This document shows, one piece after another, positions 1 through 44,173 of a stretch of 44,173 nt of DNA. The notes below the pieces were generated by a model. That model was not told the DNA's origin, searched no databases, and saw nothing but the letters and a program-made list of their open reading frames with translations. Position numbers and translations under genes: made by a program. Position 1 is the stretch's first letter. Every line of letters starts with the position of its first letter. This stretch comes from Verrucomicrobiota bacterium (GTDB lineage: Bacteria; Verrucomicrobiota; Verrucomicrobiia; Chthoniobacterales; UBA10450): contig QHOV01000079.1 of assembly GCA_003218885.1 (NCBI GenBank), positions 1 to 44,173 on the forward strand, given 5' to 3'.

Positions 1-69
1 GTCGCAATAAGCAAAGGTCGTTCCATTGTATTCATCTCGGCTTACAGATGCCCCTCCATAGCGATCTGT

Positions 70-1107
70 TCAATCATTTAGTCGCGCAATATCGGCAAGC
101 AGACTTGAGATATCCTCCCCGGTCGTGGACCACGAACACATCAGACGATAAACATCGGGCTCAATAAATTGATAGAAACGCCAGCCTCGAGCGTGGAGAC
201 CGCTGGCGAGTCGCTCATTCATCGACACAAATACTGCGTTTGCCTCGACTGGAAATGCGCTCTTGATTCCTGCCTCCTTTCGCAAGCGGCTCGCAAGAGA
301 GCGCGCCGCCCGGTTGGCATGCTGCGCGTTCCGTAGCCAGGTGTCTCCGGTCAAAAGCCCCAGCCACTGCGCAGCGAGAAAACGCATCTTCGATCCGAGC
401 TGCCCGGCTTGTTTCGCTCTGTAATCAAATTCGCGTGAGATCTTCTTATCGAAAAAAATCACCAGTTCGCTGCCAGCCGCTCCATTTTTTGTACCGCCAA
501 AACAGAGAACGTCAACCCCAGCTTCCCATGTGATCGCTTTGGGCGCGCAGTTAAGCGACGCGATTGCATTGGCGAAACGCGCGCCGTCCATGTGAAGAAA
601 CAGCTGGTGCCTGCGCGCCAGGTCGGCGACCGCCGCAATTTCGTCGCGGCTGTAAACCGTTCCAAACTCTGTCGCTTGTGCAATGCTGATCGCGCCCGGC
701 TTATGCGAATGCAACTCGTTCTGGCGGGCCAGCAGCGCTTTCACTTGGCCGACGTCGACCTTCCCATCCGCGCCGCCGACCAAAAGGAGTTTCGATCCTC
801 CGGTGAAAAATTCAGGCGCACCGCATTCGTCGGTCTGAATGTGAGAATGCTGGTGGCAGATCACGCTCTGGAACGACTTGCACAACTGCGCGAGCGCCAG
901 CGCGTTCGCTGCCGTGCCGGTGAAAACAAAATAAACATCGCAGTCGGTCTCGAAGATTTCGCGGACCCGATCGCACGCGCGCGCAGTCCACCTGTCCTCG
1001 CCATAGGATGGCACGTAATAGGCATTGGCTTTCTGCAATGCGATCCAAGCCTCCAGGCAAATCGGTGCGACGTTATCGCTCGAAAATTCATGGCGCTCTA
1101 CGATCAT
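70..1107 (-). CDS. ltaE: Low-specificity threonine aldolase-like PLP enzyme
   Basis: This 345-residue protein is a fold-type I PLP enzyme of the beta-eliminating lyase / threonine aldolase family, which cleaves L-threonine or allo-threonine to glycine and acetaldehyde in the cytosol. Seen: an N-terminal FSSDN segment typical of the family, the HMDGARFANAI motif that carries the PLP-binding aspartate, and DVLCFGGTKNG with the Schiff-base lysine. The length matches the family. The ATG at 1107 is preceded by a purine-rich AGGCGAG. It is divergent from the proline dehydrogenase gene across 260 bp in which I see no gene or clear repeat. The family call is firm; substrate preference (threonine or a related beta-hydroxy amino acid) cannot be read from sequence. 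Confidence 0.88.
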   Translation of the reverse strand: MIVERHEFSSDNVAPICLEAWIALQKANAYYVPSYGEDRWTARACDRVREIFETDCDVYFVFTGTAANALALAQLCKSFQSVICHQHSHIQTDECGAPEFFTGGSKLLLVGGADGKVDVGQVKALLARQNELHSHKPGAISIAQATEFGTVYSRDEIAAVADLARRHQLFLHMDGARFANAIASLNCAPKAITWEAGVDVLCFGGTKNGAAGSELVIFFDKKISREFDYRAKQAGQLGSKMRFLAAQWLGLLTGDTWLRNAQHANRAARSLASRLRKEAGIKSAFPVEANAVFVSMNERLASGLHARGWRFYQFIEPDVYRLMCSWSTTGEDISSLLADIARLND

Positions 1108-1367
1108 CTCGCCTGTTTGCTACCCGAGTTTTTGCGCCAGATCAATCAGCACAATAGAGATTACCTGACAGACCCGAGCCCTGGGCCTCTGGTATCTGCC
1201 AGGCAAATCCCTTCCACTTGTTCCTCGAAATTGCGTGCAACAGTTTCACTTTTTGTTTCGGACAAAGGCCGCCAAGTGAGCGTGTCTGCGAGCAAAATTA
1301 TTTTATCCGCGGGGAAGACGGCGTGGTTCGGTTTTGCCTAACGCACACGGGCAGACTAATTTCATAA

Positions 1368-2870
1368 ATGACGGCGCTCCAACGCGAAATTGAGCGGCGC
1401 GGCAGGCGCATCTTCGAGCTGGTCGATAAACATCCCGAGCCACTTTTCAGCAAGGCCGGATTTTATCAGCGTTTAATGGCGCTCTCAATGCGAGACGAGC
1501 GGTTCAAGGCGCAACTGTTTCGCTTCGTCGATGTCCTGCCCTCGCTGCGTCGTTCAAGTGAAATTGTTGAGCATCTCGACGAGTACTTCTCCGATGACGG
1601 CTTTGGCCCGCTGGTCGGCGTTGGCGTTCGGCTGGCGCGCATCGTTCCATGGGTAAGCGGGCGGATCCTGCGCTGGAATGTTTCTGGAATGGCGCGCCAG
1701 TTTATTGCCGGAAGAAATCCAGACGACGTAATGGCGACGTTGCGCAAGCGCCACGCGCAGAAAATTGGGTTTACCGTCGATCTGTTGGGAGAAGGCGTCG
1801 TCAGCGAAGCGCAGGCGGATGAATACGCGGCGCGTTACTTGGATTTACTGGAGAAACTCGCGCGCGAAACGAAAGGCTGGAGCGATCCGCTGGGCAAGAA
1901 TTCGGAGCTTTTTCCGGTTGTAAATCTGTCGGTCAAAATTTCTGCGCTCTATTCGCAAATCAGTCCGGCCGATCCAGCCGATGCAATTGCCCATCTCGCG
2001 CCCAAGTTGCGACCGCTCCTGCGCCGCGCGCGAGAGCTCGGGGCTTTTATCAATTTCGACATGGAGAGTTACGCGCACAAAAACATCACTCTTGAACTGT
2101 TCAAAACGATTTTCACCGAGGAGGAGTTCAAAGATTGGCCGCATGCCGGAATCGTCATCCAGGCGTATTTGCGAGATTCAGAAGCCGATTTGCGCGGCCT
2201 GGTCGAATGGGGTCGAGCCCGCGGCACGCGGTTCGCACTCCGCCTGGTGAAAGGCGCATACTGGGATTACGAAACGACGAAATCGCGTCAGAACGGCTGG
2301 GATTGTCCGGTTTATTTTCAGAAGCCCGAGAGCGACGCGAATTTCGAGGCGCTCACGCGCGTGCTTTTCGAAAATGAATCCATCGTTACCGCTGCGTTCG
2401 GATCGCACAACGTTCGCAGCATCGCGCACACACAGGCGCTCGCGGACGAGCTCGGGATCGATCGCAGCCGCTTTGAGTTTCAACTGCTCTACGGAATGGC
2501 CGGGCCGATCAAGCGAGCTCTGGTGGAAATGGGTTATCGCGTCCGCGAATATTGCCCGGTCGGCGAGCTGCTTCCCGGCATGGCTTATCTTGTTCGACGC
2601 CTGCTCGAGAACACGTCGAATGAAGGATTTCTGCGTGCAAAATTTGCTGAGAACCTTTCAGCGGAGGAATTGCTCCGCGAACCCAGAGAGTTGGTAAAAC
2701 CAGACGGAGCGAGCCCACCGGATTCAGCAAGTGTGGTTAGAAAGCAGGCTCAACCTCGTACAAAGATGGCCAGGACAAAATGCAGAGCGCACTGCGCGAA
2801 GTGCGCAAGCGCTTTGGCGAAAAGTATCCACTCGTCATCGGCGGCGAAAAAGTCTGGACGGATGAGCTAA
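1368..2870 (+). CDS. putA: Proline dehydrogenase (PutA N-terminal part)
   Basis: FAD-dependent proline dehydrogenase oxidises proline to pyrroline-5-carboxylate, the first step of proline catabolism. Seen: an N-terminal helical segment like that of PutA proteins, the barrel motif RLVKGAYWDYE, and the conserved C-terminal YCPVGELLPGMAYLVRRLLEN flavin-site helix (about residues 400-420). About 45 residues after that helix (from roughly 2730) the frame runs out of phase with the downstream dehydrogenase and becomes Lys/Arg/Ala-rich junk, ending at 2870, 91 bp inside the next gene. No DNA-binding domain is present. In many bacteria both activities lie on one PutA chain, and here the chain seems broken in the linker. 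The domain call is firm; whether the true product ends at 2870 or is a fusion is uncertain. Confidence 0.88.
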   Translation: MTALQREIERRGRRIFELVDKHPEPLFSKAGFYQRLMALSMRDERFKAQLFRFVDVLPSLRRSSEIVEHLDEYFSDDGFGPLVGVGVRLARIVPWVSGRILRWNVSGMARQFIAGRNPDDVMATLRKRHAQKIGFTVDLLGEGVVSEAQADEYAARYLDLLEKLARETKGWSDPLGKNSELFPVVNLSVKISALYSQISPADPADAIAHLAPKLRPLLRRARELGAFINFDMESYAHKNITLELFKTIFTEEEFKDWPHAGIVIQAYLRDSEADLRGLVEWGRARGTRFALRLVKGAYWDYETTKSRQNGWDCPVYFQKPESDANFEALTRVLFENESIVTAAFGSHNVRSIAHTQALADELGIDRSRFEFQLLYGMAGPIKRALVEMGYRVREYCPVGELLPGMAYLVRRLLENTSNEGFLRAKFAENLSAEELLREPRELVKPDGASPPDSASVVRKQAQPRTKMARTKCRAHCAKCASALAKSIHSSSAAKKSGRMS

Positions 2871-4333
2871 CGCCTTCCGTGAACCCGAGCGCTCCGGACG
2901 AAATTGTCGGTTACGGATCAGAAGCGGGGATTCCAGAAGCCGAACATGTCGTCAAAGCTGCCCGCGCGGCATTTGGCAAATGGAGCCTGACGCCGTTTGA
3001 AGAACGAGCGTGCCTGCTGGAGCGCGCTGCGGACATCCTGGAGCGCCGGCGCTTTGAACTCTCAGCAGTTGAAGTCTTTGAAGTAGGCAAACCGTGGAAC
3101 GAAGCGGACGCAGACATCCGCGAGGCAATCGATTTTTGCCGGTTCTACGCGCAGCAGATGCGACGCTTGGGACCTCCCAAGCTCACGCAGCAGGTTCCCG
3201 GTGAAGAAAGTTATCACCATTACTGGCCGCGCGGCGTCGCGTTCGTGATTGCGCCTTGGAATTTTCCCATGGCCATTCTTTGCGGAATGGCGTCGGCCGC
3301 AGTCGTAACAGGTAACACCGTGATCATGAAACCATCCGAGCAATCGATCATCTGCGGCGCGATGCTCATGCAAGTCTTCGAAGAGGCGGGAGTTCCGCCA
3401 GGTGTTTTAAATTTTCTCTCCGGACGCGGCTCCGTTATCGGCGTGCATTTGGTCGATCATAAAGATGTCGATCTTATCGCGTTCACTGGTTCGCGTGAAG
3501 TTGGGTTAAGAATCTGGCAATCGGCAGGTGTGACACGGCCCGGTCAGCGCCAGCTCAAACATGTGATTTGCGAAATGGGCGGCAAAAACGCAATGATCGT
3601 CGATGCCGATGCCGATCTCGGCGAAGCAATCGGCTATTCCATCTATTCCGCATTCGGTTATCAGGGGCAGAAATGTTCAGCGCTCTCGCGTCTGATTCTT
3701 CTGGAGGAAAATTACGACCGCGTGATGGAGCGTTTGATCCCGGCCGCAGCCAGTCTGCGCGTCGGCAATCCTGAAGAACCGGGGATCATGGTCGGTCCCG
3801 TGATCGATGAAGCCGCTTACCGGCGCATTCTGGATTACATTGAGATCGGTAAAAAGGAGGCGACGCTTGCTTATCAGGCAAAGGAAGTCCCGCCGCACGG
3901 TTATTTCATCCCGCCCACGATTTTTACTGACGTGAAACCAAACATGCGCATCGCGCGCGAAGAAATTTTCGGCCCGGTGCTGAGCGTGTTAAAAGTGCGC
4001 GATCTGGACGAAGCGCTCGAAGTCGCCAACGGCACCTATTATGCATTGACGCGCGGACTTTTCTCGCACAGTCCGGACAATATCGAGCGGGTCAAAGCGC
4101 AACTGGAGGCGGGAAATGTTTATATCAATCGCTCATGCACGGGCGCGATTGTCGGACGTCACCCCTTTGGTGGATTCAAAATGAGTGGCGGCGGCACCAA
4201 GGCCGGTGGCGAAGATTATCTCCTACAGTTCCTAATCCCGCGCGTGGTGACCGAAAACACGAGTCGGCTCGGCCTTGTTCCGGAAGAAACGCCGGAATAT
4301 CGCGACGAGTTTCTCTGGCCGAAACACCAATAA
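2780..4333 (+). CDS. L-glutamate gamma-semialdehyde (P5C) dehydrogenase
   Basis: NAD-dependent aldehyde dehydrogenase that completes proline oxidation to glutamate. Seen: Rossmann segment APWNFPMAI (159-167), KPSEQS (184-189), FTGSREVG (235-242), catalytic Glu265 in VICEMGGKN, catalytic Cys299 in GYQGQKCSA, and EEIFGPVLSV near the C terminus. The 517 residues match stand-alone P5CDH or the C-terminal PutA module. The ATG at 2780 has a weak AGGA four bases upstream, but the same frame stays open upstream to a TAG at 2738, and the residues encoded there look like a PutA linker. It overlaps the proline dehydrogenase frame by 91 bp, so either translational coupling or a frameshifted fused putA fits. 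It is convergent with the small gene at 4365. Confidence 0.92.
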   Translation: MQSALREVRKRFGEKYPLVIGGEKVWTDELTPSVNPSAPDEIVGYGSEAGIPEAEHVVKAARAAFGKWSLTPFEERACLLERAADILERRRFELSAVEVFEVGKPWNEADADIREAIDFCRFYAQQMRRLGPPKLTQQVPGEESYHHYWPRGVAFVIAPWNFPMAILCGMASAAVVTGNTVIMKPSEQSIICGAMLMQVFEEAGVPPGVLNFLSGRGSVIGVHLVDHKDVDLIAFTGSREVGLRIWQSAGVTRPGQRQLKHVICEMGGKNAMIVDADADLGEAIGYSIYSAFGYQGQKCSALSRLILLEENYDRVMERLIPAAASLRVGNPEEPGIMVGPVIDEAAYRRILDYIEIGKKEATLAYQAKEVPPHGYFIPPTIFTDVKPNMRIAREEIFGPVLSVLKVRDLDEALEVANGTYYALTRGLFSHSPDNIERVKAQLEAGNVYINRSCTGAIVGRHPFGGFKMSGGGTKAGGEDYLLQFLIPRVVTENTSRLGLVPEETPEYRDEFLWPKHQ

Positions 4334-4364
4334 GCGTGTCGCAGCTGTAGGTGCAGACAGCGAA

Positions 4365-4655
4365 TTAAGGGCGGCCTTTGCTCAACAACTTCACCACCGT
4401 TACAACCATGTAGAGCACCGGCCACGCCGAGGTCAGAACAATCAACGCAAACACCGCCATCTCCTTCGCCCGTTCGCGCGCCGCTTCGATCCGATATTCG
4501 CGTCCTAGATTGTAAAAATTCCTAAATCCCGATCTGTCCTCTCCATCGTAAGACCAGAAATTCCCGCCATGCCAGTGACCGAAACCGGAATGGAAAAAGT
4601 AGTCCGTCTGCGGGAATTGCCCCTTCCCGCCCGTGGAAGGACTCCTCGGTTTCAT
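4365..4655 (-). CDS. Small membrane protein of unknown function
   Basis: I do not recognise this 96-residue protein. The N-terminal half is polar and rich in Gly, Phe, Tyr and Trp (for example HSGFGHWHGGNFWSYDG at about 22-38), followed by a charged amphipathic stretch, then one strong hydrophobic helix (about residues 66-90) and a short basic tail. This predicts a single-pass, tail-anchored inner-membrane protein. A GAGAGG sits two bases before the ATG at 4655, which is closer than usual. It is divergent from the acyltransferase gene and convergent with P5C dehydrogenase. No longer competing frame exists on either strand, which supports a real gene. Confidence 0.6.
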   Translation of the reverse strand: MKPRSPSTGGKGQFPQTDYFFHSGFGHWHGGNFWSYDGEDRSGFRNFYNLGREYRIEAARERAKEMAVFALIVLTSAWPVLYMVVTVVKLLSKGRP

Positions 4656-4770
4656 AGCCTCTCACCCACTATTCGAATGGGAACTGGCAACTATGATACC
4701 ACGTAAAGAAAAGGAAGCAGCCTGAAAAAATAGCTTTCCGATCACACGAAAGCAGCGAAACACTCAAAAG

Positions 4771-6504
4771 GTGGAAATCAAAACAGCATTTTATCGAGCT
4801 GGAAAACTGTTGGTGAAACTGCTGTTTGGCTGCGTCGTACGTGTTCGTGTCATCGGACGCGAGAACGCAAATCGGGGCGGCGGATTTTTGCTGGCGGCAA
4901 ATCACATTAGTCATTTCGATCCTTTTCTCATATCCGTAGCAGTGCGGCGGAAAATCGATTGGATGACGATGGCGGAATTCTTTCGCCCTCCGGTGCTGGG
5001 ATTTCTTTTGCGTGCGATCGATGCATTCCCGGCGGAGCGGGATCGCGCTGAACCGAGAACGATTCGCACCGCAATCGAACGGCTGAAGAGCGGACATGTC
5101 GTTGGACTATTTCCAGAGGGCGGCATTCGTGATGGAACGCGTTCGCTACTGGAAGGCGCGCCGCTCCGGCCCGGTACAACGACACTTGCGCAGATCGCTG
5201 GCGTTCCGGTTTTGCCGTGCGTGATCCTGGGGAGCGATCGTCTCTACTCAAAAGGACAGTGGCTGCCTTTTCGGCGCACGCCGATTTGGATCGCCTTTGG
5301 GCATCCAATTTCACATTTTCCAGAGCTGCAAAAATCTCTCTCGCGCGCGCGGATCGAATCCGAATTGACGGCCGCATTCAAAAATCTCTACGCAGAATTA
5401 CGCGAAAAATTTCGCCTCACAGCTGATGATCTGCCGCATCCGCCACGGGAACGAATGAGCCGATGTAGGGCAAGCGCACCGCTTGCCGCACACCCAAACG
5501 GCAACCGAAGCGGTTGCCCTGCAATTTCCAGCGCTCGGTTGCAGCGTCTTGCTTCAGGCACAATCGATTCACTTATCTGTAGATCGCTTAATTTGCTTCA
5601 TACTCGGCATCGGCTGAATGGTCGCGGCCGCGAGGAAATGGTGCGTTACGTAGCAGAATGCGAGCGACTCGCCCCGCAGGAATATTACGCCGCGCCGTAC
5701 GAACCGGATCTTGCGAAGACGCTTGTAAACGGACACGCGACGATGGCGTGGAACAGCCCGATTAGGACACATTTTGCAGTAAACAACATCGCTCACGCGG
5801 AGTTCTTCCAGTGCGCACAAGGCATCCGCGCGCCCACGGTGTTGCTACTGCACGCGCTCATGTCTACCAGTCGCGCCGGGCATCGCCGTTGCGCAGAACG
5901 CTTCAACGAACTTGGTTGGAACGCTTGTTTCCTTCACCTCCCTTATCACTTTTCGCGGGTCCCGCGTGGTTATTGGAATGGCGAACTTGCGATCACCTGC
6001 GATCTCATTCGCAATGCAGAAGGATTGCGCCAGGGGGTAATGGAATTGCGGCAGTTGATGAGTGCATTGCGGGAACGCGGCTGCCGCGACTTCGGCGTGC
6101 TCGCCACCAGCTACGGAGGTTGGATCGGCGCGTTACTGACGCTGGTCGAGAGCGATTTCCGCTTTGTGGCGTTGATGTCGCCCATCGTGAACGTCGAGCA
6201 TGCTATCTGGCAAAGCCCGGCTGCGCGTCGTATTCGGCGCGAACTGCTCCAAGCCAATATCGAGCCGTCTCTCGTTGCTCGGCATTTTCATCTGAGCTCA
6301 CCGTTGCACACCCAACCGCTCTGTGATCCAGCTTGTGTTCTATTTGTCACGGGTGAATTCGATTCGATCGCGCCAGCCGGCGAGATCGAAGCGATTCAGC
6401 GGAAATGGCGCGGCTCAGAACTGTTGCGAGTGCAACAGGGACACTTCGGCCATCGCATGACGCGCGAAACAATCGCCCGACTGAAGCAGCGCGGCGATTT
6501 GTAG
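4771..6504 (+). CDS. PlsC-type acyltransferase fused to alpha/beta hydrolase
   Basis: Residues 1-225 form a lysophospholipid acyltransferase (PlsC/LPLAT) domain: NHISHFD at 44-50 is the HX4D catalytic motif and FPEGG at 114-118 binds the acceptor phosphate. Residues about 270-577 form an alpha/beta hydrolase: HAL oxyanion loop, ATSYGG nucleophile elbow (Ser near 446), GEFDS acid and GHFGH histidine. The likely roles are phospholipid acylation plus an esterase or lipase activity; the hydrolase substrate is unknown. The linker (about 232-251) is translated from a 60-bp palindromic element, so the two domains may once have been separate genes joined by it. The start is GTG at 4771 with only a weak purine tract. 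The stop TAG at 6504 lies in a GTAGCTGCAGCC sequence seen near other repeats here. Confidence 0.82.
   Translation: MEIKTAFYRAGKLLVKLLFGCVVRVRVIGRENANRGGGFLLAANHISHFDPFLISVAVRRKIDWMTMAEFFRPPVLGFLLRAIDAFPAERDRAEPRTIRTAIERLKSGHVVGLFPEGGIRDGTRSLLEGAPLRPGTTTLAQIAGVPVLPCVILGSDRLYSKGQWLPFRRTPIWIAFGHPISHFPELQKSLSRARIESELTAAFKNLYAELREKFRLTADDLPHPPRERMSRCRASAPLAAHPNGNRSGCPAISSARLQRLASGTIDSLICRSLNLLHTRHRLNGRGREEMVRYVAECERLAPQEYYAAPYEPDLAKTLVNGHATMAWNSPIRTHFAVNNIAHAEFFQCAQGIRAPTVLLLHALMSTSRAGHRRCAERFNELGWNACFLHLPYHFSRVPRGYWNGELAITCDLIRNAEGLRQGVMELRQLMSALRERGCRDFGVLATSYGGWIGALLTLVESDFRFVALMSPIVNVEHAIWQSPAARRIRRELLQANIEPSLVARHFHLSSPLHTQPLCDPACVLFVTGEFDSIAPAGEIEAIQRKWRGSELLRVQQGHFGHRMTRETIARLKQRGDL
5464..5523. 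repeat. Double-hairpin palindromic element inside a coding region
   Basis: Termini TGTAGGG (5464-5470) and CCCTGCA (5517-5523) are near-perfect inverted repeats. Between them lie two hairpins: GGGCAAGC with GCTTGCC, then GGCAACC with GGTTGCC. At 60 bp it is exactly 20 codons and keeps the host reading frame open. It shares its architecture with the elements at 12101, 12856, 19067, 33353, 36874 and 39029. Confidence 0.75.
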
Positions 6505-6575
6505 CTGCAGCCAAGGCGGTCGGCTTCCCCGAAGACGATGCCAAATTTGCTGCGCCCTCGGCGCGTGGCTTAATC

Positions 6576-6596
6576 AACGCGTTCGGAGAACGCGTT
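6576..6596. terminator. Perfect hairpin between convergent genes
   Basis: AACGCGTTC (6576-6584), loop GGA, then GAACGCGTT (6588-6596) form a 9-bp perfect stem. It lies between the stop of the acyltransferase-hydrolase gene (+) and the stop of the SGNH hydrolase gene (-). No T-run follows on either strand, so it could be a rho-independent-like bidirectional terminator without U-tract or another palindromic repeat. Confidence 0.45.
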
Positions 6597-6601
6597 CCAC
6601 C

Positions 6602-7630
6602 TCAGCGTCGCGTTGCGATCCCAAGAAATTCCAGACTTGGTCCAAGATCGGCGAACGCGGCTTCTGCGAGAACATTGTGGCCTTCGACTGAGGCATGCCA
6701 GCCATCGATCGGGTGGAGCAGTTCCGCACGACTCAAATCGGCTGTCGCGAAGGCATCCGAATATCGTACTTGTAGCTTCGCGCCGTCCGTGAATTCGCGG
6801 TGCAGTTCGCTCACCATCTCGCGCAATTCCTCGTTCACCATCCTTGCAAGGCGAATCAGATTGGAGCGGTAAGCTGGCCGGAAGGATGTGAGGTATTTGT
6901 AAGTAGTTTCCAGATGCGGATAGCGAGATGTATCCTGTGTTCGCAGACGCTCTGCAATTTCGCGCCCTTGAAAGTATGACTCGAAATTTATGAGACCATA
7001 CACCACGACCGCGACGGGGTGACCCTGCATGTGCGCGCGGTCAATCAGCCGGCGCACCTGTCGTGCGAAATTCTCTCGGAGGTCCTGGCTTTGTCGTTGT
7101 AAACGGTTTTCCGGTTGCTGCAGTTCGCCACGCGGACTTCGCCACGCCCAATCGACATTGTTGTACCCGATCGATATCAAGATTAAATCGGGAAAACGTC
7201 TCGTCGCCAGCAAGTCGCCAATTTGTTCCGAAAAATTGCGCGTCCGAAGAATTCTTCGAAAAAAATTCTGACGTTGGCCTTCGTGATCGACAAGTGCACC
7301 GATACCCGCGCATTCAATCGCAACAAACGGAGTGAACTCCTCAAGTTTCTTCGAAACGCTTCGAATGCCCGCGGGCGCCGGGTTAGTGTCGAGAAACCAG
7401 TTATTGCCACGGCAAGTGCGCGCGCGCCAAAACGTGCTCCAGATCGACGAGACGTAGACTCCCGTGCAAACGCTGTCGCCGATCATGGCAACGTGCGGCA
7501 ACCGCTCCATCAACTCATCCCACGTAATCTTCCGATTCCGGTAAGCCAGGTAATCGGAGTGAAACCGCGACGATGGTTCAGCTATCCGTCTCAGAACGTC
7601 CGGACTGATCACGCGAACAGGCTTCTTCAC
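6602..7630 (-). CDS. SGNH/GDSL-type hydrolase
   Basis: The protein carries SGNH-hydrolase blocks: MIGDSVCTG (block I, catalytic Ser about residue 53), a GYNNVDW segment in the block III position, and DGWHASVEGHN (block V, catalytic Asp/His). Such enzymes are esterases or acyl/acetyl-ester hydrolases. The open frame extends further upstream to 8047, but that part is an antisense-phase shadow of the neighbouring membrane protein, whose stop is at 7683. No ATG lies between that stop and block I, so I chose GTG at 7630, giving 342 residues; a non-ATG start up to about 7680 is also possible. No clear signal peptide is seen. It is probably co-transcribed with the lipase-maturation-factor-like gene just upstream. 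Confidence 0.75.
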   Translation of the reverse strand: MKKPVRVISPDVLRRIAEPSSRFHSDYLAYRNRKITWDELMERLPHVAMIGDSVCTGVYVSSIWSTFWRARTCRGNNWFLDTNPAPAGIRSVSKKLEEFTPFVAIECAGIGALVDHEGQRQNFFRRILRTRNFSEQIGDLLATRRFPDLILISIGYNNVDWAWRSPRGELQQPENRLQRQSQDLRENFARQVRRLIDRAHMQGHPVAVVVYGLINFESYFQGREIAERLRTQDTSRYPHLETTYKYLTSFRPAYRSNLIRLARMVNEELREMVSELHREFTDGAKLQVRYSDAFATADLSRAELLHPIDGWHASVEGHNVLAEAAFADLGPSLEFLGIATRR

Positions 7631-7682
7631 AAGTTCCGTCAGTTGATCCCGAAACCTTTCGGAGTTGTCATTGTCGATGTTT

Positions 7683-9209
7683 TTAGTCCACCCAATCCAT
7701 CGCTTCGAGCAGCCGGTGAAACTCGGGATTGTCCGTCGAGAGGGCGGGCAGCCATCCGCCGATTGGTTCGCGTTTCCACCATGCTTTCTCACCAACTGGC
7801 GCGAAATGATAACGATAAAGTCGCGCGCGAACGTAATGAGGCGGCGAGTCGGGAAAGGGATCGTTCGCAAGGAGCGAGAGCGTGCCGCGATCGTTATGCA
7901 GAAGTTTCCAAACAAAATGCAGCGTCCACGGATATTCGGCGGGTGAAGCCATCGCAGCGAACCAGATTTGCCAGTCGATTCGCGGCTGATATGGCGCGAC
8001 AAACGGCGATCGCCGGTTTGGATCGCCGGGCTTGGCTTTGAACTCATATTCCTTCCATTTTGTATCGCCAGTAATTACCGCGTCGTCCGTACCCTCGAAG
8101 ATAATTTCGTCCCGTTCGCGCCCAACGGTTCCAAATGCTCCGTAAGTATTCACGAGATCGAGCGGATCGTAGGAGTAATTCATGAGTTGCCGCCCCGAAA
8201 CGAGGTTCAGCACAGGCGCGACGCTCAGATAGATCACCAGAATCGATAAAGCGATCGCGATGGCATTGGTGATGCGCGACGGTTCCGATTCCTGTGCTGC
8301 TCGTTCGGCGCGCCTAACCAATGCCTTTGGTAAGAAGTGGCGGAGGAAGGTATCGTCAAAGCACGCCAGGAACGGGATGATGGTGAGATAATTCAGGAAC
8401 GAAAGATTGCCGCTGATGATGAGAAAGATTTGGAAAGTGACAAGTAGGACGCCGGCGACATGTCTTGCGTGTCGCGGTCCGAATGAAAACCATGGTACGA
8501 TCAGTTCGACAAAATGGTTCCATGCGGTCTCAACTTTGTGGAACCAGAGCGGCGCAAAGTGAAGGTAGCGACTGATCGGGCTGGGTATCGGCTGCGTTTC
8601 GTAGTGATAGGAAAGGCAGGTGAGATCGCGCCAGCACGGGTCGCCGCGCAGTTTAATCAAGCCTGCGCCAATCATGATGCGAAAGCCAAGCCAGCGGAAA
8701 AGCCAGATCACAAGGATCGGTGGCCGGCTCTTTGGAAATGGTCGACCATCGAGCAAGGGGCAGAGAAAAACAGATAAGAAACCGGTCTCGAGCAGTTGAA
8801 TCTCCCAGCCGTAACCGTACCAGATCTGGCCGATGTGAACGATCGACATGTACATCGCCCAAAGGATGTAGAGCAGGATCGCGTTTGCGTAGCCAGCAAG
8901 AACGACAAGCGAGAGCGCAAACCCGGCCCACGCGAAGATCAACATACCGCGATCGGAAATGCCGAGCCAAAAGAGAGTCGGCAGTCGTAGCATGCCGGCA
9001 GTTCGCGAGCCGAGTTGCGTTTGTACGCTTGCAAGAAAATGATTCGCCGGTGTTAATCCGTGCTCGCCGACCAGCGGGACGAGTTGTTGTGCGGCAACCA
9101 GAAACGCAACCGCGTAAACAAAACCCAGCAGCCGCAAAATGACGAACCGCGTCAGCCAATAAGAATTGCCCGCAGCGAACACCCTTTGGAAGACGTTTTC
9201 CTCATTCAT
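7683..9209 (-). CDS. Lipase maturation factor (LMF1-like) membrane protein
   Basis: About 508 residues. Several hydrophobic segments lie in the first 300 residues, including one at the N terminus. Family-typical patches are VGEHGLTPANHF, GYGWEIQLLE, RIMIGAGLIKLRGDPCWRDL and the YHYETQPIPSP loop. A soluble C-terminal domain follows with the conserved YEFKAKPGDP and PRIDWQIWF motifs. In animals LMF1 assists lipase folding in the ER; the bacterial role is unknown. I chose the ATG at 9209 because the upstream extension to 9275 crosses a TCCAACG repeat tract. The following gene is an SGNH hydrolase, so a chaperone-client or shared lipid-processing role is plausible but inferred. Confidence 0.85.
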   Translation of the reverse strand: MNEENVFQRVFAAGNSYWLTRFVILRLLGFVYAVAFLVAAQQLVPLVGEHGLTPANHFLASVQTQLGSRTAGMLRLPTLFWLGISDRGMLIFAWAGFALSLVVLAGYANAILLYILWAMYMSIVHIGQIWYGYGWEIQLLETGFLSVFLCPLLDGRPFPKSRPPILVIWLFRWLGFRIMIGAGLIKLRGDPCWRDLTCLSYHYETQPIPSPISRYLHFAPLWFHKVETAWNHFVELIVPWFSFGPRHARHVAGVLLVTFQIFLIISGNLSFLNYLTIIPFLACFDDTFLRHFLPKALVRRAERAAQESEPSRITNAIAIALSILVIYLSVAPVLNLVSGRQLMNYSYDPLDLVNTYGAFGTVGRERDEIIFEGTDDAVITGDTKWKEYEFKAKPGDPNRRSPFVAPYQPRIDWQIWFAAMASPAEYPWTLHFVWKLLHNDRGTLSLLANDPFPDSPPHYVRARLYRYHFAPVGEKAWWKREPIGGWLPALSTDNPEFHRLLEAMDWVD

Positions 9210-9223
9210 TGGCGAGGAGCAAA

Positions 9224-9326
9224 CGTCCAACGCCGAACCCGTCTTCGCAATTGCTACGGCGCGGCAGGTGTCCAACGTCCGACGCTCAATGCGGAATCAA
9301 TCGGCAATCGAAAATCGGAAATTGGA
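9224..9326. repeat. TCCAACG-type degenerate direct-repeat tract
   Basis: Repeated short words: CGTCCAACGCCGAA at 9224, TGTCCAACGTCCGACGCTCAA at about 9270, then AATCGGCAATCGAAAATCGG. Similar words occur at 22117. The tract lies between the LMF-like gene and tRNA-Met and has no coding appearance. Confidence 0.55.
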
Positions 9327-9337
9327 ATTACAAAAAA

Positions 9338-9409
9338 TGCCAGGGGGGAGAATCGAACTCCCGACCAAGGGCTTATGAGTCCCCTGCTCTACCGCTGAGC
9401 TACCCTGGC
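9338..9409 (-). tRNA. tRNA-Met (anticodon CAT)
   Basis: A 72-nt cloverleaf on the minus strand. The acceptor stem GCCAGGG pairs with CCCTGGC, the D-arm is GCTCAGCGGTAGAGC, the anticodon loop is CTCATAA (CAT), the T-arm GGGAG-TTCGATT-CTCCC is perfect, and the discriminator is A. The 3' CCA is not encoded, and a T6 run follows directly as a likely terminator. The anticodon stem has an A-G mismatch at its loop end. CAT could also be an isoleucine tRNA with lysidine; elongator Met is my preferred reading. Confidence 0.93.
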
Positions 9410-9473
9410 GCGAAGGAAAGAAAGTTGAACGCATGACATTAGGTGTCAACGCGCACAGGACGTAGAGCGAGGT

Positions 9474-10250
9474 TTATTTGCCTGTCGCTTTGGAAAGGTA
9501 CGGCTCCAAGTCCTTTTCGGGACCACGCACTGTGGCCATGAAGCATACTCCGCTGCGTTCGGTCACTGCGCCCGTCCAGCCTTCCTGATGAACGTAGCGC
9601 CATCCGGGAAACGGCAGCACCGCGCCGGTTTTCGCATTCCGCTCTGCCGGAAAAAGAAATAGCTGCATCCGTTTTTCGGCGAGCCAGATTTGGGCAATGC
9701 GACGCGACTCCTCATCCTCAAAAACGCGACAACCGATTGTGCGAAAATCGGCGAACTCTGTTGGGACATCGTAATGTTCCAGCCCGTGTTTCATAAAAAA
9801 CAGATCGCTCAATGTCCCCGCTTCCGTGCTTACCGGGTCCAGCATCACCGGTCGCGTGGATGCTGCCACAGTCAATAACTTCCGAGCGGTCGCTGATCCC
9901 GGAAAATCATTTAGACGACTGAGCACTTGAAACACGGAGACTCCGGCGATAACCACGACCGCGATGCTAATCGCAAGGACGGCGGGGTTCCGTGCCATCT
10001 TTTTCCAGGTCCACTTCGAGCCAACGACCAGGTCTCTTTCCGAGAACCACTCGGCCGTTTCGGGCGGAATTGGAATCAGACGAACCAGCGCCGCGACAGC
10101 GCGATCGAAGCTTTGCTGATTGACAAATTCGTCGGAGTCATCTGCGCGAGATACCGCTGCGCGCATCGTACGGTCAGCCAATCGGTCTTGGCTGATCGGC
10201 GCGCAATTCAAAAGGGCGCGTTGTCGGCGCAATAACCGCAGCATTCTCAT
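9474..10250 (-). CDS. Membrane-anchored anti-sigma-like protein
   Basis: A 258-residue protein with one predicted transmembrane helix (about residues 88-110) separating a cytosolic N-terminal segment from an approximately 145-residue extracytoplasmic domain. It overlaps the upstream sigma-factor-like gene by 4 bp (ATGA), a typical translational coupling. The topology and the partner suggest an anti-sigma factor or signal sensor. I see no canonical zinc anti-sigma motif (HX3CX2C), so the call rests on context. The C-terminal domain has a few aromatic and glycine positions (FPGWRYV) but no family I recognise. Confidence 0.6.
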   Translation of the reverse strand: MRMLRLLRRQRALLNCAPISQDRLADRTMRAAVSRADDSDEFVNQQSFDRAVAALVRLIPIPPETAEWFSERDLVVGSKWTWKKMARNPAVLAISIAVVVIAGVSVFQVLSRLNDFPGSATARKLLTVAASTRPVMLDPVSTEAGTLSDLFFMKHGLEHYDVPTEFADFRTIGCRVFEDEESRRIAQIWLAEKRMQLFLFPAERNAKTGAVLPFPGWRYVHQEGWTGAVTERSGVCFMATVRGPEKDLEPYLSKATGK

Positions 10251-10783
10251 ACTGTGCCTTGTTCAGGGTGCTTTGCGTCCAGCCACGCCTGCAACTGCCG
10301 GCGGCCCCGCGCCAGAAACCGGGAAAGCTCGCTGAGCTTGAGTTCCGCGAGGTCAAGAATTTCATTGTAATCAAATTCGTCGAGATAAAAAAGTGCAAGC
10401 GCGGTCCGCTGAGGATCCGGCGCGCCGGAAATCCAAACTGCGAGTTGCGTGGGTTTGAGTTGTTCAATCTGTGCAGCGGCCTGCGGAGTTACGTCATGCT
10501 CATCAAGTTTGAGCGCCTCCGGTTGCAAATCAGTTTTGGTTGCTTCCAAACAGCGCCAGCGCGCGTCGCGGAAGAGCCAAAAGCTTTCCTTCGGCAGTTC
10601 CCCCTGCGCGGCGCGATTGGCCGCCTCGCGGAGCGTTGTGTGAAAGACTTCCTGCGCTTTGCTTGAGTCGCCCAGCATTAAGAAGCAAAAACGATAAAGC
10701 TGCGGCAGATTTTGTTTTCGATCCGGCACGCGTGATGTCCCAAAAAACTCTGCGCACTCTACGCGCCTCTGTAGGATGGACAA
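10247..10783 (-). CDS. ECF-like sigma-70 factor, divergent
   Basis: A 178-residue protein with the layout of a small sigma factor. Region 2 resembles LPQLYRFCFLMLGDSSKAQEVFHTTL (recognised in ECF factors as the core-binding and -10 helix area). After a linker, a region 4-like helix-turn-helix follows with DPQRTALALFYLDEFDYNEILDLAEL and RFLARGRRQLQAWL. The region 2 sequence is weak, so it may be a degenerate sigma. The frame starts with TTG at 10783, and a GTG at 10729 (residue 19) is an alternative start nearer to region 2. The coupled downstream gene looks like its membrane-bound regulator. Confidence 0.7.
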   Translation of the reverse strand: MSILQRRVECAEFFGTSRVPDRKQNLPQLYRFCFLMLGDSSKAQEVFHTTLREAANRAAQGELPKESFWLFRDARWRCLEATKTDLQPEALKLDEHDVTPQAAAQIEQLKPTQLAVWISGAPDPQRTALALFYLDEFDYNEILDLAELKLSELSRFLARGRRQLQAWLDAKHPEQGTV

Positions 10784-10866
10784 GACGGATTCGACAGTGG
10801 CGCCTTCCCTTCACGTAAGCCCGCTGTGTTTACCACCTCGACGCCGCGCCTTGCACAGCGAGCCGA

Positions 10867-12099
10867 CTACAGGTTCTTCAAACGACGCGCTACTTCCTCA
10901 GCGTTCTCGCGGCTGTTGAACGCGGAAAGACGAAAGTAGCCTTCCCCTTGCGCGCCAAATCCAGCACCCGGGGTAATGACCACGTTTAGCTCGCGCAGCA
11001 TACGATCGAACATCTCCCAACTCGTAAGGCCATCGGGCGTTTCCACCCAGATGTAGGGCGCGTTTACTCCGCCAAAAGCTTTCAGCTCAGCATCAGCCGC
11101 AGCGCCGCGCAGTAGTTTTGCATTGCCCATGTAATGATCGATGAGAGCGCGCACTTGCTTGTGCCCTTCTTGTGAATACAACGCCTCGGCGCCGCGTTGC
11201 ACCGGATAACTGACGCTGTTGGATTTAGTGCTCCAGCGCCGCTGCCACAGCGGATGAAGTGGTAATCGGCGACCGTTCTCCGTTCGCGCGAGTACCGAGT
11301 TCGACATCACCGTAAACCCGCACCGCACACCGGTGAAACCGCCGTTCTTGGAGAAACTGCACAACTCAATCGCGCATTCGCGCGCGCCTGGAATTTCGAA
11401 AATGGAATGCGGGATTTCCGGATCAGAAATGTACGACTCGTAAGCGGCATCGAAGAGGAGAATCGCCTCATGTGCGTGGGCATACTCGACCCACTGCGCA
11501 AGCTGGCCGCGTGACGCAACTGCACCGGTCGGATTGTTCGGAAAACAAAGATAAACGAGATCGACATGTTCCTTCGGGGGCTCGGGCACAAAATCGTTTT
11601 CCGCTGTGCAGGGCAAATAGAGGATCCCTTCGTAGCCACCATCCTTCGTGCCTTGGCCTGTGTGGCCGGCCATCACGTTTGTATCGACATAGACCGGATA
11701 AACTGGATCGGGGACGGCCACCTTGTTTTGATCACCGAGAATGTCGAGAATGTAACCGCAATCGCATTTTGAGCCGTCAGAGATAAAGATTTCGTCGTCG
11801 GCAATTTCGATATTGCGGTCGCGATAATCGTGCTGCGCGATTATTGATCTGAGAAATTCGTAGCCTTGCTCAGGTCCGTAACCGCGAAAACTTTCGGAGT
11901 GGCCGAGCTCTTCGACAGCCCGCTTCATCGCTTCAACTGCCGCGCGCGGCAACGGCTCGGTGACGTCACCGATCCCGCACCGAATCAATCTCTTCGCCGC
12001 TTCCGGATTCGCTTCGCAAAATTCGCGCACTCGCCGCGCGATCTCTGGGAAGAAATAGCCGGCCTGAAGTTTGAGATAATTTTCGTTGAGATAGGCCAT
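10867..12099 (-). CDS. dapL: LL-diaminopimelate aminotransferase
   Basis: PLP aminotransferase that converts tetrahydrodipicolinate directly to LL-diaminopimelate for lysine and peptidoglycan synthesis. Seen: [14 protein letters not shown] (71-84), the [10 protein letters not shown] signature (108-117), [12 protein letters not shown] (131-142), FPNNPTGA (186-193), and Lys251 in [12 protein letters not shown] as the PLP lysine. The 410 residues are typical. I chose the ATG at 12099 ([11 protein letters not shown], the usual family start), although the frame is open to 12156, because that extension is translated repeat. The palindromic element 12101-12169 ends one base before this ATG, so no Shine-Dalgarno sequence is present. 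Confidence 0.94.
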
Positions 12100-12100
12100 C

Positions 12101-12169
12101 GTTGTAGCGGCGTTTATGTCAAACGCCGAACCTAAAAAGATAGGCGCTTGGCACAAGCGCCTCTACAAC
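12101..12169. repeat. Double-hairpin palindromic element with GTTGTAG termini
   Basis: Terminal inverted repeats GTTGTAG (12101-12107) and CTACAAC (12163-12169). Hairpin one is GGCGTTT/AAACGCC (12109-12127), and hairpin two is GGCGCTTG-GCA-CAAGCGCC (12143-12161). It lies between sodB and dapL, one base upstream of the dapL start on the minus strand. The closest relative in the window is 19067-19145. Confidence 0.85.
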
Positions 12170-12183
12170 GTTTGCGCTCGCTA

Positions 12184-12783
12184 TCAGTAGTTCTTCGCGA
12201 CAGCGTCCCAATTCACCACGTTCCACCAAGCCTTAAGGTAATCGGCGCGGCGGTTTTGATACTTGAGGTAATAGGCATGCTCCCACACGTCGACGCCGAG
12301 GATCGGCGTGTTGCCATCCATCAGAGGACTGTCTTGATTTGGCGTCGAAATAATTTCGAGCTTTCCATTCTTGTTTTTAATCAGCCACGCCCAGCCGCTG
12401 CCAAAACGGCCCACGCCAGCAGCAGCAAATTTCTCTTTGAATTCATCAAAGCTGCCGAACGCTGATTTTATATCATCGGCGAGTTTGCCTTTCGGTTCGC
12501 CGCCGGCGTTCGGGCCCATGATTTTCCAGAAGAAGGAATGGTTGGCGTGCCCGCCGCCGTTGTTGCGCACGACCGTGCGGATGTCTTCCGACACCGACTT
12601 GAGATCGCTGATCAAATCTTCCACCGATTTCTTTTCGAGTTCGGCCTTGCCTTTGATCGCCTTGTTGACGTTGTCGATATAAGCCTGGTGATGCTTGGTG
12701 TGATGGATTTCCATCGTCTTCGCATCGATGTGCGGTTCCAAAGCATCATACGCGTAAGGTAAACTTGGTAATTCGTAAGCCAT
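12184..12783 (-). CDS. sodB: Superoxide dismutase, Fe/Mn type
   Basis: A 199-residue enzyme that dismutates superoxide, cytosolic since there is no signal peptide. Metal ligands and signatures are visible: [19 protein letters not shown] near the N terminus, [11 protein letters not shown] (second His ligand), GSGWAWL, and the C-terminal [15 protein letters not shown] that holds the Asp and last His ligands. The length is normal. It is separated from shc upstream by about 120 bp holding a strong palindromic element, so it probably has its own promoter. Fe versus Mn preference is not decided here; the symbol follows the common family name. Confidence 0.95.
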
Positions 12784-12855
12784 AATCTTTACAGTTAGAT
12801 CGAATTACGCATCGCGACAGGTTTTATTTTTCGTGCAATGAGATTCCAATCTTGT

Positions 12856-12907
12856 GGTAGGGACGCCGCACTGCAGCGTCCGGTCGGCGCAGCGCGCCGA
12901 CCCTACC
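12856..12907. repeat. Double-hairpin palindromic element with GGTAGGG termini
   Basis: GGTAGGG (12856-12862) and CCCTACC (12901-12907) are perfect inverted termini. Internal stems are GGACGC/GCGTCC and GGTCGGCGC/GCGCCGACC. On the minus strand its GGTAG supplies the TAG stop of shc. The same sequence type, with mutations, lies inside thrB (36874) and, inverted, at 39029. Confidence 0.88.
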
Positions 12908-14903
12908 TGGCGCAGCAATAAAAACTTGGTCGATGTCCGAGGCCGCTGTGGTAATTGACATATGTTGCCAGCGCGAGCAGCGGAAAATTTTGCCGATAGA
13001 AATCGTACTTGAGATAGAACACTTTCGGGAAGCCGGTGCCGGTGATTTGTTCTTCGTCCCACGAGCCGTCCGGTTTTTGCGAACTGAGCACGAAGCGCAA
13101 GCCGCGCTGAACGCTCGGCCGATCCAGCTCGCCGCACGCGCAAATACCCATCACCGCCCATGCCGTCTGCGAAGCGGTGCTCTCGCCGATGCCTTTGGCC
13201 CCAGGATTGTCGTAGGTTGCGCACGTCTCGCCCCAGCCGCCGTCGCTGTTTTGGCAGCTCTCCAGCCAGTCGCGCCCGCGCAAGATCCAGTCCTGCGTCA
13301 TGTCCTGATCGATAGCACGCAAACCGCGCAAGACCTGCCACGCGCCATAAATGTAATTTACGCCCCAGCGGCCGTACCAGGAACCGTCGTCCTCCTGCGT
13401 CTCGATCAAATACTCCAGGGCGTGTTTCACCGCGGGATGATTCCGGTCGAACCCGATATAGCCAAACAACTCGAGCGTGCGCGCGGTCAGATCGCTGCAG
13501 GTCGGGTCGAGGATCGCATTGTGATCGGCAAACGGCATGTCTTCGAGCCATGGCGTCGTCACATTTTTGTCAAAAGCGGCCCAGCCGCCATCGCCGCATT
13601 GGAAACTGAGCTGCCAATCAAGTGCGCGACGAAAAACTTCGTCGAGTGATTGTCGATCCTTCGGTTGCACGAGCCGCAGCGCCATCAGCACCATCGCTGT
13701 GTCGTCGGTGTCCGGGTAATAAACGTTGTTGTACTCAAACGCCCAGCCGCTTGCTTCCGCATGCGGATTATTCACCGCCCAGTCTCCTCTAATTCGCACC
13801 TCTCTGTTGATGAGCCAATCTGCGGCTTTTTGCAGCGCGGGATGTTCCGGCGAAACACCGGATTCGGCCAGCGAGATGACGTTGATCGCCGTATCCCAAA
13901 TGGGCGAGCGACAAGGTTGAATCCGGAAATCCTCCGGATCATCGATAAAGAGTCCGGCGAAATCTTTTTCCGCCTTGGCGTAAACGGGATTCGTCTTCGA
14001 GTAACCCAGCGCGCGCAAGGCGATCAAAGAGTTCAGCATCGCCGGAAACACTGCTGCGAGCCCGTCACTCCCCTCGCCGATGCGTTCGAGCATCCAGCGC
14101 TCCGCTTCTTCCAGCGCACGCCGGCGCAATGGACGAATCCGCAGGGGCTGCAGAAATTTTAAGGTGTCGTCGAGTCGGAGAAAGAAATTGCGCCAGGTCC
14201 AGAACTTTTCGCTGCGAGGAAGCCGCAAATCGCTTTGCTCGGTGCCGAGTGGAAAGAGTTCGTGCAGGTGTTTTTCGCCGGGCAGGATGCGAGTAGGCTT
14301 GAAATGATTGATGATGGCGAGCGGGATGAGCATGGCCCGGCTCCACGACGACATTTTGCAGATGTGAAACGGCGCCCAGCTCGGCAGGAGCACCATTTCC
14401 ACCGGGATGGCCGGCAAATATTTCCACGGAAACTGGCCCAGCAGCGCGAGGTAAAGTTTGCTGAACGTGTTCATCTGCGGGATACCGCCGAGGCGCATAA
14501 TGGTCGCCCGCGCCTCCTGCATAAACGGCGCGTCCACAGAACAGCTCGCGAGTTTTAGTGCGAAATAGGCCTTGGCCGACGCGTTGATCTCGCTCGGACC
14601 GCCGTGAAAAATATTCCAACCGCCGTCCGGCAGTTGCCGTTTCAAAATGTGACGAACGCAACGCCGCTGCAATTGCGCATCCACTTCACGGCACCAGTGC
14701 ATGAAGAGGATGTAATCGGAGCAGAGCGTACTATCGACAATCAGCTCGCCACACCAGTGGCCATCAGGTTTCTGTTGCCGCAAAAGGTTCTCCTGCGCGC
14801 GTGCGATCGCGCGCGCGATCTCCTGGTCCGCTGCTGAATAAGATTTCGAGACTTCGGGAGACGCGCTGGGTAAGGCGATCAGGTCCTTCGACGGATTCAG
14901 CAT
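12903..14903 (-). CDS. shc: Squalene-hopene cyclase
   Basis: Cyclises squalene to hopene/hopanol, the core step of hopanoid synthesis, as a monotopic inner-membrane enzyme. Seen: the DTDDTA acid motif (DXDD type, near residue 397), multiple QW-type repeats (QKPDGHWCGEL near the N terminus, QLPDGGWNIF, QCGDGGWAAFD, QEDDGSWYGRWGVNYIYG, QNSDGGWGE, QKPDGSWDE), and GESTASQTAWA. The 666 residues match the family. The start at 14903 lies 7 bp after the hpnH stop, so the two form an operon. The stop codon TAG lies within the palindromic element 12856-12907, so the extreme C terminus may have been altered by that insertion. Confidence 0.96.
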   Translation of the reverse strand: MLNPSKDLIALPSASPEVSKSYSAADQEIARAIARAQENLLRQQKPDGHWCGELIVDSTLCSDYILFMHWCREVDAQLQRRCVRHILKRQLPDGGWNIFHGGPSEINASAKAYFALKLASCSVDAPFMQEARATIMRLGGIPQMNTFSKLYLALLGQFPWKYLPAIPVEMVLLPSWAPFHICKMSSWSRAMLIPLAIINHFKPTRILPGEKHLHELFPLGTEQSDLRLPRSEKFWTWRNFFLRLDDTLKFLQPLRIRPLRRRALEEAERWMLERIGEGSDGLAAVFPAMLNSLIALRALGYSKTNPVYAKAEKDFAGLFIDDPEDFRIQPCRSPIWDTAINVISLAESGVSPEHPALQKAADWLINREVRIRGDWAVNNPHAEASGWAFEYNNVYYPDTDDTAMVLMALRLVQPKDRQSLDEVFRRALDWQLSFQCGDGGWAAFDKNVTTPWLEDMPFADHNAILDPTCSDLTARTLELFGYIGFDRNHPAVKHALEYLIETQEDDGSWYGRWGVNYIYGAWQVLRGLRAIDQDMTQDWILRGRDWLESCQNSDGGWGETCATYDNPGAKGIGESTASQTAWAVMGICACGELDRPSVQRGLRFVLSSQKPDGSWDEEQITGTGFPKVFYLKYDFYRQNFPLLALATYVNYHSGLGHRPSFYCCAR

Positions 14904-14910
14904 GTCGAAC

Positions 14911-16200
14911 TTACGAGGCGCGTGCAGCCGCTTCGGCTCGCTTTCCGCTAATGTGCCCGTTGCCGCTGCTCACGCCGTTAAACACAACCGTTTCGCTCCC
15001 CCGCCCTGTCGGCTTCGGTTTCGGCCCAAAATTGAACCTAATCGTCTTCCAAGTATCGCCGCGCTGCGCTTGGAGCCCGAGGCTGGCAGTTGGCTCGTAG
15101 CCGCAGTGCACCATGCAATTCTCGCAACGGCTGTCACGCGCGACGCCGTTCACGACGCCGTATCTGTCCCAGTCCGTTTTCTCAAGTAACTCCGCGTAGC
15201 TTGAGTAATGCCCGTCGGTCATGAGATAACAGGGCCCTTTCCATCCGCGAATGTTCCGGGTCGGAATCGCCCAAGCTGAACAGGTCAAATCCCGCTTGCC
15301 GGCGAGAAATTCAAAATAAACCGGCGTGCCAAAGAACGTGTATCGATTCATCCATTCCTCCACTTTCCGGAATTTCCGAATCGTCATTGACCGCGTGAGG
15401 AAAAAATCTTCAGGGCGCAGATTGAGCCGTTTGGTCATATCTTTCTTCGCGGCGTCGTAGTCATAGCCGGGGGAAATTGTGTGGCCATCGACGCCGAGAT
15501 CGGAGAGATAATCGAACATCTGCTCGACCTCTTGCATATCGGTTTCCTTGTAAATGGTCGTGTTGGTTGCCACTTGATAGCCGAGACTCTTGGCCATCTT
15601 GATTGCGAGAATGCACTCCTTGAAAACGCCTTCGCGCTCGACAATGAGATCGTGAATGCGCTCCAGCCCATCGAGGTGGACGTTCCAATACATCCATCTA
15701 CTCGGCGCGATCGCAGGTTTGCTCGGATCTTTCGGACCTTTGCGGATTTCAGCCGCATCTTTCTCGCTAAGTAAGCCGGCTTTCATCAACTCGTCGATTT
15801 TCTGATCGACGAACTCGCGGCGCTTGGCGATCTGCGATGCCATCCAGTCGCGCATTTTCCTGCGCATGAACATGGCGTTGGTGCAGATGTAAACGATCCG
15901 ATTTTGCGCGAGCAATCCATTCACCAGCGCTTCGATGTGCGGGTAGATGAGCGGTTCGCCTCCGCAGATCGAGACCATCGGCGCGTTGCACTCCTCCGCC
16001 GCCGCGAGGCAATCCTCCAGGCTCATCATGTCCTTGAGCGACGTGGAATATTCGCGAATCCGCCCGCAACCGGTGCAAGTCAGGTTGCAGGTGTGCAACG
16101 GCTCGAGCTGAAGCACCGTGGCGAACTTCTTCGTGCCACGCAACTTGTGGCCGATTATGTAAGCCGCGATCTTCGTTGTTAATGCGAGCGGAAATCTCAT
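14911..16200 (-). CDS. hpnH: Adenosyl-hopene transferase, radical SAM
   Basis: Adds the 5'-deoxyadenosyl group to hopene, the first step towards extended C35 hopanoids. Seen: the [4Fe-4S] motif CNLTCTGC (Cys38, 42, 45), ICGGEPLIYPH, WNVHLDGLERIHD, and a C-terminal cysteine-rich SPASM-like/DUF3463 part (CENCMVHCGYEP). The N terminus (PLALTTKIAAYIIGHKL) is typical. The protein is about 40-50 residues longer than I expect because of a charged helical insertion between CTNAMFMRRKM and the WNVHLDG strand (about 110-165), plus a polar C-terminal tail. It is cotranscribed with shc. No strong SD precedes the ATG. Confidence 0.92.
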   Translation of the reverse strand: MRFPLALTTKIAAYIIGHKLRGTKKFATVLQLEPLHTCNLTCTGCGRIREYSTSLKDMMSLEDCLAAAEECNAPMVSICGGEPLIYPHIEALVNGLLAQNRIVYICTNAMFMRRKMRDWMASQIAKRREFVDQKIDELMKAGLLSEKDAAEIRKGPKDPSKPAIAPSRWMYWNVHLDGLERIHDLIVEREGVFKECILAIKMAKSLGYQVATNTTIYKETDMQEVEQMFDYLSDLGVDGHTISPGYDYDAAKKDMTKRLNLRPEDFFLTRSMTIRKFRKVEEWMNRYTFFGTPVYFEFLAGKRDLTCSAWAIPTRNIRGWKGPCYLMTDGHYSSYAELLEKTDWDRYGVVNGVARDSRCENCMVHCGYEPTASLGLQAQRGDTWKTIRFNFGPKPKPTGRGSETVVFNGVSSGNGHISGKRAEAAARAS

Positions 16201-16346
16201 AGGAGCGAGGATAGTAACAAGGGTCGCCAGCGTGTCAACGATCCCGAGTTATGCTCTCAATACGCTAAGTTGATTCGGGTCAGGCCTCCTCTTCGGATTT
16301 AACCTGCTGCAAATTAAAACGTCGCGTTGCTAAAGGCAATAACTGA

Positions 16347-16848
16347 TTAGGCTCCTGGGGCGTGCCAGCCACGACGAATCAGGCTCACGGCAATCGCTGC
16401 GAGAAGCAGCGCGATTATTTTCGATGCGCCGCGCAGCCCCTGTTTGCCCATCCAGCGCGTAAACTGATCGGCATTGCAGAATGCGATCGCGACCAGTGCA
16501 AGATTTATCAAAAGCGAAAGCAAAGTGAAAAGCAGGCCGACGGTATCGACTAAAATCAAGAGAGCGGTAAGCAATGCGGGCCCGGCAATGAGCGGCCAAG
16601 CCGAGCAAGATCAGTCCACCGGCGACCTGAAAGTCCGCCACGGTAATTCCGAGCGCGGCGAAAATAATTTTCCCGAGAAAAATAAATCCGACGGCAACGC
16701 AGAGAGCAGTGAAGATTCCCAGAAACGCCTGTCGTTTTCGTTGCTCGCGCGACGCGCTCGTGCCAAGACCCATGAAGATCGCGACGAGCCCGATCGGATC
16801 GATGGCGACAAAGACTGGAATAAATGCGAGGAAAAATTTCTCAATCAT
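16347..16848 (-). pseudogene. marC: MarC-family membrane protein, broken
   Basis: The N-terminal reading frame (from ATG 16848) encodes IEKFFLAFIPVFVAIDPIG and QVAGGLILLGLA, typical of MarC/UPF0056 integral membrane proteins. The C-terminal part continues in another frame as LIAGPALLTALLILVDTVG and ends with QGLRGASKIIALLLAAIAV. A frameshift lies near 16605. In addition, about 45 residues that normally separate the GG-I-L-L helix from the AGP motif are missing, so two lesions are present. Intact members have about 200 residues. This argues for a decayed gene rather than a sequencing slip alone. Confidence 0.78.
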
Positions 16849-16928
16849 GCGATTCGCGCAGGGATTTCACTTTACGCGATGAACGTTCTACACAATGTTC
16901 GCCGTCTTCAGCAATCAAACCTTTCCGA

Positions 16929-19067
16929 ATGAAAAACTTGTGCCTGTCGATCTTGCTTTATGCGGCCGTCGCCGATCTCTCGGCCAACGAACCGAAATCC
17001 GTCGATGATTATCGCGCTGCTGCGGCGAAGGCAAACTCGGTGCTCACTATCCCCGATTGGGAACAGACGCCAGATGCTATCGAGGCATCAATGAAAGATG
17101 CGATCGCTAAAGGAAACAGCGCGCTCGATCAGATCGGCGGCCAAGACCTGAGCAAGGTTACTTTCAAAAGCACCGTCGTTGCGTTGGACGACCTCACATA
17201 TCAAGCCGGAATCGCTGCGAACAAGGCCACAATCATTAAGGAGACAAATACGAATCCTGCAATGCGCAGTGCCGCGGAGAACGCGGTGAAGGCCTTCCAG
17301 GAATGGGCAGTCGGGATTGATTACCGCGAGGATGTTTACAAAGCCATCAAAGCTTTTGCGGACATTCATCCGAAACTCACCGGTGAAGATGAAAAGCTGC
17401 TCAAGGAAACCTTGCGCGATTATCGCCGCGCCGGTTTGGATTTGCCGCCCGACCAGCGAAAGGAAATCGAACAGTTGCGCAAGGAATTGTCCAAACTCGG
17501 GACCGATTTCGACACCGACATCGTTAAGGCGACTGCGCCGGTCATGTTTACAAAGGCTGATCTGGGCGGGGTCCCGGAAAGCTTCCTCGCCTCGCCGGGA
17601 ATCGAGACCGGCGATGACGTTTACACGGTGATGGCAAACGTCACCTGGCAATTCATCACCGTAGAGGAAAACGCGAAAAGCGAAGCGACGCGCAAGCAAC
17701 TCTACGTCATTCATGACACCCTCGCGAAAGACAGCAACGTTTCCGTTCTCAACCAAATGCTTGCGCTCCGGAATAAGATCGCGCTACGGCTCGGGTACAA
17801 ATCGTGGGACGACTACCAGACCGAAATCAAAATGGCCAAGACGGGGGCGAATGCGGAAAAATACATCAACGATCTGGTCGCAGGTATCCAGCCGAAATTC
17901 GACAGCGAGCTGGCGGAATTACGAAAGTTGAAAGCCGCCAAAACGAACGATCCCAACGCCCGGATCATGGTATGGGACTGGCGTTACTACAGCAACCAGC
18001 GGAACAAACAAAAATACGACGTCGATAAGGAAGCGTTACGCGCGTATTTCCCGTTCCAAAAAGTGCTCGATGGGATGTTCAACATTTATCAGAGCATTTT
18101 TGGCTTGAAATTTGAAAAGATCGCCGCGCCCTACAAATGGATCGATGATCTCCAGCTTTATCTGGTGACCGATGCCGCCAGTGGCGAGCCGCTCGGCATG
18201 TTTTACCTCGACATGTTCCCGCGCGAAGGAAAATTCAATCACTTCGCGCAGTTCGACATTACCAGCGGCAAACTCTTGCCCGATAGCAAATACCAGCGGC
18301 CCACCGTCGCATTGCTTTGCAATTTCCCGCCGCCAACTGCGGACAAACCGTCTTTGCTCACACACCAGGATGTAGAAACGCTGTTCCACGAATTCGGCCA
18401 CTGCCTGCATTCCATCGTCACTCGCGCCAAGTACGGACGTTTCGCCGGGACGCATGTGCCGGGTGATTTCGTCGAAGCGCCGTCGCAAATGCTGCAAAAC
18501 TGGGTCTGGGACAAGAAAGTGCTCGACACGTTCGCGGCTGATTACCGCGACCCGTCAAAAAAGATTCCGGCCGAAATCGTAAAAAAAATGAATGATGCCA
18601 AGCTGGCCAACGCCGGTGTTTTTTATCGGCGCCAGTTCGCGTTCGCATCACTCGATCTGGCTCTGCACGACCCGCATCCTGAAGACATGCCTTACGATTG
18701 CGTCGCCATATCGAATCCGATCCTGGAAAAGGTTTTTCTTCCGATCGATCCCAGCACGACATTCGTTTCTTACTTTGGGCACTTGAACGGTTACGATGCC
18801 GGTTACTACGGCTATGCCTGGGCCGACGCCATCGCCGCTGATTTGGCAACCGTCTTTGAAAAAGCGAAGGACGGTTACCTCGACAGACAAGCCGGCCTGA
18901 AATTGCGCCACGAAATTTACGAGCCCGGCGATTCGCGCGAGGTTAATGTTTCTGTCGAAAAATTCCTGGGCCGCAAACAATCGATTCAACCGTTCCTGAA
19001 AAAGATCGGCATCGGCCCGCAGGACAAACAGAAAGCCCCTGCGGGACCATCGCAAGAATCCAGATAG
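16929..19067 (+). CDS. Exported M3-family oligopeptidase
   Basis: Zinc metallopeptidase of family M3 (thimet oligopeptidase / oligopeptidase A group) that degrades short peptides. Seen: HEFGHCLH (HEXXH, near residue 487), followed by GDFVEAPSQMLQNWVWD, which supplies the downstream Glu ligand, and the NGYDAGYYGYAWADAIAADL substrate-binding segment. The frame is open upstream from 16824, but ATG 16929 begins a clear signal peptide (residues about 1-19, ending near DLSA), giving 712 residues and a periplasmic or outer location, unlike most cytosolic M3 enzymes. The stop TAG shares its last base with the palindromic element starting at 19067. It probably acts with the M28 peptidase downstream in peptide scavenging. 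Confidence 0.92.
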   Translation: MKNLCLSILLYAAVADLSANEPKSVDDYRAAAAKANSVLTIPDWEQTPDAIEASMKDAIAKGNSALDQIGGQDLSKVTFKSTVVALDDLTYQAGIAANKATIIKETNTNPAMRSAAENAVKAFQEWAVGIDYREDVYKAIKAFADIHPKLTGEDEKLLKETLRDYRRAGLDLPPDQRKEIEQLRKELSKLGTDFDTDIVKATAPVMFTKADLGGVPESFLASPGIETGDDVYTVMANVTWQFITVEENAKSEATRKQLYVIHDTLAKDSNVSVLNQMLALRNKIALRLGYKSWDDYQTEIKMAKTGANAEKYINDLVAGIQPKFDSELAELRKLKAAKTNDPNARIMVWDWRYYSNQRNKQKYDVDKEALRAYFPFQKVLDGMFNIYQSIFGLKFEKIAAPYKWIDDLQLYLVTDAASGEPLGMFYLDMFPREGKFNHFAQFDITSGKLLPDSKYQRPTVALLCNFPPPTADKPSLLTHQDVETLFHEFGHCLHSIVTRAKYGRFAGTHVPGDFVEAPSQMLQNWVWDKKVLDTFAADYRDPSKKIPAEIVKKMNDAKLANAGVFYRRQFAFASLDLALHDPHPEDMPYDCVAISNPILEKVFLPIDPSTTFVSYFGHLNGYDAGYYGYAWADAIAADLATVFEKAKDGYLDRQAGLKLRHEIYEPGDSREVNVSVEKFLGRKQSIQPFLKKIGIGPQDKQKAPAGPSQESR

Positions 19068-19145
19068 TTGTAGAGGCGCTTGTGCCAAGGGCCTGTCGAA
19101 GCGCCAATTGCTAAACTCGGCGTTTGACACAAACGCCGCCACAAC
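19067..19145. repeat. Double-hairpin palindromic element between peptidase genes
   Basis: Begins GTTGTAGAGGCGCTTG and ends CGCCGCCACAAC. The second hairpin GGCGTTTG-ACA-CAAACGCC (19119-19137) is perfect with an 8-bp stem; the first is degenerate. It has the same family and size class as 12101-12169. It starts on the last base of the M3 peptidase stop codon and ends 20 bp before the M28 start. Confidence 0.82.
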
Positions 19146-19165
19146 GTCTGGGTATATTCCGAAAA

Positions 19166-20839
19166 ATGACAGGGCGATTCGCTGCAATCCTTTGCTTCAG
19201 TGCGACGTGGCTCCTCGCGGCCGATGAACTGGCGGAGCGTTTGCAGCCGGCACTGGAGGCGATCACGCCGGACGGCCTGCTCGCGCACATCAAAGTTCTT
19301 GCATCGGATGAATTCGAAGGACGCGCGCCGGGAACGAAAGGCGAAGAACTTTCGGTCAAATACATCACTGATCAGTTCAAACAGATCGAGTTAAAACCGG
19401 GAAATCCGGACGGGACTTACACGCAGGAGGTCCCTCTGGCTGGGATCAAAAGCGAACCGCGAATGTCGTTCGCCGTTGGCGACAAAACGATCGATCTCAA
19501 ATACCCGGATGATTTCATTGCTTCCTCGGCGCGGCTCCAACCCGAAATCAAAATCGACAAGTCAGACATGGTCTATGTCGGATACGGCGTCGTCGCGCCG
19601 GAATACGGCTGGGATGATTACAAAGACGTCGATGTGCGTGGCAAAACGGTGCTGATGTTGATCGGCGATCCGCCGGTGCCCGATCCAAAAGATCCTTCAA
19701 AGCTCGACGACAAAATGTTTAAGGGAAAAGCGATGACCTACTACGGCCGCTGGACGTACAAGTACGAAATCGCAGCGCAAAAAGGCGCGGCCGCTGCGAT
19801 CATCATCCACGAAACCGAACCGGCGGCTTACCCGTGGCAGGTGGTGAGATCGAGCTGGGGCAAAGAAAACTTCGAGCTCGATAATCCGAACAAGAACATG
19901 GATGCGGTTTCGGCGCGTTCATGGATCACGCGCGATGTTGCGAAAAAATTATTCGCCGATTGCGGCCAGGATTTCGATGCGCTGAAAAAATCGGCGGTCG
20001 CAAAAGAATTCCGGCCAGTGCCGCTGAATGCCAAAGCCGACATCGAAATCAAACAGCAGATTCGCTCCTTTAAATCGCACAATGTCATCGGCAAACTCGA
20101 AGGCGACGATCCGAAATTGCGGGACGAATACATTATTTACACTGCCCACTGGGACCATCTCGGGCGGCATCCCGAATTACAGGGCGATCAAATTTTCAAC
20201 GGTGCGATCGACAACGCGTCAGGCGTTGCGTCCGTTATTCAGCTTGCGGCCGCGTTTAACAAATTGAATCCGCCGCCGAAACGGTCGGTGTTGTTTATGG
20301 CAACGACAGCCGAAGAGGCGGGATTGCTCGGCGCGAAGTTTTATGCCGAGCATCCGCTGTATCCAATGGAGAAAACGCTGGCTGATATCAACATCGACGG
20401 CGTGAATCCATGGGGCAAATCGCGCGACTTCGAAGATCTCACCAATGGCAATTCAACCCTAAACGACTTATTGGGCCGGGCCGCGGCGCGACAGGGGCGC
20501 GCGATGAAGCCAAACAGCGAACCGGAGAAAGGCGGCTTCTATCGGGTCGATAGTTTCGAATTCGCCAAAGTCGGTGTCCCTGTGTTGCACGCGGCACGTG
20601 GGATCGACATCATTGGCAAGCCGCCAGATTACGGGAAGCAGAAGCGCGACGAATTTGTCGCGAAACATTATCACCAACCGTCTGATGAAGTTGATCCCAC
20701 CTGGGACCTCTCCGGCGCGGTGCAGGATGTTCAACTTCTGTTCGAAGTCGGCTACCAGGTCGCCAACGCAGACAAATTTCCCGAATGGAAAGCGGGCACT
20801 GAATTCAAAGCAAAACGAGACGCTATGCTGAAGAAGTGA
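19166..20839 (+). CDS. Exported M28-family aminopeptidase with PA domain
   Basis: Zinc aminopeptidase of family M28. Seen: signal peptide at residues about 1-18 (ATG 19166; the upstream extension to 19124 is repeat-derived), a PA-like domain in the middle, then the di-zinc catalytic domain with HWDHLG (His/Asp ligand), [10 protein letters not shown] (bridging Asp), [13 protein letters not shown] (catalytic Glu plus ligand), DINIDGVN and the final His in [11 protein letters not shown]. At 557 residues it is normal for PA-containing M28 enzymes. It follows the exported M3 oligopeptidase in the same direction, so endo- and exopeptidase would together release amino acids outside the cytosol (inference). 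Confidence 0.92.
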
Positions 20840-20873
20840 CTGGATTAGCCGTAAGTTTTCCGTCTAATTCTTG

Positions 20874-21280
20874 TTAGAGCTAATCGTCGCATGCCGAAAA
20901 TCTCTGTAGACTGGTGGGTATTCATCGTGATCGAAGCGGTCGCCGTCATCAGCTGTTGCACTTGGGAGCTTTTCACGTCGGGCATCGGCAAGGCTCTTTG
21001 GATTGCAGAGTTTTTCCTGCTCATGCCGGGCAGCATCACCGTCGCACCGCTTGTTGAGAAGGCGCTTTGGAGCACAGGCTTATCACTCAGAACGATCGGC
21101 ATTGCAGAAATCGCCAGTAGCGTTGCCACAAATGCAGTTGTCTGGTTTCTGGTGTTGCAGATTATTCGTCGCTTCCGGCGCACACACGCGCTTTAACCAA
21201 TCGATGAAGCCAACGGCCCCATTCCGAAACAACTTCAGCGTGTTTGCCACGACACCCTGCCGTGGCTTATCTCTTTCTCG
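20874..21280 (+). mobile_element. Integron-type gene cassette (one gene plus attC)
   Basis: A single open reading frame (20891-21196) is followed at once by a complete attC site, with the gene stop codon inside the first core box, which is standard cassette layout. The right boundary is between G21280 and T21281 (G/TTAGGT). The left boundary is proposed at G20873/T20874 in GTTAGAG, a near-match to the GTTRRRY core. No integrase gene or attI is in this window, so it would be a lone cassette inserted at a secondary site or a remnant of a dispersed array. The right end is well supported; the left end is inferred. Confidence 0.65.
20891..21196 (+). CDS. Cassette-encoded small membrane protein, unknown
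   Basis: 101 residues with three to four hydrophobic segments (about 8-24, 33-52, 60-80 and 80-93) and a basic C-terminal tail (RRFRRTH), so a small polytopic membrane protein. I do not recognise the family. The ATG has no clear ribosome-binding site and the gene has little upstream sequence of its own, as is usual for cassette genes. The TAA stop lies inside the CTTTAAC core of the attC site. Its function and whether it is expressed cannot be read here. Confidence 0.7.
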   Translation: MPKISVDWWVFIVIEAVAVISCCTWELFTSGIGKALWIAEFFLLMPGSITVAPLVEKALWSTGLSLRTIGIAEIASSVATNAVVWFLVLQIIRRFRRTHAL

Positions 21281-21286
21281 TTAGGT
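21191..21286 (+). other. attC recombination site of an integron cassette
   Basis: 96 bp. R'' core CTTTAAC (21191-21197); L'' GATGAAGCCAACGGC (21203-21217); L' GCCGTGGCTTATC (21259-21271); R' core GTTAGGT (21280-21286). The reverse complement of L' is GATAAGCCACGGC. It pairs with L'' except for two extra bases, G21206 and an A at 21212/21213. These are the extrahelical bases that give attC its strand polarity, placed on either side of AAGCC as in classical aadA-type sites. A 41-nt loop separates the arms. Confidence 0.87.
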
Positions 21287-21950
21287 GCAGACGGACGCCG
21301 CATCCCGGGGCTGCGTGGCGGAGTATCACCACTCTTCCGCGGAGGCGCCGCACACAGAAGCGTATCTCTGGCCGCGTATTATCAGCTTATGCGCGGAGTT
21401 GGGCGCGCGACGAGTCGTCGATATTGGGTGCGGGAACGGCGCGCTATGCCGCGAGCTTGCCCGGCGCGGATACGAAGTGGTGGGTTGCGAGCCGAGCGCG
21501 GACGGCGTTCAGTTGGCACGGAGTTCGGCGCCCGAACTGGTCTTCCACCAGCTAGGGGTGGACGACGATCCGTCCGTGGTTGGCAACGAGAGCTTTGACG
21601 TGGCTATCGCTACGGAGGTAATCGAGCATCTCGCTAGACCTCGTAGCCTGCCTCGTTTCACGAAGCAGCTCCTCCGGCCCGGCGGTCACGTTATCATGAG
21701 CACGCCGTATCACGGCTACTTGAAGAATCTTCTTCTTGCGCTCGCCAACAAGTGGGACGCACATCTCAATCCCTTCTGGGACGGCGGACACATCAAGTTC
21801 TGGTCGCGCAAGACTCTCTCGCAGCTGTTGAACGAAGCTGGTTTCCGCGTCGTTCGCTTCATTGGAGCGGGCAGAATACCTTTCCTGTGGAAGAGCATGA
21901 TTATAATTGCACAGAAGCCAGAGAAACCGAGTTGCAAGACGGCGGATTAG
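21285..21950 (+). CDS. Class I SAM-dependent methyltransferase
   Basis: About 220 residues. Seen: motif I VVDIGCGNGALCREL, an acidic second strand end (VGCEPSADGV), IATEVIEHL for motif post-II/III, and LLRPGGHVIMSTPYHGYLKNL typical of ubiquinone/menaquinone-like or sugar/lipid methyltransferases of the Methyltransf_11 type. A WDGGHIKFWSRKTLSQLL segment recurs in O-antigen/capsule-associated methyltransferases; the substrate is unknown. The longest frame starts with GTG at 21285, inside the R' core of the preceding attC site; another GTG at 21315 (residue 11) is possible. I found no second attC after the stop, so it may be a host gene next to the cassette rather than a second cassette. Confidence 0.82.
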   Translation: MQTDAASRGCVAEYHHSSAEAPHTEAYLWPRIISLCAELGARRVVDIGCGNGALCRELARRGYEVVGCEPSADGVQLARSSAPELVFHQLGVDDDPSVVGNESFDVAIATEVIEHLARPRSLPRFTKQLLRPGGHVIMSTPYHGYLKNLLLALANKWDAHLNPFWDGGHIKFWSRKTLSQLLNEAGFRVVRFIGAGRIPFLWKSMIIIAQKPEKPSCKTAD

Positions 21951-21986
21951 GTGGTTGAATCGCACCTTGCGACTCTGAAAATCTGA

Positions 21987-22091
21987 ATGGGCTCTCTTAA
22001 AAAAAGACGAAAAGCAAAAATTGCCAAGCACAAGCGCCGCAAACGCATGAGGGCGCATCGGCACAAGAAGCGGCTCCGGTACAAGGTGTAA
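21987..22091 (+). CDS. AURKAIP1/COX24-domain small ribosomal protein (bS22-like)
   Basis: A 34-residue protein, extremely basic: it begins MGSLKKRRKAKIAKHKRRK and continues with RMRAHRHKKRLRYKV. This matches the AURKAIP1/COX24 domain known from mitochondrial mS38 and from the tiny bacterial 30S protein bS22 near the decoding centre. Such 30-40 residue versions are easily missed by gene finders. The ATG at 21987 lies 36 bp after the methyltransferase stop. The composition, with 18 Lys/Arg, and the GS-KK-R-KI-KHKRRK-M pattern make the call strong despite the length. Confidence 0.85.
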   Translation: MGSLKKRRKAKIAKHKRRKRMRAHRHKKRLRYKV

Positions 22092-22116
22092 ATCGTCAGC
22101 GCTGGCGCTCGGAAAA

Positions 22117-22160
22117 TGTCCAACGCTCAACGCCGAACGTCCAACGTCCAGTACTGAACA
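22117..22160. repeat. TCCAACG-type direct-repeat tract
   Basis: Words TGTCCAACGCTCAACG, CCGAACGTCCAACGTCC and AGTACTGAACA follow one another. It is the same word family as 9224-9326. It lies in the 237-bp gap before the TPR gene, with no coding frame. Confidence 0.55.
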
Positions 22161-22226
22161 GCGATGCGCACGCATCATTGCGCCACGTTCCTTGCAGTGG
22201 TGAGCGTGTCGCATGCATTCCAGAGC

Positions 22227-22250
22227 GCAGCCGGCACGGCTGCCACTACA
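22227..22250. repeat. Single hairpin with CACTACA end, palindromic family
   Basis: GCAGCCG-GCA-CGGCTGC (22227-22243) is a perfect 7-bp stem with a 3-nt loop, followed by CACTACA, the mirror of the TGTAG-type terminus of the other elements. A second stem CAGGTC/GACCTG follows to about 22267. It probably represents a partial or diverged member. Confidence 0.5.
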
Positions 22251-22328
22251 GGTCTGAGGCTGACCTGCCACTCGTAGCCAAAGCGAAGGCTGGTTTGCCG
22301 AACACGGTGCGGAAAGATAAGATTAAGC

Positions 22329-24170
22329 ATGAGGGAGTGGAAGAAGCGGGGCGTTTGGACGCACCAGTGTTTTTTCTTTTCACTGGCCTTTCTTGTCGCC
22401 GCAAGCATTGCAGTCGCGCGGCCGGCGAAAACGTCATCGACCAAAAGCGCGACCTCCTCGACGGCGGTTAAACGGCCTGGCCGTCAGGACGATTCGCTCG
22501 ATCCCAAACTGGCTCCCGATCTTGCCTTGCGCGTGGGCGGCGCACACAAAGCGGATGCGCTTACGCATTTTGTTGAAGGAATGGCGTTTGAAGAAAATGG
22601 CGAAATGGATCGGGCGCTGGAGGCGTATCGTAAAGTGCTCAACGTTGATCCCGGCCAGTCACAACTGGCCGCGCGCGTGGCGGGTTTGCTGATACAACAG
22701 GATGATTTTCCGCAGGCAATTGACGTGCTCAAGGACGCGATCAAGGCGAACCCGAATAATGCTGAGCCTTATCAGCAACTAGCTTTCATCTATGTGAGGT
22801 ATCTGAAGAAAACGGATCAGGCAATCGATTATGCGAATCGAGCAATCGCCCTGAATCCGGCAGACGCGGAAGGTTACCAGCGCCTGGTCGAAATCGAAGT
22901 GGCAGCCGGCCAAGAGAAAAAAGCGCTCGAAGTTCTGGACCGTGCCGCAAAAGTTCGCAGCAACGATCCCGCTTTTTGGATGCGGCTCGGAAAGCTTTAC
23001 ATGGCCATTCTCTTCAAGTCCGACTCGCAGCCGAAACCGGAGGAATTGAAAAGGACCAACGAGATTTTCAAAAAAGCAGCTGACCACGCCGGCGACGATC
23101 CGGCGATCCTAAAGGACGTAGCCGATTATTACGCGGCATCCCAGCAGCTGAAGGAAGCGATCCCGCTTTACCTGCATGTTCTCGAACTGCAACCGGACGA
23201 CGCGAACGCGCGAGAGAAACTGGCGACTGGTTTTATTCTGACGAATCAACGCGGCAAAGCAGTGGAGATGCTCGAGCAAATCATCAAGGAGCACCCTGAA
23301 AAATATCAACCCTACGATTTACTGGCACAGGTACTGGATGATGAAGCGCGATCACTGCTGCGCACAAACCGCCTTGAGGAAGCCAAAGCGAAGTTTGCAA
23401 AAGTGGCCGCGAATTATGAGCAAAGTCTGTTGATCAATCCAAATCATCCCAGCATCTATTTGCATCTGGCGGAGCTGCTTCTCGGACCTTTGAGAGACGC
23501 AGATCGCGCGGTGAACCTGCTGACGGAAGCCCGGCGCCGATTCCCGGGCGCGCCGGAGATTGTTTACTATCTGGCGATCGCGCAGCGCGAGGCGAAGCAG
23601 AGCCAGCAAGCCGTGGCGACTTTCGAAGAGGCGCTGCACGAAGCACAACTCGACCAGGATGACGATGTGATAAATGCCAAATTTTACTTCAACTATGGAG
23701 CGGCGGCAGAGCAAGCTGGCCTGTACGACAAGGCGGCTGATTTGCTCCGAAAGTCGATTGCGCTCGATCCAGCCAATGCGGCAGAGGCCTGTAACTATAT
23801 TGGTTACATGTGGGCGGATCACAATATGAACTTGGATGAAGCTGAAGCCATGATTAAACGCGCCCTCGAAAGCGAACCAAACAACGCCTCATATCTGGAC
23901 AGCCTCGGTTGGGTGGAATTTCGAAAGGGTAAATTCGATCAAGCCTTGAGCGACCTGCTTCGCGCCGCTAAGGCGGTGGAGCGCGACGACCCGGTCGTGT
24001 TTGAACACATTGGCGATACTTACCTCAAATTGAATCGCACAGCCGAAGCATTAGAAGCCTGGCGAAAGGCACTGGCGCTCGATCCAAAAAACAAAACGCT
24101 CGCGGACAAGATCGAGGGAACCAAGAAGACAATTAGCAAAGATTTGCCCGAAAAAACGAATCCGACGTAG
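22329..24170 (+). CDS. Exported TPR-repeat protein
   Basis: 613 residues. Residues about 12-31 form a signal peptide (FFFSLAFLVAASIAVARP), followed by a Ser/Thr/Lys-rich linker. From about residue 75 to near the C terminus lie roughly twelve tetratricopeptide repeats, with the canonical A-x-Y-x-K and NP-A pattern (DRALEAYRKVLNVDP, YANRAIALNPADAEGY, ALEAWRKALALDPKNK). TPR arrays bind partner proteins, so a periplasmic scaffold or assembly role is likely, for example in outer-membrane or exopolysaccharide handling (inference). It is followed at 34 bp by an AI-2E-family permease and then another TPR protein, so an operon is likely. Confidence 0.88.
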   Translation: MREWKKRGVWTHQCFFFSLAFLVAASIAVARPAKTSSTKSATSSTAVKRPGRQDDSLDPKLAPDLALRVGGAHKADALTHFVEGMAFEENGEMDRALEAYRKVLNVDPGQSQLAARVAGLLIQQDDFPQAIDVLKDAIKANPNNAEPYQQLAFIYVRYLKKTDQAIDYANRAIALNPADAEGYQRLVEIEVAAGQEKKALEVLDRAAKVRSNDPAFWMRLGKLYMAILFKSDSQPKPEELKRTNEIFKKAADHAGDDPAILKDVADYYAASQQLKEAIPLYLHVLELQPDDANAREKLATGFILTNQRGKAVEMLEQIIKEHPEKYQPYDLLAQVLDDEARSLLRTNRLEEAKAKFAKVAANYEQSLLINPNHPSIYLHLAELLLGPLRDADRAVNLLTEARRRFPGAPEIVYYLAIAQREAKQSQQAVATFEEALHEAQLDQDDDVINAKFYFNYGAAAEQAGLYDKAADLLRKSIALDPANAAEACNYIGYMWADHNMNLDEAEAMIKRALESEPNNASYLDSLGWVEFRKGKFDQALSDLLRAAKAVERDDPVVFEHIGDTYLKLNRTAEALEAWRKALALDPKNKTLADKIEGTKKTISKDLPEKTNPT

Positions 24171-24203
24171 TGACCGTTCGAGGTCGGGCGTTGAAAACGT
24201 AAC

Positions 24204-25568
24204 ATGAAGGAATATCCCACGCCCTGGCAGCGAAAGATGATGTGGGCGGCGCTGACTGCCTGCTTTGTGCTTCTTCTCGTCGTTGTCCTCGGCGCAGTAA
24301 TTTGGGCCGGGGCAAATGTCATCAGTTTCCTCCAGCCAATCCTGATCCCGGTTGCCATCGCCGTGATCCTCACTTATCTGCTCGACCCGCTGGTGACGAA
24401 AATGTCTCGCGGGACGCTCAGTCGCACCAAAGCGGTGGCTCTTATTTTCGCGATTGGCTTTTTCGCTTTGGGAGGATTGGCTGCGTGGCTCGTCCCCACC
24501 ATCTCGATCCAGAGCGCGAATTTTGCCAGGCAAGTTCCTGCCTACACCGACCGAGCGCGGGATTACATGGTCGATCTTATCTATCGATTCGACCAAACAT
24601 TCGGGTTACTCGGCGGAGGACACGGTAAAGCGGCATCGACAAGCTTTACGAACTGGCTCTTCGGGCCGGCCCCGTCTCCTTCTCCTCGCGCACAACCGAC
24701 GGCGACGCCAACCGCATCGCCGCAAGCCACTGCGCCCACGACCGAAATTATTGCACCAAGTCCGCCGAAGCTTACCACTGCTGAACGCCAGCGCATTCAG
24801 GCTTACGTAGAAAAACAAATGCCGAAATTGGAGCAAGCGCTTCCGACATTGATGGGAAAGCTCTGGGAGATTTTGAAGAAAAGCATCGGCGGATTTCTTG
24901 GCATCACAGGTTTTCTGCTCAGTCTCATCCTGGTACCCATCTACTTGTTTTTCTTACTCAACGAGAAGCCGCGCATTCAGCACCGATGGAAAGATTACCT
25001 GCCGCTGCGCGAATCGCCCTTTAGAGACGAAGTCGCGGAGGCGCTGTCGGAAATCAATCGTTACATCACGGCGTACTTTCGAGGCCAACTGCTGGTCTGC
25101 CTGGTGGATGGCATTCTCATCGGGATTGCTCTCACAATTTTCGGTCTGAACTTTGCGCCAGTGATCGGCGCCATGGTGGTCGTCCTGACGATGATCCCCT
25201 ATATCGGAATAATCATTTGCTGGGTGCCAGCAGTTCTCATCGCCGCTTTTCAATGGGGCGACTGGACGCACCCGATTATTGTGACGGTAATTTTTATCGT
25301 TATACAAAATCTCGAAGGCATGTTCTACGCCCCGCGAATTGTCGGAAATTATGTTGGATTGCATCCGATGACGGTGATCGTGTCGATCTTTGTCTGGGGT
25401 CTGATCATTGGGGGAGTCATCGGTCCCCTCCTTGCGGTGCCGCTCACCGCGACAGTCAAGGTCCTCCTTGGACGGTACGTTTGGGGCCGACGTTTGAGGG
25501 AACAGACTGTGGAATCAAGCCAGGCAGCTGTTGCAGTTAAAGAACCCGAGGTAGCAACTCATCCTTAG
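24204..25568 (+). CDS. AI-2E family transporter (UPF0118) permease
   Basis: 454 residues. Two N-terminal transmembrane helices and a third (about 18-42, 43-58, 73-93) precede a soluble part. A group of C-terminal helices follows, including FLGITGFLLSLILVPIYLFFLL, YFRGQLLVCLVDGILIGIAL, GAMVVVLTMIPYIGIIICWVPAVLIAA and the WGLIIGGVIGPLLAVPLTA segment, which is the family signature. Members export small molecules or act as Na+/H+ antiporters; the name does not prove AI-2 transport. An unusual Pro/Thr/Ala-rich low-complexity insert lies at about residues 155-190. It is flanked by TPR genes in a single-direction run. Confidence 0.92.
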   Translation: MKEYPTPWQRKMMWAALTACFVLLLVVVLGAVIWAGANVISFLQPILIPVAIAVILTYLLDPLVTKMSRGTLSRTKAVALIFAIGFFALGGLAAWLVPTISIQSANFARQVPAYTDRARDYMVDLIYRFDQTFGLLGGGHGKAASTSFTNWLFGPAPSPSPRAQPTATPTASPQATAPTTEIIAPSPPKLTTAERQRIQAYVEKQMPKLEQALPTLMGKLWEILKKSIGGFLGITGFLLSLILVPIYLFFLLNEKPRIQHRWKDYLPLRESPFRDEVAEALSEINRYITAYFRGQLLVCLVDGILIGIALTIFGLNFAPVIGAMVVVLTMIPYIGIIICWVPAVLIAAFQWGDWTHPIIVTVIFIVIQNLEGMFYAPRIVGNYVGLHPMTVIVSIFVWGLIIGGVIGPLLAVPLTATVKVLLGRYVWGRRLREQTVESSQAAVAVKEPEVATHP

Positions 25569-25630
25569 CGCAGGAACCAGCGTGCGCGGAAGGGACAAGC
25601 GCACCGATGCGCGTCGAAACAGGACACGAA

Positions 25631-27490
25631 ATGGCGGAACGAATCAAAGGTGCCGAGCAGGGAAGAGCTCGCCAATTGTTTCTCGGTCGAGAGTCTTTCT
25701 TCCAACGCCGCCTCTGGCCGGCTCGTCTCGCTCTCATGGTTAGCGCATTGGTAATCGCTTTTTTGCTGGGCGCACTTTTCTTCAGTTACGGGTCAAAATT
25801 ATATGAGGATTGGCGGCAAAACCGCTTGTTGCACCGGGCCGCTGCATTGCTACAGGAGGGAAAACTCAGCGAAGCATCGCAGGCGGCGCAAGAACTCCTG
25901 GGAAGACATCCGGATTCTCTACCGGCGCTCTACGTTTTGGCAGAGGCAGCGGAAAAACAAAACCTCGAAGAGGCCGTCTCGTGGCGCGAAGAAATAGCGC
26001 GATTGCTTCCAAAAGACGCGGATAGTCAGCTCAATTTTGCTTCTGCGGCCTTGCGCTTTGGAAAGCTCGATGTAGCGCGAGAAGCGCTCGATCGGATCGC
26101 TCCAACTGATCGGGACACGGCGGCTTTTCACGTCGTCGCAGGCTGGCTGGCTCGCGCTGAAGGAAATCTTGCCGAGCAAGAGGAACAGTTCGCGGCCGCG
26201 GTAAAGAAAGAGCCCAACAATGACCTTTATCAGTTTAATCTCGCAGCGCTGCGAATTCATTCCAGTGATGCGGAAAAGAGCGCGAAAGCTCGTGATACTC
26301 TCCAGCGACTCAGTAAGGTGACTCCTTACCGAACAGGCGCGCTGCGGGCGTTGCTTAACGATGCTGTGGAACGCAATGACCTCGCCGAGGCGGATAACTT
26401 TGCGCAACAACTCCAAATGTCGCCGGAGGTCACATTCAGCGATTATCTCCTCTGCCTGAATTTTTATCGGAAGCTCGATGAGAAAAAGTTCCGGCTGCTA
26501 CTGGAAAAAGTGAAACCGTTTGCTGCACACAATCCGTCCGATCTCGCATCGCTCATGAACTGGATGAATCAAAACGGACTCGCAGGAGATGTTGTTAAGT
26601 GGATCGACAAGTTGCCAGCAGCACAGCTGAGCTCGGGGTCGACATCCGTCGCAGTCGCGGACGCATATGCGACAGTAAAAAATTGGTCGCGCCTGAAACG
26701 CTGGACGCGCGCTGGAATGTGGGGCGACTCCGAATACCTGCGTCTTGCTTATCAGGCAATTGCCACTCGACAATCACAGTCTCGCAGCGGGGGAACTGCT
26801 AACACGGAATTCGAAACGCTGTGGCGCTCTGCGGAACAATTAACAAATGAGCAGCCGGAACATGAACTGGCGCTCGCGCGTCTGGCCTCGAAATGGGAAC
26901 TCGCGAACGAATCCGAGGAGCTCTGGCGGCGCGTCGCGGAAAATCCTCCGAAGCGGCGTGAGGCGCTTGACGGGCTTCGCCGGCTTTATCGCGCGAAGAA
27001 CGAAACAGGGAAGCTTTACGATGTTCTTCAGCGCCTTCATGAGAGCTCTCCCAACGAGGCGCCGATCACAGCGGACCTCGCCCGGCTCGGCCTTGACCTT
27101 GAGCAAGATACGGAACGATCGCATCAACTAGCCAGGGAGGCGTACGATCGCGCCCCCAACGAGGTCAATTGCGCTGTTACTTACGCGTTTTCCCTCTCTC
27201 GCCTCGGCAGAAACCCCGAGGGCCTTGCGATTATAGGAAATTTGCCGCCGGACCAGTTGCATGATCAGCATGCAGCCGTTTACGTCGCGCTGTTGCTGGC
27301 TGAAGCAAGCCAACTCGATGGCGCAAAGGAGTACATCGCGGCAGCCGAGAATGGAAAGATTTACCCGGAAGAGAAGAAACTGCTCGACGAAGCGAAAACC
27401 AAGCTCGCCGCCGCTTCAGCAACTCCGTCACCAGCAATTTCATCAACCCCAGCGGAGTTGAGTCCGACGCCAACGGCTTCACAACGTTGA
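25631..27490 (+). CDS. Membrane-anchored TPR-like protein
   Basis: About 619 residues. A cytosolic N-terminal segment (about 35 residues) is followed by one transmembrane helix (ARLALMVSALVIAFLLGALFF, near 33-55). The long helical-repeat domain after it has TPR-like units (ALLQEGKLSEASQAAQELL, DSLPALYVLAEAAEKQN, FGKLDVAREALDRI, ARLASKWELANESEELWRRV), and the tail is Ser/Thr/Pro/Ala-rich. I chose the ATG at 25631 (MAERIKG), with GGA eight bases upstream, over the longer frame from 25607. Located after the AI-2E-family permease, it may be a scaffold for it or for the upstream TPR protein; the function is otherwise unknown. The stop TGA lies in a CGTTGAAGCGTTAAAA repeat tract. Confidence 0.82.
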   Translation: MAERIKGAEQGRARQLFLGRESFFQRRLWPARLALMVSALVIAFLLGALFFSYGSKLYEDWRQNRLLHRAAALLQEGKLSEASQAAQELLGRHPDSLPALYVLAEAAEKQNLEEAVSWREEIARLLPKDADSQLNFASAALRFGKLDVAREALDRIAPTDRDTAAFHVVAGWLARAEGNLAEQEEQFAAAVKKEPNNDLYQFNLAALRIHSSDAEKSAKARDTLQRLSKVTPYRTGALRALLNDAVERNDLAEADNFAQQLQMSPEVTFSDYLLCLNFYRKLDEKKFRLLLEKVKPFAAHNPSDLASLMNWMNQNGLAGDVVKWIDKLPAAQLSSGSTSVAVADAYATVKNWSRLKRWTRAGMWGDSEYLRLAYQAIATRQSQSRSGGTANTEFETLWRSAEQLTNEQPEHELALARLASKWELANESEELWRRVAENPPKRREALDGLRRLYRAKNETGKLYDVLQRLHESSPNEAPITADLARLGLDLEQDTERSHQLAREAYDRAPNEVNCAVTYAFSLSRLGRNPEGLAIIGNLPPDQLHDQHAAVYVALLLAEASQLDGAKEYIAAAENGKIYPEEKKLLDEAKTKLAAASATPSPAISSTPAELSPTPTASQR

Positions 27491-27515
27491 AGCGTTAAAA
27501 CGTTAAATCGTTAAT
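27485..27515. repeat. CGTTAAA tandem heptamer tract
   Basis: CGTTGA, GCGTTAAAA, CGTTAAAT and CGTTAAT follow each other. The first copy supplies the TGA stop of the preceding TPR gene. Short tract; no coding appearance. Confidence 0.5.
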
Positions 27516-27548
27516 CCTATCCGTTGCAACGCTGTAATGAATCACGAA

Positions 27549-28394
27549 TCACGCGGGCCGCTGTAGCGCCTGCGCTCGCCGCGCTTGCTCTTCTCTTGCG
27601 ATCGCCTTTGTCCAATGCGCGATGTCCTTTTCATTCATATGGACACGTTCTTCCAACCGGGCATCGCGAAATCCCCACTCCTGGATGTCCACCAAATATT
27701 GCTTTCGCGAAAGCAGCGTGCCGCGACAAAGACGACTAAGCCCAGGGGTGCTCGCTTCGTTCCGGAGTCGCGTAATCAGACCGTCCAGGACGGCGACAGG
27801 GATTCGGTCGCGTTCGCTCGGATAAATGTATCCAAACAATATCAAATGGCTGAGCAACACGCGCCAATCGAGACCGAACCGGCGAACCAGATGCGGCCAA
27901 TCGAGTTCCACCGCGCAGCGGCGCAGAATATGCGCAATGTCGGCGCCATCGAAGCGCTCGCGCTCCATTATGTACGCCTTCATCCAAATCATTTCCTCGG
28001 GTGCGCAAAGTTTCGCCCGCAATCCCAACAGCTCGTCATCGTGCGCACGCTCGAACCATGAGTCATCGACTTCGCATAGGCCATTGCCGGCGCGAAAAAT
28101 CAGATCGACGCAGTCCTGGCCGTGCCCGGCTTTGGCGAGCCAATGCGGAAATGTCATTTCCGCCTTGTACCCGGCACGGGCAAGCGCATCCATGGCCGCG
28201 CGGACATGATCTGGTCGAACGTAGAGATCGAAATCTTTTGTTCGACGCGAAACGCCCGCATATACCTCCACCACGTACGCGCCGCCGATTAAGAACGGAA
28301 CATTGGCATCCTGCAGTGCCGCCACTGATCTACGATGAAAGTCATTGGGCCTGCTTTTCGCCTTCGCGCCTGCTGCTCTCTTTACAGTCATCAC
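27549..28394 (-). CDS. Nucleotidyltransferase-fold protein (AbiEii/DUF-type)
   Basis: 281 residues. The N-terminal part has the nucleotidyltransferase signature: FLIGGAYVVEVYAGVSRRTKDFDLYV, with GG followed by K-D-F-D-L as the metal-binding Asp pair, and a further acidic position in CVDLIF. The middle segment DELLGLRAKLCAPEEMIWMKAYIMERERFDGADIAHIL resembles the C-terminal helical part of MNT/AbiEii-like and streptomycin-resistance-like NTases. The C-terminal 100 residues are helical and charged. The role (nucleotidylation of RNA, protein or small molecule) is unknown. No antitoxin-like partner is adjacent, and the next gene is divergent. It starts at ATG 28394. Confidence 0.72.
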   Translation of the reverse strand: MMTVKRAAGAKAKSRPNDFHRRSVAALQDANVPFLIGGAYVVEVYAGVSRRTKDFDLYVRPDHVRAAMDALARAGYKAEMTFPHWLAKAGHGQDCVDLIFRAGNGLCEVDDSWFERAHDDELLGLRAKLCAPEEMIWMKAYIMERERFDGADIAHILRRCAVELDWPHLVRRFGLDWRVLLSHLILFGYIYPSERDRIPVAVLDGLITRLRNEASTPGLSRLCRGTLLSRKQYLVDIQEWGFRDARLEERVHMNEKDIAHWTKAIAREEQARRAQALQRPA

Positions 28395-28492
28395 ACATCA
28401 TAACGCAGTCGAAGCGGGCCATGCGTGCATGGCCAAGTCCTCGAGTCCTCTCGAAACGTCCATTAAGAGTGGCGCTTTCGTTTTTTAAGACG

Positions 28493-29212
28493 ATGGCTAA
28501 GCGAGCATTACGGATCGCTGCGACCGCGGATCTCCATTATGCCAAGCATTCGCGCGGAATGTTACATGAATCGTTTGCCGAGATCTCGCGCAGCGCGGAC
28601 ATACTGCTCCTCTGCGGAGATCTCACAGATTACGGACTTCCAGAAGAAGCTGAGGAACTCGTCGCAGACATTCGCGCTGCTGTGAGAATTCCAATGATCG
28701 CGGTTCTGGGCAACCATGATTTTGAATCGGGACACGAAGAACTGGTTTGTAAAGTTCTCGATGAGGCAGGCGTGAACGTGCTTAACGGTGAAGCCATCGA
28801 AATCGCGGGAGTTGGTTTCGCTGGAATCGCTGGGTTCGGCGGCGGTTTCGGGCGACGAATGCTGAACGCCTGGGGCGAACCGCTCATTAAACAATTCGTC
28901 CAGGAGTCAATTAGTCATGCGGTTCGCTTGGAGCAGGCCCTGGCCAAACTACAATCTGAAAAGCGCATTGCAGTGCTGCATTACTCTCCGATCCGCGCCA
29001 CGCTACAGGGTGAGGATCCGGAGATTTATGCGTTTCTTGGATCGAGCCGATTGGAAGAGCCGATCAATCGATTCAAAGTGACCGCTGTTTTTCACGGCCA
29101 CGCTCACAACGGCATTCTCGATGGGAAAACCTCGACCGGCATTCCGGTTTACAATGTCTCGGCGCCTGCGCTTCGAAAAACTGGAAAGCCGTACCGCATC
29201 GTGGAACTGTAG
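28493..29212 (+). CDS. Calcineurin-like metallophosphoesterase
   Basis: 239 residues. All five family motifs are present: ATADLHYAKHSR (D-x-H), LLCGDLTDYG (GD), VLGNHDFESG (GNHD), AVLHYSP (H) and VFHGHAHNG (GHxH), which together bind two metals. Likely a phosphodiesterase or phosphatase acting in the cytosol; substrate unknown. The frame is open upstream from 28001 but overlaps the opposite-strand nucleotidyltransferase gene; the ATG at 28493 gives a normal family N terminus. The stop TAG at 29210-29212 lies within the palindromic element that begins with TGTAGGGCG. Confidence 0.9.
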   Translation: MAKRALRIAATADLHYAKHSRGMLHESFAEISRSADILLLCGDLTDYGLPEEAEELVADIRAAVRIPMIAVLGNHDFESGHEELVCKVLDEAGVNVLNGEAIEIAGVGFAGIAGFGGGFGRRMLNAWGEPLIKQFVQESISHAVRLEQALAKLQSEKRIAVLHYSPIRATLQGEDPEIYAFLGSSRLEEPINRFKVTAVFHGHAHNGILDGKTSTGIPVYNVSAPALRKTGKPYRIVEL

Positions 29213-29231
29213 GGCGTCTGTGTCAGACGCC
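29208..29231. repeat. Palindromic element, single hairpin, TGTAG end
   Basis: TGTAG is followed by GGCGTCTG-TGT-CAGACGCC (29213-29231), a perfect 8-bp stem with TGT loop. It provides the TAG stop of the metallophosphoesterase gene. The loop and stem type match the half-elements at 12101, 19067 and 38704. Confidence 0.75.
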
Positions 29232-29247
29232 AAATGAGACACATGCG

Positions 29248-29708
29248 TTAGCCAGACAAAGACGCCGCTGCCACCACGCGCCATGCTTCTACATCGGCGC
29301 GGTTTTGAGTAGGCGAAATGCAGCGGACAGCTTTAAGTGAATCAAAAATCACTTCCGAAAACGGCGCCATGATCGAATCCGCCAATTCGCGCCGCGCTAC
29401 GGCTGGCATTTTCTTATAGAGCAGACTCAAGTGCGGTTTGAGTTTGTAGTGGGACGAATCTCGCGCAGCGTTGCGAATCCTTTCATTAAGTTGCCGCAGC
29501 TCTCTATTCAGTGCGAATTGCACAAAGAGTATTTTGAGATCGCAGTTTCGGCCGCATCTGCGCGATTCGATGCGACATGAACGGTCACGTGCGGCTCGAA
29601 AAGAGGCGCGTCGTATCGGCGCGCGAGATCGTTGATCACCCCCTGAAAGAAGCCATGTGCCGGCTCCGCCGGGATGAGCCAGTGAGCAATGACGGTTCGT
29701 CTGGACAC
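29248..29708 (-). pseudogene. 2H phosphoesterase (cyclic phosphodiesterase-like), frameshifted
   Basis: Two frames together encode a 2H-family protein (RNA 2',3'-cyclic phosphodiesterase or 2'-5' RNA-ligase type). The upstream frame gives HWLIPAEPAHGFFQGVINDL and the first active-site motif EPHVTVHVA. The downstream frame gives LFVQFALNRELRQLNERI and the second motif YKLKPHLSLLYKK. The switch occurs in a CTCAAAATAC run near 29535. The segment between the two motifs is about 30 residues shorter than expected, so a deletion accompanies the frameshift. A GTG at 29708 is the most plausible former start, right after the VOC-gene stop. Confidence 0.72.
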
Positions 29709-29715
29709 AAACGCG

Positions 29716-30171
29716 CTAACTCCACTTTTGCAGTTCAACGATGTTGCCTTCCGGATCTCGCGCATAGACAACGCGAAGAACGCCGACGCTATCTACTTCT
29801 GTTGTCGCAACCCTTCCGACGGTGCCGCCGCTAGCCGCAATCACCGCCTCCAACGCCTGGTCCACATCGTCAACGGCAAATGCAATGTGCGCGAACCCGC
29901 ACTGGTTCGCGACTGGCATGCCGCGTTCAGCGAGTTCGTCATAACTGAAAATCTCCAGCGTCGGGCCATCTTCACCATAGCCGGGCAGGCGCAAATGAAC
30001 GCCGGTAAGATGCGCGTTTGGGACGGCGTTCACGCTATCAAGCCAGGCGCCCGACAAATCGCGCTCCGGGCCTTTGGGCTCGCATCCGAATACGTCGATG
30101 TAAAAACGAACCAGCCTTTTCCAATCTCTGGCAATCAGATTTGTGTGAACATACTTGGCTCGGATTGGCAT
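29716..30171 (-). CDS. VOC-family (glyoxalase-fold) protein
   Basis: 151 residues with vicinal-oxygen-chelate fold motifs: KYVHTNLIARDWKRLVRFYIDVFG in the first half and GFAHIAFAVDDVDQALEAVIAASGG, then VYARDPEGNIVELQKW in the second, giving the beta-alpha-beta-beta-beta pair and probable His/Glu metal ligands. Function could be lyase, dioxygenase or resistance-type; not decidable. The start at 30171 is secured by a perfect AAAGGAGGA Shine-Dalgarno four bases upstream, the clearest ribosome-binding site in the window. The following 2H phosphoesterase remnant is directly downstream. Confidence 0.88.
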   Translation of the reverse strand: MPIRAKYVHTNLIARDWKRLVRFYIDVFGCEPKGPERDLSGAWLDSVNAVPNAHLTGVHLRLPGYGEDGPTLEIFSYDELAERGMPVANQCGFAHIAFAVDDVDQALEAVIAASGGTVGRVATTEVDSVGVLRVVYARDPEGNIVELQKWS

Positions 30172-30221
30172 TGTTTCCTCCTTTAGTAAAGTTCTTGAAA
30201 TACTAACGCCTTATCTTGTTT

Positions 30222-30581
30222 ATGCCGACGAATGTTCTGGGAACAGAATTGAAATGTTGTTGCCGCAGGCCGATCACGGGGTTTTATCGCGATGGCTTTT
30301 GCCGCACTGGCCCTGAAGATGTTGGTCTGCACACGGTTTGCGTGAAAGTGACCGAGGAGTTTCTCGATTTCTCTGTGCTGGATGGAAATGATCTGGTTAC
30401 GCCGCGTCCGGAGTGGGGTTTCCCGGGACTGAAACCGGGCGACAAATGGTGCGTGTGCGTTACGCGCTGGAAAGACGCCATGGATCACAACCGTGCCGCC
30501 CCTGTCGATCTTGAAGCCACTCACGCCTCCGCGATCGAATTCGTCACGCTGGAAGAGCTAAAGGCGCACGCGTTGAAATAG
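30222..30581 (+). CDS. DUF2237 family protein
   Basis: About 119 residues from ATG 30222 (the frame is open from a TTG at 30216). It shows the conserved DUF2237 pattern: NVLGTELK near the N terminus, TGFYRDGFCRTGPEDVGLHTVC, LDFSVLDGNDLVTPRPEWGFPGLKPGD, WCVCVTRWKDA and LEATHASAIEFV. Several conserved cysteines could bind metal. No biochemical function is established that I know of. It is divergent from the VOC gene with 50 bp between, which must hold both promoters. Confidence 0.88.
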   Translation: MPTNVLGTELKCCCRRPITGFYRDGFCRTGPEDVGLHTVCVKVTEEFLDFSVLDGNDLVTPRPEWGFPGLKPGDKWCVCVTRWKDAMDHNRAAPVDLEATHASAIEFVTLEELKAHALK

Positions 30582-30635
30582 GCTAGTGCATACGCGGTTG
30601 AATCCGAGTGAGTTTGCGGCCACGCTAAAAGCAAA

Positions 30636-31928
30636 TTGAACCTTCCATTTAGTCTTTTCCTGGCGCTGCGGTATCTGAAACCGAAGCGGACGTTTCTCTC
30701 GATCATCACACTGATCTCCGTTCTCGGTGTGATGCTCGGCGTGACGGTGTTGATTCTTGTGATTTCGGTAATGACCGGGTTCGACCGGGAGCTGCGCCAA
30801 AAGGTGATCGATTTCGATGCGCATATTCTTGTGAGCTCCGAGGACGTTTTGCGCGACTGGCGAGCGCTCAAAACAAAGATCGACAATACGCCGGGCGTCG
30901 TTGCGACCGCTCCCTACATCCAGGGACCAGTGATCGTGGAATTTCAGAATCGGCGGCTCGCGCCGCTGATTCGCGGCGTCGACCCCGCGCAGGAAGAGAA
31001 AGTGATTCCGATGCGCAAATTCATCAAATACGGCGAGCTCGATCTGGAAGGCGACTCGACCGTGCTCGGGATTGAGCTCGCGCGAAAACTACAGGTGAGT
31101 GTCGGTGACAAGGTCACGGTCTATTCGCCGGGTAATCTTGGTCAGATTCTCGATAGCATTAAGAAACTGGAAAACGCCAAGGGCGAAGAAGAAAAAAAAG
31201 CGGTCGACGAATTGCGCGACGTGATTCTCCCGAAGGAACTGACCGTCACCGGCATTTTTGAGACCGGTCATTACCTGCACGATTCCGAGTTTCTTCTCGT
31301 TCCAGTTTACGTGGGGCAGGAGTTGTACGGCTTGGGTGACGCATTGCACGGTATCACCGTCAAGACAGATAACCCATACGGCGCCGAGCGCGTAAAACAG
31401 GCAATGCAACAATTTCTCGAACCCCCGGAGTACGCACAGACTTGGATCGACATGAATCATCAATACTTCGAAGCCGTGCGGCTCGAGCGCACGGTTATGT
31501 TTTTCCTGTTGTTCTTCATCGTGGTCGTCGCGGCCTTCGGGATCATGAGCACGCTGATCACGGTGACCGTTCAAAAGCGACGTGAGATCGGAATCATGAA
31601 AGCGCTCGGAGCGAACATCGCGCAAATCATCTGGGTTTTTCTTGGCCAGGGGACAATCGTCGGTCTCTTTGGAACGCTTACCGGCCTCGGACTCGGGATG
31701 ACGCTGATTCGTTACCGCAACGAATTCAGTCACTGGCTCGCATCGACGTTGCACATCGAGATCTTCCCACGCGAAGTGTATCAATTTTCGTCCATTCCGG
31801 CGGAGGTCATCCCGCGAGACGTCGCCATCATTTGCATCAGCGCGTTCTTCATCTGTTCCTTTGCAGCATTGATCCCCGCCTATTTCGCTGCGCGCCTCGA
31901 TCCGGTGAAAGCGCTGCGCTACGAGTGA
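30636..31928 (+). CDS. Lipoprotein-releasing ABC permease (LolC/LolE family)
   Basis: 430 residues with the MacB/LolC-type topology: helix 1 near residues 20-45 (FLSIITLISVLGVMLGVTVLILVISV), a large periplasmic domain (about 46-285), and three C-terminal helices (MFFLLFFIVVVAAFGIMSTL, IIWVFLGQGTIVGLFGTLTGL, VAIICISAFFICSFAALIPA). EIGIMKALGANIAQI and ARLDPVKALRYE are FtsX-family signatures. It would extract lipoproteins from the inner membrane for transfer to the outer membrane. A charged insertion with EEEKKAVDE lies at about 180-200. The start codon is TTG. No LolD-type ATPase gene follows; the downstream gene is convergent. Confidence 0.9.
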   Translation: MNLPFSLFLALRYLKPKRTFLSIITLISVLGVMLGVTVLILVISVMTGFDRELRQKVIDFDAHILVSSEDVLRDWRALKTKIDNTPGVVATAPYIQGPVIVEFQNRRLAPLIRGVDPAQEEKVIPMRKFIKYGELDLEGDSTVLGIELARKLQVSVGDKVTVYSPGNLGQILDSIKKLENAKGEEEKKAVDELRDVILPKELTVTGIFETGHYLHDSEFLLVPVYVGQELYGLGDALHGITVKTDNPYGAERVKQAMQQFLEPPEYAQTWIDMNHQYFEAVRLERTVMFFLLFFIVVVAAFGIMSTLITVTVQKRREIGIMKALGANIAQIIWVFLGQGTIVGLFGTLTGLGLGMTLIRYRNEFSHWLASTLHIEIFPREVYQFSSIPAEVIPRDVAIICISAFFICSFAALIPAYFAARLDPVKALRYE

Positions 31929-31937
31929 TCTGCAGCC

Positions 31938-31981
31938 ACGGTTCTATGAGCCGTCCTCTTTCTAACCGCCCACAGGGCGGT
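31938..31981. repeat. Paired hairpins between convergent genes
   Basis: ACGGTTC-TAT-GAGCCGT (31938-31954) and ACCGCCC-ACA-GGGCGGT (31965-31981) are two 7-bp stems with 3-nt loops, between the LolC/E permease stop and the molybdenum-carrier-like stop. Architecture agrees with the palindromic family; it may double as a bidirectional terminator. Confidence 0.6.
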
Positions 31982-31983
31982 GG

Positions 31984-32478
31984 TTACAAAGCGTCAACAA
32001 AAATCTCCAGCGCGCGAGACGCGTAATCGTATCCTTCGGGCCACTCGCTTTGGCGCGGGCCGGCCACGTTGAGAAGGTCGATCTCATGATCACGGACGAA
32101 ATCGGCAATTAACTTCGCAGCGTCCTCCGCGGAAATTTTCGCCGCATCGATGAGTTGATACGGCCGTTGTAGCTCGTGGCAGAAGCGAACCGTCTGCTCA
32201 GTGCCGCCGCCAAGTTTGCCGGGGTAAATGATAACCGTTCCATCTGAGTCTTTTACGTTCTGCAATGTCCGCTCAGTGAAACCGCCAGCATCTAACGCCT
32301 GGACTGGATATTGATCTGGTATCCTTCCGAATTCGTCGAGACGCCCCGCCGGACACCACCCCCCACACTCGATTCCGTGCTTAAGCGCAATATCGAGCGC
32401 CGCGCGATCAACGCCTGTTTGTCCACCCGAAATTATTTTCACCTGCCTTGCGACGCATTTAGTCGCCGGTCGGAACAA
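31984..32478 (-). CDS. Putative molybdenum carrier (SLOG-superfamily) protein
   Basis: 164 residues. The N-terminal IISGGQTGVDRAALDIAL with the GGQTG nucleotide-binding loop, GGWCPAGR, and SDGTVIIYPGKLGGGTEQT match the putative molybdenum-carrier/YpsA-like SLOG family, which binds nucleotide-type ligands. True function is unknown; the name comes from a plant molybdopterin-carrier homologue. The ATG at 32478 overlaps the upstream cupin gene by 20 bp; a GTG at 32442 preceded by AAGG is an alternative that would avoid most of the overlap. It lies at the end of a minus-strand run of cupin genes. Confidence 0.85.
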   Translation of the reverse strand: MFRPATKCVARQVKIISGGQTGVDRAALDIALKHGIECGGWCPAGRLDEFGRIPDQYPVQALDAGGFTERTLQNVKDSDGTVIIYPGKLGGGTEQTVRFCHELQRPYQLIDAAKISAEDAAKLIADFVRDHEIDLLNVAGPRQSEWPEGYDYASRALEIFVDAL

Positions 32479-32845
32479 TGTCCGCGCGCTCGACCATCAA
32501 GATCACGGTTCGTTCATGCGCGCGTGTGCGATGGCGCACGCCTTTGGGCACGACAAAGCCCTGCCTAGGCGCAAGATCGACTGTGCGATCTTGCAAATCG
32601 ATCAGGAAACGTCCGTCGAGGACGAAAAAGAATTCATCGATCTCCTTGTGCTCGTGCCAGTGATACTCGCCCTGCACGACCGCCATCCTGACGACCGAAT
32701 CGTTCACCTTGCAAAGCGTCTGATTGTACCATTTGTCGGCACAGGAATCTGCCAGCTTCTGTACATCGATCAGCTCAAGGGGCCCGTGCGGAATGTTGAG
32801 ATAAGTTTTGTACGGAAAATCCTGCGGCGACTTATCGGATTTCAT
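32459..32845 (-). CDS. Single-domain cupin protein
   Basis: 128 residues. Cupin motif 1 is YHWHEHKEIDEFFFVLDG (His-x-His, Glu metal ligands), and motif 2 is FVVPKGVRHRT. This is a small beta-barrel metalloprotein, often an isomerase, dioxygenase or mannose-6-phosphate-isomerase-like enzyme, or a sensor; which one cannot be decided. The N-terminal part (PYKTYLNIPHGPLELIDVQKLADSC) is typical of the cupin proteins that carry a short leading strand. Starts ATG 32845; the next upstream cupin gene ends 12 bp away, so the run is an operon. Confidence 0.88.
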   Translation of the reverse strand: MKSDKSPQDFPYKTYLNIPHGPLELIDVQKLADSCADKWYNQTLCKVNDSVVRMAVVQGEYHWHEHKEIDEFFFVLDGRFLIDLQDRTVDLAPRQGFVVPKGVRHRTRAHERTVILMVERADIVPTGD

Positions 32846-32856
32846 GATTCGAAATT

Positions 32857-33345
32857 TTATTCTTCGCCGTCGAAGTAATCGGTTTCCTGGCCCTTCACGA
32901 CGACGCGATCTTTCGCTGATGATTTATTTACCTTCCACTTCCCGCTGTCGGGATAGTAGGCCGATTCGCCAATCGGGTTGTCTGCGATCAGATAATAAAC
33001 GAGGTCTTTCTCGCCAGAGTTAATCAGTTGATGCGCTTCGTCAGGCCCAAAGATGAACGCATCGCCAGCCACTACTTCGGTGGTTCCATCTTTATGACGA
33101 ACACTCCCCTCGCCCGAAATAATCAAGTAAAGCTCCCATTGCGCCGAGTGTGCGTGGTAAGGAAAATTGGGCTTTCCGGGAGGCACCCGATTCCATTCCA
33201 GATCGAACGGATGACGCTTGGACAAGTCGAGCGAGTCACGATCGCGCCCAAGCGCTTCGGAAATTCCCTTGAAAGAGACGGTATATTTTCCACCAGGCGA
33301 CTGCCATGCCTCTTCTTTAATCTCGTTGATGTTTACCTTTTTCAT
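32857..33345 (-). CDS. Cupin protein, tandem paralogue A
   Basis: About 162 residues from ATG 33345 (MKKVNINEIK). Cupin motif 1: FPYHAHSAQWELYLIISGEG; motif 2: GDAFIFGPDEAHQLINSG. A conserved C-terminal segment follows with ADNP, SAYYPDSGKW and the terminal TDYFDGEE. It is closely similar along its length to the next gene upstream (33413-33913), including SKRHPFDL and the same last eight residues, so the two are tandem duplicates. The palindromic element 33353-33408 lies between the copies and ends eight bases before this start. Function unknown. Confidence 0.88.
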   Translation of the reverse strand: MKKVNINEIKEEAWQSPGGKYTVSFKGISEALGRDRDSLDLSKRHPFDLEWNRVPPGKPNFPYHAHSAQWELYLIISGEGSVRHKDGTTEVVAGDAFIFGPDEAHQLINSGEKDLVYYLIADNPIGESAYYPDSGKWKVNKSSAKDRVVVKGQETDYFDGEE

Positions 33346-33352
33346 TTCAACA

Positions 33353-33408
33353 GGTAGCGGCGGTTCCACCCAACCGCCATTGGGCGATTGAGGTCAATCG
33401 CCCCTACC
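33353..33408. repeat. Double-hairpin element between cupin paralogues
   Basis: GGTAGCGGCG (33353-33362) and the mirror end CGCCCCTACC (33399-33408) are inverted termini. Internal stems are GGCGGTT/AACCGCC and GGGCGATTGA/TCAATCGCCC, the latter a perfect 10-bp stem. It fills the gap between the two cupin paralogues. Confidence 0.82.
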
Positions 33409-33412
33409 AAAA

Positions 33413-33913
33413 TCATTCTTCGCCGTCGAAGTAATCGGTTTCAGTTCCTCTCACGATGATTTCTTCCGATTCCTCTTTCGCGACCGCCCATTTACCACTG
33501 TCGGGATAATAACAGGAATCACCGGTTGTCCCGCCGCTACGCGGATTATCAGCAATCACGTAGTAAACAAAATCTTGATCCCCGGCGTTGATAAGCTGAT
33601 GGGCATCGCCCGGCTGAAAGAAAAACGCATCACCCAGGCCAACTTCAGTTCTCCCATTCTTGTCGCGCACGCTGCCCCGGCCAGAAACGACGAGGTAGAG
33701 CTCAGATTCCGCCGCATGCGCGTGATACGGACAAAGCGATTTGCCTTTCGGAATGCGCACCAGCGCAAGATCAAACGGATGCCGCTTCGATAAATACAGC
33801 GATTCCGGCTCGCGTCCGAGCGCGATCGAAATATTTTTCGAGAACCGGCCAAACTTGCCCTTTGGCGATTTCCGCTCCTGCTCCGGGATATCTTTCAGAT
33901 TTACTTTCCTCAT
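33413..33913 (-). CDS. Cupin protein, tandem paralogue B
   Basis: About 166 residues from ATG 33913 (MRKVNLKDI); a longer frame from TTG 33922 is less likely. Cupin motif 1: CPYHAHAAESELYLVVSGRG; motif 2: GDAFFFQPGDAHQLINAG. The C-terminal CYYPDSGKW and TDYFDGEE are shared with paralogue A, and a short GGTTGD insertion before the YYPDSGKW motif is specific to this copy. Likely a metal-binding sensor or small-molecule enzyme. It heads the run of cupin genes that ends with the molybdenum-carrier-like gene. Confidence 0.88.
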   Translation of the reverse strand: MRKVNLKDIPEQERKSPKGKFGRFSKNISIALGREPESLYLSKRHPFDLALVRIPKGKSLCPYHAHAAESELYLVVSGRGSVRDKNGRTEVGLGDAFFFQPGDAHQLINAGDQDFVYYVIADNPRSGGTTGDSCYYPDSGKWAVAKEESEEIIVRGTETDYFDGEE

Positions 33914-33945
33914 GTGACACAAGGTTCCAATCGGTTCGTCTCAAT

Positions 33946-34200
33946 TTAACGAGAAGAAACTCGCCTTCTGGCTGCGATTGAAAAAACAGCTATACCAGCC
34001 CAGATAAGGTTCACAAAAGTGGACGGATAAGATCCATAAAAGATTGTGTTTGCAGCCAACAGAAGGCTGCCGCTGATATTGAGGAGTTGGTACGTAGCCG
34101 AGTCTCCTTCCAATTTCTTATGGGAAACCATCGCATACGCGACAAGGAGAGCCGCTGCTCCCACCCATCCGATCGCATCAAACCATACGTAATTGTTCAT
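33946..34200 (-). CDS. CBU_0592-like small membrane protein
   Basis: 84 residues, three predicted transmembrane helices (about 8-25, 41-56, 61-76) and a short basic tail (AARRRVSSR). The pattern IGWVGAAALLVAYAMVS, then YQLLNISGSLLLAANTIFYGSYPSTFVNLIWAGIA agrees with the CBU_0592-type domain, small membrane proteins of unknown role. ATG 34200 is the natural start. It stands between the cupin run and the LigD polymerase gene in the same direction. Confidence 0.75.
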   Translation of the reverse strand: MNNYVWFDAIGWVGAAALLVAYAMVSHKKLEGDSATYQLLNISGSLLLAANTIFYGSYPSTFVNLIWAGIAVFSIAARRRVSSR

Positions 34201-34229
34201 TCTCTATAAACCTTGCCGCAACGAATACA

Positions 34230-35147
34230 TCATATCTTCCACTTCTTCGGCAGCTTTTGTTTCAATTCTTCAACCGGCTCAAAGAGGTCACCGCGTTTTT
34301 CGACGCGGGCGAGGACTTGGTCCGAGCGGAATCTCAGGAGATCGGCTTTCTTCTTTTTCAGGCAGTTTTCAACCTCGTTCCAAGCGACTGGCGTGGAAAC
34401 AGTCGGTTCTTCTCTAGCGCGGAGCGAATAAACGCAAATAGTAGTTTTGTGTTCGTCGTTCTGGCTCCAATCAACGAACACTTTGCCTTTGCGCACCGCC
34501 TTGGACATGTTCGAGGTAACAAGATCGGCATGCTCGCGCTCCAGATACTGGGCAAGTGCCAACGACAAGTTCTTGGTCTGATCGTAAGTGACTGCCGTAT
34601 TCAGCGGCACATAAATTTGCAGGCCTTTCGAGCCGCTCGTTTTCGCGAACGATTTCAGTTTCATTTGGCCTAACAAATCGCGCAGCCACAGCCCGACCTG
34701 GCAGCATTGCACTATGTCAGCCGGCGCGCCGGGATCGAGATCGAAGACCATCATTGTCGGACGTTCGATCTTATTTTTGCGCGAGAGCGAAGTGTGCAGC
34801 TCAAGATCGGCGAGGTTCGCGGCCCACGCGAGCGTCGGCAAATCCTGGACGAGGCAATAGTTCATGAACCGATCGTTGCTTTCACTCCAAACACGGGACG
34901 TTTGCACCCATTTCGGGCGGTGCTCGGGGCAATTTTTCTCGTAGAAAAATTCGCCTTCAACGCCATCGGGATAGCGCTTCATGGTGAGCGGACGGTCCTT
35001 CAAATGCGGCAAAAGCACTGGGGCGACGCGGATGTAGTAATCGATCACCTGCCCTTTGGTAAAACCCACTTTCGGGTAAAGGATCTTGTCCAGATTCGAT
35101 ACCGAAAGCTTCCTACCTTCAACAACGAGCTGCGCCTTCTGCGACAT
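34230..35147 (-). CDS. Stand-alone LigD-type polymerase/primase domain
   Basis: 305 residues, equivalent to the polymerase domain of bacterial non-homologous end-joining protein LigD (AEP primase superfamily). Seen: SNLDKILYPKVGFTKGQVIDYY, PLTMKRYPDGVEGEFFYEKN, LELHTSLSRKNKIERPT, then FDLDPG (catalytic Asp pair), KTSGSKGLQIYVPL, and VFVDWSQND (third Asp). It would extend or fill DNA ends with a preference for ribonucleotides. No ligase, nuclease or Ku gene is adjacent here, so partners would be elsewhere. It starts at ATG 35147, immediately followed upstream by the palindromic repeat 35154-35215. Confidence 0.9.
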   Translation of the reverse strand: MSQKAQLVVEGRKLSVSNLDKILYPKVGFTKGQVIDYYIRVAPVLLPHLKDRPLTMKRYPDGVEGEFFYEKNCPEHRPKWVQTSRVWSESNDRFMNYCLVQDLPTLAWAANLADLELHTSLSRKNKIERPTMMVFDLDPGAPADIVQCCQVGLWLRDLLGQMKLKSFAKTSGSKGLQIYVPLNTAVTYDQTKNLSLALAQYLEREHADLVTSNMSKAVRKGKVFVDWSQNDEHKTTICVYSLRAREEPTVSTPVAWNEVENCLKKKKADLLRFRSDQVLARVEKRGDLFEPVEELKQKLPKKWKI

Positions 35148-35153
35148 ATCGAT

Positions 35154-35215
35154 CCACAGATTACGCAGATTTCCCCAGATTTCCGTTAATCTGTGCCAAT
35201 CTGCGAAACCTGTGG
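35154..35215. repeat. CCACAGATTACGCAGATT-type palindromic repeat
   Basis: Begins CCACAGATTACGCAGATT (35154) and ends AATCTGCGAAACCTGTGG (to 35215), with GATTTCCGTTAATC in the middle. It is a 62-bp imperfect palindrome of a different sequence class from the GTAG-bounded elements. It starts directly after the lpxK stop codon (minus strand) and is part of the ligD-like leader. Confidence 0.75.
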
Positions 35216-36403
35216 TTAAGCAAAAAATCTTTCCGGAGAGAGCATCGGCTTCGGTTTACAAATGCGCGCGACACAATGCTCCCAGCTCTCGTGTCCGCTG
35301 AGAATTTCGATCTGGACCCGCAGGAAATAAATCGGCACCTTCACTTCCGCTTCAGGCAAACGCGGCATCCGCACTGAATCTTTTTCGGTGGTCACAATCA
35401 TCGCCAAGTCGCGGCGGATACAACGCTTGATAAAGCTGCTCAGTTCCGCCTCAGTGTAATAGTGATGATCGATGTAGCGCTTGGAGAGATCGACACGCGC
35501 GCCGAGCTTGCTTAGTGCGTCTTCAAAACTTTCTGGCGCTGCGATTGCGCAGAGCGAGCCGATGAACGTGTCCCGCAAAGCATCAAGCGGCAGTCGCTCG
35601 CCCGTAAAAACATTCTGGAGATGGAGCGGTTTATGCGCGCATTCGATGACTTCCGCGGTCCGATTATAACGCCGGATGCGTCTCATCAGATCGAAATTAG
35701 GCTCCCCTGTGTTCTTTGTGATAAAGATATAGCTGGCGCGGCGGAGATTGCGTGGCGTTTCACGCAACGTGCCACGAGGCAGCAGGAATTCGTTTCCGAA
35801 AGGGGCTTGTCTATCTACAAGCACCATGTCCAGCCGATGTTTGAGATGCAGATACTGAAACCCATCATCGAGCAACAACGTATCGACCTGCCATTTATCG
35901 ATAGCGAACCGCCCGCTTTTGACCCGGTTCTTGTCCACCAGCACGATTACGTCCTTCAAGTTGTGCGCGAGCATGTAAGGCTCGTCACCCGCGGTCAACG
36001 AGTCGAGCAGCAATGACTTGCCATCGGAGACAACCCGGGGAGGATCGGGGTCTCTGCGAAGCCAGCTCAGCCAGTTTCGCTTGCGCGGTACACTTTTGTA
36101 ACCGCGGCTCAGGATAGCAACGCGCCGTCCACCCGCCTGCAGGGCGCGGGCAAACTTCTCAACAACCGGCGTCTTGCCCGTGCCACCCACAGTGAGATTG
36201 CCGATACTGATGACCAGACAGCCCAGCGTGCGCTCGCGGAAGACTCTTTTCCGATAGAGATAAAGCCGTAACTGCACCACGCGATCGTAAATGAATGACA
36301 GCGTGTAAAGAATCCCGCGCAGCCCCGACGCTCGAATGCCATGACGGCGCTCGAGAACAACGTCGATGCCAAACTCCTCTAATTTTTCAAGCCGGCGCCC
36401 CAT
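35216..36403 (-). CDS. lpxK: Tetraacyldisaccharide 4'-kinase
   Basis: Phosphorylates the lipid A disaccharide precursor at the 4' position on the cytosolic face of the inner membrane. Seen: an N-terminal hydrophobic/amphipathic region, Walker [17 protein letters not shown] (66-81), [44 protein letters not shown] (the DDGFQ motif), and a C-terminal [10 protein letters not shown]. The 395 residues are longer than the usual 330-350. Its presence indicates an LPS-type outer membrane. The stop TAA at 35216 touches a palindromic repeat. Confidence 0.93.
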
Positions 36404-36429
36404 GAAGAATAGTGATTGGTAAAAAGGGA

Positions 36430-37320
36430 TTAGTGACCGGTGAGAATTTTCGCGCCGTGGTTGTCAGCATGCGTGATAATTATTCGCGCGGGGATCGCGC
36501 TCGTTGCGCGCAACATCGCCTGCCCGACTTTGTTCGCCGACCGAAGGGTCACGGCGGCGATTGTCGATCCACTGCCGCTAAGGAAGGCGCCAAGCGCGCC
36601 GGCCTTCTCGGCAGCCGCGACCACCCCTGGAAGAAAGGGAACCAGTTTTGTGCGAAACGGCTGGTGAAGATGATCGCCAAAAACGCCGCGCAGTTTTTCA
36701 TAATCTTGTGATACGAAAGCCGCCGCAAGGCCGCACGCATTTCCACAATTCTCGACCGCGTCGGCGTGTGAAATCTTTGAAGGCAGAACGTTTCGCGCTC
36801 TCGAAGTTTGAATCTCAAGGTCAGGAACCAAGAGAACGAAATACAATCGCCGCGAGACCGCGAAGCGCTGAATGGTAGGGACGTCGCGCTGCTGTGTCCT
36901 ATCGGCGCAGCGCGCTGACCCTGCCACCACAGTGAACCCGCCAAAAGTTGCCGGCGCTGCATTATCAGGGTGTCCTTCCAATTCGGCGCATGATTGGAAG
37001 ATCTTCAATCGATCGAGCGGATTGCCGCTGAGCCGGTTGAGCGCAAGCAAGATGCCGAGGCGAATCGTTGCGCTGCTTCCCAAGCCACGGGACCGCGGAA
37101 TTTGTTCCGCAATTAAACAGGAAAACGAAAACGCGCGGCGGCGCGCCTGGTTGAAAAATCGATCCGCTGCCTCAGAGACAATCCGCGGATGCAAATGCTG
37201 ACGCGACACACCGCGGGCAACGGTCACGGTGTTATGGATGCGCAGTGCGACACCGAGACAATCAAAGCCAGGGCCGAGATTGGAAGTGCTCGACGGAACG
37301 CGAACGGTAATTTGTTCCAT
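36430..37320 (-). CDS. thrB: Homoserine kinase carrying a repeat-encoded insert
   Basis: GHMP-family kinase phosphorylating homoserine on the threonine pathway. Seen: VRVPSSTSNLGPGFDCLGVAL (N-terminal motif), the ATP loop RGLGSSATIRLGILLAL (78-94), GHPDNAAPATFGGFT (substrate region), and GAFLSGSGSTIAAV near the C terminus. Residues 133-149 (AGSARCADRTQQRDVPT) are translated from a palindromic element (36874-36925), placed in frame between the GGFTVV strand and the QRFAVSRRLYFVLLVPD strand, where other homoserine kinases have a short turn. No stop or frameshift results. A fold-tolerated surface insertion is likely, though loss of activity is possible. Confidence 0.9.
   Translation of the reverse strand: MEQITVRVPSSTSNLGPGFDCLGVALRIHNTVTVARGVSRQHLHPRIVSEAADRFFNQARRRAFSFSCLIAEQIPRSRGLGSSATIRLGILLALNRLSGNPLDRLKIFQSCAELEGHPDNAAPATFGGFTVVAGSARCADRTQQRDVPTIQRFAVSRRLYFVLLVPDLEIQTSRARNVLPSKISHADAVENCGNACGLAAAFVSQDYEKLRGVFGDHLHQPFRTKLVPFLPGVVAAAEKAGALGAFLSGSGSTIAAVTLRSANKVGQAMLRATSAIPARIIITHADNHGAKILTGH
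36874..36925. repeat. Palindromic element inside thrB
   Basis: GGTAGGGAC (36874) and CCCTGCC (36919-36925) ends, with a core similar to 12856-12907: TCGGCGCAGCGCGC is shared exactly. The outer stem bases have mutated (CGGTCGG to CTATCGG, CCGACC to CTGACC), which fits an older insertion diverging under coding constraint. Confidence 0.8.
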
Positions 37321-37453
37321 AGGTGAGCCCCGCCGTATCGTGGTGCGCGCGACGATGCTCTAAGATGCGGCAGTGTACCAACGCGGGCTCAGGCGGCAAC
37401 CGATCCGTTGCGCGATGCCGATTCGAAGTATGCGGTTGGAGACGACACAAGAA

Positions 37454-38365
37454 ATGAATTTTGGTTGGATTGATCCGGCGTTACTTCGGGATTTTCAGGC
37501 AGAGGGAACGGACTCCCACCGACTCTGCACGATGGAGGATGGCTGGGTGGAACGTTTCGGACGCGACGTCCTCATCTCGTTCAAAAGAGTGCTGACCCGC
37601 GAGCGACTTCTCACAGAATTGCACTCGTGGGCGGGCTCTGTCGGATTCCAGTTCCGACGCATTTTCGCAAGGTTCGTCCCTCGAAAAAGTGAACAGCGCG
37701 AACCCCCGCGTCTCATATTTGGCGACCCCGGTGAAAATTTGCAGACAATCGCTACCGAGCGACATCTGAAGTTCGGGATCGATTTTGGGACGGGCTATTC
37801 CCCGGGCCTCTTTCTCGATCAGAGAGAAAATCGCCGCTACATCCGCCATATCGCGCCGAGACGATTGCTCAACTGCTTTGCCTACACCTGCTCGTTTTCT
37901 ATCAGTGCGGCATGCAGAGGGGCAACTACCCTCAACATTGATGTTTCCAAGAAGTCTCTGGCGCGCGGACGCGAGAATTTTGCGCTGAATAATCTGCCAA
38001 CCATCGACCATCGCTTCATCGCGGACGATGTGAGGGCAGTGTTGCCACGTCTGGCACGAAGAGGCGAGAAATTTGAGGCAATCATTCTCGATCCACCGAC
38101 GTTTTCACGTTCGCCCGGAGCAAAAAGGTTCCAGGTCGAAGAGGATTTCGAAAAGTTGCTGATTGACGCTCTGGAATTGGCAGAGCGAGACGGCCACGTC
38201 TTGCTTTCGACCAGTTGCTCTGCATTGCGCGAGCATGCACTAGAAGTTATGGTGCGCTATTGCCTCAAAGCAACGCGCCGGGCCGCCACATTTCACCGCT
38301 CATCCCGACTGCCTGATTTTCCGCCGGGCGCGGGCGCAAGCTCGATTTGGCTCGCTTTGCGTTGA
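37454..38365 (+). CDS. RlmI/RlmK-like class I SAM-dependent methyltransferase
   Basis: About 303 residues. The catalytic domain shows GYSPGLFLDQRENRRYI, LLNCFAYTCSFSISAA (motif I region), NIDVSKKSLARGRENFALNN, then IILDPPTFSRSPG (motif IV, DPPxF, as in rRNA cytosine and related RNA methyltransferases) and HVLLSTSCSALREHALE. This fits the RlmI-type SAM-dependent methyltransferase family; RNA is the probable substrate, the exact base unknown. No PUA domain is visible at the N terminus. The frame is open from GTG 37373; I chose ATG 37454 because the region upstream looks non-coding, and ATG 37430 is also possible. Confidence 0.82.
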   Translation: MNFGWIDPALLRDFQAEGTDSHRLCTMEDGWVERFGRDVLISFKRVLTRERLLTELHSWAGSVGFQFRRIFARFVPRKSEQREPPRLIFGDPGENLQTIATERHLKFGIDFGTGYSPGLFLDQRENRRYIRHIAPRRLLNCFAYTCSFSISAACRGATTLNIDVSKKSLARGRENFALNNLPTIDHRFIADDVRAVLPRLARRGEKFEAIILDPPTFSRSPGAKRFQVEEDFEKLLIDALELAERDGHVLLSTSCSALREHALEVMVRYCLKATRRAATFHRSSRLPDFPPGAGASSIWLALR

Positions 38366-38413
38366 CAGTCCCATGCGCGCAAGACAGGATCACAATGCGA
38401 ATCATTAAACGAG

Positions 38414-38692
38414 ATGGATCAGTCATCTGCCGAAGTAGCTGCTGAACTTCCGGAACGCGGAGTGCAATGGGTGAAAGACCGGGTCGAGGCGGTTCTCACC
38501 GAAACGGAGAGTTATGTGCGGGAAAAACCAGCAGAATCTCTTCTGTGCGCGTTTGTGGCTGGATACATTCTGAACCGCCTCCCGTTCGGCAGAGTTCTGG
38601 GTGGTCTCTTTCGACTGCTTATCTTCGCATTAAAACCAGCGATTTTGATTTATGGCGCCGCTAAGCTGTATCAGGCGGCCCAGGAAGAATAG
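38414..38692 (+). CDS. YqjD/ElaB-like small membrane-anchored protein
   Basis: 92 residues. A charged helical first part (MDQSSAEVAAELPERGVQWVKDRVEAVLTETESYVREKP, described in part: residues 17-35 are amphipathic) precedes two hydrophobic stretches (about 42-56 and 62-84). The pattern ESYVREKPAESLLCAFVAGYIL recalls the C-terminal region of ElaB/YqjD/DUF883 ribosome-associated anchor proteins. The call is by pattern and weak; no function is claimed. Starts ATG 38414, 48 bp after the methyltransferase gene. Confidence 0.6.
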   Translation: MDQSSAEVAAELPERGVQWVKDRVEAVLTETESYVREKPAESLLCAFVAGYILNRLPFGRVLGGLFRLLIFALKPAILIYGAAKLYQAAQEE

Positions 38693-38703
38693 CGATATTG
38701 CAC

Positions 38704-38724
38704 GGCGTTTGTGTCAAACGCCTA
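38704..38724. repeat. Single-hairpin palindromic element with TGT loop
   Basis: GGCGTTTG-TGT-CAAACGCC (38704-38722), perfect 8-bp stem, then TA(C). It has the same stem and loop as the half-elements at 12109 and 19119. It lies between the small membrane protein gene and dodecin, whose stops face each other. Confidence 0.7.
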
Positions 38725-38762
38725 CTCCTTCATTCGGGCCTGCGCCGCAAGTGCCGGTTACA

Positions 38763-38972
38763 TCATTCTTCCAATGTGAAACCGATTTTTAACGTCACCT
38801 GCCATTCACCGACTTTACCCTCGTCAACGTATCCTCGGGTCTCGGTCACCTCGAACCATCGCATGTTGCGAACCGTTTTTTTGGCGCACGCCAATGCATT
38901 TTGCACAGCCTCCTCGAATCCGTTCGGCGACGAACCAACTATCTCAATTTTTTTGTAAACGTGATCAGGCAT
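38763..38972 (-). CDS. Dodecin-family flavin-binding protein
   Basis: 69 residues from ATG 38972 ([13 protein letters not shown]), a typical dodecin length; the longer frame to 39008 is not needed. Seen: [56 protein letters not shown], with the conserved Trp (RW) and Gln that stack on flavin in dodecins. These proteins form spherical dodecamers that bind riboflavin/FMN as storage or quenching devices in the cytosol. Convergent with the small membrane protein upstream. Confidence 0.9.
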
Positions 38973-39028
38973 GCGCTTATTATTTCCGAAAAGCGTCGCG
39001 TAAAACAATAAAAACGTGACACCATAAT

Positions 39029-39077
39029 GCCAGGGGCGGCGCCCTGCGCCGACCGAACGCCGCGGCGGCGCCCTGGC
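39029..39077. repeat. Palindromic element, inverted member of the GGTAGGG group
   Basis: GCCAGGG (39029-39035) and CCCTGGC (39071-39077) are perfect inverted ends. The core GCGCCCTGCGCCGACCGAACG corresponds to the inverse of 12856-12907 (which reads CGCGCTGCGCCGACCGGACG on the other strand). It lies in the leader of the exported-protein gene at 39130. Confidence 0.72.
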
Positions 39078-39129
39078 GCACCATCAAATTTGCTTTACAA
39101 CCGCATCCTGACTCCGGCAGGCTCGCGCG

Positions 39130-39645
39130 GTGCGAAAATCGGTTTCTGTCTGGCTATTACTCCTAGCTGCGATCTCCTGCGTACGCGGTCAGGAACAAGA
39201 AAGAAAGCTTGTCGATCGCCTGCTCAGGCCGGATATGAATCTGCACAACGATGCGCAAAATAAAAAATTCATCGCCGACAGCACCTCGATAAACAAACGA
39301 GCGAGCGTCGGAACATTTTACGTCCAAAAAAAATCGAATTCGAAGAGTTATTCAGGAACAGGACAATTCTCCACGCAGCAATTCAATTCTCAGCCTTTCC
39401 ACAGCAAACGCGGCACATTTCAGACTTCGTCGCAGCAAGCAATGGGAAATTCGCGATCTGCCTACGCAAATCAAACTGCGCGCGGCGTTCGCGACGCTCC
39501 GCAATCTGACAAAAAAGTTGCCACCCGCACGTATGCAGAGAACCGCCCGTTCCTGGACGAGGGCAAGAGTCAAAAATCGCTCAACCAGCAAAATGCGCCG
39601 CTCACGATCGAGCAGGTGCGCGAATTGCTGAACAAAAACAAGTAG
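39130..39645 (+). CDS. Exported hypothetical protein, Ser/Gln/Asn-rich
   Basis: 171 residues from GTG 39130. Residues 1-20 form a signal peptide (VWLLLLAAISCVRGQ); the AISC could be a weak lipobox but the residues do not fit well. The mature part begins with KLVDRLLRPDMNLHND, and is polar, Ser/Gln/Lys/Asn-rich and low in hydrophobics (FYVQKKSNSKSYSGTGQ, FSTQQFNSQPF), with a conserved-looking C-terminal NAPLTIEQVRELLNKNK. I do not recognise the family. The palindromic element 39029-39077 lies in its upstream region. Confidence 0.6.
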   Translation: MRKSVSVWLLLLAAISCVRGQEQERKLVDRLLRPDMNLHNDAQNKKFIADSTSINKRASVGTFYVQKKSNSKSYSGTGQFSTQQFNSQPFHSKRGTFQTSSQQAMGNSRSAYANQTARGVRDAPQSDKKVATRTYAENRPFLDEGKSQKSLNQQNAPLTIEQVRELLNKNK

Positions 39646-39679
39646 CGCGCTGGCCGGGTGCGCTATTTTGTCTTTGAAC

Positions 39680-40855
39680 ATGCAACCAGAAGAAGCTCTG
39701 GCATTCTTAAAACAAGGCGCGGCCCAGATCATCAGCGAGGATGAGCTGCGCAACAAGCTCGCGCTCGGCCGGCCGTTGCGGGTAAAGCTCGGAGTCGATC
39801 CGACCACCTCGGACATTCATCTCGGCCACACAGTCGTTTTACGAAAGTTGAGGCAGTTTCAAGACCTCGGCCATCAAGCCGTTCTTATTATTGGCGATTT
39901 CACGGGAATGATCGGCGATCCGAGCGGACGCTCTGTCACGCGACCGCAATTAACGCATCAGGAGGTGATCGCAAATGCGGCAACCTACCGCGAGCAGGCA
40001 TTCAAAATCCTTGACCCGGCGCGCACGGAAACCGTGTGCAACGGCGACTGGTTTCGCGCCATGTCGTTCGAAGACGTCATTCGCCTGAACAGCCGTGTGA
40101 CGTTGCAACAAATGTTGCAGCGCGAAGATTTCAAGGCGCGAATCGATCACCAACAATCCATCCGCGCGCACGAAATTCAGTACCCAATAATGCAGGGCTG
40201 GGACTCGGTAATGGTAAAAGCTGACGTAGAGCTCGGAGGGACAGACCAACTTTTTAACATTTTAATCGGGCGCGATTTTCAGAGAGAAGAAGGCCTGCCG
40301 CAGCAGGTCGTTTTCCTCGTCCCAATCCTCGAAGGCCTGGACGGCTCCAAAAAAATGAGCAAGAGCCTCGGCAATTTCGTCGCGGTCAACGAGCCCGCCT
40401 CAGACATGTTCGGGAAACTGATGAGCATCTCGGATGAGTTGATGGCGCGCTATTATGAATTGCTCCTCGGGCGGGTGCCACCGGCCGGCATGCCCCCGCT
40501 CGACGCGAAAAAGCAGCTCGCCTTCGAGATCGTGGAAACTTACCATTCGTCATCTGCCGCCCAAAAAACGCTCGATGAATGGAACACCCGCTTCAGCAAG
40601 CGCGACTTGGAACATGCCGATCTTCCGGCGTTTTCACCAGCCGAACGAGAGGGACTTGCCGCTGTGACCCTCGTTTCAAATGCTTACCGGGAAGTATTCA
40701 ACCTGCAAAAATCGCACAGCGAAGTCTCACGATTGATCAAACAGGGAAGCGTGGAGATCAATGGAATTAAAATTCACGATCCCAAAGCAGCAATCACGCT
40801 CGAGCCGGGCCAGATCCTTCGCCTCGACCGAAAACACGCCGTGCGAATAGGCTAA
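39680..40855 (+). CDS. tyrS: Tyrosyl-tRNA synthetase
   Basis: Charges tRNA-Tyr. Seen: VKLGVDPTTSDIHLGHT with the HIGH-type HLGH at 47-50, QFQDLGHQAVLIIGDFTGMIGDPSGR, ELGGTDQLFNILIGRD, and KKMSKSLGN near 223-231, which is the KMSKS loop. The C-terminal LIKQGSVEINGIKI is the S4-type RNA-binding domain. The ATG at 39680 gives 391 residues; the frame is also open from a TTG at 39668. No T-box leader is visible. Confidence 0.95.
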   Translation: MQPEEALAFLKQGAAQIISEDELRNKLALGRPLRVKLGVDPTTSDIHLGHTVVLRKLRQFQDLGHQAVLIIGDFTGMIGDPSGRSVTRPQLTHQEVIANAATYREQAFKILDPARTETVCNGDWFRAMSFEDVIRLNSRVTLQQMLQREDFKARIDHQQSIRAHEIQYPIMQGWDSVMVKADVELGGTDQLFNILIGRDFQREEGLPQQVVFLVPILEGLDGSKKMSKSLGNFVAVNEPASDMFGKLMSISDELMARYYELLLGRVPPAGMPPLDAKKQLAFEIVETYHSSSAAQKTLDEWNTRFSKRDLEHADLPAFSPAEREGLAAVTLVSNAYREVFNLQKSHSEVSRLIKQGSVEINGIKIHDPKAAITLEPGQILRLDRKHAVRIG

Positions 40856-40909
40856 TCCCTACCGGGTCGGAGCCTGAGGATATAGTCGTTGCTGTCCAAG
40901 CTTCGTTTG

Positions 40910-41140
40910 TCAGGCTGTGGCCGTTTGGAGCACGGGCATGACGCGCGCGTGATCCAGATAGCTCGCCGCGATGCCTTCGAAATGCGCGCGGATGCTGCGC
41001 AGTTCCGCAGTCACGAAGCTGTCCACAAAATGCAAACGCCGGTCGAGCCAAGCAAACAGTCTGTTCTTGATCTCGTAGTGAACCGCCAGCGTGACCTCCG
41101 TGCAGTTTGCCCGAATCTGAGCGAAATCAACGATGCCCAT
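40910..41140 (-). pseudogene. C-terminal remnant of an SRPBCC-type protein
   Basis: 76 residues, TEVTLAVHYEIKNRLFAWLDRRL and HFVDSFVTAELRSIRAHFEG resemble the last strands and the long C-terminal helix of SRPBCC/START-like ligand-binding proteins, which are normally about 150 residues. In-frame stop TAA lies 33 bp upstream of the ATG at 41140, and I find no N-terminal half in the other minus-strand frames up to 41400. A truncated relic is the simplest reading; a very small bona fide gene cannot be excluded. Family call is by pattern and tentative. Confidence 0.4.
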
Positions 41141-41407
41141 AACTGAAGTCGACGGTTTTGGATGACGTTACAGTTGCACGTGTCACCATCAGAAACTGCC
41201 GTCGGTATGATTGAATGCTGGCCAGGCGAGCTTTGCACTCCGGTAACGGCTGGCTCATATGTAAGGTTTTTTGTAAGAGCATACGAATAAGATTTTCGTA
41301 GACTAATCTGAGCAATAGGGATGCCATTGCTCGGCTCGAAGCAAACCAGAGCTGATCCTGGCTGAATTGTGTTCATTTTCTTTACAATCTTGTATCAGCT
41401 CAAGACG
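41141..41407. other. 267-bp gap with no supportable gene
   Basis: Minus-strand frames up to 121 residues run through it but show no recognisable motif, no plausible ribosome-binding site and no family-like pattern. No palindrome of the GTAG class is seen. It may contain the decayed N-terminal part of the SRPBCC-like gene. Confidence 0.5.
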
Positions 41408-42058
41408 CTAATGTTCCCTAGTGGAATCGAGCATAAGTCGCCAGTCCAGGGGGAGTTCCGTCAGGTTTTCTCCTAATCCAGCAAGCAATGGAACATTGAG
41501 AATGCGCTTGAGAATATCGGCGTTCGTTAACGCGGCTACATCGCTCGTGATTTCGGTGCTGTTCAATACAAGACCTACGCAGCGCAGTTGGTATGCGGCG
41601 ACGCTGCGCACAGTAAGCGCCGCATGATTAAGACAGCCGAGCCGGTTCTGAGCGACCACCAAGACTGGCAGCTTCATCGCCACTGCCAAATCGCTAACAA
41701 AATAGCCTGGGCGAATCGGCACCAGCCAACCGCCTGTCCCTTCCACGATGACGTGTTCAACGCCGCATTGGAGAGTCTGAAATGCAACAAGGATCTGCTC
41801 TACATCGACCGGCGCCTTCTCCATTAGGCTACCCACGATCGGCGCAGCGGGCGTTTTTAACCAAACTGGATTAACGTCATCGATTGTCAGGCCGTCACTG
41901 CCCGCCGCCAGTAGCCTCTCGGCATCCCGACGATCTCCACAGCAAATCGGTTTCATCCCAGCGCAGCGCATACCCGATGCGCGCAACAGACCCAAAAGCC
42001 GCGAGGCAATATGAGTCTTTCCTACGCCGGTATCCGTCCCCGTGATAAAGAGACTCAC
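41408..42058 (-). CDS. bioD: Dethiobiotin synthetase
   Basis: ATP-dependent carboxylation and ring closure of 7,8-diaminopelargonate to dethiobiotin. Seen: the P-loop FITGTDTGVGKTHIA, GMKPICCGDRRDAE, the motif VEGTGGWLVPI (equivalent to the EGAGG strand), PVLVVAQNRLGCLNHAALT and GLVLNS. The 216 residues are typical. Its ATG overlaps the purQ stop by 4 bp, so it is translationally coupled to a purine gene; no other biotin gene is in the window. Confidence 0.93.
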   Translation of the reverse strand: MSLFITGTDTGVGKTHIASRLLGLLRASGMRCAGMKPICCGDRRDAERLLAAGSDGLTIDDVNPVWLKTPAAPIVGSLMEKAPVDVEQILVAFQTLQCGVEHVIVEGTGGWLVPIRPGYFVSDLAVAMKLPVLVVAQNRLGCLNHAALTVRSVAAYQLRCVGLVLNSTEITSDVAALTNADILKRILNVPLLAGLGENLTELPLDWRLMLDSTREH

Positions 42059-42789
42059 GCGACCCGTGCCACGCGCTCGGGCGCGCTCGTCGAACGACTA
42101 CCGCGAATCGCTTCCATCATGGATCGGAAAATTTTCGCGCCGTCTGCGCTTCCGAGCCGCACATCAGAGGCGCGATCAGGATGAGGCATTAAACCGAACA
42201 CGTTCCGTTCGCGATTGCAGATGCCAGCGATGTTTTCGATTGAGCCATTCGGATTTGCGTCTGAAACCATCCGGCCTTGTCTATCCGTGTATCGCAAAAT
42301 CACCTGTTGATTGGCGTTTAGGTCGCCCAAAGTTTGCGCGTCGGCGAAAAAACAACCTTCGCCGTGTGCCACAGGGAGATGCAGGAGGGTCCCTTTAGGG
42401 CAGCCGTGGGTGAACGGCGAATCATCCACCTCCACTCGCGTGATAACCATGTCGCACACGAACCGCAGCGAACGATTGCGCACCAGCGCGCCGGGCAAGA
42501 GACCGGCCTCACACAAGATTTGAAATCCGTTACATGTACCGAGCACGAGTTTGCCCGCGCACGCATCGCTGATCACCGCTTTCATGACCGGCGAGAAACG
42601 AGCGATCGCTCCACAACGAAGATAATCGCCGTATGCAAATCCGCCCGGTAACACGATCGCGTCGAAATCATCCAGCGACGTTTCCTTGTGCCAGACGTAC
42701 TCCGCATGCAACCCATTCAAGCCATTAATACCAGCGACACAATCCTGATCGCAGTTTGAACCGGGAAACTGGATGACAGCGAATTTCAT
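42055..42789 (-). CDS. purQ: FGAM synthetase glutaminase subunit PurQ
   Basis: Glutamine amidotransferase subunit that supplies ammonia to PurL in step four of purine synthesis. Seen: [28 protein letters not shown], the nucleophile elbow [10 protein letters not shown] (Cys86), VAHGEGCFF, and GLMPHPDRA (catalytic His-Glu-type residue region). The 244 residues are normal. Follows the yqaE-like gene at 6 bp and overlaps bioD; purS lies directly upstream of yqaE, so the purS-purQ pair is interrupted by one small gene. PurL is outside the window. Confidence 0.95.
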
Positions 42790-42795
42790 CTGGAT

Positions 42796-42978
42796 CTAAC
42801 GCGCGGCGGCGCGTTGTTCAGCGTGATAATCGTTCACGACCAGGCAGGCGTGAATGACTCCTGGAATCCAGCCGAGCAAAGTCAAAACGAGGCTGAGAAA
42901 GAAACTAGCAATGCGACCGGTCAGAAGCACCGCGAGCGGCGGCAGCACCACGCAAAAGAAATATCGCAGCGCTTTCAT
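42796..42978 (-). CDS. YqaE/Pmp3-family small membrane protein
   Basis: 60 residues from ATG 42978 (the upstream extension to 43086 is in a frame shared with purS and is not needed). Two transmembrane helices: RYFFCVVLPPLAVLLTGR and SFFLSLVLTLLGWIPGVIHACLVV, with the PPLAV and WIPGVIHA signatures of the Pmp3/YqaE proteolipid family, known as hydrophobic membrane-stabilising proteins with stress roles in plants and yeast. The start overlaps the purS stop by 1 bp (TGATG), so translation is coupled. Its insertion between purS and purQ is unusual. Confidence 0.9.
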   Translation of the reverse strand: MKALRYFFCVVLPPLAVLLTGRIASFFLSLVLTLLGWIPGVIHACLVVNDYHAEQRAAAR

Positions 42979-43265
42979 CACGAACTTTTCTTCTTCAGTT
43001 TTCTCTTTCTGTCTTCCTGGTTTCCTGATTCCGCTGTCTGCAGCGCATAATCTTCGATCACCGGATTCGAGAGCAGATCGCGACAAAGACGATGCAATCG
43101 CGGTTCAAGATTTCCGTTTTGTCCCTCAATATCGATCTCCATGTATTTGCCAATTCTGACGCTGCGCACCTCCGGCATTCCCAGATGTCGCATCGCATCA
43201 CGAACCGCGTTGCCTTGCGGGTCGAGCACCGCCGCTTTTGGCATCACGATCACCTTTGCCTTCAT
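42978..43265 (-). CDS. purS: FGAM synthetase subunit PurS
   Basis: Small structural subunit of the PurS-PurQ-PurL formylglycinamidine ribonucleotide synthetase. Seen: KVIVMPKAAVLDPQGNAVRDAMRHLG and VRSVRIGKYMEIDIEG, the standard family core, and LLSNPVIEDYAL near residue 70-80. The ATG at 43265 is chosen (the frame is open to 43343). It is 95 residues, longer than the usual 80-85 because of a basic, Lys/Arg-rich tail (QEDRKRKLKKKSS). Coupled to the yqaE-like gene. Confidence 0.93.
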   Translation of the reverse strand: MKAKVIVMPKAAVLDPQGNAVRDAMRHLGMPEVRSVRIGKYMEIDIEGQNGNLEPRLHRLCRDLLSNPVIEDYALQTAESGNQEDRKRKLKKKSS

Positions 43266-43339
43266 CTTCGCACCATATTTGCGGCCGCACGCGCGGACAA
43301 GCGCAATCCCATAGAAACTCCGTTCATCTGTAAAGACAC

Positions 43340-44173
43340 TCACTTCAAGATCAAAACCTCGAGCGCTCCGTCTCGGCGGAGGACGTTGACGCCGACATCG
43401 CCTTCATCGTGTCTGGTGAGCAAAAGATCAACTCGCGCATCTCTTACTTTCAGATCGCGAATGCTTACCTTGGGAAGGAAGGCCGGCAAAACCGGCTTCG
43501 AAAAAACCAGCATTTGTTCGGGAGCCGACACGCTCAAGCCGAGGCAAGCTTCGAGCAAAAGAAAGATCGCACCCGACGCCCATGACTGCGGAGCGCAGGC
43601 GACCGGATAAAGCGTCGGCGATTCACCAGGGCGCCGGGGGAAGCCGCAAAATAGTTCCGGCAGACGATGCAGATCGAAGAAAAGACTGGCGTCGAGCAAA
43701 CCTGCCAGGACCATAGCTGCCGACTCCTTCAATCCGTATCGAGCAAATCCCGTGGCAATTAAGGCGTTATCGTGCGGCCAGACCGATCCATTGTGATAGG
43801 ACATGGGATTGTAGCGTGCCTCGCTGCTAGCCACCGTCCGGATGCCCCAACCCGAGAAGGACGTTTCGTCTGTAAGCGTTGTCGCTACGCGGCGCGCGTG
43901 CTCCTGTGTCGCGATACCAGAGAAAAGACAGTGCCCAGCGTTCGACGTTCGCACCTGGCAAGGCTGCTTATTCCCATCCAATGCAAGTGCGTAAGTGGAA
44001 AGGTCATCACACCAAAACGCTTTCTCGAACCGGCGACAGAGCGTTTCCGCCTGTTTTGACAACTCGCGCGCACGTGCGGCGTTCCCGAGTATTTTGGCAA
44101 GCTCACTGGCTGCGGTCTTAGCCGCGTAAACATAACCCTGCACCTCGCAAAGCGCGATTGGTCCTTCAGCGGA
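43340..44173 (-). CDS. Glycogen-debranching-type amylo-1,6-glucosidase, 3' part
   Basis: The frame is open to the window edge, so the 5' end is missing. The visible approximately 277 residues carry the (alpha/alpha)6-barrel C-terminal GDE_C signatures: ALCEVQGYVYAAKTAASELA, RTSNAGHCLFSGIA, FSGWGIRTVAS, YNPMSYHNGSVWPHDNALIA, and PELFCGFPRRPGESP with a probable catalytic Glu. The last 70 residues hold beta-strands (LPKVSIRDLKVRDARVDLLL). Glycogen, trehalose-like or other alpha-glucan cleavage is possible. It ends 75 bp before the purS start and is likely a separate upstream transcription unit. Confidence 0.88.
   Translation of the reverse strand, partial: SAEGPIALCEVQGYVYAAKTAASELAKILGNAARARELSKQAETLCRRFEKAFWCDDLSTYALALDGNKQPCQVRTSNAGHCLFSGIATQEHARRVATTLTDETSFSGWGIRTVASSEARYNPMSYHNGSVWPHDNALIATGFARYGLKESAAMVLAGLLDASLFFDLHRLPELFCGFPRRPGESPTLYPVACAPQSWASGAIFLLLEACLGLSVSAPEQMLVFSKPVLPAFLPKVSIRDLKVRDARVDLLLTRHDEGDVGVNVLRRDGALEVLILK

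Follow-up and report, generated by a model that had tools for sequence, protein, structure and literature searches.

How does a single integron-type gene cassette come to lie behind a chromosomal housekeeping gene, with no integrase beside it? The question is raised by a 407-bp cassette (20874-21280, + strand) in a 44,173-nucleotide stretch of DNA, referred to here as the window, from a MAG that is 81.6% complete and fragmentary, with 217 contigs adding up to 2.30 Mb. The genus is, we infer, a Udaeobacter-like soil lineage within the Chthoniobacterales; a literature search found no paper on integrons in Udaeobacter. A preliminary description of the window had read the locus as a genuine cassette with its attC, lacking an IntI nearby and having a GTTAG left end, and this overall reading is supported by the analysis that follows.

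The attC site

The attC candidate occupies positions 21191-21286 of the + strand. It is made up of R'' (CTTTAAC, 21191-21197), L'' (GATGAAGCC, 21203-21211), L' (GGCTTATC, 21264-21271), and R' (GTTAGGT, 21280-21286), and the spacer between R'' and L'' is CAATC. The features that define membership of the attC family are all present, namely the R''/R' and L''/L' boxes, their pairing, the unpaired bases on the L'' side, and the GTTRRRY core. The arms GAT-g-AAGCC-a-ACGGC and GCCGT-GGCTT-ATC pair and leave two L''-side bases unpaired, the loop is 41 nt long (21218-21258), and the TAA stop codon of the cassette gene (21194-21196) lies inside R'', all as the preliminary description had it. Every box detail that it named was found, but its term "canonical" does not hold for two of them. 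R'' begins with C, as it does in the sites of the genus, and the spacer between L' and R' is 8 nt, compared with 8-9 nt in most genus sites and 5-6 nt in the class 1 attCs that were scored.

A covariance model, R1, was built from 12 attCs of relatives in the genus, with the window attC left out. The strong match hoped for from such a model was obtained: R1 gave a single match in the window, exactly at 21191-21286 (77.1 bits, E 1.2e-17). The stem of the model contains 24 double compensatory-change cells, compared with 0 of 500 shuffles, indicating that the structure is kept across homologues. R1 also detects class 1 attCs on plasmids, 3' of aadA1, aadB, cmlA, oxa, and aacA type genes (best E 6e-8), and the family assignment is therefore not based on within-genus resemblance alone. 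Because a MAFFT alignment of class 1 attCs put L' wrongly in some rows, R1 was run on those plasmids without building a second model. Rfam, searched at its gathering threshold, found only a tRNA, and no family at the attC.

Folding of the bottom strand, which had been proposed as a check, gave a mixed result. The attC fold lies within 0.6 kcal/mol on that strand under constrained folding, but in free folding it is not the minimum-energy structure on either strand. The attC stem makes up about 5% of the ensemble on the bottom strand and 2.6% on the top strand.

Could a hairpin and a few GTTAG words near a gene end merely resemble an attC by chance? The box-pattern score by itself was not significant, as it was reached in 12 of 200 dinucleotide-shuffled windows. 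The chance reading is nevertheless refuted, and we give it practically no weight, given the E value of R1 at this site, a 95% identical attC behind a different gene in the sister genome (G032), tandem arrays of the same attC type in relatives, and the textbook attCs picked up by the same model. The 96-nt attC family, whole loop included, recurs at 84-93% identity in different genomes and with cassette genes that are unrelated to one another. The peptide encoded by the loop, suggested earlier as a handle for searches, was uninformative, since conservation of the loop DNA extends to sites that follow unrelated genes. On these comparisons, 21191-21286 is a genuine attC, for which recombination by IntI is predicted.

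The cassette and the integrons of the genus

The cassette has the organization of an integron gene cassette, with a core site, a single ORF, and an attC that overlaps the end of the ORF. The left core site (GTTAGAG, 20873-20879, + strand; crossover G^TT) is identical to the start of the homologous cassettes at loci L004 and L005, and the cassettes of the window, G014, and G026 all start with GTTAGAG. The ORF (20891-21196, + strand) encodes a membrane protein of 101 amino acids with about three predicted hydrophobic segments; it has no Pfam or NCBIfam match, in agreement with its earlier description as an unknown membrane protein. Homologues of this protein, 60% and 52% identical, occur in two of the 34 congeners searched. 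The homologous cassettes in G014 and G026 are 404 and 409 bp long. DNA identity among the homologous cassettes is 63-69% inside and 42-52% outside, the latter at or near the baseline of about 45% for shuffled flanks, and the GTTAG core sites are where the homology ends. In G014, the homologous gene occupies the first cassette position, next to a divergent 340-aa IntI (TIGR02249, 472 bits, compared with the NCBIfam cut-off of 265) and with further cassettes behind it. In G026, the homologous cassette is at a different genomic place and is followed by another cassette. Judged from these relatives, the cassette is mobile over evolutionary time. Third codon positions show the most changes between the cassette-gene homologues, which suggests that the gene is under selection; hydropathy peaks are also seen in the protein.

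The preliminary description called the cassette a lone one. This is true of the window, which contains one attC, but not of the MAG, which contains 12. Further homologous sites, whose absence would have spoken against the cassette, are found in each of the 35 genomes of the genus that were searched; at E up to 0.01 the number per genome is between 2 and 47, and G030, G015, and G014 have long tandem arrays. IntI matches occur in 16 of the 35, several of them interrupted; the genus often shows decayed intI genes, and attI sites accompanied by no more than fragments of intI. At four loci (L229, L247, L226, and L246) there are separate short copies of the IntI C-terminus beside intI or attI-like sites, some of them adjoining a full intI.

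As had been noted, no IntI is encoded in the window, and the MAG (82% complete) has no match at 1e-30; its TIGR02249 matches are to a XerC/D-like ORF and fall below the cut-off. The window locus has no intI adjacent to attI and cassettes, the arrangement of a complete integron. No intI was found in the MAG or in its sister genome, both of which are incomplete assemblies. Contigs carrying IntI often end at the integron, so that copies of intI could be missed.

The insertion site behind the peptidase gene

The cassette follows a gene for an M28-family metallopeptidase (19124-20839, + strand; Pfam Peptidase_M28, E 5e-43), a fixed chromosomal gene that is present in 28 of the 35 genus genomes and whose 3' end bears the insertion site. 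The right flank of the hotspot is an ORF for a very basic 34-aa peptide, MGSLKKRRKAKIAKHKRRKRMRAHRHKKRLRYKV (21987-22088, + strand), which is 85-100% identical in relatives with an intact locus. The peptidase, the 34-aa ORF, a TPR protein, and an AI-2E-like transporter are syntenic in relatives. At about 22115-22150, the window contains short repeats like CAACGCTCAACGCCGAACGTCCAACG, and a similar stretch lies beside intI at locus L137.

The interval between the peptidase and the small ORF ranges from 85 bp in G029, G015, and G016, where it is empty, to 1.7 kb in G032, and its content differs in nearly every genome. If the methyltransferase described below and sister pairs are set aside, the 24 loci have almost no genes in common. 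Cassette polymorphism at an identical locus, on which the preliminary description had made its reading depend, is evident from these differences. In G032, the sister genome by tree, only the attC and the methyltransferase correspond to those of the window, and the cassette gene is another one. In G021 the first gene is a different one, and homology to the window begins behind it, within R' at 21285. An intact attC is also found at the peptidase locus of G005, and other relatives retain half sites. No intI, nor any trace of one, was found at any of the peptidase loci examined. Outgroups from the family and order have the peptidase but lack the synteny around it, and they therefore do not reveal the ancestral state. 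In G021 (L117) and G018 (L098), the C-terminus of the peptidase is interrupted by a small ORF that looks, by eye only, like the GIY-YIG type.

The methyltransferase ORF (class I SAM type, 21285-21950, + strand; Pfam Methyltransf_23, E 4e-27) starts inside R' and is found at the same locus in G032, G021, and G020, behind other first genes. It is either a fixed gene or a second cassette without a recognizable attC. When it was considered as a cassette, no attC was found behind it and no cassette-borne copy was established.

Between the peptidase and the cassette is a 36-bp attI-like site, GGATTAGCCGTAAGTTTTCCGTCTAATTCTTGTTAG (20842-20877, + strand), which begins two bases behind the peptidase stop codon and has the motif GGATTA-N-AATTCTNGTTAG. 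Its best-conserved part is the right 12 bases. Many relatives have GGATTAGAC-hairpin-TCTAATTCTYGTTAG behind the peptidase stop, with differing contents beginning right after it, and in six genomes (G000, G032, G026, G021, G020, and G017) exact matches to the site lie exactly two bases behind the stop. The pattern GGATTA-N(10-71)-AATTCTNGTTAG has 38 matches in the genus, compared with 0 for a reversed-pattern control. Since the motif adjoins intI in several relatives (G007, G003, G020, G013, and G029; intI is intact except in G013, where it is frameshifted), it marks the attI of the genus. One-repeat forms of 36 bp lie beside intI in G029 and beside an intI fragment in G001, and the copy at the peptidase is a 36-bp form of this genus motif. 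By a strict definition an attI has an adjacent intI; none adjoins the peptidase site, despite its likeness to the intI-adjacent sites. The earlier suggestion that the cassette entered at a secondary site is correct as to the GTTAG left end, which is real, but the site is not a random one, being an attI-like motif shared in the genus.

Other copies of the motif were observed. Behind a dienelactone hydrolase gene at L230 (G016:C37, 1501-1536, minus strand) there is a second attI-like site of 36 bp, again two bases from the stop codon; decayed attI-like copies are found at this gene in G014 (L275) and G018 (L274), and none in most other relatives. The window's own genome has a long attI-like site without a detectable intI (L238, G000:C27:3015-3073), and sites whose upstream DNA resembles that of this one occur at G032:C128 (L236) and G026:C178 (L240).

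Origin of the locus and its relation to known systems

In integrons, IntI joins the folded bottom-strand attC of a circular cassette to the G^TT core in attI. The locus is probably best explained by an IntI encoded elsewhere having inserted the cassette into an inherited, integrase-less 36-bp attI-like site, the cargo of which has been repeatedly replaced or lost. The 407-bp cassette would have existed as a circle with its bottom-strand attC folded, and an IntI supplied from another locus in the cell or from the lineage would have recombined it into the site behind the peptidase. The product would have G from the site and TTAGAG from the cassette at the left and R' at the right, and these match the observed ends. 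The site would have been passed down across the genus without an integrase, with its cargo turning over. We infer an action of IntI in trans, with the 36-bp motif as its recognized site; with the same junction between peptidase stop and site in six genomes, and with cargo that differs between sisters, this would be the simplest reading. The lack of an intI match in the two incomplete assemblies and the small share of the attC stem in the bottom-strand ensemble speak against it.

Two other histories have to be considered. The locus could be the relic of a complete integron from which intI was deleted while attI and cassettes remained, as in the Xanthomonas lineages that have lost intI. The decayed and fragmentary integrases of the genus are consistent with this, as are the 36-bp sites beside intI in G029 and beside an intI fragment in G001. 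Because the site occupies the same position in six genomes, any loss of intI must predate their split, and yet sister genomes differ in cargo; this and the lack of any intI trace at the peptidase loci lead us to regard a relic as unlikely. Alternatively, an ancestral array may only have been decaying by deletion, including recombination between near-identical attCs, without recent action of an integrase. Several relatives (G010 and G009) have half attC sites and a short interval, and the 85-bp intervals are empty, which points in this direction, but the attCs of the window and G032 are intact, and the near-absence of common gene content among the 24 loci means that the ancestral array would need to have been very large. 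Decay as the whole history is, in our view, less probable again, although deletion could explain part of the polymorphism. We return to insertion in trans as the preferred reading. Whether it holds generally, with an attI-like docking site uncoupled from the integrase, fixed behind a housekeeping gene genus-wide, used in trans with species-by-species turnover of cargo, and with similar orphan sites elsewhere, we consider an evenly balanced proposition.

The locus would be a naturally occurring hotspot of chromosomal insertion, inherited and lacking an integrase, in an uncultivated genus of soil Verrucomicrobia in which every genome searched has attC and about half have integrases. Natural loci of this kind offer a way to test how cassettes become established outside integrons, and the genus suggests that there is a store of as yet unknown cassette genes.

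Integrase-less cassettes, attG insertion, and fixed loci with lost intI in Xanthomonas are already known (PMC9024848; PMC12444791; Loot et al. 2024, Nat Microbiol, as cited in PMC12444791). A CALIN, in the two-attC sense, has at least two attC sites without intI, and IntegronFinder's single-attC cases can be real (PMC9024848). The window locus, with one attC in 44 kb, is like the latter in having an attC-bearing cassette without a neighboring intI, but it differs from both in being conserved genus-wide, with cargo that differs in nearly every species, and in having an attI-like site. Insertion at attG likewise places cassettes in the chromosome outside an integron (Loot et al. 2024). As that work is cited in PMC12444791, attG is unlike attI and attC and is broadly scattered in E. 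coli, whereas the window site is fixed and resembles the attI of the genus. The attC itself shares with those of class 1 (aadA1, aadB, and others) the R''-L''-loop-L'-R' plan, the AAGCC stem, and the unpaired bases, and the same model finds both; it differs in its longer L'-R' spacer and in a loop sequence that is specific to the genus. The integron and CALIN loci of Xanthomonas (ilvD, lamG/secF) resemble the window locus in having cassettes at conserved chromosomal positions. There, intI is often broken or lost and sits, or sat, at ilvD (PMC12444791), in contrast to the peptidase locus with no trace of intI. What is new here is an integrase-less attI-like site that is inherited in a genus and carries species-specific cargo.
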